48,005 nt of DNA, taken from Candidatus Pelagibacterales bacterium. Its GTDB lineage: Bacteria; Pseudomonadota; Alphaproteobacteria; TMED109. The position numbers and the translations under genes were made by a program. The stretch lies in NCBI GenBank assembly GCA_002715265.1, contig PAYS01000013.1, positions 4,316-52,320 of the forward strand, given 5' to 3'. Under the pieces are notes generated by a model, which had not been told where the DNA came from, made no database searches, and was given only the letters and a program-made list of their open reading frames with translations. Below, one piece after another: positions 1 through 48,005 of this stretch; position 1 is the first letter of the stretch; each line of letters opens with the position of its first letter.

Positions 1-261
<261 letters not shown>

Positions 262-334
262 AAATTTACTGTTATCATTTTATTACATAAAGTATAGTTA
301 TAATATTTTTATTATCTAAATTTAAGGTATTACA

Positions 335-1462
335 TTGTCTGATTTTGAAAGTGATATTGAATTAAGGACTGATCACTATTTTAAATTAACTAAATCAGTA
401 GTTAATAAGCATGGTGATGTAGATGTTACCTATGCAATATTTATGAGAAGGCCAGTTATATACTGCTCAAAATTAGCTATTGAGTGGATTAACCTAGTTA
501 TTAATTACCGCGGTGGAAGTATAGATATTAAAGAATGCTTTGAAGAAGGAGCATGGGTAGGAGCTGGAGAAGTTTTAATGTACTTATCTGGAAGACTTAC
601 TCATTTGGCTGATTTAGAAACCATTTTCTTACAAAAGTTAGGTGGGCCATGCGTGGCAGCCTATAATGCATTTGGAATGACTAGTGATTTGGCAAATGTA
701 GCTTTTATTGCAATGGATGCTAGGCACTGTGCAGGGGCCGAAATGCAAGAATTAATGGCTTATGGAGCATCAGTTGGTTCTCGTAAGGCGCAAAAAGAAC
801 AAGGAGCTATTGGTTTTGTAGGCAGTGCAAATGATTTAACAGCTCATTTTTTTGGAAAAGAAAAAGGTATTGGTACTATGCCTCATGCATTAGTTGGTTA
901 CGCTGGATCAACTGTAAATGCAGCTAAATTATTTGTAGATACTTATCCTAATGAACCACTGACTGTTTTAATTGATTATTTTGGAAGAGAGATAACTGAT
1001 TCATTAGAAGTATGTGAAGAATTAGAGACTATTGCAAAAAGTGGTAATCTTTCTTTAAGAATAGATACGCATGGAGGACGTTTTGTAGAAGGACTAGATA
1101 CAGCTAAGTCTTATGAAATACTTGATCAATATTCTTCCCATGCAATTAGAACATTTAGAACTGAACAAGAATTAAAATGGTTGGTAGGAACTGGGGTTAG
1201 TGCTGCTGCTATTATACATTTAAGGCAAATTCTTGATAATAATGGTTGGGATAAAGTTAAAATAGTTGCTTCAAGTGGGTTTAGTCCCGAAAAATGTAAG
1301 TTAATGGCTAGCGTAAAGGCGCCTATAGATATTATAGGTACGGGGTCTTATTTGCCAGAAAATTGGTCAGAAACATATGCTACGGCAGATATTGTTGCAT
1401 ATGGTGGAAAAACCCGTGTAAAAATGGGAAGAGAGTTTCTTTTGCCAGTTGGTGATAAATAA
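335..1462 (+). CDS. pncB: Nicotinate phosphoribosyltransferase
   Basis: Predicted cytoplasmic enzyme that converts nicotinate plus PRPP to nicotinate mononucleotide in NAD salvage. The 375-residue protein has the family's GSRKAQKEQGAIGFVGSAND segment, the GTMPHALVGYAG block, an LIDYFG strand, RIDTHGGRF, and a phosphate-binding end (ASSGF, then GTGSYLP). It resembles the shorter PncB/NAPRTase branch, not the roughly 400-residue E. coli form. The start is a TTG at 335 with a weak AAGG about 8 bases upstream; no ATG lies near the family's usual N terminus. The gene sits 15 bases before nadE, so two NAD-making enzymes are probably co-transcribed. A nicotinamide-specific paralogue is less likely given the partner. 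Confidence 0.87.
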   Translation: MSDFESDIELRTDHYFKLTKSVVNKHGDVDVTYAIFMRRPVIYCSKLAIEWINLVINYRGGSIDIKECFEEGAWVGAGEVLMYLSGRLTHLADLETIFLQKLGGPCVAAYNAFGMTSDLANVAFIAMDARHCAGAEMQELMAYGASVGSRKAQKEQGAIGFVGSANDLTAHFFGKEKGIGTMPHALVGYAGSTVNAAKLFVDTYPNEPLTVLIDYFGREITDSLEVCEELETIAKSGNLSLRIDTHGGRFVEGLDTAKSYEILDQYSSHAIRTFRTEQELKWLVGTGVSAAAIIHLRQILDNNGWDKVKIVASSGFSPEKCKLMASVKAPIDIIGTGSYLPENWSETYATADIVAYGGKTRVKMGREFLLPVGDK

Positions 1463-1477
1463 TATAGAGGTTTTGTT

Positions 1478-3133
1478 GTGACTAAAATAAAAGTTTCTTT
1501 ATGTCAGCTAAATTTTCATGTAGGAAATTTAGATTATAATTTTAAATTAATTAAATCATATAGAGATAAATCAGCTTTAAATAATGTTGATCTGTGTATT
1601 TTTTCTGAATTATGTATTACTGGCTACCCGCCTGAAGATTTAGTATTACGACCATCTTTTATTGACGCTACACAATCTTATATAAATAAACTAATTGAAC
1701 TTTCTATAGATGGTGGGCCTGCAATTTTAGTTGGTTATCCTAGGTTTAGTGATAGTAAGTTAATGAATTCAGCAGCTTTAATAGATAATGGTATAACTAC
1801 AATTGTAGATAAACATCATCTTCCCAATTATGGTGTTTTTGATGAAGTAAGGGTTTTTAATACTGGGAGGGTATCTGGTCCAGTTGTGTTTAAAGGTATT
1901 AGAATCGGTATAATGATATGTGAAGATATGTGGCATAAAGATGTTACTGAAACTTTAATAGAGTCAGGGGCACAAGTATTGATTGTTATAAATGGATCTC
2001 CTTACGATCAAAATAAGGAAGATGAAAGATTATCAGTTGCTGTTTCTAGGGTATTAGAGTCTGAGCTTCCTTTAATATATGTTAATCAAGTTGGAGGACA
2101 AGATGAATTAGTTTTTGATGGAGGATCGTTTGTATTAAATTCTAATTCTAAGTTACATGTTCAATGTTCAAATTGGAAAGAAGAAACGTGTGTTGTCGAT
2201 TTAGAATTAAATCAAGATAAAATTAAGGTTTTAACTAATAATTTAAAGGCTCAATCCATGGGTAGAGAGTCTGATTATAAAGCAATGGTTATTGGCCTAA
2301 GGGATTATGTAATAAAAAATCAATTTAATGGCGTAATTTTGGGTTTATCTGGAGGTATAGATTCAGCTTTAGCTGCAGCAATAGCTACTGATGCGTTAGG
2401 AAGTAAAAAAGTAAGAGGAATTAGAATGCCTTCTAAATATTCATCTCAAGGTTCATTGGATGATGCAAAAGAAACTTCTACTTTACTTGGTATTAAAATG
2501 GATACAATTAATATTGATAATTTAAATAATTCGTTTTTAAAAGAATTAACACCGTTATTTAATAGTTTAAAGTCGGATACTACAGAGGAAAATATTCAAT
2601 CAAGGATTAGAGGCGTATTATTAATGGCTTTATCTAATAAATTTGGAAATATGGTTTTATCAACGGGAAATAAAAGTGAAATAAGTGTTGGTTATACGAC
2701 TATTTATGGAGATATGAATGGTGGTTTTACTGTTCTCAAAGATGCATATAAAACAGATGTATACAATCTTGCAAGATGGAGAAATAAAAATTTTAGTGAT
2801 TTTTTTATGGGTCCAAAAGGAATTTGTATACCAGTCAATAGTATAAATAAAGAGCCTTCTGCTGAATTGAATATTGATCAAAAGGATCAAGATAATTTGC
2901 CTCCATATGATGTTTTGGATGACATTTTGCAAAGAATAATTGAAAAAGAAGATTCTATAATTAATATTGTTAAATCTGGATATGATGAAAAGTTAGTTAA
3001 AAGAATTTATAAATTACTTCTAATGTCAGAATATAAAAGAAGACAATCAGCACCAGGAGTAAAACTAACAGCAAGGTCTTTTGGAAAAGAACGTAGATAT
3101 CCAATTACAAATGCTTTTACTGACGATGAGTAA
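1478..3133 (+). CDS. nadE: Glutamine-dependent NAD+ synthetase
   Basis: Amidates nicotinate adenine dinucleotide to NAD+ using glutamine. The 551-residue protein has the two expected domains. An N-terminal nitrilase-type glutaminase shows the triad Glu44 (FSELCITGYPPEDL), Lys112 (VDKHHLPNYGVFDE) and Cys148 (MICEDMWH). A C-terminal ATP-pyrophosphatase synthetase domain carries the P-loop SGGIDS at 291-296 and TIYGDMNGGF. The start used is GTG at 1478; a TTG one codon upstream (1475) is possible. The length is normal for the fused alphaproteobacterial enzyme, so ammonia is probably channelled internally. The last 8 bases overlap the start of trmJ, which suggests translational coupling. Confidence 0.95.
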   Translation: MTKIKVSLCQLNFHVGNLDYNFKLIKSYRDKSALNNVDLCIFSELCITGYPPEDLVLRPSFIDATQSYINKLIELSIDGGPAILVGYPRFSDSKLMNSAALIDNGITTIVDKHHLPNYGVFDEVRVFNTGRVSGPVVFKGIRIGIMICEDMWHKDVTETLIESGAQVLIVINGSPYDQNKEDERLSVAVSRVLESELPLIYVNQVGGQDELVFDGGSFVLNSNSKLHVQCSNWKEETCVVDLELNQDKIKVLTNNLKAQSMGRESDYKAMVIGLRDYVIKNQFNGVILGLSGGIDSALAAAIATDALGSKKVRGIRMPSKYSSQGSLDDAKETSTLLGIKMDTINIDNLNNSFLKELTPLFNSLKSDTTEENIQSRIRGVLLMALSNKFGNMVLSTGNKSEISVGYTTIYGDMNGGFTVLKDAYKTDVYNLARWRNKNFSDFFMGPKGICIPVNSINKEPSAELNIDQKDQDNLPPYDVLDDILQRIIEKEDSIINIVKSGYDEKLVKRIYKLLLMSEYKRRQSAPGVKLTARSFGKERRYPITNAFTDDE

Positions 3134-3878
3134 AAAATTTTTACCAAAAATAATATTAGTAGAGCCTCAAATAGGAGAAAATATAGGATCTTCTGCTAGA
3201 GCAATGCTTAATTTTGGATTGAATGAATTAAATTTAGTGAAACCAAGGGATGGATGGCCTAATAGAAAAGCTTCGGCGACTTCAGCTGGAGCTTTAGAAG
3301 AATTAAACTTTAAAGTTGAAGTTTTTAATAATTTGGAAGAATCTATTAAAGATACATCATATATAATTGCAACTACAGCTAGAAAAAGAGATATAAATAA
3401 ACCAGTCTTAGATGCATCAGAAGCTATAAAAAATATTTATAAATTTTATGAAAAGGGATTAAAAACAGCTATAATATTTGGTGGTGAAAAGTCTGGTTTA
3501 AATAATTCAGATTTGGTTAAAACCGATGTAATTGTAAATATAGATACAAATAGCGAGTTTAGTTCTATAAATTTATCTATGTCTGTGTTTGCAATGTGTT
3601 ATCAATGGAATATAGAAAAAAATATTTTAATAACTGATGGTTTTAATAATTTAAAAAAAGAAAATAATGCAAATAAAGAAGAGTTAAAGTTTTTTATTGA
3701 TAGGTTAGTTAATGTTTTAGATAGCAATAATTTTTTTTATCCTGATTCTAAAAGAAAAAGTATGTTGCATAATATCGAAGCTATTTTTACGAGAAACAAT
3801 TTAACTTCACAAGAATTAAGGATATTACATGGGATTATTTCTAATCTTATTAATGCAGAATTAAAAGATCGTAGTTGA
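3126..3878 (+). CDS. trmJ: tRNA (cytidine/uridine-2'-O-)-methyltransferase TrmJ-type
   Basis: SPOUT-class (SpoU/TrmH) RNA 2'-O-methyltransferase, most like TrmJ, which methylates position 32 of tRNA anticodon loops. The 250-residue product has motif 1 (VEPQIGENIGSSARAMLNFG, with the catalytic-region Asn and Arg), an ATTARKRD stretch, motif 2 (AIIFGGEKSGL) and motif 3 (SSINLSMSVFAMCYQW), which form the SAM-binding trefoil knot. I take the ATG at 3126, inside the end of nadE; the in-frame TTG at 3081 would add 15 residues with no family counterpart. The C-terminal helical extension beyond residue 170 is typical of TrmJ, compared with the shorter TrmL. The exact target cannot be fixed from sequence alone. 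Confidence 0.85.
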   Translation: MSKKFLPKIILVEPQIGENIGSSARAMLNFGLNELNLVKPRDGWPNRKASATSAGALEELNFKVEVFNNLEESIKDTSYIIATTARKRDINKPVLDASEAIKNIYKFYEKGLKTAIIFGGEKSGLNNSDLVKTDVIVNIDTNSEFSSINLSMSVFAMCYQWNIEKNILITDGFNNLKKENNANKEELKFFIDRLVNVLDSNNFFYPDSKRKSMLHNIEAIFTRNNLTSQELRILHGIISNLINAELKDRS

Positions 3879-3948
3879 CACTATATATTTCAGCTGTATA
3901 TTCCATAAGATTAATTGTTAATTTTCGTAATTAGGAAAAATATTAAAT

Positions 3949-4563
3949 ATGAGTAAAAGAAGTGAACCACATTATAAGATTGATAGACGCTTAGGCTGTA
4001 ATTTATGGGGAAGACCTAAAAGCCCTTTTAATAAAAGAGAATATGGACCAGGAGAGCACGGGCAAAGACGAGGAAAAATTTCTGATTATGGTATACAATT
4101 AAGAGCAAAACAAAAATTAAAAGGTTATTATGGAAACCTTTCTGAGAAGCAATTTAGAAGTTATTATAAAGCTGCAGCTTCATTAAAAGGTGATACTGGT
4201 GAGTTGTTAGTTGGTTTATTAGAAAGAAGATTAGATGCAATTGTTTATAGGTTAAATTTAGTTCCTACTATTTTTGCTGCTAGGCAATTAATAAATCATG
4301 GTCATGTTAGGGTTAATGGAAAAAGAGTAACTATTAGATCTTATTTATGTTCTGTTGGAGATAATATTTCAATTAAAGAATCTTCTAAACAACATCCTCT
4401 TGTTGTAGAGGCTACACAGAGTCAAGTAAGAGAAATTCCTGATTACATTGTTCCTAATTTAGACAAACTGGAAGGTACTTTTAACCGAATACCACAGTTA
4501 GCTGATATTCCATACCCAGTAGAAATGGAACCAAACTTAGTAGTAGAATTTTATTCTAGATAA
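3949..4563 (+). CDS. rpsD: 30S ribosomal protein S4 (uS4)
   Basis: Primary 16S rRNA-binding protein that helps nucleate 30S assembly at the five-way junction. The protein is 204 residues, the normal length, with the conserved N-terminal block ([20 protein letters not shown]), the [10 protein letters not shown] motif of the bacterial family, and an S4 RNA-binding domain around residues 94-156 ([26 protein letters not shown]). No zinc-binding cysteine set is present at the N terminus; there is only one early Cys, so this is the zinc-free form. The start ATG follows AGGA 12-13 bases upstream. In this window rpsD stands alone and is not part of the alpha operon, as is common in alphaproteobacteria. 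It ends 6 bases from the convergent grxD. Confidence 0.98.
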
Positions 4564-4569
4564 TTTTTA

Positions 4570-4890
4570 TTACTTAGAAAATAGTTCTTTTAACTCACCA
4601 CTTTCATACATTTCTTTAACTATATCACAACCCCCAACAAATTCACCTTTTACATATAATTGAGGAATAGTTGGCCAATCACTAAAGGTTTTAATACCTT
4701 CTCTTAATGCAGGTTCTGCGAGTACATCCACTCCTTTAAACTCTACTTCTATATGGTTTAAAATTTGTGAAACCATTGAAGAAAAACCACATTGAGGAAA
4801 AACAGGTGTGCCTTTCATAAATAATACAACATCATTTGCATTAATTTCTTTTTCTATTCTATCTTTTACTCCATCATCTAAATTTGTCAT
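4570..4890 (-). CDS. grxD: Monothiol glutaredoxin (Grx4/GrxD type)
   Basis: Monothiol glutaredoxin that binds a glutathione-ligated [2Fe-2S] cluster and passes it to acceptors, often together with BolA. The 106-residue protein carries the diagnostic CGFS active site (Cys34 in FPQCGFSS), the glutathione-contacting [19 protein letters not shown] region, and no second active-site cysteine. It is the last gene of the minus-strand purine/bolA run, 14 bases after bolA. That linkage supports a joint GrxD-BolA role in iron-sulfur handling. It converges on rpsD with only 6 bases between them. Confidence 0.96.
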
Positions 4891-4904
4891 AATTTCTCCT
4901 TTTT

Positions 4905-5138
4905 TTATTCATTTGAACTAGTTTTAAGTGCCAACGCATGTAGTTGTTGACCCATCTTACCTTTTAAAGCTTTATATACCATCTGGTGTTGTTGAATTTT
5001 TGATTTTCCAGAAAATTCTGCTGAAATTACATGTGCTGAATAGTGATCTCCATCTCCACGTAAATCTTCAATTATAACTTTAGCACTAGGCATGGCTTCT
5101 TTAATCATGTTTTCAATTTCAGTTGCAGACATTGCCAT
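4905..5138 (-). CDS. bolA: BolA/IbaG family protein
   Basis: Small BolA-fold protein of 77 residues, partner of the CGFS glutaredoxin encoded next. It shows the family's [12 protein letters not shown] strand, the helix [15 protein letters not shown], and the C-terminal LHALALKT containing the invariant His thought to contribute a cluster ligand in the Grx-BolA heterodimer. The ATG at 5138 has an AGAGGT ribosome-binding site 6-9 bases upstream and gives a normal N terminus (MAMSATEIE). The longer in-frame opening at 5183 would add 15 lysine/phenylalanine-rich residues and overlap purL, so I reject it. The 17-base gap after purL places it in the same transcript. Confidence 0.94.
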
Positions 5139-5155
5139 AGCTTTACCTCTTTTCT

Positions 5156-7345
5156 TTATGTAGAAAAATAATTTTTGAACCAATTATTTCTTATATTTGA
5201 TAACTTTTCAATAGAAATTTTTTTAATCTCATTATTTCCATCATTCACTTCAAAATACTCATTTTGTAATTGACCAATATTTTCTGCATATATATTATTT
5301 TCTATTGCTTTATCTATTATGCTATTAGTATTCGCTTTATCGACTATTAATATATACCTTCCTTGGTCCTCACCAAATAACCATCTATTAATATTTATAT
5401 TATGCTTATTAACAATATTGCATCCAATTGCATTAGTCACACAAATTTCTGTTAATGCTATGGCTAACCCACCATCAGATAAATCTTTACAAGCTATAAT
5501 TTTATCATCTGTAATTAGGCTTAATACAAATTTTCCTTTAATTAATTCACTTTTTAAGTTTACGGGAGGAGGTTCTCCTCCATCTTCTTTGCAAATTTCT
5601 TTGGCAAATAATGAACATTCTAAATGCCCTTTAGTCTCACCTATGATAATGATATCTTTATTCTCATAATTTTCTATATTATTGATAATAGAATTGTCGA
5701 TATTCTTTATAATACCTACTGCGCCTATTTGAGGTGTTGGAGGAATACTTTTTCCTTCTGTTTCATTATATAAACTAACATTGCCTGCAACTACCGGCAT
5801 TGAAAGCTCTTTACACGCTTCACTTATTCCATTAATCGCATTAACAATTTGACCCATCACTTCGGGTTTTTCAGGGTTTCCAAAATTCAAGCAGTCAGTA
5901 ATTGCAAGTGGTTGAGCTCCTACTGAGCATAAGTTCCTGAATGATTCTACAACAGCTTGTTTTCCACCGAGCATTGCGTTTGCTGCGCAATACCTAGGTG
6001 TGCAATCAGTTGTTATAGCTAAAGCCTCTTTATCAGTTCCATGTATTCTTACTATACCTGCTTCTCCTCCAGGCATTCCTATAGTATCTCCCATTACCAT
6101 ATGATCATATTGTTGCCATATCCACTCTCTAGAGCATAAATCACAGTTGTCTAATAGTTTTAATAATGAGTCATCCCAATTAAAACTTGTATTTAATTTA
6201 ATGCTTAATGGTTTATCATTAGCAGTATATGGCCTATCATAAATTAATCCATTAGCTAGAGGTTCCAGTGGAATATCAGCAACTATTTTATTATTGGAAT
6301 AAAGAACAATTTTACTCGAATCTGTTACTTCTCCAATTACACTAAAATCTAGTTCCCATTTATTAAATATTTCTTTAGCTTTATTTTCTGAATCTGGTTT
6401 AATTACCATTAACATTCTTTCTTGGCTTTCAGAGAGCATAATTTCAAAAGGAGTCATTTTAGTTTCTCTTACCGGAATTTTATCTAAGTCAATTTTAATA
6501 CCATTATTATCCTTTGCAGCCATTTCTACTGAAGACGATGTTAAGCCTGCCGCCCCCATATCTTGTATACCAATAATGCAGTCTGTATTCATAAGTTCTA
6601 AGCATGCTTCTAATAAAAGTTTTTCTGTAAATGGATCACCTACTTGAACTGTTGGTCGCTTACTTTCAGAATCTGTGTCAAAAGCTGCTGATGCCATAGA
6701 TGCTCCATGTATACCGTCTCTGCCTGTTTTAGCACCAACATATACTACCTTGCTTCCTGGTGTTCCTGCTTTTGCATAAAAAATTTTTTCTTTTTTTACT
6801 ATTCCTACTGTCATTGCATTTACAAGAATATTTCCATTATACCCTTTATCAAATGTGCATTCTCCTCCAATAGTAGGAACTCCCATACAATTTCCATATC
6901 CCCCTATACCAGATACTACACCAGATAATAGATGCTTTGTTTTATGATGATTTGGACTTCCAAATCTTAGGCAATTCATATTTGCAACTGGTCTAGCACC
7001 CATTGTAAAAACATCTCTCATAATTCCTCCTACACCTGTTGCAGCTCCTTGATATGGTTCTATAAATGAAGGATGGTTATGACTTTCCATTTTAAAAACT
7101 GCTGCTAATCCATTTCCTATATCTATTATTCCTGCATTTTCTCCTGGGCCTTGAATTACCCATTCTTCCTTTGTAGGAAGTTTTTTTAGCCATTTTCGTG
7201 ATGATTTATAGGAACAATGCTCACTCCACATTGCAGAAAATATACCAAGTTCAGTAATATTTGGAATACGACCTAGATATTTAATTATTTGATTAAATTC
7301 ATCTTCATTTAACCCTAATTCAATTGCATTATTAACATTAGTCAT
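5156..7345 (-). CDS. purL: Phosphoribosylformylglycinamidine synthase, large subunit
   Basis: ATP-dependent amidation of FGAR to FGAM in purine synthesis. At 729 residues this is the small PurL of the three-part PurS-PurQ-PurL enzyme, lacking the built-in N-terminal PurS-like and C-terminal glutaminase domains of the roughly 1300-residue E. coli form. Visible features are the N-terminal [11 protein letters not shown] (His43), the ATP/metal segment MESHNHPS (His89, His91), [11 protein letters not shown], and a second PurM-like half ([28 protein letters not shown]). It follows purQ after a 2-base gap, as expected for subunits made in fixed ratio. The ATG at 7345 matches the family start. Confidence 0.97.
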
Positions 7346-7347
7346 TA

Positions 7348-8037
7348 TTAGGTCCCAATAACATTCAAAATATTTTCAAAAAAATTTATTCCATCAATTC
7401 CACCTAATCGATTATCAATGGCTCTTTCAGGATGTGGCATCATTCCTAAAACATTTCCATTGTCATTTGTAATACCCGCAATATTATTAACCGATCCATT
7501 TATATTAGCTTTTTCGTCAATTTTTCCGTCATTTGAGCAATATTGAAATATAATTCTATTATTTTTAACTAGTATTTCAAGGTCATCTTTATTTACAAAA
7601 TAATTTCCATCATGATGTGCAACTGGGTATGATATTACTTTATTTATTTCATTATCTTTTACCCATAAATTTTTATTTTTTGAAATTAAATTCACATACT
7701 TACATATGAAATTCATATTTTTATTTCTCATTAAAACACCTGGAAGAAGTCCGCATTCTGTAAGTATTTGGAAGCCATTACATATACCTACTACTGGTAT
7801 ACCATTATTTGCACATTTAATTACTTCTTTCATTATAGGTGCTCTAGAAGCTATAGATCCAGATCTTAAATAATCTCCATGAGAAAATCCACCTGGTAAT
7901 ATTATTAAATCGGTATTTTTTATACTTGTTTCTTTATGCCAAAGCATCTGTGCTGTCGTATTTGTAACATTCTTTATTGCAACGGCAACATCTCTATCAC
8001 AATTAGACCCAGGAAATACTATTATGGAAGACTTCAT
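7348..8037 (-). CDS. purQ: Phosphoribosylformylglycinamidine synthase, glutaminase subunit
   Basis: Class I glutamine amidotransferase subunit that delivers ammonia to PurL. The 229-residue protein has the nucleophile Cys86 in [10 protein letters not shown], and the His202/Glu204 pair in MMPHPERA. The N terminus ([13 protein letters not shown]) is typical of PurQ. It lies between purS and purL, with 5 and 2 bases to its neighbours, giving the usual S-Q-L order. The region around residues 103-135 is Asn/Lys-rich, in line with the AT bias of the window, and does not disturb the catalytic motifs. Confidence 0.96.
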
Positions 8038-8042
8038 TTTAA

Positions 8043-8291
8043 TTATATCTCTTTAATTACTTCTATAGAAAAATCTTCAATTACTAGATTAGCAAGCAAA
8101 GATTTACAGATATTTTCTGCAATTTCTTTTGCTTTTACTGGGTCATTAGTATCTACATCAATATCAAAGAGTTTTCCTTGTCTAATTTTGTTAATTTCTT
8201 TATAACCTAGGTTTTTTAATGCAGACTCGACTGCTTTTCCTTGAGGATCTAATACTCCTTCTTTTAATCTAGTATGTATTTGAACTTTCAT
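8043..8291 (-). CDS. purS: Phosphoribosylformylglycinamidine synthase, PurS subunit
   Basis: Small structural subunit that dimerises and bridges PurQ to PurL so that ammonia is channelled. The 82-residue product is the expected size, with the family pattern VQIHTRLKEGVLDPQGKAVE at the N terminus, LGYKEINKIRQGKLFDIDVD in the middle, and a C-terminal helix beginning KAKEIAENICKSLLAN. It lies 23 bases after purC and 5 bases before purQ. It is often missed because it is short, but its presence fits the small PurL encoded downstream. Confidence 0.95.
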   Translation of the reverse strand: MKVQIHTRLKEGVLDPQGKAVESALKNLGYKEINKIRQGKLFDIDVDTNDPVKAKEIAENICKSLLANLVIEDFSIEVIKEI

Positions 8292-8314
8292 ATAAACCTC
8301 TATGTTTTATTGAT

Positions 8315-9034
8315 CTAAATTCCTAATCTTGCAGCTACTTCCTGATAAGCGTCTGTTAAATTTCCTAAGTCTTCTCTAAACCTATCTTTATCAAGTTTTT
8401 TGGATGTATCTTTATCCCACAATCTAAAGTTATCTGGACTTAATTCATCAGCTAATACTATTTCATTACTATTATTTTTTAATTTTCCAAATTCTAATTT
8501 GAAGTCAACTACTCTTATCCCAACTTTTATAAATATTTCTGATAAAAACTTATTTATTTTTAGAGACATATCATTAATTATTAATAGATCTTTTTTATTT
8601 GACCAACCAAAAGCACATATATGTTCTTCAGAAATTAAAGGATCATTTAACTTATCTGATTTGTAATAATATTCAATTAGTGTTCTAGGTAGTTTGTCTC
8701 CTTCCTTAAGGTCAAACCTTTTACATATTGAACCTGCTGCTATATTTCTTACGACTACTTCAATGGGAATAATATTAACTTCATGAACTAATTGTTCTCG
8801 ATCATTTAAATTTTTAATAAAATGTGTAGAAATACCAATACTTTTTATTTCTTCCATCAAATAAGTTGAAATTTTGTTATTTAATATGCCTTTACCTTCT
8901 ATTAATGCATGTTTTTTATTATTAAAAGCGGTAGCATCATCTTTAAAAAATTGAATAACAGTGTTTGGTTCAGAGCCTTTGTATAAAATTTTAGCCTTAC
9001 CTTCATACAACACTTTTCTGGTATCTTTTTTCAT
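8315..9034 (-). CDS. purC: SAICAR synthetase
   Basis: Phosphoribosylaminoimidazole-succinocarboxamide synthase, which condenses CAIR with aspartate using ATP. The 239-residue enzyme has YEGKAKILY for ATP binding at the N terminus, FKDDATAFN, VEVVVRNIAAGSICKRF, IVLADELSPDNFRLWD with the metal-contacting Asp/Glu, and KDRFREDLG near the end. This is the short bacterial form. The ATG at 9034 lies in a 61-base gap after the NRDE gene, which could carry a promoter of its own, although all genes here run in the same direction. Confidence 0.97.
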   Translation of the reverse strand: MKKDTRKVLYEGKAKILYKGSEPNTVIQFFKDDATAFNNKKHALIEGKGILNNKISTYLMEEIKSIGISTHFIKNLNDREQLVHEVNIIPIEVVVRNIAAGSICKRFDLKEGDKLPRTLIEYYYKSDKLNDPLISEEHICAFGWSNKKDLLIINDMSLKINKFLSEIFIKVGIRVVDFKLEFGKLKNNSNEIVLADELSPDNFRLWDKDTSKKLDKDRFREDLGNLTDAYQEVAARLGI

Positions 9035-9095
9035 ATTTGCCTTTTTAATAGTATGTTATAAATATATCAAATATAGATATTAGAGCAACGTATAA

Positions 9096-9839
9096 CTACC
9101 AAGTTTTAACAGTATAATAATTACTTTGTAAATTGGTATTATCATTAAATAAATAAATAGGTTTTAATTTTATCTGGTTGCTATTAGGTAACGCAATAAA
9201 ATTTGTACATAATGTTCCATAATTATTTTTTTTTATTATATTTATGGCTGCTAATGGATTGTTATCAGGAAAATTTTTACTTGAAAGAAAATTTTTCCAA
9301 GATGTCCATAAATTTTTTTCAGGTTCAGGTGGTAATAATTTATTATAATTATTCAGGTTATATCTAAAGCGGTGAGAATCTAAACTGTTGATGTCATGAC
9401 TGTCAATAAAGTGTTGGCCTGGATCAATATAATTTAATTTTAGTTTTTTAGTGTTATCATTTTTAACCCATATTGCCTTTTCATTATTGGCAATAAATAG
9501 ATTGAAAGGTCTCCAATTAGTAGCATTCAAACTTGACAAATAACTGATAATATCATTCATATTATTCTTTTTAAGAACGTCTATAACTAAATTACCTCGG
9601 CTTTCTTTTTTATTATCTACACCTAAACTATTAGATCTGTTTAATATTGTAGCTACTATCCCATTTTTATTTAAACCAAGCCAAGTTCCACCAGCTACTT
9701 GATCTTTACCTCCAATAATATCTTTCCCCCAATATTTATCTGGAGGGAGCCAATTTCTATTAATCATCTCATCTCTATTTCCTCCTAATATTAATGGCCA
9801 TTTATTTTCAGGACGAAACAAAATCAATAGGGTACACAT
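9096..9839 (-). CDS. NRDE (TANGO2) family protein
   Basis: Member of the NRDE/TANGO2 family, named for the GGNRDE motif, seen here at residues 19-24 (LGGNRDEM). The protein opens MCTLLILF; the conserved Cys directly after the initiator Met is the proposed N-terminal nucleophile of this Ntn-hydrolase-like fold. Further family blocks are GGTWLGLNKNGIVATILNR and ESRGNLVIDVL. It is 247 residues, with no signal peptide or membrane segment. Its biochemical role is not settled; eukaryotic relatives are linked to haem trafficking and lipid/CoA homeostasis. It sits between purB and purC in the purine run, 20 bases after purB, so it is probably co-transcribed with housekeeping genes. Confidence 0.85.
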   Translation of the reverse strand: MCTLLILFRPENKWPLILGGNRDEMINRNWLPPDKYWGKDIIGGKDQVAGGTWLGLNKNGIVATILNRSNSLGVDNKKESRGNLVIDVLKKNNMNDIISYLSSLNATNWRPFNLFIANNEKAIWVKNDNTKKLKLNYIDPGQHFIDSHDINSLDSHRFRYNLNNYNKLLPPEPEKNLWTSWKNFLSSKNFPDNNPLAAINIIKKNNYGTLCTNFIALPNSNQIKLKPIYLFNDNTNLQSNYYTVKTW

Positions 9840-9859
9840 TTGGCATAATCTTTATTAAT

Positions 9860-11155
9860 TTATTTTTTAAATACTCGGTCAAAAATATATTTAACATTCT
9901 TGGTATGATTAGAAATATCAAATAGCTTTTCTATGCTTTCATTTGATAAATATTTTTTTACATCAGAATTATTAATTAAAAGACTTTTAAAATCTTTATT
10001 ATTTTTCCAAACCTCCATAGCAGATTTTTGTACTGTTTCATATGCTTTCTCGCGACTCATTCCAGCCTGAGTTAGAGCTAATAATACTCCCTGACTATAA
10101 TGTAATCCTCTTAACTGATTTAGGTTTTTTTTCATATTATTAGGGTAAAGAACAAGATTTTCAATTACTCCTGACATTCGATGAATTGCGAAATCTAATG
10201 TGACCGTAGAATCTGGCCCTATCATTCTTTCTACAGATGAATGAGAAATATCTCTTTCATGCCATAACGCAACATTTTCTTGGGCAGGAATGACAGCAGA
10301 CCTTACTAATCTCGCTAAACCGGTAATATTTTCTGTTAGTATAGGGTTTCTTTTATGTGGCATTGCAGAACTACCCTTTTGTCCAGAAGTAAACATTTCT
10401 TCAGCTTCTCTAACTTCGGTTCTTTGTAGGTGCCTAATTTCAATTGATAATCTTTCAAGAGAACTTGCAACAACTCCAAGAGTAGAGAAAAACATTGCAT
10501 GTCTATCTCGAGGAGAAATTTGTGTCGATATGGTCTCTACTTTAAGTTTCATTTTTTTTGCTACATATTCTTCAACTTTCGGGCTAATATTCGCAAACGT
10601 TCCAACTGCCCCAGAAATTTTACAAGTAGACACTTCTTGAGTGGCAATTTTTAATCTATCTTTAGCCCTTTTGAATTCCGCATAAGCATATGCAAATTTA
10701 AGTCCCATTGTAGTAGGTTCTGCATGTATGCCGTGGCTTCTTCCTATACAAATCATGTCTTTACTGGCTAATGCCCTTTTTTTTAAGGCTTTTAATAACC
10801 TATTTAATCCTTGATCTAGTAAGTTTCCTGCTTCTTTAAGTTGATAGTTAAAACATGTGTCTAATACATCAGAAGAGGTCATACCTTGATGAATAAATCT
10901 TGCTTTTGGTCCTACATGTTCAGCTAAGTTTGTTAAGAATGCTATTACGTCATGTTTAACTTTTTTTTCAATTCTATCTATTTTATTTATCTCAAATTTA
11001 CCTTTTTTATCTATTTGTTTTGCTACACCTTTAGGAATAACTCCTAATTTTTCTTGAGCCTCACAAGCATATTTTTCAATTTCTAACCATGTTTGGAATT
11101 TATTCTTTGGACTCCAGATAGATGTCATTTCTTGTCTACTATATCTTGGTATCAT
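9860..11155 (-). CDS. purB: Adenylosuccinate lyase
   Basis: Cleaves SAICAR to AICAR and adenylosuccinate to AMP, both with release of fumarate. The 431-residue homotetrameric fumarase/aspartase-fold enzyme shows all three signature regions: HQGMTSSDVLDT (about 89-100), RSHGIHAEPTT with the general-acid His141, and the mobile loop GQKGSSAMPHKRNP (about 259-271) with the catalytic Ser. N-terminal MIPRYSRQEM is typical of the alphaproteobacterial and Bacillus-type enzyme rather than the 456-residue E. coli type. It is the first gene of the minus-strand run, with a 104-base divergent gap to mtnA that must hold promoters for both directions. Confidence 0.97.
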   Translation of the reverse strand: MIPRYSRQEMTSIWSPKNKFQTWLEIEKYACEAQEKLGVIPKGVAKQIDKKGKFEINKIDRIEKKVKHDVIAFLTNLAEHVGPKARFIHQGMTSSDVLDTCFNYQLKEAGNLLDQGLNRLLKALKKRALASKDMICIGRSHGIHAEPTTMGLKFAYAYAEFKRAKDRLKIATQEVSTCKISGAVGTFANISPKVEEYVAKKMKLKVETISTQISPRDRHAMFFSTLGVVASSLERLSIEIRHLQRTEVREAEEMFTSGQKGSSAMPHKRNPILTENITGLARLVRSAVIPAQENVALWHERDISHSSVERMIGPDSTVTLDFAIHRMSGVIENLVLYPNNMKKNLNQLRGLHYSQGVLLALTQAGMSREKAYETVQKSAMEVWKNNKDFKSLLINNSDVKKYLSNESIEKLFDISNHTKNVKYIFDRVFKK

Positions 11156-11259
11156 TTTAAAACCTTAAATAAATCATTTATCATTAATACTTTCATCTAT
11201 ATTTATATATAATGCTTCAATAGGTTTCAAATACATTATATAAAAGGAGAGTATATAAT

Positions 11260-12336
11260 TTGTTAGTAGATGGTATAAATACTAGATCAATAGACTATAA
11301 TAATGATTATACTGTATCAATTATAGATCAGACACTTTTGCCTCATAATTTAGAAATAAAAGTAATAAAAAATTTAGATGATTCAATAATTGCTATTAAG
11401 GATATGATGGTTAGAGGAGCTCCCTTAATAGGTGTGACAGCTAGTTATGGAATGACATTAGCAATTAAAGATAATCCATCTGATGAAAATATATATTCCG
11501 CATTTGAAAAATTAGTCAATACGAGACCAACTGCAGTGGACTTAAAATGGGCACTTGAAAACTTAATGAAAGAAATTCTACCTATAAATAAAAATGATAG
11601 GTTTGATTATTCATGGCAATTATCAAAAAGTTTATTAGAAGATTCTGTGCAACAGTGTTCTGATATAGGAGATCATGGCTTAAATTTAATAAAAAATATT
11701 AAAAAAAATAAAGTGAATATATTAACTCATTGTAACGCTGGTTGGTTGGCGTGTGTAGATTGGGGAACTGCTCTTGCTCCAATTTATAAAGCGTATGATT
11801 ATGGTATTGATGTTCATGTTTGGGTTGATGAAACTCGCCCTAGATCACAAGGAGCATCTCTAACCTGTTGGGAATTAAATAAACATGGGATACCAAATAC
11901 ATTAATAGTTGATAACGCTGGAGGCCATTTAATGCAAAAAGGTAAGGTAGATATGTGTTTGGTAGGGTCTGATAGAACTGCTAGCAATGGAGATGTTTGT
12001 AATAAAATCGGTACTTATATGAAAGCATTATGTGCATTTGATAATAACATTCCTTTTTATGTTGCATTGCCTGAATCTACTATAGATTTTAAATTAGAAT
12101 ATGGTGTTAATAATATAAATATTGAAGAAAGATCAACTAAAGAAATTAGTCATATTAAAGGTTTAGATAATAATGGCAATATTAATGTAGTAAAAATTAT
12201 TGATAAAGATAATAATATTTTAAATCCTGGTTTTGATGTAACTCCTAATAAATATGTAAGCAAATTGATTACTAATAAAGGAGTATGCGAAGCTTCTACT
12301 AACGGAATAAAAGGACTGTTTAATGAAAAATATTAA
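11260..12336 (+). CDS. mtnA: 5-(methylthio)ribose-1-phosphate isomerase
   Basis: Isomerises 5-methylthioribose 1-phosphate to the ribulose 1-phosphate; the family also acts on 5-deoxyribose 1-phosphate. The 358-residue protein has VRGAPLIGVTASYGM, the catalytic Cys158 in THCNAGWLA, DETRPRSQGA, and the catalytic Asp238 in LVGSDRTASNGDV. These mark MtnA as distinct from eIF2B subunits. The start is TTG at 11260, preceded by a good AAAGGAGA about 10 bases upstream. Its 3' end overlaps the following aldolase gene by 14 bases, so the two are translationally linked. No mtnP, mtnK or methionine-cycle gene is next to it in this window. Confidence 0.93.
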   Translation: MLVDGINTRSIDYNNDYTVSIIDQTLLPHNLEIKVIKNLDDSIIAIKDMMVRGAPLIGVTASYGMTLAIKDNPSDENIYSAFEKLVNTRPTAVDLKWALENLMKEILPINKNDRFDYSWQLSKSLLEDSVQQCSDIGDHGLNLIKNIKKNKVNILTHCNAGWLACVDWGTALAPIYKAYDYGIDVHVWVDETRPRSQGASLTCWELNKHGIPNTLIVDNAGGHLMQKGKVDMCLVGSDRTASNGDVCNKIGTYMKALCAFDNNIPFYVALPESTIDFKLEYGVNNINIEERSTKEISHIKGLDNNGNINVVKIIDKDNNILNPGFDVTPNKYVSKLITNKGVCEASTNGIKGLFNEKY

Positions 12337-12970
12337 AACAGAAATTATTAATTATGCAAAGAAACTTAATTTAACAAATTTATCTCCACTAAGATCAGGT
12401 AATATTTCAGTAAGAACAATTTTAAATAATAAAAAAGGTTTTTATATTACGCCATCAGGTATTAAGTATGAAAAATTAAAAACTAAGGATATAGTTTTTG
12501 TGTCTTTGGATGGTAAATATGATAAAGAAGGATTAGATCCTTCGTCAGAATGGCGCTTCCACCAAGATATATATAAAGATAAAAGCACAGTTAAGGCAAT
12601 AGTTCACGCTCATTCTCCATATTCAACAGCGTTATCTTCATTTAGAAAAAATATTCCATCTTTTCATTATATGGTTGCTTTAGCAGGTGGTAATTCTATT
12701 AAATGTGCTAAATATGCTACTTATGGAACAAGAGAATTATCAGTAAACATATTACAGGCTCTAAAAAATAGATATGCATGTTTAATATCAAACCATGGTC
12801 AAGTATCTATTGGTTCAAATATAGCTAATGCTTTTGAATTAGCTGAAGAAGTAGAAAATTTGTCTCATCAATATTTACTTACAATGATGATTGGTAAGCC
12901 AAAGTTATTAACAAATGTAGAAATGAATAATGTTTTAAAAAAAATAAAAAGTTATAAAAATAATTTATAA
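12323..12970 (+). CDS. Class II aldolase, FucA/Ald2 type
   Basis: Zinc-dependent class II aldolase/adducin-family enzyme of 215 residues. Metal ligands are visible at His95 and His97 (VHAHS) and His158 (SNHGQ). The glutamate of true aldolases is present as Glu76 in DPSSEWRFH, a segment matching L-fuculose-1-phosphate aldolase, as do HYMVALAGGNSI and YATYGTREL. The gene overlaps mtnA, so MtnB dehydratase is the obvious guess, but the FucA-like active site argues for aldol cleavage. Predicted reaction (inference): 5-methylthio- or 5-deoxyribulose 1-phosphate to dihydroxyacetone phosphate plus methylthioacetaldehyde or acetaldehyde. Fuculose phosphate itself is unlikely, as no fucose genes are near. 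Confidence 0.82.
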   Translation: MKNIKTEIINYAKKLNLTNLSPLRSGNISVRTILNNKKGFYITPSGIKYEKLKTKDIVFVSLDGKYDKEGLDPSSEWRFHQDIYKDKSTVKAIVHAHSPYSTALSSFRKNIPSFHYMVALAGGNSIKCAKYATYGTRELSVNILQALKNRYACLISNHGQVSIGSNIANAFELAEEVENLSHQYLLTMMIGKPKLLTNVEMNNVLKKIKSYKNNL

Positions 12971-12984
12971 AGTAGGAAATAAAT

Positions 12985-14004
12985 ATGAAAATATGGGAAG
13001 TAAAAAATTTAGGTTTAGATAATTTAAGTTTGTCTACAAAAGATATTATGCCAATGGCAGATAATGAAGTACTTGTAAATATGAAAGCTGCTACTTTAAA
13101 TTTTAGAGATTTAATTATGATAGATGGAGGGTATGGGGCTACAGGAGGAAAGCCTCCATTTATACCTATTTCAGATGGAGCAGGATTAGTTAAAAATGTT
13201 GGTAAAAATGTCAAAAATTTTAAAGTAGGTGATATTGTTATTCCTCCATTTTTTAAAGGTTGGGATTCAGGAGATATAAAAGAAAATACTATTTTTTCAT
13301 CTCTGGGAGGAAAAGAACAAGGAGTAATGCAAGAATATATGATATTTAAAGAAAACAATATAGTACACGCACCTAATCAATGGAGTTGTTTGGAGGCGGC
13401 TACTCTACCATGTGCTGCACTAACTGCTTGGAGGACAATAGTAACTGAAGGTAAGGTTAATAAAGATTCTATTGTATTAGTTCAAGGTTTAGGTGGTGTA
13501 TCTATATTTGCGATCCAAATAGCTAAAATGTTTAATGCTCAAGTAGTAGCTACGACATCAAGTGAAGATAGAATGAAAATTGCTAAAAATATTGGGGCTG
13601 ATTTTGTAATTAATTATAAAAAAGATAATAATTGGTGGAAAAAAGTCCTTGAGGTAACTGATAATAAAGGTGCTGATATAATAGTTGAAGTTGGAGGAAG
13701 TAAAACATTAGAACAATCAATAAAGTGTTCAAGAATAGGTGCAGTAATTGGAGTCATAGGAGTTTTATCAGGAGGTATTGCTGAATTGCCTATAGGTCGG
13801 GTCATCTATAAGGCCTCAAGGTTAATAGGTATTACTTGTGGTAATAAAAAAGAGTTAACTGATATGATTAATAAGTTTAATTCATCTAATACTAAACCCA
13901 TTATTGACTCTATTTATAAGTTTGAGGATTTACCAAAGGCTTTAAGATATATGAGTAAAGGAAATCATTTAGGTAAAATTGCTATAGATTTTGATAAGGA
14001 ATAA
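12985..14004 (+). CDS. Zinc-independent MDR oxidoreductase
   Basis: Medium-chain dehydrogenase/reductase of the quinone-oxidoreductase/alcohol-dehydrogenase superfamily, 339 residues. An N-terminal GroES-like part (ATLNFRDLIMIDGGYG, PFIPISDGAGLV) is followed by a Rossmann domain with VLVQGLGGVSIFAIQIAK and a later VEVGGSKTL strand. The catalytic-zinc signature GHE is replaced by SDGAG, and the usual catalytic Cys is an Asn in NFRD, so this is a zinc-free, probably NADPH-using, member. It follows the aldolase by 14 bases and precedes a response regulator by 7. Reduction of the aldehyde released by the aldolase is a plausible but unproven role. Confidence 0.8.
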   Translation: MKIWEVKNLGLDNLSLSTKDIMPMADNEVLVNMKAATLNFRDLIMIDGGYGATGGKPPFIPISDGAGLVKNVGKNVKNFKVGDIVIPPFFKGWDSGDIKENTIFSSLGGKEQGVMQEYMIFKENNIVHAPNQWSCLEAATLPCAALTAWRTIVTEGKVNKDSIVLVQGLGGVSIFAIQIAKMFNAQVVATTSSEDRMKIAKNIGADFVINYKKDNNWWKKVLEVTDNKGADIIVEVGGSKTLEQSIKCSRIGAVIGVIGVLSGGIAELPIGRVIYKASRLIGITCGNKKELTDMINKFNSSNTKPIIDSIYKFEDLPKALRYMSKGNHLGKIAIDFDKE

Positions 14005-14011
14005 TATTTAT

Positions 14012-14731
14012 ATGATAAAAATAGTTATTATTGAAGATGATCAAATATGGATTAATTTGCTTGAGGATGAATTACCTGAAAAAATTGATGATTGTAAGGT
14101 CTACGGTATTTTATTTGTCATGGAAAATTATGAAGAAATTATTGAACAAATAAGGCAAATAGATCCAGATATAGCTATTTTGGATATAAATATGGGTAAT
14201 AATCCTAAATCAGGTATTAAGCTTGCCAATAGAATAAATAAAGTGATGCCTACCTTAGATTATATATTTTTATCTTCTCAAAAATCTGAAGACCCATTTA
14301 TATTAAAGGAAGCTTCATATACCAAAGCTAAGGTTTTTTTAGATAAAAACGATTTTAAAAATGATTTAGACTCATTAGCAAATTATATTAAAAACAATAT
14401 AAAAAATAAAATAGAAAATTTAGCAATTTTAAATTTAAATCCTATGATTATTAATTTTGATGCTCGTACTGTTTATTTAAATGACATAGAAATTCATTTT
14501 ACAAAGATGGAATTTGAAATACTTTCATATATGGCTAAAAATAAAAATAGGGTGTTTTCAAAAGTTCAACTTTACAGATTTGCTACTGATGAAAATGTAC
14601 AAGAAGATACTTTTGAAAACACTATTGTAAGCCATATAAAATCTATTAGAGATAAATTCAAAAAAATTGATAAGAATTTTAATCCTATTAAAACAGTTCA
14701 ATCATATGGCTATAAGTATGATCAAAGTTGA
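14012..14731 (+). CDS. OmpR/PhoB-type response regulator
   Basis: Two-component response regulator of 239 residues. The receiver domain has the acidic pocket Glu8-Asp9-Asp10, phospho-acceptor Asp58 (AILDINMG), and Lys112 (FLDKND). The C-terminal winged helix (about 150-239) has FTKMEFEILSYMAKNKNRVFS, ENTIVSHIKSIRDKF and the wing VQSYGYKY. The ATG at 14012 is preferred, with AAGGA 11 bases upstream; the in-frame opening at 13991 would add seven residues and overlap the MDR gene. It follows the MDR gene by 7 bases, yet the likely partner kinase lies beyond an opposite-strand lipoprotein gene. Its last 10 bases overlap the end of that gene tail to tail. Confidence 0.9.
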   Translation: MIKIVIIEDDQIWINLLEDELPEKIDDCKVYGILFVMENYEEIIEQIRQIDPDIAILDINMGNNPKSGIKLANRINKVMPTLDYIFLSSQKSEDPFILKEASYTKAKVFLDKNDFKNDLDSLANYIKNNIKNKIENLAILNLNPMIINFDARTVYLNDIEIHFTKMEFEILSYMAKNKNRVFSKVQLYRFATDENVQEDTFENTIVSHIKSIRDKFKKIDKNFNPIKTVQSYGYKYDQS

Positions 14732-15681
14732 GAAATTTTATTATTATTATTTATAAAAATTTCAACTCTTCTATTTTGTGGTTCTTTAATACCATCCTTT
14801 GTTTGAATTTTTGGCTTTGTTTCACCATAATAAAATGTGCTAATATTATAAGCTGATAAACCTTTTTTTAATAGAAATTGTTTCACAGAATTGGCACGTA
14901 ATTTTGATAAAATTAAGTTGTATTCTTTTGTGCCAGATGTATCAGTATGGCCAATTATTTCAAAGATAGTATTTTCTGCCTCTGCATATTTTTTTATAAT
15001 ATCATTTAATTTATTTTGAAGGTTAAAATCTAGCTTAAATTTGTCATGCGCAAAATATATCTCAAATTTTTGTTTATTATCTATATTTGTAATTTTTTTT
15101 ATTTCTTTAATTTCCTTTATTTGTTGAGCTTCTTCATTAGTTATTTTTGGTTTTGATGAAATATTTTTATCATCATTATTATTTCTAATTATTTTTGCCA
15201 TTTTATTTAAATTATTATTCATCATTTCATAACAATCTTTAATATGCTCATCTTGCCAACCTTCTTCTAATTGTTCTAACCAACAATCAAAACCAATCTG
15301 TGTTTTTGCTAATATTTGTGGATGATTTTTTAATAGTTTAGAATTATGGAAATCTAATATTTTATTTCTTTTATCATTTGCTTCCTTTATATAATTATTA
15401 GCAATATCCCAATTTTTTACTTCTTCCGGATAAACCTTTTTATTTAATTTTGCATTAATTCCTTTATCTGCAAAATAAGCAGCATCTATTTCGTCATGCA
15501 TTTCATTCATTTCAGATAATGCGAACTTTAAATAAGCATGTGATAATTCTTCTGAAAATTTATTTGTAGAATCTGGCATTTCTTGTAGTTTTTCAATTTT
15601 ATGGTAAGCACAATTACTCATAAATAATGAAATAAATATAATTATTAATGTTTGTTTTTTTATATTAAGAAATTTGTTCAT
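14722..15681 (-). CDS. OmpA-family outer-membrane lipoprotein
   Basis: Predicted lipoprotein of 319 residues: basic N terminus, hydrophobic stretch (TLIIIFISLF) and a lipobox-like FMSNC with Cys24, slightly irregular because Asn occupies -1. Residues 30-200 form a helical, charged region with no family I recognise, containing two further Cys. The C-terminal domain (about 205-315) is OmpA-like: IYFAHDKFKLD, then GHTDTSGTKEYNLILSKLRA with the Asp and Arg that hold diaminopimelate of peptidoglycan, and NRRVEIFI. It lies between the regulator and the sensor-kinase/efflux operon and is transcribed away from the latter across a 75-base divergent gap. A role in cell-wall anchoring of the efflux module is inference. 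Confidence 0.82.
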   Translation of the reverse strand: MNKFLNIKKQTLIIIFISLFMSNCAYHKIEKLQEMPDSTNKFSEELSHAYLKFALSEMNEMHDEIDAAYFADKGINAKLNKKVYPEEVKNWDIANNYIKEANDKRNKILDFHNSKLLKNHPQILAKTQIGFDCWLEQLEEGWQDEHIKDCYEMMNNNLNKMAKIIRNNNDDKNISSKPKITNEEAQQIKEIKEIKKITNIDNKQKFEIYFAHDKFKLDFNLQNKLNDIIKKYAEAENTIFEIIGHTDTSGTKEYNLILSKLRANSVKQFLLKKGLSAYNISTFYYGETKPKIQTKDGIKEPQNRRVEIFINNNNKISQL

Positions 15682-15756
15682 AATAACTCCTTTTATTTAA
15701 TTAGTTAGATATGCCATAGTAATATTGAGAATTAGTTTTTAAATTATGTATATTTT

Positions 15757-17169
15757 ATGAAGATATTGAGATCTAGTATGAATTATGGTGAAAAAATTAG
15801 GATTTTTTTAGTTTTCTTTTTGTCTACATTATTCTTATTAATTGGGATATTTGCTACTATTATTATTAGTGGTCTTTATTTTAGTCCAGTTAGTAAAGAT
15901 TTCTCAATTGAAACGGTTAATAAATATAATAATGTGCTTAAAGATGATATGGAAATTATATCAAGAGTTCTTAATGATGAAAAAATTGATAAAGAAGAAA
16001 TTAAAGTTTTAGAAAATATAAATTTTGATAGTAATAATATTGGTAAATTTAAAATTATTTCTAATACATATAGATTAACACATCAATACTCGAGAGGTGA
16101 AATTCGTCATTATGTTTCTATAGAAAAGCCATTATCAAAAACAATAGGTAATTTTACTATAAAAATTGTTATTTTTATTAAAGATAACTTAGTCAAGAAT
16201 GTTTATGAAAATTGTAATGATTTTTCATTTTTGCCATTTAAGGACGAAAATTTAGGCTCACAATATTATTGCGCAAATAAAGATATAAGTACGTTAAGAG
16301 TATATTCATCAAATCTAAAATATGATAGTTTTATTATTTCTACAGTATTGCCTGTAAAAGATTCACTAAATAATACTTTAGGTTTTATACAAATAATAAC
16401 TGATGCAAATGTGCTAGAGGAAAAACTTGGTAAATTTTTAATATCAATATTATCACCTTTATTAATATGTATGATATTTGTAGGGTTATTTATATTATAT
16501 TTACAAAACTTTTTAAGTAAGAGAATTAAAATTAATTTTATAAATGCAAATAATATTGCACATAATTTAAAAAATAAGACTAATGCTATTAGGTATTACT
16601 CACAAAAAAAATTTGAGACGACAGATGAGGCTAAAAACTCCTTTATAAAAATATTACAAATATTGGATAATGTGGACAATTTCATAGAGACAACTTTAAA
16701 TACAGCCAAGCAGAGTTATCATAGTTATAGAAGTAAGAACATAAAGCCTCAAACAGATTTTTCTCAAATAATTCAGATAATAAAAGACTTGTATATATCG
16801 CATAAAATTATATATAGAGGTGATTATTCATATGGTGTTTTAGCCGAAAAGAATAAATTAATAGACGCATTAACAGCAATTATAGATAACAGTTTGTATT
16901 GGAATGCCAAACATAAACCAATAATTATAGAAACTAGAAAGAAAATAAATATACTCGAAATTCGTATAATGGATCACGGACCTGGATTAAACCAAAATGA
17001 TAAAAATAATATTTTTAATGAAGGTTTTAGTAAGTCGGGTGGAAATGGATTAGGGCTGTATGTTGCAAAAAATATTATTAAATCTTTTGATGGTGAGGTA
17101 ATTGCATCAAATAGAGATAAAGAAGGCTTAATTATGACAGTTAAATTACGTTTATTAGAGAAAGTATAA
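15757..17169 (+). CDS. Sensor histidine kinase
   Basis: Membrane sensor kinase, 470 residues. Two membrane segments (about 15-42 and 228-250) flank a roughly 185-residue periplasmic domain with no fold I recognise. A short cytoplasmic link leads to the dimerisation helix with His269 in NIAHNLKNKTNAIR, a variant H-box without the usual Glu-Leu-Arg-x-Pro. The ATPase domain has the N-box (AIIDNSLYWN, Asn378), G1 (DHGPGL, 406-411) and G2 (GGNGLGLYVAKNII, from 428). It is the first gene of a plus-strand unit: the TolC-like gene starts 3 bases after its stop. The most likely partner is the response regulator at 14012-14731. Confidence 0.88.
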   Translation: MKILRSSMNYGEKIRIFLVFFLSTLFLLIGIFATIIISGLYFSPVSKDFSIETVNKYNNVLKDDMEIISRVLNDEKIDKEEIKVLENINFDSNNIGKFKIISNTYRLTHQYSRGEIRHYVSIEKPLSKTIGNFTIKIVIFIKDNLVKNVYENCNDFSFLPFKDENLGSQYYCANKDISTLRVYSSNLKYDSFIISTVLPVKDSLNNTLGFIQIITDANVLEEKLGKFLISILSPLLICMIFVGLFILYLQNFLSKRIKINFINANNIAHNLKNKTNAIRYYSQKKFETTDEAKNSFIKILQILDNVDNFIETTLNTAKQSYHSYRSKNIKPQTDFSQIIQIIKDLYISHKIIYRGDYSYGVLAEKNKLIDALTAIIDNSLYWNAKHKPIIIETRKKINILEIRIMDHGPGLNQNDKNNIFNEGFSKSGGNGLGLYVAKNIIKSFDGEVIASNRDKEGLIMTVKLRLLEKV

Positions 17170-17172
17170 AAT

Positions 17173-18609
17173 ATGCACAATCATCTTTTTTATATTTTTT
17201 TTGTTATAATGAGTTTTATGATGACTTCATGTAAAACGACTGATTTTGTATCAGAAGAAACTATTGATACAAAGAATGAAGTTAGTAAAATTATAAATTT
17301 TAATAAAAATAACAAAGAATTAGGTGAATTTTTAAATAATCATAATTTAGCCATTCCAACAGAGGGTAATCCCTGGGGACCAGAGCTATTAGTTATGGTA
17401 GGTTTGTATAGTAATGATAATTTAAAAGTTAAGAGGGCAGAATATGGAGTAAAAGCCGCGGAAATTCAAATAATTGCGGCAGGTTACCCAAAAATAGTTA
17501 ATCCCTTATTTGAGTATCATACATTAGGTAAGCCGTTTACACTTGGTTTAAGTATAGAAATTCCCAATCAAAAAAGTTCTATTAAAGATTTGAAAATTGA
17601 TATAGCAAAAATTAATGCTAAAAATATTATTTTAAATTTGTTGAATCCTGCATGGAATGTAAGATCAGAAATTTTACTTAGTCTTGTTGATGTATTAAGG
17701 CATGAGGCTGATTTGTTAATTATGCAAGAAATAAATAAAAAATTAGCTTCAAATTTTCAGCTTGCGTTAAAAAATTATGAGAAAGGTATTATACCCTTTA
17801 CAGAACTAAATCAATTTGAGAAATTGCTTGAAGTGAACAAAAATGATTTAATATTGTCTAAATCTAATATTCATGCATCTAGAATAAAATTAGCTAGTGT
17901 GTTATCAGTTCCAGCTGATTTTATACTACCTTTAGATTTAATATATAATTATGAACATTTATTTAATTACAATATAAATAATGAAGTATATTTAAATAAT
18001 ATTAATCATGCACTTTTGAATAGAGCCGATATTATAAAGTCTTTATCAGACTATGCTAAAGTTGAAACAGAATTAAGATTACTAGTTGTTGAAAATAATA
18101 ATAAGATCATATTATTTAAGCCTGCATTATTATGGGATCAAACGGACTTGATATTTAGTTTGGCTGGATCTTTTATTCCAAATAATAATTTAACAATTTC
18201 AGCTAAATTAGAAAAACAAATTGCAAAAAGAGATTTGTATAAAGCAAAGTTCATCGCAAATCAATCTTTGGCCTTAAATCAAATACAAACTAATTACGCG
18301 AATTTAATAATATCTGAGTCACATTATCTCTCTGCTATTTCTAAGTATGAATTTAATAAATTACAATATGAGTTAATGAAAAAAAGGCAAGAAAATGGAG
18401 ATGCAAGTTTGTTAGATACGCAATTAGAAGAGTTAAATGTTTTAAAGGCTTATCAAATTATAGAAAATGCTAAATTTGATAAGTTAAAATCTATTTTAAG
18501 TTTAGAAAAAGTATTAGGTCATGATTTAATTAGTTATAAAACTTTGCCAGATTCATCTTTTATGCCTATTAATTATATTTTAAATAATATAGAGGTAAAT
18601 ACTAAATGA
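17173..18609 (+). CDS. TolC-like outer-membrane efflux lipoprotein
   Basis: Outer-membrane factor of a tripartite efflux pump, 478 residues. A signal peptide ends in MMTSC, giving lipidated Cys20, as in CusC/OprM-type proteins. The remainder is long, mostly helical OEP repeats: EYGVKAAEIQIIAAGYPKIVNPLFEY early, then paired helices such as LASNFQLALKNYEKGIIPFTELNQFE and, in the second half, LNQIQTNYANLIISE and YELMKKRQENGDASLLDT. The G-D-ASLLDTQ pattern near residue 412 is the usual OEP end-of-helix motif. It begins 3 bases after the kinase and its stop overlaps the next gene by 4 bases (ATGA). Substrate cannot be told from sequence. Confidence 0.83.
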   Translation: MHNHLFYIFFVIMSFMMTSCKTTDFVSEETIDTKNEVSKIINFNKNNKELGEFLNNHNLAIPTEGNPWGPELLVMVGLYSNDNLKVKRAEYGVKAAEIQIIAAGYPKIVNPLFEYHTLGKPFTLGLSIEIPNQKSSIKDLKIDIAKINAKNIILNLLNPAWNVRSEILLSLVDVLRHEADLLIMQEINKKLASNFQLALKNYEKGIIPFTELNQFEKLLEVNKNDLILSKSNIHASRIKLASVLSVPADFILPLDLIYNYEHLFNYNINNEVYLNNINHALLNRADIIKSLSDYAKVETELRLLVVENNNKIILFKPALLWDQTDLIFSLAGSFIPNNNLTISAKLEKQIAKRDLYKAKFIANQSLALNQIQTNYANLIISESHYLSAISKYEFNKLQYELMKKRQENGDASLLDTQLEELNVLKAYQIIENAKFDKLKSILSLEKVLGHDLISYKTLPDSSFMPINYILNNIEVNTK

Positions 18610-19640
18610 GAAATTTCATATACTTATTAGTTGGAATATTTTTTGGCTTTTTTCTTAACAATTTACTTCACACAAATTATTTTTCAAATGAAGAAAGTGC
18701 AGTTTCTATCAATGATACAGATGAAGATGATGATGATGGAGATGAAGATGATGAAATAGATAGGGTTATTATTTTCAATAATAAAATGTCCATAAAAATG
18801 GATCAAGAGGATATATTGTCATCAGGAATACGCGCTGCTCTATTCGATAATCAAATAAATTCTTACGATATTACTTCAAGAGCTTTAAGTATTTCTAGTA
18901 GTTCGTATTTTAAAATGGTAAACGAGTATGATTTTTTAGTATTACAGCTACAAAAAATGATGGAAAAACTTAATTATATTAATTCTAAATATGATAGATT
19001 ACTTGAATTATATGAAGTTCAAGGAAGTGTTGCTTTAAAAGATATTGAAAAAGTAAAACATAATATTGAGAACGTTAAATTAGATATTCAAGAAATAAAC
19101 TTAAAAACTAAAGTTTTATTAAATAATATAAAAATAAAATTTGGAGATTTAATTCTGGATGATATTAAAACTGATAGAAAGTTTTATAATTCCTTAATTA
19201 ATAAAAATGCTTCTTTTATTTTGTTAGAAGATTGTGAAATAGAGAATTCATATTTTATAGATAATAAAATATTAAATTTTTTAACATATTGGACATTAAA
19301 TACAACACTACATGGTGAAGTGGGTTTATATTATATTGCTGATAAATATTATAATCCAGGCCAAAAATTAATAGCTCATTCATCCTCTAATACTAAAGTG
19401 TCTGGATTTTTAATTCCAGAAAGCTCACTCGTTTATTTTCAGGGTCAAATATGGGTATATTTTTTTAATGAAAATGAATCTATTTATACAAGAGAAGCAA
19501 TCGATAAAATATTATACAAAAACAACGATGAAGTTTTTGTCCCATTTGAATATAGTCAAGTAAATATAGTGGTTGAAGGAGGTCAAATATTATTGGCGGA
19601 AGAGTTTAGATCTCAAATAATGCGTGAAGATGACGATTAA
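18606..19640 (+). CDS. Divergent membrane-fusion protein (HlyD/CusB-like)
   Basis: Probable periplasmic adaptor of the adjacent RND pump, 344 residues. An uncleaved or N-terminal membrane anchor (YLLVGIFFGFFLNNLL) is followed by a strikingly acidic tract at 37-52, almost all Asp/Glu. A helical hairpin follows (about 105-175, from LQLQKMMEKLNYINSKYDRL to IKFGDLI), and then a C-terminal part that matches the adaptor pattern VPESxxxxxxGxxWVxx, seen as LIPESSLVYFQGQIWVYFF, and ending IVVEGGQILLAEE. The lipoyl half-motifs are hard to see. Recognition depends mostly on context: it overlaps the TolC-like gene by 4 bases and precedes the RND gene by 5. The C terminus is again acidic (REDDD). Confidence 0.7.
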   Translation: MRNFIYLLVGIFFGFFLNNLLHTNYFSNEESAVSINDTDEDDDDGDEDDEIDRVIIFNNKMSIKMDQEDILSSGIRAALFDNQINSYDITSRALSISSSSYFKMVNEYDFLVLQLQKMMEKLNYINSKYDRLLELYEVQGSVALKDIEKVKHNIENVKLDIQEINLKTKVLLNNIKIKFGDLILDDIKTDRKFYNSLINKNASFILLEDCEIENSYFIDNKILNFLTYWTLNTTLHGEVGLYYIADKYYNPGQKLIAHSSSNTKVSGFLIPESSLVYFQGQIWVYFFNENESIYTREAIDKILYKNNDEVFVPFEYSQVNIVVEGGQILLAEEFRSQIMREDDD

Positions 19641-19645
19641 TTGTT

Positions 19646-22600
19646 ATGGTATTTCCTTTAATAAGATATTCTATATACAAGCCAGCCATAGTAGTTGCAT
19701 TTGCTTTTTTATTGTTAGTTTATTGTGGATGGAAATTATTTAATACTTCATTAGATATTTTTCCTGAGTTTTCTCCAAAATTAGTTGTAGTTCAAACAGA
19801 AGCACCAGGAATGTCTACAGAACAAGTCGAATTGTTAATAACTAGACCTATTGAATCTTTATTAAATGGTATACCAGAAGTGATGCATGTAAGATCTGAG
19901 TCTATTGCTGGACTTTCGGTAATTACCATAACATTTATGGATAATTCTAATCGAACTGAAAATAGCCAAATGGTATTGGAAAAATTAAATGGTGTTAGTA
20001 GTATTTTACCAGAAAGTTCAATGCATCCAAAAATTATGCCATTATCATCTTCTGCTGCAACTATTATGACTATTGGTTTTACATCTAATGAGAAATCATT
20101 ATTAGAAGTGAGATCCATTATAGAAAATAATGTTTCTCCAACATTATTATCTACAGAGGGAGTTGCAGACTTAAATATTTTTGGAGGGTACGAAAAAAGA
20201 CTAGAAATTTTATTAAAGGAAAATATCTTTAAAAAAACAGATTTAACTATAAGAGACATATTATCAGCACTAAATTCTGTTAATTTAACAGTTACAGGAA
20301 ATATTATTACTACTAATCAAGAGATAAATGTAATTTCTAAAAAAAATGTTTCAATAGAAAAAATAGAATCTATTTTAGTAAAATCTAAGAATGGTAAAAG
20401 TTGGAAATTAAATGAAATTGCATCAATAAAATTTTCTAAAAGTAAACAAATAAATAAAGCAAGTATAGAGACCGAAAAAGGAGTTCTTTTAATGGTAATC
20501 GGTCAGTTAAATGCTGATACAGTTGCAGTTACGAAAAGATTGGATATGGTTATTAATGAACTTAGTCCACTATTAGAAAATAACAATATTCAAATTCATT
20601 CAGATATATTTAGGCCTGCTAATTATATATTAACTAGTTTACACAGTATTATTGACCATTTAGCAATGGGTGGTATTTTAGTATTATTTATTTTAATTAT
20701 TTTTATGGCTAATATAAAAGCTGCATTAATTTCAGCATTAGCAATACCTATATCTTTGACTCTAGCAGCTATATTGACTTTATTAACTGGTACATCACTT
20801 AATATAATGGTGATTGGAGGTTTAGCCATAGCATTAGGTGAAGTGGTAGATGATGCAATAATTGATGTGGAAAATATCTTAAGAAGGTTAAGGGAAAATA
20901 GAGCATTAGCTAAGCCAGTTAATTCATTAAAAGTAATATATCGTTCCTCATTAGAAGTTAGAGGTTCTGTAATTTATGCTTCTTTAATTGTGATGTTAGT
21001 TTTTGTTCCTTTATTAATGTTATCAGGGGTAGTTGGTAGAATGTTTGCTCCATTAGGAATAGCATATATACTTGCAATATTTTCATCACTTATTTCTGCA
21101 TTAACAATTACGCCAGCACTTTCAAGTTTAGGTTTTAGAAATTTAAAACAAACTAAAGACCCACTTATAATAAGAATATTAAGTCCTATTTATGAAAAAA
21201 TGATTTATACTATCTCATTAAATCCAAAATTTAATTCTATTTTAGCACTTTTATTCTGTTGCTTGGGTTTATTATTAGTTCCCAAACTTAATATTGGCTT
21301 TCTTCCAGAGTTAAGAGAAGGGCATTATATGATTCATACATCATCTCTCACAGGAACTTCATTAGAGGAGACTATGAGAATAGGTGATCATATTACTGAA
21401 AAAGTTTTAGCCATTGAAGGTGTAAAAACTATGTCGCAGTGGGCCGGAAGGGCAGAACGTGGAGCTGATACTTTTGGAAGTCATTATTCTGAATTTGAAG
21501 TGGAGTTAAATCATTTATCAGGAAAAGAACAGCAAAATATTTATGATGAAATGCGAAATATTTTGCATAGAACTCCAGGTATTACTTTCGAGGCAAATTC
21601 TTTTTTAATAGAAAGAGTAGATGAAACTTCATCAGGTTTTACTTCACCCATTGTAATCCAATTATTTGGAAATAATTTGGATGAGTTAGATAAGGTAGCA
21701 AATCAATTATTTCTAAAATTAAAGCAGTCAAATTTGTTAACAGATATACAAATTAAATCAGTTCTTGGTAAACCGCAGATAGAGATTGAACCTAAGTTAG
21801 ATAAATTAGATTTATATAATATTTCTCTCGAAGAATTTTATTCTGTGATAAATGCTTCATTAGATGGAATTATAATAGGAGATTTTTATCATAATTCTAT
21901 CAAAATTCCTATGGTATTAACATTAATAGATAATAACTTTAAAAGTCACATAACGAATATTGAAAATATTGAAATCAGAGGAATTGATAATAAATTAGTT
22001 AAATTGAAGGATTTAGCAAAGATTACTATAGGACAAGGTCGTTATAATATTTATCACGATGCTGGTAGGAGAGTGCAAATTATTACTGCTGATGTTATAG
22101 GCAACACTACTGAGTTAGGAATAAAAGAAATTACAGATATAATTAATAAAGAAAAATTTGATTCTAGTGTCTATGTAAAAATTGTTGGCACAGCAGTTGA
22201 AGGAGCTGAAGCCAGAAAAGAGTTAATTATAATTTCTTTTATAGTTTTAATTGGTATATTATTTTTAGTTTTCATAGCTATTAATAATGTAAAAAATACT
22301 TTTTTGATATTGGTGAATCTGCCTTTCGCTTTAGTAGGTGGTTTAATTGCTGCCTTTTTCACTGGTGGTTTATTATCAATTGGATCTATTGTTGGTTTTG
22401 TAACTTTATTTGGAATTACCTTAAGAAATTCAATTATGTTAGTATCTCATTATCAAAGGTTAGTATTTATAGAAGGGGAATTTTGGAATCAGCATACAGC
22501 TATAAAGGGTGCAAAGGAAAGATTACCATCAATATTAATGACGGGATTGGTGACAGGACTAGCTATGCTGCCAATAGCATTGGATGCAGACAATCCTGGT

Positions 22601-22723
22601 CGTGAAATAATGGGACCTATGGCCGCAATAATTATAGGAGGCTTAACTTCTTCAACTATTTTAAACTTATTTATTTTGCCAGCTTTTATGTTAGCCTTTG
22701 GTTCGTTTGTAAAAAGAAGTTAA
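19646..22723 (+). CDS. RND efflux pump permease (CusA/CzcA-like)
   Basis: Inner-membrane proton-driven RND pump, 1025 residues, the usual length. The N-terminal helix (IYKPAIVVAFAFLLLVYCGW) leads to porter sequence ITRPIESLLNGIPEVMHVRS, close to the CzcA/CusA branch. TM4 carries LAIALGEVVDDAIIDVENIL (about 391-410), with paired Asp for proton relay and the V(E/D)N motif shared with heavy-metal pumps. The second half repeats the architecture (AFFTGGLLSIGSIVGFVTLFGITLRNSIML). The TM4 sequence is not a classical copper/silver or zinc/cobalt signature, so I do not assign a metal. It ends the HK-OEP-MFP-RND unit and converges on dusA after 6 bases. Confidence 0.9.
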   Translation: MVFPLIRYSIYKPAIVVAFAFLLLVYCGWKLFNTSLDIFPEFSPKLVVVQTEAPGMSTEQVELLITRPIESLLNGIPEVMHVRSESIAGLSVITITFMDNSNRTENSQMVLEKLNGVSSILPESSMHPKIMPLSSSAATIMTIGFTSNEKSLLEVRSIIENNVSPTLLSTEGVADLNIFGGYEKRLEILLKENIFKKTDLTIRDILSALNSVNLTVTGNIITTNQEINVISKKNVSIEKIESILVKSKNGKSWKLNEIASIKFSKSKQINKASIETEKGVLLMVIGQLNADTVAVTKRLDMVINELSPLLENNNIQIHSDIFRPANYILTSLHSIIDHLAMGGILVLFILIIFMANIKAALISALAIPISLTLAAILTLLTGTSLNIMVIGGLAIALGEVVDDAIIDVENILRRLRENRALAKPVNSLKVIYRSSLEVRGSVIYASLIVMLVFVPLLMLSGVVGRMFAPLGIAYILAIFSSLISALTITPALSSLGFRNLKQTKDPLIIRILSPIYEKMIYTISLNPKFNSILALLFCCLGLLLVPKLNIGFLPELREGHYMIHTSSLTGTSLEETMRIGDHITEKVLAIEGVKTMSQWAGRAERGADTFGSHYSEFEVELNHLSGKEQQNIYDEMRNILHRTPGITFEANSFLIERVDETSSGFTSPIVIQLFGNNLDELDKVANQLFLKLKQSNLLTDIQIKSVLGKPQIEIEPKLDKLDLYNISLEEFYSVINASLDGIIIGDFYHNSIKIPMVLTLIDNNFKSHITNIENIEIRGIDNKLVKLKDLAKITIGQGRYNIYHDAGRRVQIITADVIGNTTELGIKEITDIINKEKFDSSVYVKIVGTAVEGAEARKELIIISFIVLIGILFLVFIAINNVKNTFLILVNLPFALVGGLIAAFFTGGLLSIGSIVGFVTLFGITLRNSIMLVSHYQRLVFIEGEFWNQHTAIKGAKERLPSILMTGLVTGLAMLPIALDADNPGREIMGPMAAIIIGGLTSSTILNLFILPAFMLAFGSFVKRS

Positions 22724-22729
22724 TTAAGA

Positions 22730-23719
22730 TTAAGCTGCTAATTCTAATTTGCTTTCAATGTTATCAATAATTTTTAATAATTCTTCTAATGGCTTTTTAT
22801 TATTGGCAACATTATTTAATTCCTGTTTCCAATATCTACTTCCGTCGCATGAATACAAAAGGTTAAATAAAGGTTTAATAATTCTTCGAGGAGAATGACC
22901 TAGTTTTAAATATTTTTGAGAGTAATTTAAGTACTTTTCTAATATTTCTGTTCTAGTTTGTTCAACGTATTTATCTCCAAAAATAACACTATCTGTTTTT
23001 ATAAATTCCCATGGATTATCCCAGGCATATCTCCCAACCATTACTCCATCATAAGTTTTTAATAATTTTTTAGATTCTTTGAGGCTATTTATACCTCCAT
23101 TAATAGTAAATTTTAGTTGTTTAAATGAATTTTTAATATATTTAACTCTTTCGTAGTTTAGAGGTGGAATAGTTCTATTCTCATGCGGCGTTAGACCTTT
23201 CAATATAGCTTTTCTAGCATGTATTATATATGAACTTATGTTTTTCTTATGAGTGATATTGATAAAATTATATAAAAATTCCTCATTATCAAAATTATCT
23301 ACTCCAATTCGTGTTTTGATTGTAATAGGAATATTTGTGTGTTCTTGTAAAGCGTCAATAATTTCTGCTACTAATATTGGTTTTTTCATTAAAATCGCAC
23401 CAAAGTCACCTTTTATAACTTTATCAGAAGGGCAACCGCAATTTAAGTTTATATATTTAAAATTAGAGTTTTTAATGACTTTTGATAATTTTGATGCTTG
23501 CTGTGGATCGGAGCACCCTATCTGTAATACCGTCGGTCCTTTGCATTCATTTTCTATTTTAAATCGATTAAATTTATCATGTAAAATTGCATTAGCATGA
23601 ATCATTTCAGTATATAAAATAATATTCTTACTAATTAATCTCATCAGGTTTCTATAATGTAAGTCTGTTCTATCCATCATAGGGGCTATTGAGAATTCAT
23701 GCATATTATTATTTTTCAT
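22730..23719 (-). CDS. dusA: tRNA-dihydrouridine(20/20a) synthase DusA
   Basis: FMN-dependent reduction of uridine to dihydrouridine in the tRNA D-loop. The 329-residue TIM-barrel protein has IAPMMDRTDLHYRNLMRLIS (DusA type rather than DusB/C), QIGCSDPQQ, the catalytic Cys96 in NLNCGCPSDKV, IKTRIGVDN, the substrate/FMN region IIHARKAILKGLTP, and NGGINS and GRYAWDNPW for phosphate binding. The ATG at 23719 overlaps the end of hemB by 11 bases; a second ATG at 23704 would remove five residues (MKNNN) without loss of motifs and may be the real start. It probably shares a transcript with hemB. Confidence 0.94.
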   Translation of the reverse strand: MKNNNMHEFSIAPMMDRTDLHYRNLMRLISKNIILYTEMIHANAILHDKFNRFKIENECKGPTVLQIGCSDPQQASKLSKVIKNSNFKYINLNCGCPSDKVIKGDFGAILMKKPILVAEIIDALQEHTNIPITIKTRIGVDNFDNEEFLYNFINITHKKNISSYIIHARKAILKGLTPHENRTIPPLNYERVKYIKNSFKQLKFTINGGINSLKESKKLLKTYDGVMVGRYAWDNPWEFIKTDSVIFGDKYVEQTRTEILEKYLNYSQKYLKLGHSPRRIIKPLFNLLYSCDGSRYWKQELNNVANNKKPLEELLKIIDNIESKLELAA

Positions 23720-24716
23720 CTTTTAACATCATAGCAGCTTCTAAGGCAAAATATGTAAGAATGCCATCAGCTCCAGCCCTTTTGAAGCAAGTTAAAGCTT
23801 CAATAATTGTATTTTTGGATAAGTAATTTGAATTTATTGCATTTTTTATCATAGAATATTCACCTGAAACTTGATAAGCGTAAGTTGGCATTTTAAGTTC
23901 TGATTTAATTTTATAAATAATATCTAAATAGGGCATACCTGGTTTTATCATAATTAGGTCAGCTCCTTCATTTATATCTAACTGCACTTCTCTTATTGCT
24001 TCGTCACTATTAGAATAATCCATTTGATAACTTTTCTTAGATTTTTTACTTAAATTTTTATCAGAACCAATAGCATTTCTAAAAGGACCATAAAAATTTG
24101 AAGCATATTTAGCAGCATATGACATTATTTGAACATTTTTAAAATTATTCTTGTCGAGTAATTTTCTAATATGTTGAACTCTTCCATCCATCATATCACT
24201 AGGAGCAATGATATCTGCACCTGCTGAAGCTTGATTTAAGGCTTGTTGGCCTAAAATTTCTAAAGTTTCATCATTTAAAATTTCGTCTTTTTCAATAATA
24301 CCGTCGTGTCCGTGATTTGTATAAGGATCAAGTGCAACGTCAGTAATGATTCCTATAGATTTGCAATTATTTTTAATAAGCCTCGTTGCTTCACATATTA
24401 AGTTGTTATTGTTTAAAGCCTCCGAACCTATATCATCTTTCAAATTTGGATCTGTTTCTGGAAACAAGGCTATAGCAGGAATTCCAATATTTTGAGCTTT
24501 CTTAACATAATTTGAAATTTCTTTAAGAGGTATTCTATTTATGCCTGGCATAGAAGATATTTCTGTTTTTTTATTAGCTGTTACAAAAATAGGCCAAATC
24601 AAATCATTAACTGTAAGAGTATGTTCTTTTATTAATCTTCTGCTCCAGTCTTTTAATCTATTTCTTCTCATCCTTGTTAATGGAAAAGAAGCACCTGTAT
24701 AATTATTATTAGCCAT
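23709..24716 (-). CDS. hemB: Delta-aminolevulinic acid dehydratase (porphobilinogen synthase)
   Basis: Condenses two aminolevulinates to porphobilinogen in haem synthesis. The 335-residue enzyme shows both Schiff-base lysines: Lys203 in YAAKYASNFYGPFR and Lys258 in MIKPGMPYLDI. The region that carries three zinc-binding Cys in yeast and animal enzymes is here DVALDPYTNHGHDG (126-139) without cysteine, so this is the zinc-independent, magnesium-type form common in alphaproteobacteria and Pseudomonas. The N terminus (FPLTRMRRNRLKDWSRRL) is the usual arm. It is transcribed with dusA and divergently from the valine-degradation genes across 118 bases. Confidence 0.97.
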   Translation of the reverse strand: MANNNYTGASFPLTRMRRNRLKDWSRRLIKEHTLTVNDLIWPIFVTANKKTEISSMPGINRIPLKEISNYVKKAQNIGIPAIALFPETDPNLKDDIGSEALNNNNLICEATRLIKNNCKSIGIITDVALDPYTNHGHDGIIEKDEILNDETLEILGQQALNQASAGADIIAPSDMMDGRVQHIRKLLDKNNFKNVQIMSYAAKYASNFYGPFRNAIGSDKNLSKKSKKSYQMDYSNSDEAIREVQLDINEGADLIMIKPGMPYLDIIYKIKSELKMPTYAYQVSGEYSMIKNAINSNYLSKNTIIEALTCFKRAGADGILTYFALEAAMMLKDEK

Positions 24717-24834
24717 AAAATATTTCCCAATAAATTAAATTACTATATTATAATAGTATTATTTTACAAAATTCTTGTATCTTATTAAATATTTAAGTCA
24801 AGATATTATGATTGTTTATGAAATGGAGTAGTAA

Positions 24835-25977
24835 ATGAATTTTTCTCTAAGTAATGATCAAATAGCTTTTACTAATATGGTTAGAACATTTGCAGATGAA
24901 AAAATGGCGCCATATGCTAAAGATTGGGATGAAGAAAAATTTTTACCGGTTAATGTATTAAAGGAAGCTGCAACGCTTGGATTGGCAGGAATTTTTATAG
25001 ATGAAAAACTTGGAGGCACTGGCTTAGGAAGGTTGGATGCAGCATTAATTTTTGAAGAATTATCTACTGCATGTCCTTCTACTGCTGCATTTTTATCAAT
25101 CCATAATATGGCCTCTTGGATGATATCTAAATATGGAAATAATTATCACTTTGAAGGTGTATTAAAGAAATTAATTTCTATGGAATTTATAGCTTCCTAT
25201 TGTCTGACTGAACCAGGTTCTGGCTCTGATGCTGGTTCTTTATCTACCGTTGCAAAAAAGGAAGGAGATTTTTATGTCATTAATGGAACAAAATCTTTTA
25301 TTTCTGGTGCAAGTTTATCGGATATCTATTTAACCATGGTAAGAACTGGAGATTCTGGGGCTAATGGAATTTCGTGTTTAATTATTGAAAAAGATACTAA
25401 AGGTTTATCATTTGGAAAGTTAGAAAAAAAAATGGGTTGGAATTCTCAACCTACGGCTCAAGTTATTTTTGAGAATTGTAAAGTTCCTATAAAAAATTTA
25501 ATAGGCAATGAAGGAGATGGTTTTAAAATTGCAATGCAAGGGTTAGATGGAGGCAGGATTAATATAGCTTCTTGTTCTATAGGGGCAGCAAAGGTTTGCT
25601 TAGAAAAATCTTTGAATTATGTTAATGAAAGAAGACAATTTGGAAAAAAAATATCTGATTTTCAGGCTACACAATTTAAGTTAGCAGATATGTCAACTCA
25701 ATTAGAGGCTGCTAAACTTATGATATTAAAAGCAGCATACGAATTAGATAATGATGGGCAAAATACCACTAAGGCATGTGCTATGGCAAAAAGGTTTGCT
25801 ACCGATATCGGGTTTGATATATGCAACCAAGCATTACAATTACATGGTGGCTATGGTTATTTATCGGAATATGAAATTGAAAGATACTTAAGGGACCTTA
25901 GAGTTCATCAAATATTAGAAGGAACAAATGAAATAATGAGAGTTATAATTTCCAGAAAATTATTAGAAAATAGGTAA
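24835..25977 (+). CDS. Acyl-CoA dehydrogenase, probably isobutyryl-CoA dehydrogenase
   Basis: FAD-dependent acyl-CoA dehydrogenase, 380 residues, standard length. Signatures are YCLTEPGSGSDAGSL for FAD/substrate, SFISGASLSDIYLTMV, RRQFGKKISDFQATQFKLAD, and the catalytic base Glu362 in QILEGTNEIMR. Substrate is assigned from context: the next two genes encode 3-hydroxyisobutyryl-CoA hydrolase and 3-hydroxyisobutyrate dehydrogenase, consecutive later steps of valine degradation, so isobutyryl-CoA is the likely substrate. The ATG follows ATGGAGTAGTA with a good GGAG site. A short 2-methylbutyryl-CoA or general branched-chain specificity is the main alternative. Confidence 0.85.
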   Translation: MNFSLSNDQIAFTNMVRTFADEKMAPYAKDWDEEKFLPVNVLKEAATLGLAGIFIDEKLGGTGLGRLDAALIFEELSTACPSTAAFLSIHNMASWMISKYGNNYHFEGVLKKLISMEFIASYCLTEPGSGSDAGSLSTVAKKEGDFYVINGTKSFISGASLSDIYLTMVRTGDSGANGISCLIIEKDTKGLSFGKLEKKMGWNSQPTAQVIFENCKVPIKNLIGNEGDGFKIAMQGLDGGRINIASCSIGAAKVCLEKSLNYVNERRQFGKKISDFQATQFKLADMSTQLEAAKLMILKAAYELDNDGQNTTKACAMAKRFATDIGFDICNQALQLHGGYGYLSEYEIERYLRDLRVHQILEGTNEIMRVIISRKLLENR

Positions 25978-25983
25978 AAAAAA

Positions 25984-27021
25984 ATGGCTATTGATTACTA
26001 TAAAAATAAAAATGCGGCTATCATTAATTTAAATAGACCTCAGTATTTAAACACTTTAAATTTTGAAATGATAAAAGAAATAGATGCTATTTTGAAGGAT
26101 GTAGAGACTAATAACAGTATTAAAATGATAATTTTTAAAGGAGAAGGAGATAAAGCATTTTGTGCTGGCGGGGATGTAAAAAGTTTTTATGAAGAAAAAT
26201 TTACAGATTCTAATACTTTAAGAAAAAATTTTTTTTATGAGGAATATAAATTAAATTATAAAATTAGAACTTTTGAAAAACCAATTATATCCTTGGTTCA
26301 CGGTATTTGCATGGGTGGAGGTGTAGGATTAGCAATGCATGGAGATCTAGTAATTGCATCTGAAAATGTAACATTTGCTATGCCTGAGACTGCAATTGGT
26401 CTATTTCCTGATGTTGGAGCTGGAAAGATTTTATCAAATTTAGAGGGAGACCTTGGATTATATTTGGCACTTACGGGAAAAAGAGTAAAGACTGCAGATT
26501 TAATATTTTTAGGTCTTGCAAATCAATGCGTCAAAAGGTCTGATTTTGAAAAAATAGAACAAGAATTAAGCCTATTAGAAAACGAGGAGGATATGTTTAG
26601 CATCGCTAAAGACTTATCTGTAAAAACTGAACCAGTATATTTACCCAAGTATGTCAATGATATTAATAATTGTTTTAAATTTAATTCAATAGAGGAAATT
26701 ATTGAGGCGTTAAGGGGTAAAAATAACGAATGGTCAAAAGAGACAATAGATTTAATTAATAAAATGTCACCTACCAGTTTAAAAATTACTTTAAAGCAAA
26801 TAAGATTAGCAAAAAATATGACATTATCTGAGGATTTAACTATGGAATATAGGATGTCCCAAGGCTGTATGAATGGGCATGACTTTTATGAAGGTGTTAG
26901 GTCTGTTTTAGTAGATAAAGATTATAGTCCAAAATGGAACCCTAGTAGTTTAGAAAATATAAGTGACGATATTATAGATGATCATTTTAAATCTTTAGGT
27001 TCAAACGATTTAATTTTATAG
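25984..27021 (+). CDS. 3-hydroxyisobutyryl-CoA hydrolase
   Basis: Crotonase-fold thioester hydrolase (HIBCH type), 345 residues, longer than the roughly 260-residue enoyl-CoA hydratases. It has the oxyanion-hole segments DKAFCAGGDVKSFYEE and HGICMGGGVGLAMHGD, and MPETAIGLFPDVGAGKILS, which is diagnostic for the hydrolase, with the catalytic Glu of PETAIGLFPD. The extra C-terminal helices (MSPTSLKITLKQIRLAK, MSQGCMNGHDFYEGVRSVLVDKD) are also of the HIBCH group. It releases free 3-hydroxyisobutyrate for the following dehydrogenase. It lies 6 bases after the acyl-CoA dehydrogenase and 12 before the next gene, so this is an operon. Confidence 0.9.
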   Translation: MAIDYYKNKNAAIINLNRPQYLNTLNFEMIKEIDAILKDVETNNSIKMIIFKGEGDKAFCAGGDVKSFYEEKFTDSNTLRKNFFYEEYKLNYKIRTFEKPIISLVHGICMGGGVGLAMHGDLVIASENVTFAMPETAIGLFPDVGAGKILSNLEGDLGLYLALTGKRVKTADLIFLGLANQCVKRSDFEKIEQELSLLENEEDMFSIAKDLSVKTEPVYLPKYVNDINNCFKFNSIEEIIEALRGKNNEWSKETIDLINKMSPTSLKITLKQIRLAKNMTLSEDLTMEYRMSQGCMNGHDFYEGVRSVLVDKDYSPKWNPSSLENISDDIIDDHFKSLGSNDLIL

Positions 27022-27033
27022 AGAGGAATATTT

Positions 27034-27918
27034 ATGAAAATAGCTTTTTTAGGATTGGGAAATATGGGAAAAGGTATGGCTCTAAATTTGTTAAATGCAA
27101 ATCATGAAGTTCATATATATGATGTAAATGCTGAAGCTATGAGTGAATTAGAGGAATACAATTTTGTAACCCATAATAGTATTGAAGATGCAGTAGAGAG
27201 TGTTGAAGTAGTGATTACAATGTTACCAGAGGGAAAACATGTTAAGGATGTTTACTTAGGTGATAAAGGAGTAATTAATAATGTTAAACCTAATACAATT
27301 TTGATTGATTGTTCTACTATTGATATGAACAGTTTAAGAGAGGTAGAAAAAAAAGCAAAAATAGAGGGTTTATTAATTTTGGATGCACCTGTTTCAGGCG
27401 GAGTAGTAGGGGCAGACAATGGTACATTGACTTTTATGGTAGGAGCGGGTGAAGATGAATTTAATTTAATATCACCATTATTATTAAATATGGGTAAAAA
27501 GGTTGTTCATGCAGGTGATGTTGGAGCAGGACAAGCAGCAAAAATTTGTAATAATATGATTTTAGGAACTACAATGGTCGCTTTAAGTGAATCGTTTACT
27601 ATGGCAAAAAAGTTAGGATTGGATTTAAATACATTTTTTGAAATAAGTTCTAAAGCAACAGGTATGTCTTGGGCAATGTTAAATCATTTGCCAGTAGCAG
27701 GAATTATAGAAACTGCTGCTGCTAATAATAATTACAAACCAGGTTTTGCTGCGAGTATGATGTTAAAAGATCTCACATTAGCTCAAGATTCAGCGTCATC
27801 TGTAAATTTGGAAACTCCGCTAGGTGCTTTAACTCAAAAATTATACAAACAATTTACAGAGTCTGGTAATGGTGAACTTGATTATACAGCAATAATTAAA
27901 ATGATTGAAAAGAATTAA
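27034..27918 (+). CDS. mmsB: 3-hydroxyisobutyrate dehydrogenase
   Basis: NAD-dependent oxidation of 3-hydroxyisobutyrate to methylmalonate semialdehyde. The 294-residue beta-hydroxyacid dehydrogenase has the N-terminal Rossmann motif [16 protein letters not shown], the substrate loop [16 protein letters not shown] (about 118-131), catalytic Lys170 with Asn174 in [13 protein letters not shown], and the C-terminal [10 protein letters not shown] helix. The ATG has AGAGG upstream. It closes the three-gene valine unit. The next enzyme of the pathway, methylmalonate-semialdehyde dehydrogenase (mmsA), is not in the window. The stop overlaps gcdH by 4 bases, tail to tail. Confidence 0.93.
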
Positions 27919-29126
27919 AAGGCAGAAATTCCTGTCTGACTTCTACCTAAAATTAATGCATGAATATCGTGAGTGCCCTCATATGTATTAACTGCTTCTA
28001 AATTCATAACGTGTCTTATAATATGGTATTCATCACTTACCCCATTTGCTCCATGCATATCTCTTGCCATTCTTGCTATATCAATTGCTTTGCCGGTACT
28101 ATTGCGTTTTACTAGAGATACCATGTCAGGTGTAGATCTTCCTTCATCTTTTAAACGTCCTACTCTTAATGCACCTTGTAATGCAAGAGATATTTCTGTC
28201 TGCATATCAGCTAATTTTTTTTGAATTAATTGATTTGCAGCTAATGGTTTTTTAAATTGCATTCTATCCATAGTATATTGTAATGCAGCATGCCAGCAAA
28301 ATTCAGCAGCACCAAGCGCTCCCCATGCAATGCCATATCTAGCAGAATCTAAGCATGAAAAAGGTCCTTTGAATGATTTTACATCCGGTAAAACATTTTC
28401 TTCTGGAACAAAAACATCAGATAAATGAATCATTCCTGTTGTTGAAGACCTTAATGAAAATTTTCCTTTAATTGCAGGAGTCTCTAATCCTTTGAAATCT
28501 CTTTCTATTATGTAGCCTCGTAAAATATTGCTTTCATCTTTTGCCCAAATTATTAAAACGTCAGCTATAGGTGAATTTGTTATCCAGTTTTTTGATCCAT
28601 TTAATATATAACCTCCTTTTGTGCTAACAGATTTTGTTTCCATGTTACCTGGATCTGACCCATGGTTTGGTTCAGTTAATCCAAATGCTCCAATTAATTC
28701 TCCGCTTGCAAGTTTAGGTAAAAAACGTTGCTTTTGTGACTCAGACCCAAAAGTATATATTGGATGCATTACTAAACTAGATTGCACACTCATACATGAT
28801 CTATAACTTGAGTCAACTCTTTCAATTTCTCTTGCTATTAAACCGTAAGCAACATAAGACACACCAGGACAATCATATCCTGTAATAGTCGCTCCCAATA
28901 AGCCCAAATCTCCCATTTCTCTAAAAATATTTTTATCAAAGGTTTCATTTCGATTGTTATCCAATACTCTAGGCATTAATTTGTCTTGTGCATAAGAATT
29001 AGCAGCATCTTTAATCATATTTTCTTCTGTAGTTAATTGTTCATCTAATAAAAATATATCAGACCAGGTAGAAGTTCTTACATCTTGTTTATCTATATCT
29101 TTAAGTATCTTATCAGTAAAATTCAT
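27915..29126 (-). CDS. gcdH: Glutaryl-CoA dehydrogenase-like acyl-CoA dehydrogenase
   Basis: FAD enzyme that oxidises and decarboxylates glutaryl-CoA to crotonyl-CoA in lysine/tryptophan degradation. The 403-residue protein is the usual length and closer to GCDH than to short-chain enzymes: [21 protein letters not shown] with the substrate-carboxylate Arg region, [56 protein letters not shown], and catalytic Glu383 in [12 protein letters not shown]. It is convergent with mmsB and 12 bases before the secreted unknown protein in the same direction of transcription. Other dicarboxyl-CoA substrates cannot be excluded. Confidence 0.88.
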
Positions 29127-29138
29127 AAATTTTCCTTA

Positions 29139-29768
29139 TTATTTTAATTCAAAAGAGTCAGCAATATCTATAATGTTTTTAAATCTTTTATTATTTAGCG
29201 CAGTGATTAACTTATAATAATGTATCTTACCAATTTTTTGAAGCCTTAAAGTCATATAATATTTAAACATTCCCAGAGGAAATAAACAAGAAAGTTGAAG
29301 ATACTTACCTTCTTTATTATATCCTTGTTTTATATGTTCGCAAAACCACATAGGTTCAAAAGCAGCTTTTTTGATTGTGTCATCAATATTTGGTAATGAT
29401 GATTTCGCATACTCAAAAACACTATCATTTAAAGGGCTGTCCTCAGATCTTAATAATCTTTCTACATCCCCTATATATTTAATTTCATTCTCAAGTCTTT
29501 CTTCTAACCATAAACTTTCATTAAAATCACTTTCACTAAACTTATATAGTTTAATTGAATTGTATTCTCCAAAGATTTTATTTGTTGAAATAATTTGAAT
29601 AACACCACTTACGTATTCATTATAATTAGTTACAAAGGCTATCTCTTTGAAATCTGAATTAATTGAAAAACTTTCATATATTTCTTGAGCGTTGGTAAGC
29701 GAGTGCGTAACTAAAAATATAATATTAGTTAGTATGAACATCTTAATATTATGTATTAAGCATTTCAT
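29139..29768 (-). CDS. Secreted protein of unknown function
   Basis: I do not recognise this 209-residue protein. It begins with a signal peptide: a hydrophobic run FILTNIIFLV, then THSLTNAQE with likely cleavage after Ala27. The mature part is mixed alpha/beta with two cysteines (Cys143, Cys161) that could form a disulfide in the periplasm, and an aromatic patch EPMWFCEHIKQGYN. The ATG at 29768 is directly adjacent to the pyrC stop codon (zero gap), so translation is probably coupled. An internal ATG at residue 10 would also leave a signal peptide. It lies between pyrC and gcdH with the same orientation; neither neighbour suggests a function. Confidence 0.7.
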   Translation of the reverse strand: MKCLIHNIKMFILTNIIFLVTHSLTNAQEIYESFSINSDFKEIAFVTNYNEYVSGVIQIISTNKIFGEYNSIKLYKFSESDFNESLWLEERLENEIKYIGDVERLLRSEDSPLNDSVFEYAKSSLPNIDDTIKKAAFEPMWFCEHIKQGYNKEGKYLQLSCLFPLGMFKYYMTLRLQKIGKIHYYKLITALNNKRFKNIIDIADSFELK

Positions 29769-31094
29769 CTATTCTCTTTCAAATATTATAGGCTTTCCTA
29801 TTGGATCTCCTATTACTTTTCCATTCTTCATTACTAATGAACCGTTAACTATAGTCATGATTGGCCAACCCGTAACTTTTTTTCCGTCATATGGTGTCCA
29901 CCCAGATTTTGTGGCCATTTGCTTATTTGTAATTGTTTTAGATTTTTTTAAGTCTACTATGGTTATATCAGCATCATAATTAAGTTTGATTTCTCCTTTA
30001 TTTTTAGCTTTGTAAAGTGTTGCGGGGTTAGTAGATATTAATTTGCATAATTTATTTAAGCTCAATTTTCTATTATTCACATGATTTAACATAATTGGTA
30101 AAAGAGTTTGCACGCCTGGCATTCCAGAAGGTGTATTAGGATAAGTATTATTTTTTTCTTCTTTTGTATGTGGTGCATGATCAGAACCAATAACATCAAC
30201 TACATTTTCTGTTATACCTTTCCATAGCGCCTTTTGGTGCTTGATTTCTCTGATTGGAGGATTCATTTGTGCGTATGTACCAATTTCATCGTAACAATCT
30301 GGAGCAGAAAGTGTTAAATGTTGTGGAGTAACTTCCATACTAATATATTTTTTATTTTTTTTAATAATATCTACCTCTTGTTCTGTCGTTATATGGAGGA
30401 TATGCACTGGTTTTTTTGTTTTTTTTGCTGCTTTAATTACTCTTTTTGTGGCCTGAATAGCTGTTAACTCATCTCTCCATACTGTATGGAAATGAACGCT
30501 GGGCTCTGTAATTAATTTTTTTCTTTTATTTAATCTTTCTTCGTCTTCTGCATGCACGGCAACTCTATAGTTTCTACTTGAAAGTACCTTATATAAGGTT
30601 TCATCATCTGGAACTAATAAATTTCCTGTAGATGATCCCATAAATATTTTAATACCACAACAGCCTGGAACTTTTTCTAAACTACTTAATTTGTCAATAT
30701 TTTTTCCGGTGGCACCTCCAAAAAAAGCATAATTAGACCACATTCTATTTTTTGCTAACTTAAATTTATCATTAAGTAATTTTTTTGTTGCAGTAGGAGG
30801 GTAGGTATTAGGCATTTCAAATACACTTGTTACTCCTCCTAAAATTGCTCCTTTAGATCCAGTATGTAAATCTTCTTTATATTCAGAACCTGGTTCTCTA
30901 AAATGTACTTGACTATCAATTACACCTGGTAGAACGTGCAGATGATTAGCATTTATAATTTTCTTAGCAGAATAATTAGATGATGAGCTAATAAGGGTTA
31001 TTTTATTTTTTGTTACTCCAATATTTAATTTTTCAATTTTATCACCAAGTACAACGCTTCCATTTTTAATAAATAAATCTAATTTTTCAATCAT
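29769..31094 (-). CDS. pyrC: Dihydroorotase-family amidohydrolase
   Basis: Amidohydrolase of 441 residues, closest to class I dihydroorotases, which close carbamoyl-aspartate to dihydroorotate in pyrimidine synthesis. It has VIDSQVHFREPG, GITS-like GGVTSVFEMPNT, Lys149 in CGIKIFMGSS (carboxylated bridging lysine), His181 (VAVHAEDEE), His233 (ILHITTEQE) and catalytic Asp304 in IGSDHAPHTKEE. The first His of the usual HxH metal motif is Gln62 here, leaving only His64; this may be a lineage-wide variant. Allantoinase or hydantoinase activity is an alternative. It is followed with no gap by a secreted unknown protein and is preceded by parE after 79 bases. Confidence 0.85.
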   Translation of the reverse strand: MIEKLDLFIKNGSVVLGDKIEKLNIGVTKNKITLISSSSNYSAKKIINANHLHVLPGVIDSQVHFREPGSEYKEDLHTGSKGAILGGVTSVFEMPNTYPPTATKKLLNDKFKLAKNRMWSNYAFFGGATGKNIDKLSSLEKVPGCCGIKIFMGSSTGNLLVPDDETLYKVLSSRNYRVAVHAEDEERLNKRKKLITEPSVHFHTVWRDELTAIQATKRVIKAAKKTKKPVHILHITTEQEVDIIKKNKKYISMEVTPQHLTLSAPDCYDEIGTYAQMNPPIREIKHQKALWKGITENVVDVIGSDHAPHTKEEKNNTYPNTPSGMPGVQTLLPIMLNHVNNRKLSLNKLCKLISTNPATLYKAKNKGEIKLNYDADITIVDLKKSKTITNKQMATKSGWTPYDGKKVTGWPIMTIVNGSLVMKNGKVIGDPIGKPIIFERE

Positions 31095-31173
31095 AATTAA
31101 TAACCCTATTTAAATGTTAAGAATTTTATATTAATTTATAATTTTAAAGTAGCAAATATTTAATAAAGAAAAT

Positions 31174-33129
31174 TTATTCAACAAAATTTACTTCATTAGC
31201 TTTAACTTTGTCTTGAATAAATCTAAGCCTTTTTTCAGGGTTTTTTCCCATTACACTATCAACAAAATCAAAAGTATTAGGAATATTTTCTTTCAACAAA
31301 TCAATTTTTAAAAGTGTCCTATTATTCATATCCATAGTTGTTTCTTTTAACTGTTTAGATGGCATTTCTCCGAGTCCTTTGAACCTACTGATATCTATTT
31401 TTTGATTAGATTTAAAATTATTTTTTATAATTTTATCTTTATGCTCATCATCTGTTGCATATAAAGTAATATCTTTTGACGAAATTCTATATAATGGAGG
31501 TTGGGCTAAAAATAATTTTCCAGCTGCTATTATACCAGGCATTTCTTGGAAAAAAAATGTCAATAATAATGATGTTATATGTGCTCCGTCTACATCCGCA
31601 TCACACATGATAATAATCTTTTCATACCGTAATTTTTCTAATTGAAAATTTTCTTTAGTTCCACAACCTAATGTCTTTTTTAAATCAGACAATTCTTTAT
31701 TTTGATTCATTTTTTCATTCGTAGCTGAGGCTACATTTAGAATTTTTCCTCTTAAAGCTAATATTGCTTGTCTGTCTCTATTTCTTGCTTGTTTAGCAGA
31801 CCCTCCAGCAGAATCTCCTTCAACAATAAATAATTCTGTTCCTTCAGAATTTTTTTGACTACAATCAGCTAATTTTCCAGGTAAGTTAATTTTTTTTACT
31901 AAACTTGCTTTTTTATCCTCTTTTTCTTTTTTTCTTCTTATTCGTTCTTCTGATCTACCTATGGCTTCATTTAATAAAAATTTTCCTACATCTAGGTTAT
32001 TATTTAACCATAATTCGAAATGATCTTTAAGATTTGTTTCAATAAACTTTTGTGCATTAGGAGATGAGAGCTTTTCTTTGGTTTGTCCCTGAAATTGGGG
32101 ATGTTTTAAAAAAACTGAAATAATTGAAAATGATCTACCTAATATGTCGTCAGAAGTTATCTTAGCAGCTTTTTTTACATTATTAATGTCGCCAAATGAT
32201 TTCAAGGCTTTGGTTAGGCCTAATTTAAACCCATTTTCATGACTTCCTCCTTCTATAGTAGGTATAGTGTTGCAAAAACTATCAAATTTACCTTCTAATT
32301 GTATCGGCCAACTCACAGCCCATTCTATTGTTTCTTCTGAAGTTTCTAATTGTGTCTGGCCATAAAATATTTCATTAACTAATAGTTCTTTATCATTTAT
32401 TTTATTTGATAAGTAATCTTTAATGCCGTTTGGAAACTTAAATGTAGCTTTTTCATTTAAATTCTTATCATCTTTATTTAATCTCCAATTAATTGTTACA
32501 CCTTTAAATAAATAAGCTTTAGATTCAGCCATTTTTCTTAGTATTTTAGAATCAAATTTAATTTCCTTTCCAAAAATATTAGTATCAGGTATAAACTCAA
32601 TGTATGTACCTTTTTTCTTAGATTCTTCTAATTTTTGTATTTTATTTTTAGGCTTACCTTGTTCAAATCTTTGTTTCCACAAAAAGCCATCTCTATAAAC
32701 TAGAACGGTTAATTCAGAGGATAGTGCATTAACTACAGATAATCCAACCCCATGTAGCCCTCCAGAGGTATTATATGCTTTGGAATTAAACTTTCCTCCC
32801 GAATGTAAAGTAGTACAGATAACCTCTAAAGTAGATATACCAGGTCTTTTAGGATGTTCCTCAACTGGAATACCTCTACCATTATCTTTGATACATAGTT
32901 TATTTCCTTCTTCCAGTGTTATATCTATTATTGAAGCATGGCCTGCCACAGCTTCATCCATAGAATTATCTATTATTTCTGAAGCTAAATGATGGAGAGA
33001 TTTTTTATCCGTTCCTCCAATATACATTCCTGGTCTTTGTCTTACAGGTTCTAGGCCTTCTAATAATTCTATATCTTTAGCATCATATGATGATTTTTTT
33101 TTAGGCTTTTTATCAAATAAGTCCAGCAT
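31174..33129 (-). CDS. parE: DNA topoisomerase IV subunit B
   Basis: ATPase subunit of topoisomerase IV, which decatenates daughter chromosomes. The 651-residue protein has the GHKL ATP site (EIIDNSMDEAVAGHA, DNGRGIPVE, GGLHGVGLSVVNAL), the ATP-lid lysine region, and a TOPRIM domain with EGDSAGGSAKQARNR and DADVDGAHI for magnesium. RQRPGMYIGGTDKKSLHHLA resembles alphaproteobacterial ParE, and the length is shorter than the roughly 800-residue GyrB, with no insert in the TOPRIM domain. parC is not in this window. It lies 119 bases after glnA in the same direction, with an inverted repeat between them. Confidence 0.9.
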   Translation of the reverse strand: MLDLFDKKPKKKSSYDAKDIELLEGLEPVRQRPGMYIGGTDKKSLHHLASEIIDNSMDEAVAGHASIIDITLEEGNKLCIKDNGRGIPVEEHPKRPGISTLEVICTTLHSGGKFNSKAYNTSGGLHGVGLSVVNALSSELTVLVYRDGFLWKQRFEQGKPKNKIQKLEESKKKGTYIEFIPDTNIFGKEIKFDSKILRKMAESKAYLFKGVTINWRLNKDDKNLNEKATFKFPNGIKDYLSNKINDKELLVNEIFYGQTQLETSEETIEWAVSWPIQLEGKFDSFCNTIPTIEGGSHENGFKLGLTKALKSFGDINNVKKAAKITSDDILGRSFSIISVFLKHPQFQGQTKEKLSSPNAQKFIETNLKDHFELWLNNNLDVGKFLLNEAIGRSEERIRRKKEKEDKKASLVKKINLPGKLADCSQKNSEGTELFIVEGDSAGGSAKQARNRDRQAILALRGKILNVASATNEKMNQNKELSDLKKTLGCGTKENFQLEKLRYEKIIIMCDADVDGAHITSLLLTFFFQEMPGIIAAGKLFLAQPPLYRISSKDITLYATDDEHKDKIIKNNFKSNQKIDISRFKGLGEMPSKQLKETTMDMNNRTLLKIDLLKENIPNTFDFVDSVMGKNPEKRLRFIQDKVKANEVNFVE

Positions 33130-33206
33130 GCCTTAACATAATATTCTAAATACGATTATTCAAGGAATATTTAGTATTTTATGATTATTAAAATACTACA
33201 TATAGA

Positions 33207-33237
33207 TACAGCTACAAATTATTAATTTGTAGCTGTA
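33207..33237 (-). terminator. Perfect inverted repeat after glnA (possible terminator)
   Basis: Two perfectly complementary 15-base arms, TACAGCTACAAATTA at 33207-33221 and TAATTTGTAGCTGTA at 33223-33237, are separated by one base. They form a near-complete palindrome 11 bases beyond the glnA stop. Position fits a transcription terminator or 3'-end stabiliser for the glnB-glnA mRNA, but neither strand has a run of T directly after the hairpin, so a classical intrinsic terminator is not proven. A protein-binding palindrome upstream of parE is the alternative. Confidence 0.55.
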
Positions 33238-33248
33238 TATAATCTAAA

Positions 33249-34685
33249 TTAAACAGAATAGTACAAGTCAAATTCTACTGGATGTGGAGTATAATCTACT
33301 TTATCTGCTTCTTCTTTCTTCAATTCAATATATCCATCAATTTGATCATTACTGAATACATCTCCTTGAAGTAAAAATTCTCTATCTTTATTTAATGCTG
33401 ATAATGCTTCTGACAAACTCGCAGAAACTGTAGGAACTTTTGAAAGTTCTTTTTCACTTAAGTCATATAAATTCTTATCTAGTGGATCTCCTGGATGTAT
33501 TTTATTCTTAATGCCATCAATTCCAGCCATAAGCATTGCTGAGAAAGCTAAATAAGGATTAGCTGAAGGATCTGGGAATCTAATCTCAACACGTTTAGCA
33601 TTTTTACTAGTTCCATATGGAATTCTACATGAAGCCGATCTGTTTCTAGCAGAGTATGCTAATAATACCGGAGCCTCAAAACCAGGAACTAGACGTTTAT
33701 AAGAGTTAGTGCTTGCATTCGTAAATGCATTTATAGCTTTAGCATGCTTAATAATGCCTCCTATATAATAAAGACAATTATCACTTAATCCTGCATAACC
33801 GTTGCCTGCAAATAGAGGTTTATTACCTTTCCAAATTGACTGATGACAATGCATACCTGATCCATTATCATCTACTATTGGTTTAGGCATAAAAGTAGCT
33901 GTTTTGCCATAGGAATGTGCAACCATATGTACACAATATTTATAAATTTGCAACCAATCAGCAGTTTTTGTCATAGGGCCAAATTGAAACCCTAATTCAT
34001 TTTGAGACGGAGCAACTTCATGATGATGTTTTTCCATAGGCAAACCCATTTCCATCATAGATGTAACCATCTCTGCTCTTATATCAGTCATAGAATCTAC
34101 TGGAGGTACTGGAAAATAACCTCCTTTAATAGCTGGTCTATGCCCTATATTTCCTCCATCAAACTCAGCATCAGAATTATATGGACCTTCTTCAGAATCA
34201 ATTTGATAACCTGTATTATTTTGAGAAACATTCCACTTTACGTCATCAAATACAAAAAATTCTGCTTCGGGACCAAAATAAACTTGATCTCCAATTCCAG
34301 ATTTTGAAAGATATTCTTCAGCTCTTATAGCAGTTGATCTTGGGTCCCTATCATATCTTTTTCCAGTGCTTGGTTCAATTATATCGCAAAATAAGATTAG
34401 ACTTGGTTGAGCTGTAAATGGATCTAAAACTGCGCTATTAAAATCAGGTTTTAGTATCATATCAGATTCATTTATTGCTTTCCAGCCAGCAATAGAAGAT
34501 CCATCAAACATAATACCTTCATTTAACAAATCCTCTGAAATAGAGCTTGCTGTTTGGGCGGTATGTTGCCATTTACCTCTAGGGTCAGTAAATCTAAAAT
34601 CAACAAATGCTACATCTTTATCAGAAATCATTTTCATTATAGATTTAGCAGTGTTTTTTGATGATTTATTTGTTTTTTTAGCCAT
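33249..34685 (-). CDS. glnA: Glutamine synthetase type I
   Basis: Makes glutamine from glutamate, ammonia and ATP; a dodecamer in the cytoplasm. The 478-residue protein has [18 protein letters not shown], the metal-binding [35 protein letters not shown], and [10 protein letters not shown]. Tyr407 in [11 protein letters not shown] is the site adenylylated by GlnE in proteobacterial GSI-beta enzymes, so activity is probably under covalent control. The N terminus is about ten residues longer than the E. coli enzyme and Lys/Ser-rich ([14 protein letters not shown]). It lies 22 bases after glnB, and both should be read from the sigma-54-type promoter upstream of glnB. Confidence 0.97.
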
Positions 34686-34707
34686 TTTCTTATTTCCTTA
34701 TTATAAT

Positions 34708-35154
<447 letters not shown>

Positions 35155-35234
35155 TTAAATATGTCGCAATAATAATCACAGATGCTTAAAATTTAGTCAA
35201 TATCTTGAAATATAATATTTTTTTTTAATTAAAA

Positions 35235-35263
35235 TTGTTAAAATTTAAATTATCTAGTATTAA
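35235..35263 (+). promoter_or_regulatory. Possible sigma-70 promoter of tRNA-His
   Basis: A TTGTTA box at 35235-35240 and a TATTAA box at 35258-35263 are separated by 17 bases, and end 13 bases before the tRNA. The spacing and position are right, but in such AT-rich DNA boxes of this quality arise by chance. The region 35102-35234 between here and the glnB promoter holds no other feature I can support. Confidence 0.35.
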
Positions 35264-35276
35264 TTTATTAAAATAT

Positions 35277-35354
35277 GGCGGGTGTAGCTCAGTTGGTTAG
35301 AGCATCGGTTTGTGGTACCGAGGGTCGCGGGTTCAAATCTCGTCACTCGCCCCA
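35277..35354 (+). tRNA. tRNA-His (anticodon GTG), CCA encoded
   Basis: A complete cloverleaf can be folded. The acceptor stem starts at 35278 and pairs with 35344-35350 (one G-U pair); the D-arm is TAGCTCAGTTGGTTAGAGCA; the anticodon stem TCGGT/ACCGA encloses loop TTGTGGT with anticodon GTG; the T-arm has GGTTCAAAT. The CCA tail is encoded at 35352-35354. A G at 35277 sits at position -1 opposite discriminator C73 (35351), the identity element read by ordinary bacterial HisRS. The last 22 bases are overlapped by the end of an opposite-strand thioesterase gene. Confidence 0.96.
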
Positions 35355-35764
35355 TATTTATCTAATAAGTGTTTTTTAGTTATCTCTGTAATATTATAAG
35401 ATTTTTTTTCTTTTATATCAGCATAAGCTAAAATACTTTGTGCTATTGATTTACATTTATTATCTACAAATATAGCTTGATCAAAAGTTATTGATTTATT
35501 TCCTACTCTTTTTAAGGAAGTTCCAATATTTATAATACTTGGATAAAAAATCTGATCTAAATAATCAATATTGAAATGTACCAGTACAAAACTATATTTA
35601 TCAGTTTCTAGGTTTCTAATAATATTTACTCTTGCACTCTCAAAGTATCTGGAAATAGAAACATTATTTACGTGATTATATCCATCCGTATCTCCCCATC
35701 TAACCTTTTCTTCAAATATATCTTTATAGGAATTAATATTATTTGGAATAAATTTATTTTTCAT
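35333..35764 (-). CDS. 4HBT/YbgC-type acyl-CoA thioesterase
   Basis: Hotdog-fold thioesterase, 143 residues. The N-terminal block VRWGDTDGYNHVNNVSISRYFESAR is the 4-hydroxybenzoyl-CoA thioesterase signature, with catalytic Asp25 or Asp27 and the NHVNN turn before the long central helix. Strands FVLVHFNIDYLDQ and NIGTSLKRVGNKSITFDQAIF complete the fold. Substrate is unknown. The last seven residues (YGASDEI) and the stop are encoded antisense to the 3' end of tRNA-His. The preceding MFS gene ends 9 bases from it and runs the other way around in order (MFS start is distal), so they form one minus-strand pair. Confidence 0.82.
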   Translation of the reverse strand: MKNKFIPNNINSYKDIFEEKVRWGDTDGYNHVNNVSISRYFESARVNIIRNLETDKYSFVLVHFNIDYLDQIFYPSIINIGTSLKRVGNKSITFDQAIFVDNKCKSIAQSILAYADIKEKKSYNITEITKKHLLDKYGASDEI

Positions 35765-35773
35765 AATTAAACT

Positions 35774-37267
35774 TTACTTTTTAATTTTAAATAATAAAAA
35801 AAATGGAAAAAATATCAATGGTAATAATGCGAGTATGGCAAAAACATTTATTAAAGAGATCATATGAGATTCCTCCGTAATCAAGTTGATAAAGTAATTT
35901 GTATTATTTACATCTAAAGGTGGGATAGGATAAGTATTATTTATACCATTAGTATTTTGATAACTTGATGTAATTCTAGAGCTAAGTTCATCAATATTTA
36001 TTTTGTTATATCGATCCATTAATACCACAAGGATTGCGATTGCAACTGCAGATCCTGCATTTCTTGTAAATTGAAAAAAACTTGCCCCGTGATCTCTTAA
36101 TTTTGCAGGAAGAGTAACATAAGTTACTGTTGCCATAGCAGGATAGAAAAAACCAATACCGATTCCTCTAATAACTCCATTTATCATCATATTATAAATA
36201 CTTATATCAGAAGTCCATAAGGTCATTTGGTATTGTCCAAACATATATATTAACAACCCAATAATCATAAAAGTTCTATAATATTCAAAAACTATAATTC
36301 TAGCTGATATTAAAGTCCCAATTAATCCACCAACTCCACTAAATGTTAAAACTATTCCAATTTTATCTGAAGGATAACCTCCCAAAGAATCTAAGAAATC
36401 AGGGATCATTATAAAAGGAGGTACTAAAATAATACCAAATAGAAATGTAAATATTATGCCTCCTACATAATTTATATCTTTAAATAATTCTTTTGGAAAT
36501 AATGTTTTACTATTTTTCATAAAAAATTGTACTATAAATAGTAATAAAAATATCATTGCTATAATAGCTAGGTAAGTAATAATTTCTGACGAAAACCAAT
36601 CTAATATTTGTCCTCTATCTAGAAAAACTTGCATACATGATGCGCCAATAGCTAAAAATATAAAGCTTTTAAATGCAAAGCTAATATTTTTGTTAATTGT
36701 ATTTTCTTTAAGACTAAAATAACATCCTATAAAAGCAATTAATCCGATAGGAACATTTATTAAAAAAACCCATCTCCAGTTATAATATTCTGTAAGGTAA
36801 CCGCCTAAAACTGGTCCTATAAGAGGGCCTACTAATAACCCTAGAGTCCACCATGAAATTGCTTTACCTCTCTCCTTTACTGGAAATGAATGTATAATTA
36901 TAGACTGACTTAATGCTACTAGTGGAGCACTAAATGCTCCTTGAAGAGTTCTAAAAATTAATATTTGATCTAGGTTTTGTGATAAACCAGATAAAGCAGA
37001 AAAAATAGTAAAACCTGTTATACCTATTAAATATGTTTTTTTTCTTCCTACTTTTTCGGATAGATATCCTAATAATGGTATACATATTGCAGTAGATATT
37101 GAATAAACTGTTATAACCCAAGCTATTTCAATTTTACTGGCTGAAAAAAAACCTAGCATTCTTGGCAGTGCTACCGATATACAGGCTAAATCAATAGTTA
37201 CTAATGCTGTTGCAATGCTAGCAAATATTAATATAGCTGTTTTATTTCCACTTATTGAGTAAAACAT
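35774..37267 (-). CDS. DHA2-family MFS multidrug exporter (EmrB-like)
   Basis: Drug:proton antiporter of the 14-helix DHA2 group, 497 residues. The first helix ILIFASIATALVTIDLACISVALPRM carries the DxxxxxVALP motif D1; GYLSEKVGRKKTYLIG is motif A between helices 2 and 3; and GPLIGPVLGGYLTEYYNWRWVFLINVPIG is motif C plus the conserved WRWxFxINxP of EmrB proteins. Most of the remaining sequence is hydrophobic helices. EmrB pumps usually work with a HlyD-type EmrA, but none is adjacent; the next gene downstream is a thioesterase 9 bases away. Substrate is unknown. Confidence 0.87.
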   Translation of the reverse strand: MFYSISGNKTAILIFASIATALVTIDLACISVALPRMLGFFSASKIEIAWVITVYSISTAICIPLLGYLSEKVGRKKTYLIGITGFTIFSALSGLSQNLDQILIFRTLQGAFSAPLVALSQSIIIHSFPVKERGKAISWWTLGLLVGPLIGPVLGGYLTEYYNWRWVFLINVPIGLIAFIGCYFSLKENTINKNISFAFKSFIFLAIGASCMQVFLDRGQILDWFSSEIITYLAIIAMIFLLLFIVQFFMKNSKTLFPKELFKDINYVGGIIFTFLFGIILVPPFIMIPDFLDSLGGYPSDKIGIVLTFSGVGGLIGTLISARIIVFEYYRTFMIIGLLIYMFGQYQMTLWTSDISIYNMMINGVIRGIGIGFFYPAMATVTYVTLPAKLRDHGASFFQFTRNAGSAVAIAILVVLMDRYNKINIDELSSRITSSYQNTNGINNTYPIPPLDVNNTNYFINLITEESHMISLINVFAILALLPLIFFPFFLLFKIKK

Positions 37268-37421
37268 ATTTTAAAATACTTTTCCTAATAAATGCTTTAA
37301 CTACATTTCTTTATGAATATATTATTTTATATATATTGAAACCTTATTTTAGTAGTATTAATTTTAAATATCAGATATGTAATATTTGGCTTACATACTA
37401 TATGGTGGGAATATAAAATTA

Positions 37422-38141
37422 ATGAAATTTATTTTAAAATTATTACTATTTATTATTATTAACATTAATTTAGCTTCAAGTAATGATTTAGATCTATCTA
37501 ATTCCTTATTTGATGAAGGTAAATTTGAAGAAGCTGTGAATGAAGCTAAAAAGTTAAACACAATAGAGTCGAAAATTTTTTGCGCTAGAACATTAGCTAT
37601 ATATGGTCATTTTTTATTAGAAGGAGATGAAGCTATTGACGTTTTTATGCGTGCAAGAAATTACGCTGAAGAGGCATTGGAAATAAATAATAAAAATGCT
37701 GAAGCTCATGTTGAAGCAGCGCATTCTATGGGAAGATATAGTCAATTAATTGGTGTAGTTACTGCATTAAAAGAGGGTTTTGCAGAACGAATTGCTTTTC
37801 ATTTAGATGAGGCGATTAAAATTGATCCAAGAAATATAAATGCACAGATTTCAAAAGGGTCATGGCACGCTGAGATAGTGGATAAAGCAGGTTTTATGTC
37901 AAATATTTTGTACGGGGCTACTTCAGATCAAGCTAGAATGCATTATGAAAATGCTTTAAATTTAAATAAAGATGAAATTGGATTGCTTTATGAAGTTGCA
38001 TATGGATATTACTTGTTAGGTAAGAAACAGGATAACAAAAAGGCTCGGAGTTTGCTCTTAAAGGCAACTGAAATGTCTGCTTTAAATTACATAGATGAAT
38101 TATATTTAACTAGGGTAAAAAAATTACTTGATGAATTATGA
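37422..38141 (+). CDS. Exported TPR-repeat protein
   Basis: Predicted periplasmic protein of 239 residues with tetratricopeptide-like helices; function unknown. The signal peptide is FILKLLLFIIININLASS, cleaved near Ser20. Repeats can be seen at LFDEGKFEEAVNEAKKL, ARNYAEEALEINNKNAEAHVEA, AFHLDEAIKIDPRNINAQIS, HYENALNLNKDEIGLLYEVAYGYYLLG and KARSLLLKATEMS. I chose the ATG at 37422, preceded by GGTGGGA, over an in-frame TTG at 37386 that would bury the signal peptide. It is divergent from the MFS gene and converges on the aldolase-like gene after 6 bases. Such proteins often act as scaffolds; no partner is evident. Confidence 0.75.
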   Translation: MKFILKLLLFIIININLASSNDLDLSNSLFDEGKFEEAVNEAKKLNTIESKIFCARTLAIYGHFLLEGDEAIDVFMRARNYAEEALEINNKNAEAHVEAAHSMGRYSQLIGVVTALKEGFAERIAFHLDEAIKIDPRNINAQISKGSWHAEIVDKAGFMSNILYGATSDQARMHYENALNLNKDEIGLLYEVAYGYYLLGKKQDNKKARSLLLKATEMSALNYIDELYLTRVKKLLDEL

Positions 38142-38147
38142 ATGCTA

Positions 38148-39275
38148 TTAGCCATATCCTCTAGCATCTATATTCCAGGTTTTTATGCTTTTGTTTTCAT
38201 CCAAAATTAAGCATTTGTCATATAAATTAATTGTAGGATCACAATGTGCAGGTTGAATGTAAACTTTATCTCCAAGTGATAATTCAATTTTAGAACTCTT
38301 AGGTAAAGTTATTTTTCCATGTTCGTCACCCAAAAATGAATACTTAGTTCCAATAGGTGTTGGTTCAATTGGTAAAGGCATTAAATTTGAGTCAGCTGAA
38401 ATTGCTTTCAAACCAGCGTCTACAACATATTGTTTTTTATTTATTCTGCTAATTACACTTGTGCCTATTATTAAGGCTGGACTAAAATGTTTATTATTGG
38501 ATTTATATATAGACACGTTATTATATTCTACATCATTAAATATATAACTACCGGGTTGTAATTCTGTGAATAATTTGCTTTTTGCGTCTAATTCATGTGA
38601 TCCTGTACCTCCACCAGATATAATTTCAGGATCTAAATTATTATTTTTTAGTGATATAATAATATTTTTTAAATAATTATATCTAACTTTAGCTTCATTA
38701 GACCTTTTATTATAATTATTTATATGCTGAATATCACCAGCGTATGCAGTTATGCCTCTAAAGTTCATATATTTATTTTGATTTATTATTTTTGCTAAAC
38801 TTATTATTTCTTTGATGCTTCTTGCGCCAGTTCTAGATATTTTATTTTTTCCAATATACATAATATCACAGTCTACAAGAACATTAATTTTTTTTCTAAG
38901 AGGTTTTACGATATTAGATAAAAAATTTATAGAATAAATATTATCTATAACAATCATAAAGCTATCTGATAATTTAAAAAGGTTTTTTAATCTAACTTTA
39001 TCTTTTATGTTAGTTATAGGAGTAGTAAGAAGTACCCCTTTAATCTTATTTTCTACCATTTTTTCTGCTTCATATAACGTTGCAACGCATATACCACATG
39101 CTCCATATTTTAATTGGGTTTTTGCTATCTTAATCATTTTATGAGATTTGCTGTGTGGTCTAATATTAATTTTATTTTTTTTAGAAAAATTATTCATTTT
39201 ATTAATATTGCTTAATAAATTATTTTTATTAATAATAAGTGAAGGGGTACTAATATTTAGCTTTGAATAAGTCAT
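38148..39275 (-). CDS. DSD1-family PLP enzyme (D-threonine aldolase-like)
   Basis: Alanine-racemase-fold, PLP-dependent enzyme of the D-threonine aldolase/D-serine dehydratase/3-hydroxy-D-aspartate aldolase family, 375 residues. The PLP lysine lies in IRPHSKSHK (Lys43 or Lys46), CGICVATLYEAE follows, GGGTGS binds phosphate, and a C-terminal AHCDPTINLYD motif supplies metal ligands. The His-x-Asp pattern of that motif resembles metal-dependent aldolases more than the His-x-Cys zinc site of D-serine dehydratase, so cleavage of a D-3-hydroxy amino acid to glycine or alike is favoured. It stands beside a hotdog protein and a TRAP binding protein on the same strand. Confidence 0.8.
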   Translation of the reverse strand: MTYSKLNISTPSLIINKNNLLSNINKMNNFSKKNKINIRPHSKSHKMIKIAKTQLKYGACGICVATLYEAEKMVENKIKGVLLTTPITNIKDKVRLKNLFKLSDSFMIVIDNIYSINFLSNIVKPLRKKINVLVDCDIMYIGKNKISRTGARSIKEIISLAKIINQNKYMNFRGITAYAGDIQHINNYNKRSNEAKVRYNYLKNIIISLKNNNLDPEIISGGGTGSHELDAKSKLFTELQPGSYIFNDVEYNNVSIYKSNNKHFSPALIIGTSVISRINKKQYVVDAGLKAISADSNLMPLPIEPTPIGTKYSFLGDEHGKITLPKSSKIELSLGDKVYIQPAHCDPTINLYDKCLILDENKSIKTWNIDARGYG

Positions 39276-39307
39276 AATGTAAAATCCAAAAATTATTATT
39301 AATATAT

Positions 39308-39751
39308 TTATTTATAATTATAAAAATTATGTTTTAATTTTGCGGTACAAGTTCCTGTAGCAATTAAAATACCTTTATTATCTTCGAGTTTTCCTTCTAT
39401 AAAAGCAATTGTTTTTGTATTTTTTATTACTTTAGCTGTAGATATTATTTCACCAATTTTAGCAGAATTTAAAAAGTTAATTTTTAATTCTAAAGTAAGT
39501 ACTAAAACATCAGAGCCACACTTTGCCATACAAGCCAATGCCATTATTGCATCTATCCAACCTGTAACAAAACCTCCCTGAACTATCCCTCCTGAATGAC
39601 ACATTTCATTTTTAGCTATGTATTTTGCAGAAGCTTTACCATTAATAGTGTCTATATATAATACTTCGTGTATACCTAAAGTTGTTTGTGGGTAACCTAA
39701 AAACATAGTTTTCAGTTTAGTAATAGTATCTTTATTACCTATATCGTTCAT
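39308..39751 (-). CDS. PaaI-like hotdog thioesterase
   Basis: Predicted acyl-CoA thioesterase of the PaaI/YdiI hotdog group, 147 residues. The central region GGIVQGGFVTGWIDAIMALAC has the family pattern of Gly-rich turn, helix and catalytic acidic residue (Asp in GWIDA), followed by TLELKINFLNSAKIGEIISTAKV and an ATGTCTAKL final strand. No substrate can be given. It lies 32 bases before the DSD1-type gene in reading direction and after a strong terminator that ends the TRAP-binding-protein transcript, so it is expected to have its own promoter or depend on readthrough. Confidence 0.82.
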   Translation of the reverse strand: MNDIGNKDTITKLKTMFLGYPQTTLGIHEVLYIDTINGKASAKYIAKNEMCHSGGIVQGGFVTGWIDAIMALACMAKCGSDVLVLTLELKINFLNSAKIGEIISTAKVIKNTKTIAFIEGKLEDNKGILIATGTCTAKLKHNFYNYK

Positions 39752-39765
39752 TTTTACCTGTTTTT

Positions 39766-39802
39766 AAAAATAGTGTCATATCTAAAATAGATATGACACT
39801 AT
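39766..39802 (-). terminator. Intrinsic terminator after the TRAP binding protein gene
   Basis: Perfect 15-base arms ATAGTGTCATATCTA (39770-39784) and TAGATATGACACTAT (39788-39802) enclose a 3-base loop. Read on the minus strand the hairpin begins 5 bases past the 39808 stop codon and is followed by a run of T (39769-39766), which fits an intrinsic terminator. This is the clearest terminator in the window and suggests a strongly expressed monocistronic binding-protein gene. Confidence 0.85.
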
Positions 39803-39807
39803 ATGTT

Positions 39808-40881
39808 TTAGTCTACAAAACCTAAATCTTTCCATGTTTTATAAGATTTTCTAAATTCACTAAGTGAATTCCAAACCCTTGCAAAATCTTCATTGCTAGC
39901 AGATTCTTCTTCCACTACTTCAAACCAAGCAGCTTCTAGTTCGGCTAATACTTCATCAGACCATCTATGAAGTGTAACTCCTTTAGATTGGAGCTCTTCT
40001 AGAGCTTTTGGTTGTCTAGATTCGGCCATTGCTAAGGTTTTTACTACGTTTTCAGAACATGTAGCTTCAATTTGAGCTTTTTGACTTTCAGATAAAGCGT
40101 TCCATTTATCCAAATTAATCATAAGTTCTAAAGCCGATGCAGGCTGATGCCAACCAGGAAAGTAGTAATGCTTTGCTATTTGATAAAAACCTAAATCTAA
40201 ATCAATTGACGGCATAGCAAATTCTGTTGCATCAATTGTTCCAAGTTCTAAAGCAGGATATATATCTCCACCTGCAAGTAATTGTGTATTTGCCCCAACC
40301 TTATCCATAACTTTAGCGCCTAAGCCAAAGAAACGCATTTTTAAACCTTTTAAGTCATCAAGGCTTGTTATCTCATTTTTAAACCAACCTGATGCTTCTG
40401 GTGAAATAAGTTCACATTGTACTGGGTGTAAATTATGTCTAGCATAAATTTCTTCCCATAATTGCTTGCCCCCACCTTCATGATACCATGCTAGAAATTC
40501 ACTTGCGTTAGGTCCAAATGGTACAGCTGTAAAAAATTGAACAGCAGGAATTTTTCCAGCCCAATAACCTGCAGTTGACCATCCAGCATCAACAGCGCCA
40601 GTGGAAACAGCATCAAATACTTCTAAAGGAGGAACTAATGCTCCTGGCTCAAAAAATTTAATTTTTATAGAACCATTAGATACTGTGTCTATCCTTTTAA
40701 TAAAGTTTAAACCTCCTTCACCTATAATATTTAAATTTCCTGGAAAAGTACTTGCCATTTTCCATCTAACAACAGAATCTTCTTTTTTCTCACTTGATGT
40801 ATTCTCAGAAGAGTTGTCTCCGCAACCAGATAGAAATACAGTAAGTAAAGCAACTAAAGAAGCTAAAACAATGTTTCTCAT
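39808..40881 (-). CDS. TRAP transporter substrate-binding lipoprotein (DctP/TakP-like)
   Basis: Extracytoplasmic solute receptor for a tripartite ATP-independent transporter, 357 residues. The signal peptide ends LTVFLSGC with lipidated Cys20, followed by a Ser/Glu-rich linker. Binding-domain features include WKMASTFPGNL, SPEASGWFKNEITSLDDLKGLKMRF, the ligand region TEFAMPSIDLDLGFY and YYFPGWHQP. This pattern resembles the TakP/2-oxoacid and DctP-type group, but the ligand cannot be fixed. Neither membrane subunit (DctQ, DctM) is nearby. Composition is less AT-biased than neighbouring genes, consistent with high expression. Confidence 0.9.
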   Translation of the reverse strand: MRNIVLASLVALLTVFLSGCGDNSSENTSSEKKEDSVVRWKMASTFPGNLNIIGEGGLNFIKRIDTVSNGSIKIKFFEPGALVPPLEVFDAVSTGAVDAGWSTAGYWAGKIPAVQFFTAVPFGPNASEFLAWYHEGGGKQLWEEIYARHNLHPVQCELISPEASGWFKNEITSLDDLKGLKMRFFGLGAKVMDKVGANTQLLAGGDIYPALELGTIDATEFAMPSIDLDLGFYQIAKHYYFPGWHQPASALELMINLDKWNALSESQKAQIEATCSENVVKTLAMAESRQPKALEELQSKGVTLHRWSDEVLAELEAAWFEVVEEESASNEDFARVWNSLSEFRKSYKTWKDLGFVD

Positions 40882-41025
40882 AAATTGATTCCTCTCTAAT
40901 AATTTTTGAATTTATAAATTTTAATTTTAAAATATCACAATTAATCTATTTTTAATATAAATATTCTTCAAAATAAGAATTTTTAAATGTATATTAATTT
41001 TTAATTAATTTTAGAGAGATTATAA

Positions 41026-41484
41026 ATGTCTATAAATATTGAAATAAATCATCAATTATTAATAAATATAGATGATAAAGTATATATTTCAGGTCAAATA
41101 TCTACAGATATGATAGAAGATTTAAACAAAAAATGTTTTGGGCTTATTGTTAATAATAGGCCTGATAATGAAGAAATTAATCAACCTAAAAGTTTTGATA
41201 TAAAAGTATTATTAGAAGAAAAAAATATAGTATATAAACATATTCCTTTCTCAGGAGCAAATATACAACTAGATCAAATATTAAATCTTGCTAATTTACT
41301 AAAACTCGAACATAAAACTCTTTTATTTTGCAGATCAGGAGCACGTTCATCTTTAATTTGGGGATTAGCGTCTATTATATATTTAAATGAAGATATTAAT
41401 GATATTATGCGTAAAATTAGTAATGCAGGTTATGATTCAACTATTTTACCTTCTATGGTAGAATACTTTTCGAATATAAAATAA
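41026..41484 (+). CDS. DUF442-type protein phosphatase domain (BLH-like)
   Basis: Small protein of 152 residues in the DUF442/TIGR01244 group, related to dual-specificity protein phosphatases and found fused to beta-lactamase-like sulfur dioxygenases (Blh, PRF). The active site CRSGARSS matches CX5R of cysteine phosphatases. The N-terminal YISGQISTDMIEDL and FGLIVNNRPDNE are also typical of the family. Here it stands alone, not fused. Real substrates of the family are poorly known; links to sulfide detoxification come from the fusions. The gene is divergent from the TRAP gene across 144 AT-rich bases and precedes a glycosyltransferase by 15. Confidence 0.8.
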   Translation: MSINIEINHQLLINIDDKVYISGQISTDMIEDLNKKCFGLIVNNRPDNEEINQPKSFDIKVLLEEKNIVYKHIPFSGANIQLDQILNLANLLKLEHKTLLFCRSGARSSLIWGLASIIYLNEDINDIMRKISNAGYDSTILPSMVEYFSNIK

Positions 41485-41499
41485 ATTATGGAATTCTAA

Positions 41500-42519
41500 T
41501 TGCGAATAGTAATGGTAGATCAGGACTCTGCGTTTGATGGAAAAACTTCAAGGTCTTCTCCTTTGGGGGGAACTGAATCTGCTTTTATAGCTTTAGCAGA
41601 AGCTTTTGCCGATTTAGGACATGAGGTAATTGCAATGACAAAAATTTCTAAAAAAATATTTTTTCAAAATGTAAGTTGGAATCCAATTAGTTCAAAAATT
41701 AAAAATTGTGATTTATATATAGTAAATAGAGCTCCTGAATTAATTAATAATGCTCCTAAGGATTGTAAGGTAATATTATGGCTTCATAATCCTGCTAAAT
41801 ATCTTAATAAATTTAAAAATTTAAGAAAATTAATTTTTAAAGATATTATAGTTGTATGTACGGGACAATATCATTATGAATCTATACCTTTTTGGCTAAA
41901 ATCTCGATCTATAATAATACCTTTAGGAATTGAAGAAAAATTATTTTCTTTGAATACTTTACCTAGCAAACCTCCAAAACCCGAAGTAATATTTACATCT
42001 AATCCTGAACGAGGGTTGGAATGGTTGGTGAACATATGGATGGATAAAATTATTAAATCTGTACCAAATGCTAAGTTAAATATTTATGCAGGGTCAAAGA
42101 CATATGGTGGAAGAAATAATAAAACTATAAATAACATATTAAATAAAATTAAAAAATTAAATAGTAATTGCATAAGTATATATGATCCTATTGAAAAAAT
42201 TAAATTATTTAAAAAGATTATTAAATCTCGATCTATGTTTTATTCTGGAGATGAAGGAGAAACTTTTTGTTTATCTGTTGCTGAAGCACAAGCATTAGGG
42301 TTGCCTTGTATAGTCAAACCAATTGGAAGTTTAGAGGAAAGGGTAAAGCATAAGATTACTGGAGAGGTAGTAAATAATGATGATGAATTTGTAGATGCAG
42401 CTATAAATATATTAACGAATGATGAGGAATGGACTTTCTATAGAAATAACTGTTTAAAATTACAAAGGAATTACAGATGGAATAAAATTGCGGAGCAGTA
42501 TTTAAAAATTCTTAATTAA
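41500..42519 (+). CDS. GT4-like glycosyltransferase
   Basis: Glycosyltransferase of the GT-B fold, 339 residues. The N-terminal acceptor domain has the GGTESAFIALAEAFADLGHEV loop, and the C-terminal nucleotide-sugar domain has FTSNPERGLEWLVNIW, a NIYAGSK strand and the E-x7-E type motif in ETFCLSVAEAQALGLPC, followed by VKPIGSLEERV. The start used is TTG at 41500 (MRIVMVDQDSAFDG); ATG at 41512 is possible but would truncate the first beta strand. No good ribosome-binding site precedes either. Sugar and acceptor unknown; neighbours indicate lipopolysaccharide or capsule work. Tail-to-tail overlap of 4 bases with the next gene. Confidence 0.82.
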   Translation: MRIVMVDQDSAFDGKTSRSSPLGGTESAFIALAEAFADLGHEVIAMTKISKKIFFQNVSWNPISSKIKNCDLYIVNRAPELINNAPKDCKVILWLHNPAKYLNKFKNLRKLIFKDIIVVCTGQYHYESIPFWLKSRSIIIPLGIEEKLFSLNTLPSKPPKPEVIFTSNPERGLEWLVNIWMDKIIKSVPNAKLNIYAGSKTYGGRNNKTINNILNKIKKLNSNCISIYDPIEKIKLFKKIIKSRSMFYSGDEGETFCLSVAEAQALGLPCIVKPIGSLEERVKHKITGEVVNNDDEFVDAAINILTNDEEWTFYRNNCLKLQRNYRWNKIAEQYLKILN

Positions 42520-43313
42520 TAATTTTTTGGACTGTTATCATCATCTTCTAAATCTGCTTTTATAAAACTTATTAATACAAATAAGGCTGCAAAAGTTGCA
42601 TTAAGGAAACCCCATCCTCTTTCTTTATAACCTTTTCTCGAAATATAGCATTTATAAAACCTAGTAAGAGAGCGTCTTATTGTTATCCATAAAGGAGGAA
42701 TGCTTTTTCCAGAACTTCTTATTTCTTTAGCTTTTGTTGTAGTATAACGGTCTAGTCTTATAATCATGTCAGATATATTGGTGTCAACATAATGGTTTAT
42801 TCTGTTTTCTAAATAGCCTAACTTATTTTTTAATGTTATTTCAGGGTGAATTAATTGGTTTCCCCAAATTTTTGATTCTTTATGAAATAAACAGGGTTTA
42901 GCAGACACTCCCCATGAAGCTCCCCAGCCATATCTTACTCTTTTTTTTCCTATGTAATTATCAAAAGGGATTAAGAAATAACCTACTGTATTATATGGAA
43001 ACTTTAGTATTTTATTTTTTGCTTCCTCAAATAATTTTTTGCTTGCTACTTCATCCGCATCAATTTCAAGTATCCAATTATTTTTACATTTAGATATTCC
43101 ATAATTTCTTCTATCTCCTTCAGATGTCCAATTACCTTCAAAAATTACGCAATTAAATTTTGTTGCTATCTTTCTGGTATTATCTGTTGTTCTATCGAGA
43201 ATTAATACCACTTCATCTGCATACGTTAGAGAATTCAGACATTTTTTTATATTTTTTTCTTCATTTCTTGCAATAATTAAAGCGGAAATTTTAATTTTAT
43301 GATTTAAGTTCAT
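42516..43313 (-). CDS. GT2 glycosyltransferase, WaaE/KdtX-like
   Basis: Family 2 glycosyltransferase, 265 residues, resembling the lipopolysaccharide core beta-1,4-glucosyltransferase WaaE. It has the SALIIARNEEKNIKKCLNSL opening, EVVLILDRTTDNT, the EGDRRNYGI segment, and the metal-binding DADE (WILEIDADEVAS). The later part has HPEITLKNKLGYLENRINHY, as in the WaaE group, and a hydrophobic patch near the C terminus (FLNATFAALFVLISFI) that may dip into the membrane. The gene is divergent from the epimerase over 65 bases. Confidence 0.82.
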   Translation of the reverse strand: MNLNHKIKISALIIARNEEKNIKKCLNSLTYADEVVLILDRTTDNTRKIATKFNCVIFEGNWTSEGDRRNYGISKCKNNWILEIDADEVASKKLFEEAKNKILKFPYNTVGYFLIPFDNYIGKKRVRYGWGASWGVSAKPCLFHKESKIWGNQLIHPEITLKNKLGYLENRINHYVDTNISDMIIRLDRYTTTKAKEIRSSGKSIPPLWITIRRSLTRFYKCYISRKGYKERGWGFLNATFAALFVLISFIKADLEDDDNSPKNY

Positions 43314-43378
43314 ATTAGTCCTGTATTTGTATAATATAAATTTATAAAAATAGTATCATATTTTTGCGGATATATAAT

Positions 43379-44344
43379 GTGAATAAATATAAATATAATA
43401 TTTTGGTAACTGGGGCATCCGGTTTTATTGGTAAAAGCTTAATTAAAAAATTAATATCTATGAATTATTATGTAATTGGTCTGGTAAGGGAAAAATCAGT
43501 TTTAAATAGAAGTCCATTTTATTCAGAAGTATTAATAGATGATATTGGTAAAAGTTTATCAAATATCAATATTTCACAAATAGATATTATAATTCATTTA
43601 GCTGCAATTACTCATGACCATAATAAAAAATATGAAGATTACTTAAATACTAATGTAAACGGCGTTACAAATGTTGTAAACTTAGGTGCTAAAATTTCTG
43701 CAAAATTAATAATTATGTTATCCTCAATTAAAGTTAATGGAGAGGGCTTTTATCAAAATAATATTAAATATAATGAGAAGTCAATTCCTCAACCATCAGA
43801 TTTCTATGGAAAGTCCAAACTAGAATCTGAAAATATATTAATAGAGCAATGTAAAAAAAATAATATTTCATACGTAATACTAAGACCTCCTTTAATATAC
43901 GGAGATGGTGTAAAAGGAAATTTGCTAAATTTAATGAAATATATTGATAGAAATATTCCTATGCCCATTATCAAATCAAAAAATATTAGGTCAATGTTAT
44001 CTATAAATAATTTAATTGAAGCTTTAGTTAAGATTATAAATAATAAAAATACACATAATGATATGTATTTAATATCAGATAATATTCCTGTAAGTCCTAA
44101 AAATTTATACAATAATATATCAAAAAATCTTAATAAAAAATTATATACATTCACAATTAATAAATATTTATTAAAAATATTTTTATGGCCAATTGGTAAA
44201 TCTTATTTAATAGATAAAATTTCTAGTTCACTTATTATAGATAATACTAAAATTAAGAAAGCTTTAAAATGGACACCAAGTGTTTCTTTTGATCAAGAAG
44301 TAAAAAATATGGTAAAGGGATACATCAAAAAAAGTGGAAAATAA
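43379..44344 (+). CDS. NAD-dependent sugar epimerase/dehydratase
   Basis: Extended short-chain dehydrogenase acting on nucleotide sugars, 321 residues. It has the NAD site TGASGFIGKSLIKKL, IIHLAAITHDH, a SSIKVNGEGF strand with the catalytic Ser, and the YGKSK catalytic Tyr/Lys pair. SSIKVNGE is reminiscent of WbpV-like QuiNAc 4-dehydrogenases and their relatives in O-antigen clusters, so C4 oxidation/epimerisation of a UDP-HexNAc is a reasonable guess. I prefer GTG at 43379, with GCGGA 8 bases upstream; a TTG at 43364 would add five residues. The end overlaps the GMC gene by 11 bases. Confidence 0.82.
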   Translation: MNKYKYNILVTGASGFIGKSLIKKLISMNYYVIGLVREKSVLNRSPFYSEVLIDDIGKSLSNINISQIDIIIHLAAITHDHNKKYEDYLNTNVNGVTNVVNLGAKISAKLIIMLSSIKVNGEGFYQNNIKYNEKSIPQPSDFYGKSKLESENILIEQCKKNNISYVILRPPLIYGDGVKGNLLNLMKYIDRNIPMPIIKSKNIRSMLSINNLIEALVKIINNKNTHNDMYLISDNIPVSPKNLYNNISKNLNKKLYTFTINKYLLKIFLWPIGKSYLIDKISSSLIIDNTKIKKALKWTPSVSFDQEVKNMVKGYIKKSGK

Positions 44345-45938
44345 TAATAAAAATTTTGATTATATTATAGTTGGAGCAGGTTCTTCAGGGGCTGTAATTG
44401 CAAGTCGTTTATCTGAGAATCCTTCAGTTTCTGTCCTATTATTAGAGGCTGGAAATAAAGAACATTTTTTCTCACAAATGCCGATGAGTTTTGGAATGTT
44501 CATTAATAAACCAGGAGTAAATTGGAGATATAGAAGCCAGCCTGAAATTAATACAGCAAATAGAAACATACCTATACCTAGAGGAAAAATGTTAGGAGGT
44601 TCAAGCTCTATTAATGGTTTGGTCTATGTGAGAGGCCAAAGTTTAGATTACGATACATGGGCTCAACATGGAAATAAAGGTTGGAGTTGGAAAGAAGTTT
44701 CTAAAATTTTTAATAAAATAGAAGGATATAATAATACAGATGATGCTTCTAGAGGATCATCAGGACCTTTAGGTATTAGTCAATTAGAAGATAGAAACCC
44801 TTTGTATGAAGCATTATTTAAATCTGCAGAGTCTTTAGGATACACAAGAAATAAAGATTATAATGGATATAATCAAGAAGGAATAGCAAAAATCCAAGCA
44901 ACGATAAAAAATGGTAGAAGAATGAGTGTAGATTATTGTTATTTAAGACCCGCAAAACGAAGAAAAAATTTAACTATAATTACCCAAGCCCATGTACAAA
45001 AGTTATTATTTATAAATAAAAAATGTATTGGAGTTATCTATAAATTTAATAATAAAGATTATACGGTAAAAAGTAATAGGGAAGTTATTCTTTCAGCAGG
45101 AGCTATCTCTTCACCACAAATTTTAGAATTATCTGGTATTGGTAATGCTAATATATTAAAGGATTATGGAATTAAGGTTGTGCATAATTTGCCAGGAGTT
45201 GGGGAGAATTTTCAAGATCATTTTATGCCTAGATTGCAGTATAAATTAAAGTTAAAGGAATCTTCTTATAATCATAAAGCTAAGGGGTTTAATAAAGCAT
45301 GGGAAATGCTTAAATACATATCTTTACGAAAAGGTTTGTTTAGCATGCCCGCGGCATCTGTAATAGCATTTTTAAAAACAAATTCACAAATAGAAATGCC
45401 GGATATTCAAATACAATATATTCCTTTTTCTGTAGAGAGTTTAAAAAAAAGAGTATTTCATAATTTTCCTGGCATGGCCGCTGCATGTTACCAATTAAGA
45501 CCCAATAGTGTTGGATCGATACATATATTATCTAACAAGGCGAATGATTATCCAGCTATCAAATTTAATTTTTTGAGTAATGAAATAGACAGAAGAACTA
45601 CAATTGATGCGGTTAAAATTATGAGAAATATTGTTGAAGCACAACCAATGGATCATATAAGAGATTATGAGTATTCACCAGGAGATTCAGTAAAAACAGA
45701 TGATGAAATTGAGGACTTTATTAGAGGTAACGCTGAAACAGGGTTTCATCCTTCTGGGACATGTAGAATGGGGTCTGGTTCAAATTCTGTAGTAGATAAT
45801 AATTTAAAGGTTCATGGTATAGAAGGATTAAGAATTGCAGATGCCTCAATATTTCCTACTATACCATCAGGTAATACTAATGCAGCATGCATCATGGTGG
45901 GAGAAAAAACTGCAGAAATAATAAAAAATTTTAGCTAG
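44334..45938 (+). CDS. GMC-family FAD oxidoreductase (choline dehydrogenase-like)
   Basis: Glucose-methanol-choline oxidoreductase, 534 residues. FAD motif DYIIVGAGSSGAVIASRLSE at the N terminus, GMC signature 1 PRGKMLGGSSSINGLVYVRG, signature 2 around SAGAISSPQILELSGIG, and the C-terminal FHPSGTCRMG with the active-site His (about 472) and SGNTNAACIM with the partner Asn (about 515). It uses an alcohol as electron donor; which one is unknown. True choline dehydrogenase is possible, but no betaine genes are near. The start is GTG at 44334 inside the epimerase end. The stop abuts the next gene's ribosome-binding site, so the epimerase, GMC and PhyH genes are probably one transcript. Confidence 0.88.
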   Translation: MENNNKNFDYIIVGAGSSGAVIASRLSENPSVSVLLLEAGNKEHFFSQMPMSFGMFINKPGVNWRYRSQPEINTANRNIPIPRGKMLGGSSSINGLVYVRGQSLDYDTWAQHGNKGWSWKEVSKIFNKIEGYNNTDDASRGSSGPLGISQLEDRNPLYEALFKSAESLGYTRNKDYNGYNQEGIAKIQATIKNGRRMSVDYCYLRPAKRRKNLTIITQAHVQKLLFINKKCIGVIYKFNNKDYTVKSNREVILSAGAISSPQILELSGIGNANILKDYGIKVVHNLPGVGENFQDHFMPRLQYKLKLKESSYNHKAKGFNKAWEMLKYISLRKGLFSMPAASVIAFLKTNSQIEMPDIQIQYIPFSVESLKKRVFHNFPGMAAACYQLRPNSVGSIHILSNKANDYPAIKFNFLSNEIDRRTTIDAVKIMRNIVEAQPMDHIRDYEYSPGDSVKTDDEIEDFIRGNAETGFHPSGTCRMGSGSNSVVDNNLKVHGIEGLRIADASIFPTIPSGNTNAACIMVGEKTAEIIKNFS

Positions 45939-45952
45939 TGGGAGTTTGTTTA

Positions 45953-46825
45953 ATGACAGAATTAACTAAAGATCAAATAGATAAATATAATAAAGATGGT
46001 TATATAATAATTAAAGATGTTGTAGATAAAAAATTGCTAGAGAAAGTAAAAAATTCAAGCCAAAATATTGAAGAAGAAGCGCGATTTATAAAAAAATCCA
46101 ATGAGAGATATGATTTAGGGGCTAACCATACAAAAAAATATCCCAGTGTTAGAAGAATTAAACAACCTCAAAATTTTGATCAAGCATTTAAGGAACTTCT
46201 TTATTATCCAAGCATAATTAAAAAGGTAAGCTCATTAATTGGTAAAAATTTTAGATTACATAATGGAAAATTAAATTTAAAATCTCCTTCAGCTGGAGAT
46301 TTAGTTGACTGGCATCAAGATTGGGCATTTTATCCACATACAAATGATGATGTGCTTGCAGTAGGTATAATGTTGGATGACATGACATCTGAAAATGGCT
46401 CTGTTTTATTTGTGCCTGAGTCTCATAAAGGAGAAATATATAATCATCATCATCAAGGTTGTTTTTCTGGAGCAATAGATGTGGTTAATAATAAAATTGA
46501 TGTAAGCAAAGCTATAGAAGTTACTGGTAAGGCAGGAACTATAACAATTCATCATGCAAGATTATTGCATGCATCTAACCCAAATAATTCTAATAAAAAT
46601 AGAAGATTTTTATTATGGGAATTTGCAGCTAATGATGCTTGGCCTTTAATGGGAATATCAAATTATGAGGAATTTAATAAAAAAATTATATCTGGTGATA
46701 TAATTAATAAGCCTAGATTAACTAATGTTCCAGTTATAATGCCTTTACCTGCTGCTAAAAATCAAGGGTCTATTTTTGAAAATCAAAAAATTGTAACGAA
46801 AAATAAAATTAAGTTAGATGTATAA
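45953..46825 (+). CDS. Phytanoyl-CoA dioxygenase (PhyH)-family oxygenase
   Basis: Fe(II)/2-oxoglutarate-dependent dioxygenase of the PhyH family, 290 residues. The metal ligands are the HxD of WHQDWAFYPHTND (about 121 and 123) and a distal His in the TITIHHARLLHAS segment (about 199-205), with the 2-oxoglutarate Arg in NRRFLLWEF. The N-terminal EQIxxYxxDGYIIIKDVV-like start is typical. The ATG at 45953 has GGGAG upstream; the frame opens five codons earlier at a GTG that overlaps the GMC stop. Hydroxylated substrate unknown. A hairpin terminator follows, so the run ends here. Confidence 0.86.
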   Translation: MTELTKDQIDKYNKDGYIIIKDVVDKKLLEKVKNSSQNIEEEARFIKKSNERYDLGANHTKKYPSVRRIKQPQNFDQAFKELLYYPSIIKKVSSLIGKNFRLHNGKLNLKSPSAGDLVDWHQDWAFYPHTNDDVLAVGIMLDDMTSENGSVLFVPESHKGEIYNHHHQGCFSGAIDVVNNKIDVSKAIEVTGKAGTITIHHARLLHASNPNNSNKNRRFLLWEFAANDAWPLMGISNYEEFNKKIISGDIINKPRLTNVPVIMPLPAAKNQGSIFENQKIVTKNKIKLDV

Positions 46826-46830
46826 AATTA

Positions 46831-46861
46831 TAATTTATATGTAAAAATTACATATAAATTA
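46831..46861 (+). terminator. Hairpin terminator after PhyH gene
   Basis: Arms AATTTATATGTAA (46832-46844) and TTACATATAAATT (46848-46860) with a 3-base loop pair perfectly, plus a T-A pair outside. The sequence after it (ATTATTTTG) is only moderately T-rich, so the stem is weak and AT-based. Its place 6 bases past the stop codon, before a gene with its own strong ribosome-binding site, supports termination. Confidence 0.65.
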
Positions 46862-46926
46862 ATTATTTTGTAGCCATAAGCAAATATTAATGTAATCATA
46901 AAATAAATTATTTAGGAGAGAGAAAA

Positions 46927-48005
46927 ATGAAACAAATACTATTAGTTTTAATAATTAGTCTATATTCATTTGTATCTTGGTCCGATACGACTGATCAAAA
47001 GTGGATGAATAAGGTTGAAATTAAGAAGACAGGTGATCATTGTATCGATGATAAAAATTGCTTTAATAGATATCATCCTGCTATACCAATGATAGCTAAG
47101 GCAAATCCTGGTGACATAATAATTATACATTCAAGAGATGCATTAGATAGTCAATTTACATTGAATTCTATTGCTGACGATCTTGCTACAGTTGACTTGG
47201 GATTAGTGCATCCAATGATGGGTCCTGTTCATATTAATGGAGCCAAACGAGGAGATGCTCTAGAAGTAGAAATAGTTGACATAATTCCTGATGAGTATGG
47301 CTATACTGTTATAGCACCAGGTTTTGGTTTTTTAAGAGATCTATTTCCAGATCCGTATATAGTTAATTGGAAATTAACTAGAGTAGGAGCTGTATCTGAT
47401 GGAATGCCAGGAGTAACAGTTCCTTTCGAGGCATTTCCAGGCTCTATAGGTGTTTTACCCGGATTACCAGAAGTATCTGCATGGAAAGCTAGAGAAGCAG
47501 ATCTTGCAGCAGCTGGGGGTGTAGTTTTAGGTCCTTCTGCAGGAGGAGCTCTTCCATCAGCTGTATGTGGTGAAGGAGGTAGTCATTCTGAAGATTGTCT
47601 GAGAACTATTCCACCAAGAGAAAATGGTGGTAATATGGATGTTCAACAAATGCAAATAGGTACTAAAGTAATATTTCCATGTTTTATAGATGGATGCGGT
47701 TTATTTACAGGTGATGTGCATTATGCCCAAGGTGATGGAGAAGTTTCAGGGACTGCCATTGAGATGGGAGCTATAAATGTTTTTAGAACTAGAATTATTA
47801 AGGGTGGAGCTAAAAACATGGACATGCCTTACACAGTGGGTAACGACGAGATTAGAGACATAGAGCCTACTCGTTTTTATCAAACAGTTGGCATACCGTT
47901 GAAAGGTAAAGGTGTTAGTTTACCATATCATGCTTACTTAGGATCTGAGAAAATTACTAATTTAGATAATTTATCTGAGGACCTAACTTCTGCTGCTCGA
48001 CATGC
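46927..48005 (+). CDS. Exported acetamidase/formamidase-family protein (partial)
   Basis: The frame runs from ATG 46927, with TAGGAGAGAG upstream, to the right edge without a stop, so the 3' end is missing; 359 codons are visible. Residues 1-19 are a signal peptide (ILLVLIISLYSFVSWS), followed by FmdA/AmdA-family sequence: HSRDALDSQ, HPMMGPVHINGAKRGDALEVEI, VSAWKAREADLAAAGGVVLGPS and GTKVIFPCFIDGCGLFTGDVHYAQGDGEVSG. Family members hydrolyse formamide or short amides to ammonia and acid. Extra cysteines (Cys39/Cys45; CGEGGSHSEDC; PCFIDGC) are in keeping with a periplasmic location. Substrate may differ from formamide. Confidence 0.87.
   Translation, partial: MKQILLVLIISLYSFVSWSDTTDQKWMNKVEIKKTGDHCIDDKNCFNRYHPAIPMIAKANPGDIIIIHSRDALDSQFTLNSIADDLATVDLGLVHPMMGPVHINGAKRGDALEVEIVDIIPDEYGYTVIAPGFGFLRDLFPDPYIVNWKLTRVGAVSDGMPGVTVPFEAFPGSIGVLPGLPEVSAWKAREADLAAAGGVVLGPSAGGALPSAVCGEGGSHSEDCLRTIPPRENGGNMDVQQMQIGTKVIFPCFIDGCGLFTGDVHYAQGDGEVSGTAIEMGAINVFRTRIIKGGAKNMDMPYTVGNDEIRDIEPTRFYQTVGIPLKGKGVSLPYHAYLGSEKITNLDNLSEDLTSAARH

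Follow-up and report, generated by a model that had tools for sequence, protein, structure and literature searches.

The regulator and histidine kinase genes of this locus probably encode an OmpR-family two-component system that is split around an older lipoprotein gene, ompA, and a single predicted operator would control ompA in one direction and the kinase with its downstream genes in the other, in a role in envelope homeostasis. The locus lies in a stretch of 48,005 nucleotides (the window) on contig C13 of the draft genome G000, which is 1.67 Mb long and 89% complete. G000 belongs to the TMED109/MarineAlpha9 lineage, a group of AT-rich marine Alphaproteobacteria (PMC8879329). By sequence comparison we consider gene content, synteny, separability of the genes, pairing of regulator and kinase by elimination, and conservation and uniqueness of the operator to be established.

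All six genes (regulator, ompA, kinase, OEP, adaptor and permease) are present in the order first reported, and the junctions are exact, with 3 bases between kinase and OEP, an overlap of 4 bases between OEP and adaptor and 5 bases between adaptor and permease (Table 1). The regulator, which the earlier note described as a lone gene split from its kinase, is indeed split from it; it does not stand alone, being the final gene of a tight plus-strand row of mtnA, class II aldolase, Zn-dependent alcohol dehydrogenase and regulator, with a gap of 7 bases. The three metabolic genes of this row resemble a salvage pathway of the methylthioribose/DHAP-shunt type. The row is kept at orthologous loci, with the aldolase replaced in one genome, G011, where the substitute is a 672-aa aldolase-dehydrogenase fusion (L074:4782-6800). 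The 3' ends of regulator and ompA overlap by 10 bases. For the kinase, 15778 is a more probable start than 15757, because the upstream ATG lies in a conserved repeat and meets an immediate in-frame stop in four relatives (G009, G010, G013 and G014). Scans for sigma-70 promoters and terminators gave no excess over shuffled sequences in the AT-rich DNA of the locus. Further upstream, a TANGO2-family protein (PF05742) is encoded between purC and purB at 9096-9839 of the window, a position kept across the family.

Table 1. Features of the locus and its flanks, in window coordinates
Feature	Position	Strand	Basis
mtnA, class II aldolase, Zn-dependent alcohol dehydrogenase	11260..14004	+	upstream of regulator, same direction
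OmpR/PhoB-type response regulator (REC + winged helix)	14012..14731	+	PF00072 and PF00486 above cut-off
OmpA-domain outer-membrane lipoprotein	14722..15681	-	PF00691, 3.7e-18
Third operator arm (predicted), ATATTGAGAAT	15722..15732	+	exactly 22 bp upstream of tandem repeat, in 11-bp phase
Predicted regulator operator, 11-bp-period direct repeat TTATGTATATT-TTATGAAGATA (window TTATGTATATTTTATGAAGATA)	15744..15765	+	conserved in 8/8 genomes
Membrane histidine kinase	15778..17169 (probable start; ORF opens at 15757)	+	HATPase_c PF02518, 8.3e-14; H-box AHNLKNKTNAI
TolC/CusC-type outer-membrane lipoprotein (OEP)	17173..18609	+	PF02321, 2.3e-10; Cys20 invariant
Putative periplasmic adaptor (MFP), highly divergent	18606..19640	+	context, relatives, low-confidence fold match
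RND permease, HME-like	19646..22723	+	PF00873 (ACR_tran), 2e-192; TM4 motif GEVVDDAIIDVEN
dus	22730..23719	-	PF01207; convergent with pump (also in g6 and g8)

Both the family and the order that we searched consist of one set of 28 genomes in eight genera. The majority are incomplete drafts (54-97%), and absences outside an intact locus are therefore soft. The arrangement of the window, with its flanks, recurs in five genomes of genus g6 (G009, G010, G013, G014 and G008, the last with the order spread over two contigs), so that all six genes are syntenic in genera g1 and g6. A six-gene order shared at the same chromosomal place is more than chance. The smaller topology, in which the regulator and the kinase read in one direction on either side of an opposite-strand ompA, is shared by eight genomes from three genera.

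This synteny is one of the grounds for the view put forward in the earlier note, by which the six genes would form a single dedicated sensing/efflux module, the kinase being a sensor of the pump's substrate and the lipoprotein the link between the pump complex and peptidoglycan. It is joined by the tight packing of the kinase and pump genes, which makes co-transcription likely, and by the retention in OmpA of the peptidoglycan-contact residues D247 and R262. Obligatory co-occurrence, however, fails elsewhere. In genus g8 an OEP-adaptor-permease set (permease about 47% identical) faces dus in the same convergent arrangement as in the window, yet neither the two-component genes nor the lipoprotein gene accompany it, a case of the kind that the earlier note itself named as a refutation, and a distant alphaproteobacterium (L141) likewise carries the pump, with a permease 48% identical, without the other three genes. 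Conversely, the regulator-ompA-kinase arrangement occurs without the pump at the locus in G007 (genus g5), where dus follows directly after the kinase, and in G011 (g6), where a 255-aa gene lies between kinase and dus; no adaptor match was found elsewhere in either draft. In g3, g4 and g7 a positional orthologue of ompA, 33-40% identical, sits in a same-strand row dus-ompA-purB, with the other five genes missing. An obligatory six-gene module is refuted by these cases, and we regard a dedicated module of this kind as decidedly improbable. Because the pump and the other genes are separable both ways, the lipoprotein, present without an adjoining pump in g3, g4, g7, G007 and G011, need not tether the pump complex, and the two genomes that keep regulator, lipoprotein and kinase without a pump at the locus exclude a kinase that senses the pump's substrate only.

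The locus thus appears to consist of three separable parts: the regulator and kinase pair, an older ompA and an older, optional pump. The window still has dus, ompA and purB on a single strand in the order seen in g3, g4 and g7, and the history that we infer as simplest brought a plus-strand block with the regulator at its end to one side of ompA and a second plus-strand block, headed by the kinase, to the other. The 255-aa gene that takes the pump's place behind the kinase in G011 (L074:11082-11849) has a signal-peptide-like start and matched no Pfam or NCBIfam model; judged by eye, its product looks like a small beta-barrel outer-membrane protein. The flank beyond dus also varies: a four-gene ABC transporter of the branched-chain amino acid type lies between dus and hemB in g3, g4 and g7 (L095:5106-8344, also L096-L102), whereas the two are direct neighbours in the window, and in g8 ABC transporter-like genes are likewise close to dus.

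The OmpA lipoprotein itself is predicted to be lipidated, and its lipid-anchor cysteine, C24, is invariant, as are the peptidoglycan-contact Asp and Arg mentioned above. Its N-terminal domain is conserved and widespread among Alphaproteobacteria, and none of 14 inspected loci with homologues of the lipoprotein has a regulator, kinase or pump gene alongside. Taken together with gene order, ompA would be an ancestral, older member of the dus-ompA-purB row, independent of the other five genes.

That the regulator and the kinase belong together despite their separation, as the earlier note proposed, is borne out by a census of the host genome. Five response regulators score above the Pfam cut-off in G000 (on C3, C9 and C13, and two on C14); the other four each adjoin a kinase of their own, which leaves the regulator and the kinase of the locus over. 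There are nine HATPase_c matches, four of them beside the other regulators, the kinase of the locus being the fifth and the rest belonging to proteins of 585-816 aa whose genes have no regulator nearby. On this census we reject the alternative that the regulator is paired with another kinase, a possible refutation raised in the earlier note. Moreover, orthologues of regulator and kinase co-occur in g1, g5 and g6 and were found in no other genus of the family searched, with one exception to the co-occurrence, G012, where the contig ends inside the kinase. Judged by elimination and co-occurrence, the two are a true pair, though split. A single-protein scan of genome contigs found no such kinase elsewhere, and a kinase profile run over 385 genomes of the class gave high scores within this kinase family only, the other matches being weak, ordinarily arranged pairs in f50. 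Among the remaining pairs of G000, the one on C3 (L083:7025-9069) is an OmpR-type regulator and a kinase in adjacent genes, for which the OmpR and RpaB models are the best matches, below their cut-offs.

The sequences of the pair are a mixture of the conserved and the unusual. In the regulator, E8/D9/D10, the phospho-acceptor D58 and K112 are invariant among orthologues. The kinase has an HATPase_c domain with N and G boxes, and PF02518 is matched by all six aligned members, none of which matches the HisKA model. The H-box HNLKNKT is atypical in that the usual acidic residue after the His and the following Pro are missing, and kinase activity is therefore not certain. The sensor domain evolves fast, with 25-28% identity between genera versus 35-47% for the kinase part, and has two invariant cysteines, C153 and C172, in its periplasmic portion. 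The AlphaFold model of the full-length kinase (mean pLDDT 70.8) is too uncertain for naming a sensor fold.

The permease has its relatives in MarineAlpha9_Bin3, TMED109, SP299 and similar marine alphaproteobacterial drafts, and ZneA and CusA are the nearest solved structures. Against TIGR00914 (CusA/CzcA) it scores 479 bits, below the cut-off of 701; the L141 relative scores 681. The residues that align with what we take to be the three-methionine substrate site of CusA (M573, M623 and M672) are H564, Y614 and E660, and with His, Tyr and Glu in the Met positions a CusA-type copper site is not supported. The adaptor matched no Pfam or NCBIfam model, HlyD/biotin-lipoyl and TIGR01730 included; in fold comparisons AcrA and MacA came out best, at a weak E of 3e-3 on a low-confidence model (pLDDT 62), and its L141 relative reaches 52 bits against TIGR01730, below the cut-off of 95. 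Behind its membrane anchor lies an acidic N-terminal stretch, and it also has an extended hairpin and a C-terminus, EDDD, that is invariant. The acidic tail reads QIMxEDDD in the window and its relatives and RWQIRGDDDD in the distant L141 copy. Kinase and pump genes, which the earlier note took to be one unit, are probably on one transcript given their packing. Gene order across the relatives suggests that the pump is nonetheless an older, optional neighbour, separable both ways.

The spacer between the divergent ompA and kinase genes holds the putative operator, two copies of a direct repeat with an 11-bp period and the consensus TTATGAAGATTTTATGAAGA. Sites of OmpR-family regulators frequently consist of paired 6-7 bp repeats separated by 4 bp (PMC10609481). 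The pattern TTATGWAKATTTWATGWAGR has one mismatch-free match per genome, at the ompA/kinase spacer, in all eight genomes in which this spot is assembled; there was no perfect match elsewhere in the nine regulator-bearing genomes and none in 11 genomes of the family without the regulator. The third arm agrees with the consensus arm at 51 of 66 positions summed over six genomes, compared with 35 for the next best offset, and none of 20,000 shuffles reaches 51. In seven of the eight genomes the distance between the start of the repeat and the ompA ATG is 62-63 nt (in G007 it is 101 nt), and in genomes with a clear kinase start the repeat ends 12-16 nt before that start. This spacing fits activation of ompA and would put the regulator on the kinase promoter, so that feedback could occur. 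Another winged-helix regulator could be what binds the operator, though the repeat is missing wherever the regulator is missing. When one or two mismatches were allowed, to look for a wider regulon, sites were about as common as those of a reversed control pattern, and the sole single-mismatch site, on C88 of G007, has unrelated genes as neighbours; we therefore claim no further targets.

The position of the operator bears on two other explanations. The first is that the pair is of the classical efflux-inducing kind, like BaeSR, CusRS or CzcRS, and serves mainly the pump, with ompA a bystander at a shared promoter. Two-component systems often control metal pumps (PMC10295115), the permease is HME-like with ZneA and CusA its nearest solved structures, and the kinase-pump junction is short, measuring 3 bases in the window and about 33 in g6. 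Yet in two genera the system is retained even where the pump is missing, the distance from operator to ompA start is fixed in all but one of the eight genomes, and ompA, elsewhere part of the continuous dus-ompA-purB row, has gained a promoter region of its own where the system is present. We consider an arrangement that serves mainly the pump unlikely. The second explanation is a frozen accident, with genes that are neighbours by chance and a kinase or operator now without function. The unusual H-box, the low identity of the sensor domain between genera and the patchy distribution would fit it. Against this, receiver and ATP-binding residues are invariant, open reading frames have been maintained over deep divergence, and the operator is conserved base by base within an otherwise diverged spacer and is unique in each genome, and we give a frozen accident very little credence.

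In the split two-component system that we favour, a periplasmic or envelope signal would alter the kinase through its periplasmic sensor domain, the kinase would phosphorylate the regulator, and the phosphorylated regulator would bind the one tandem-repeat operator in the divergent promoter. From there it would control the lipoprotein one way and the kinase with its downstream genes the other, the genes carried behind the kinase being the RND pump in most genomes, an apparent outer-membrane protein in one and nothing in another. The most likely role would be envelope homeostasis, that is, adjustment of outer-membrane/peptidoglycan tethering plus envelope efflux where the pump is present, because both the lipoprotein and the pump are envelope proteins. 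Phosphotransfer, operator binding, the sign of regulation, the signal, the envelope role and the substrate of the pump belong to the inferred side of this model. More tentatively, and with rather less than even confidence, we suggest that this may be a system with a single strong target, in which the main output is the surrounded old ompA and the kinase transcript serves as a dock for exchangeable envelope genes (pump, outer-membrane protein or none), such that feedback, tethering and efflux would be set together. For bacteria whose two-component systems number only about five, one predicted target would make for an unusually simple link between envelope sensing, tethering and efflux. The related genomes amount to a natural experiment in which the pump is present, replaced or absent and sensor and operator stay; gene neighbourhood alone would have misled on function.

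Among known systems, the nearest functional parallel is BaeSR of enterobacteria, whose envelope-stress two-component genes lie beside the RND operon mdtABCD under the control of the regulator, with a small core regulon that includes the system itself (PMC4107485). Both loci have an envelope-type pair beside an RND operon. However, baeSR lie together downstream of the pump, whereas here the kinase leads and the regulator lies beyond an opposite-strand lipoprotein gene; the pump of the locus is HME-like and dispensable, and the BaeR and BaeS cut-offs are missed by a wide margin (43 of 380 and 45 of 603 bits). The nearest alphaproteobacterial parallel is CenK-CenR of Rhodobacter and Caulobacter, an envelope system of the OmpR family whose motif is the direct repeat TGA-N8-TGA (PMC9275681). 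The g6 operator consensus contains TGA-N8-TGA, a resemblance of six bases only, which reads TGT in four genomes and is a lead from a comparison with CenR by motif alone. CenR differs in having many targets (31 motif-bearing units, as against one strong site here), and the regulator of the locus is not a widely conserved orthologue. We do not claim membership in either BaeSR or CenKR.

The remaining parallels concern single components. With CusRS-CusCFBA, CzcRS-CzcCBA and ZneA the locus shares a tripartite pump with a lipoprotein OEP and a permease closest to ZneA and CusA; it differs in the missed TIGR00914 cut-off, in the His, Tyr and Glu of the three-methionine site, in the TM4 motif and in an adaptor without a recognisable HlyD/CusB domain. 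Lipoproteins of the Pal/YiaD type have the same lipid anchor and C-terminal peptidoglycan-binding OmpA domain, but the lipoprotein of the locus has its own conserved N-terminal domain and falls below every NCBIfam cut-off. The proteobacterial dedicated sortase system (PdsR, PdsS, PdsO) supplies the best match of the regulator (TIGR03787) and further matches of OmpA (TIGR03789) and the kinase (TIGR03785), yet all three are far below cut-off and there is no sortase among the neighbours examined. The label "undescribed" is fair for the arrangement of the locus; kinases beside RND pump operons as such are already known from mdtABCD-baeSR. What is new here is the 11-bp-period direct repeat with its third arm in the divergent promoter of ompA and the kinase.
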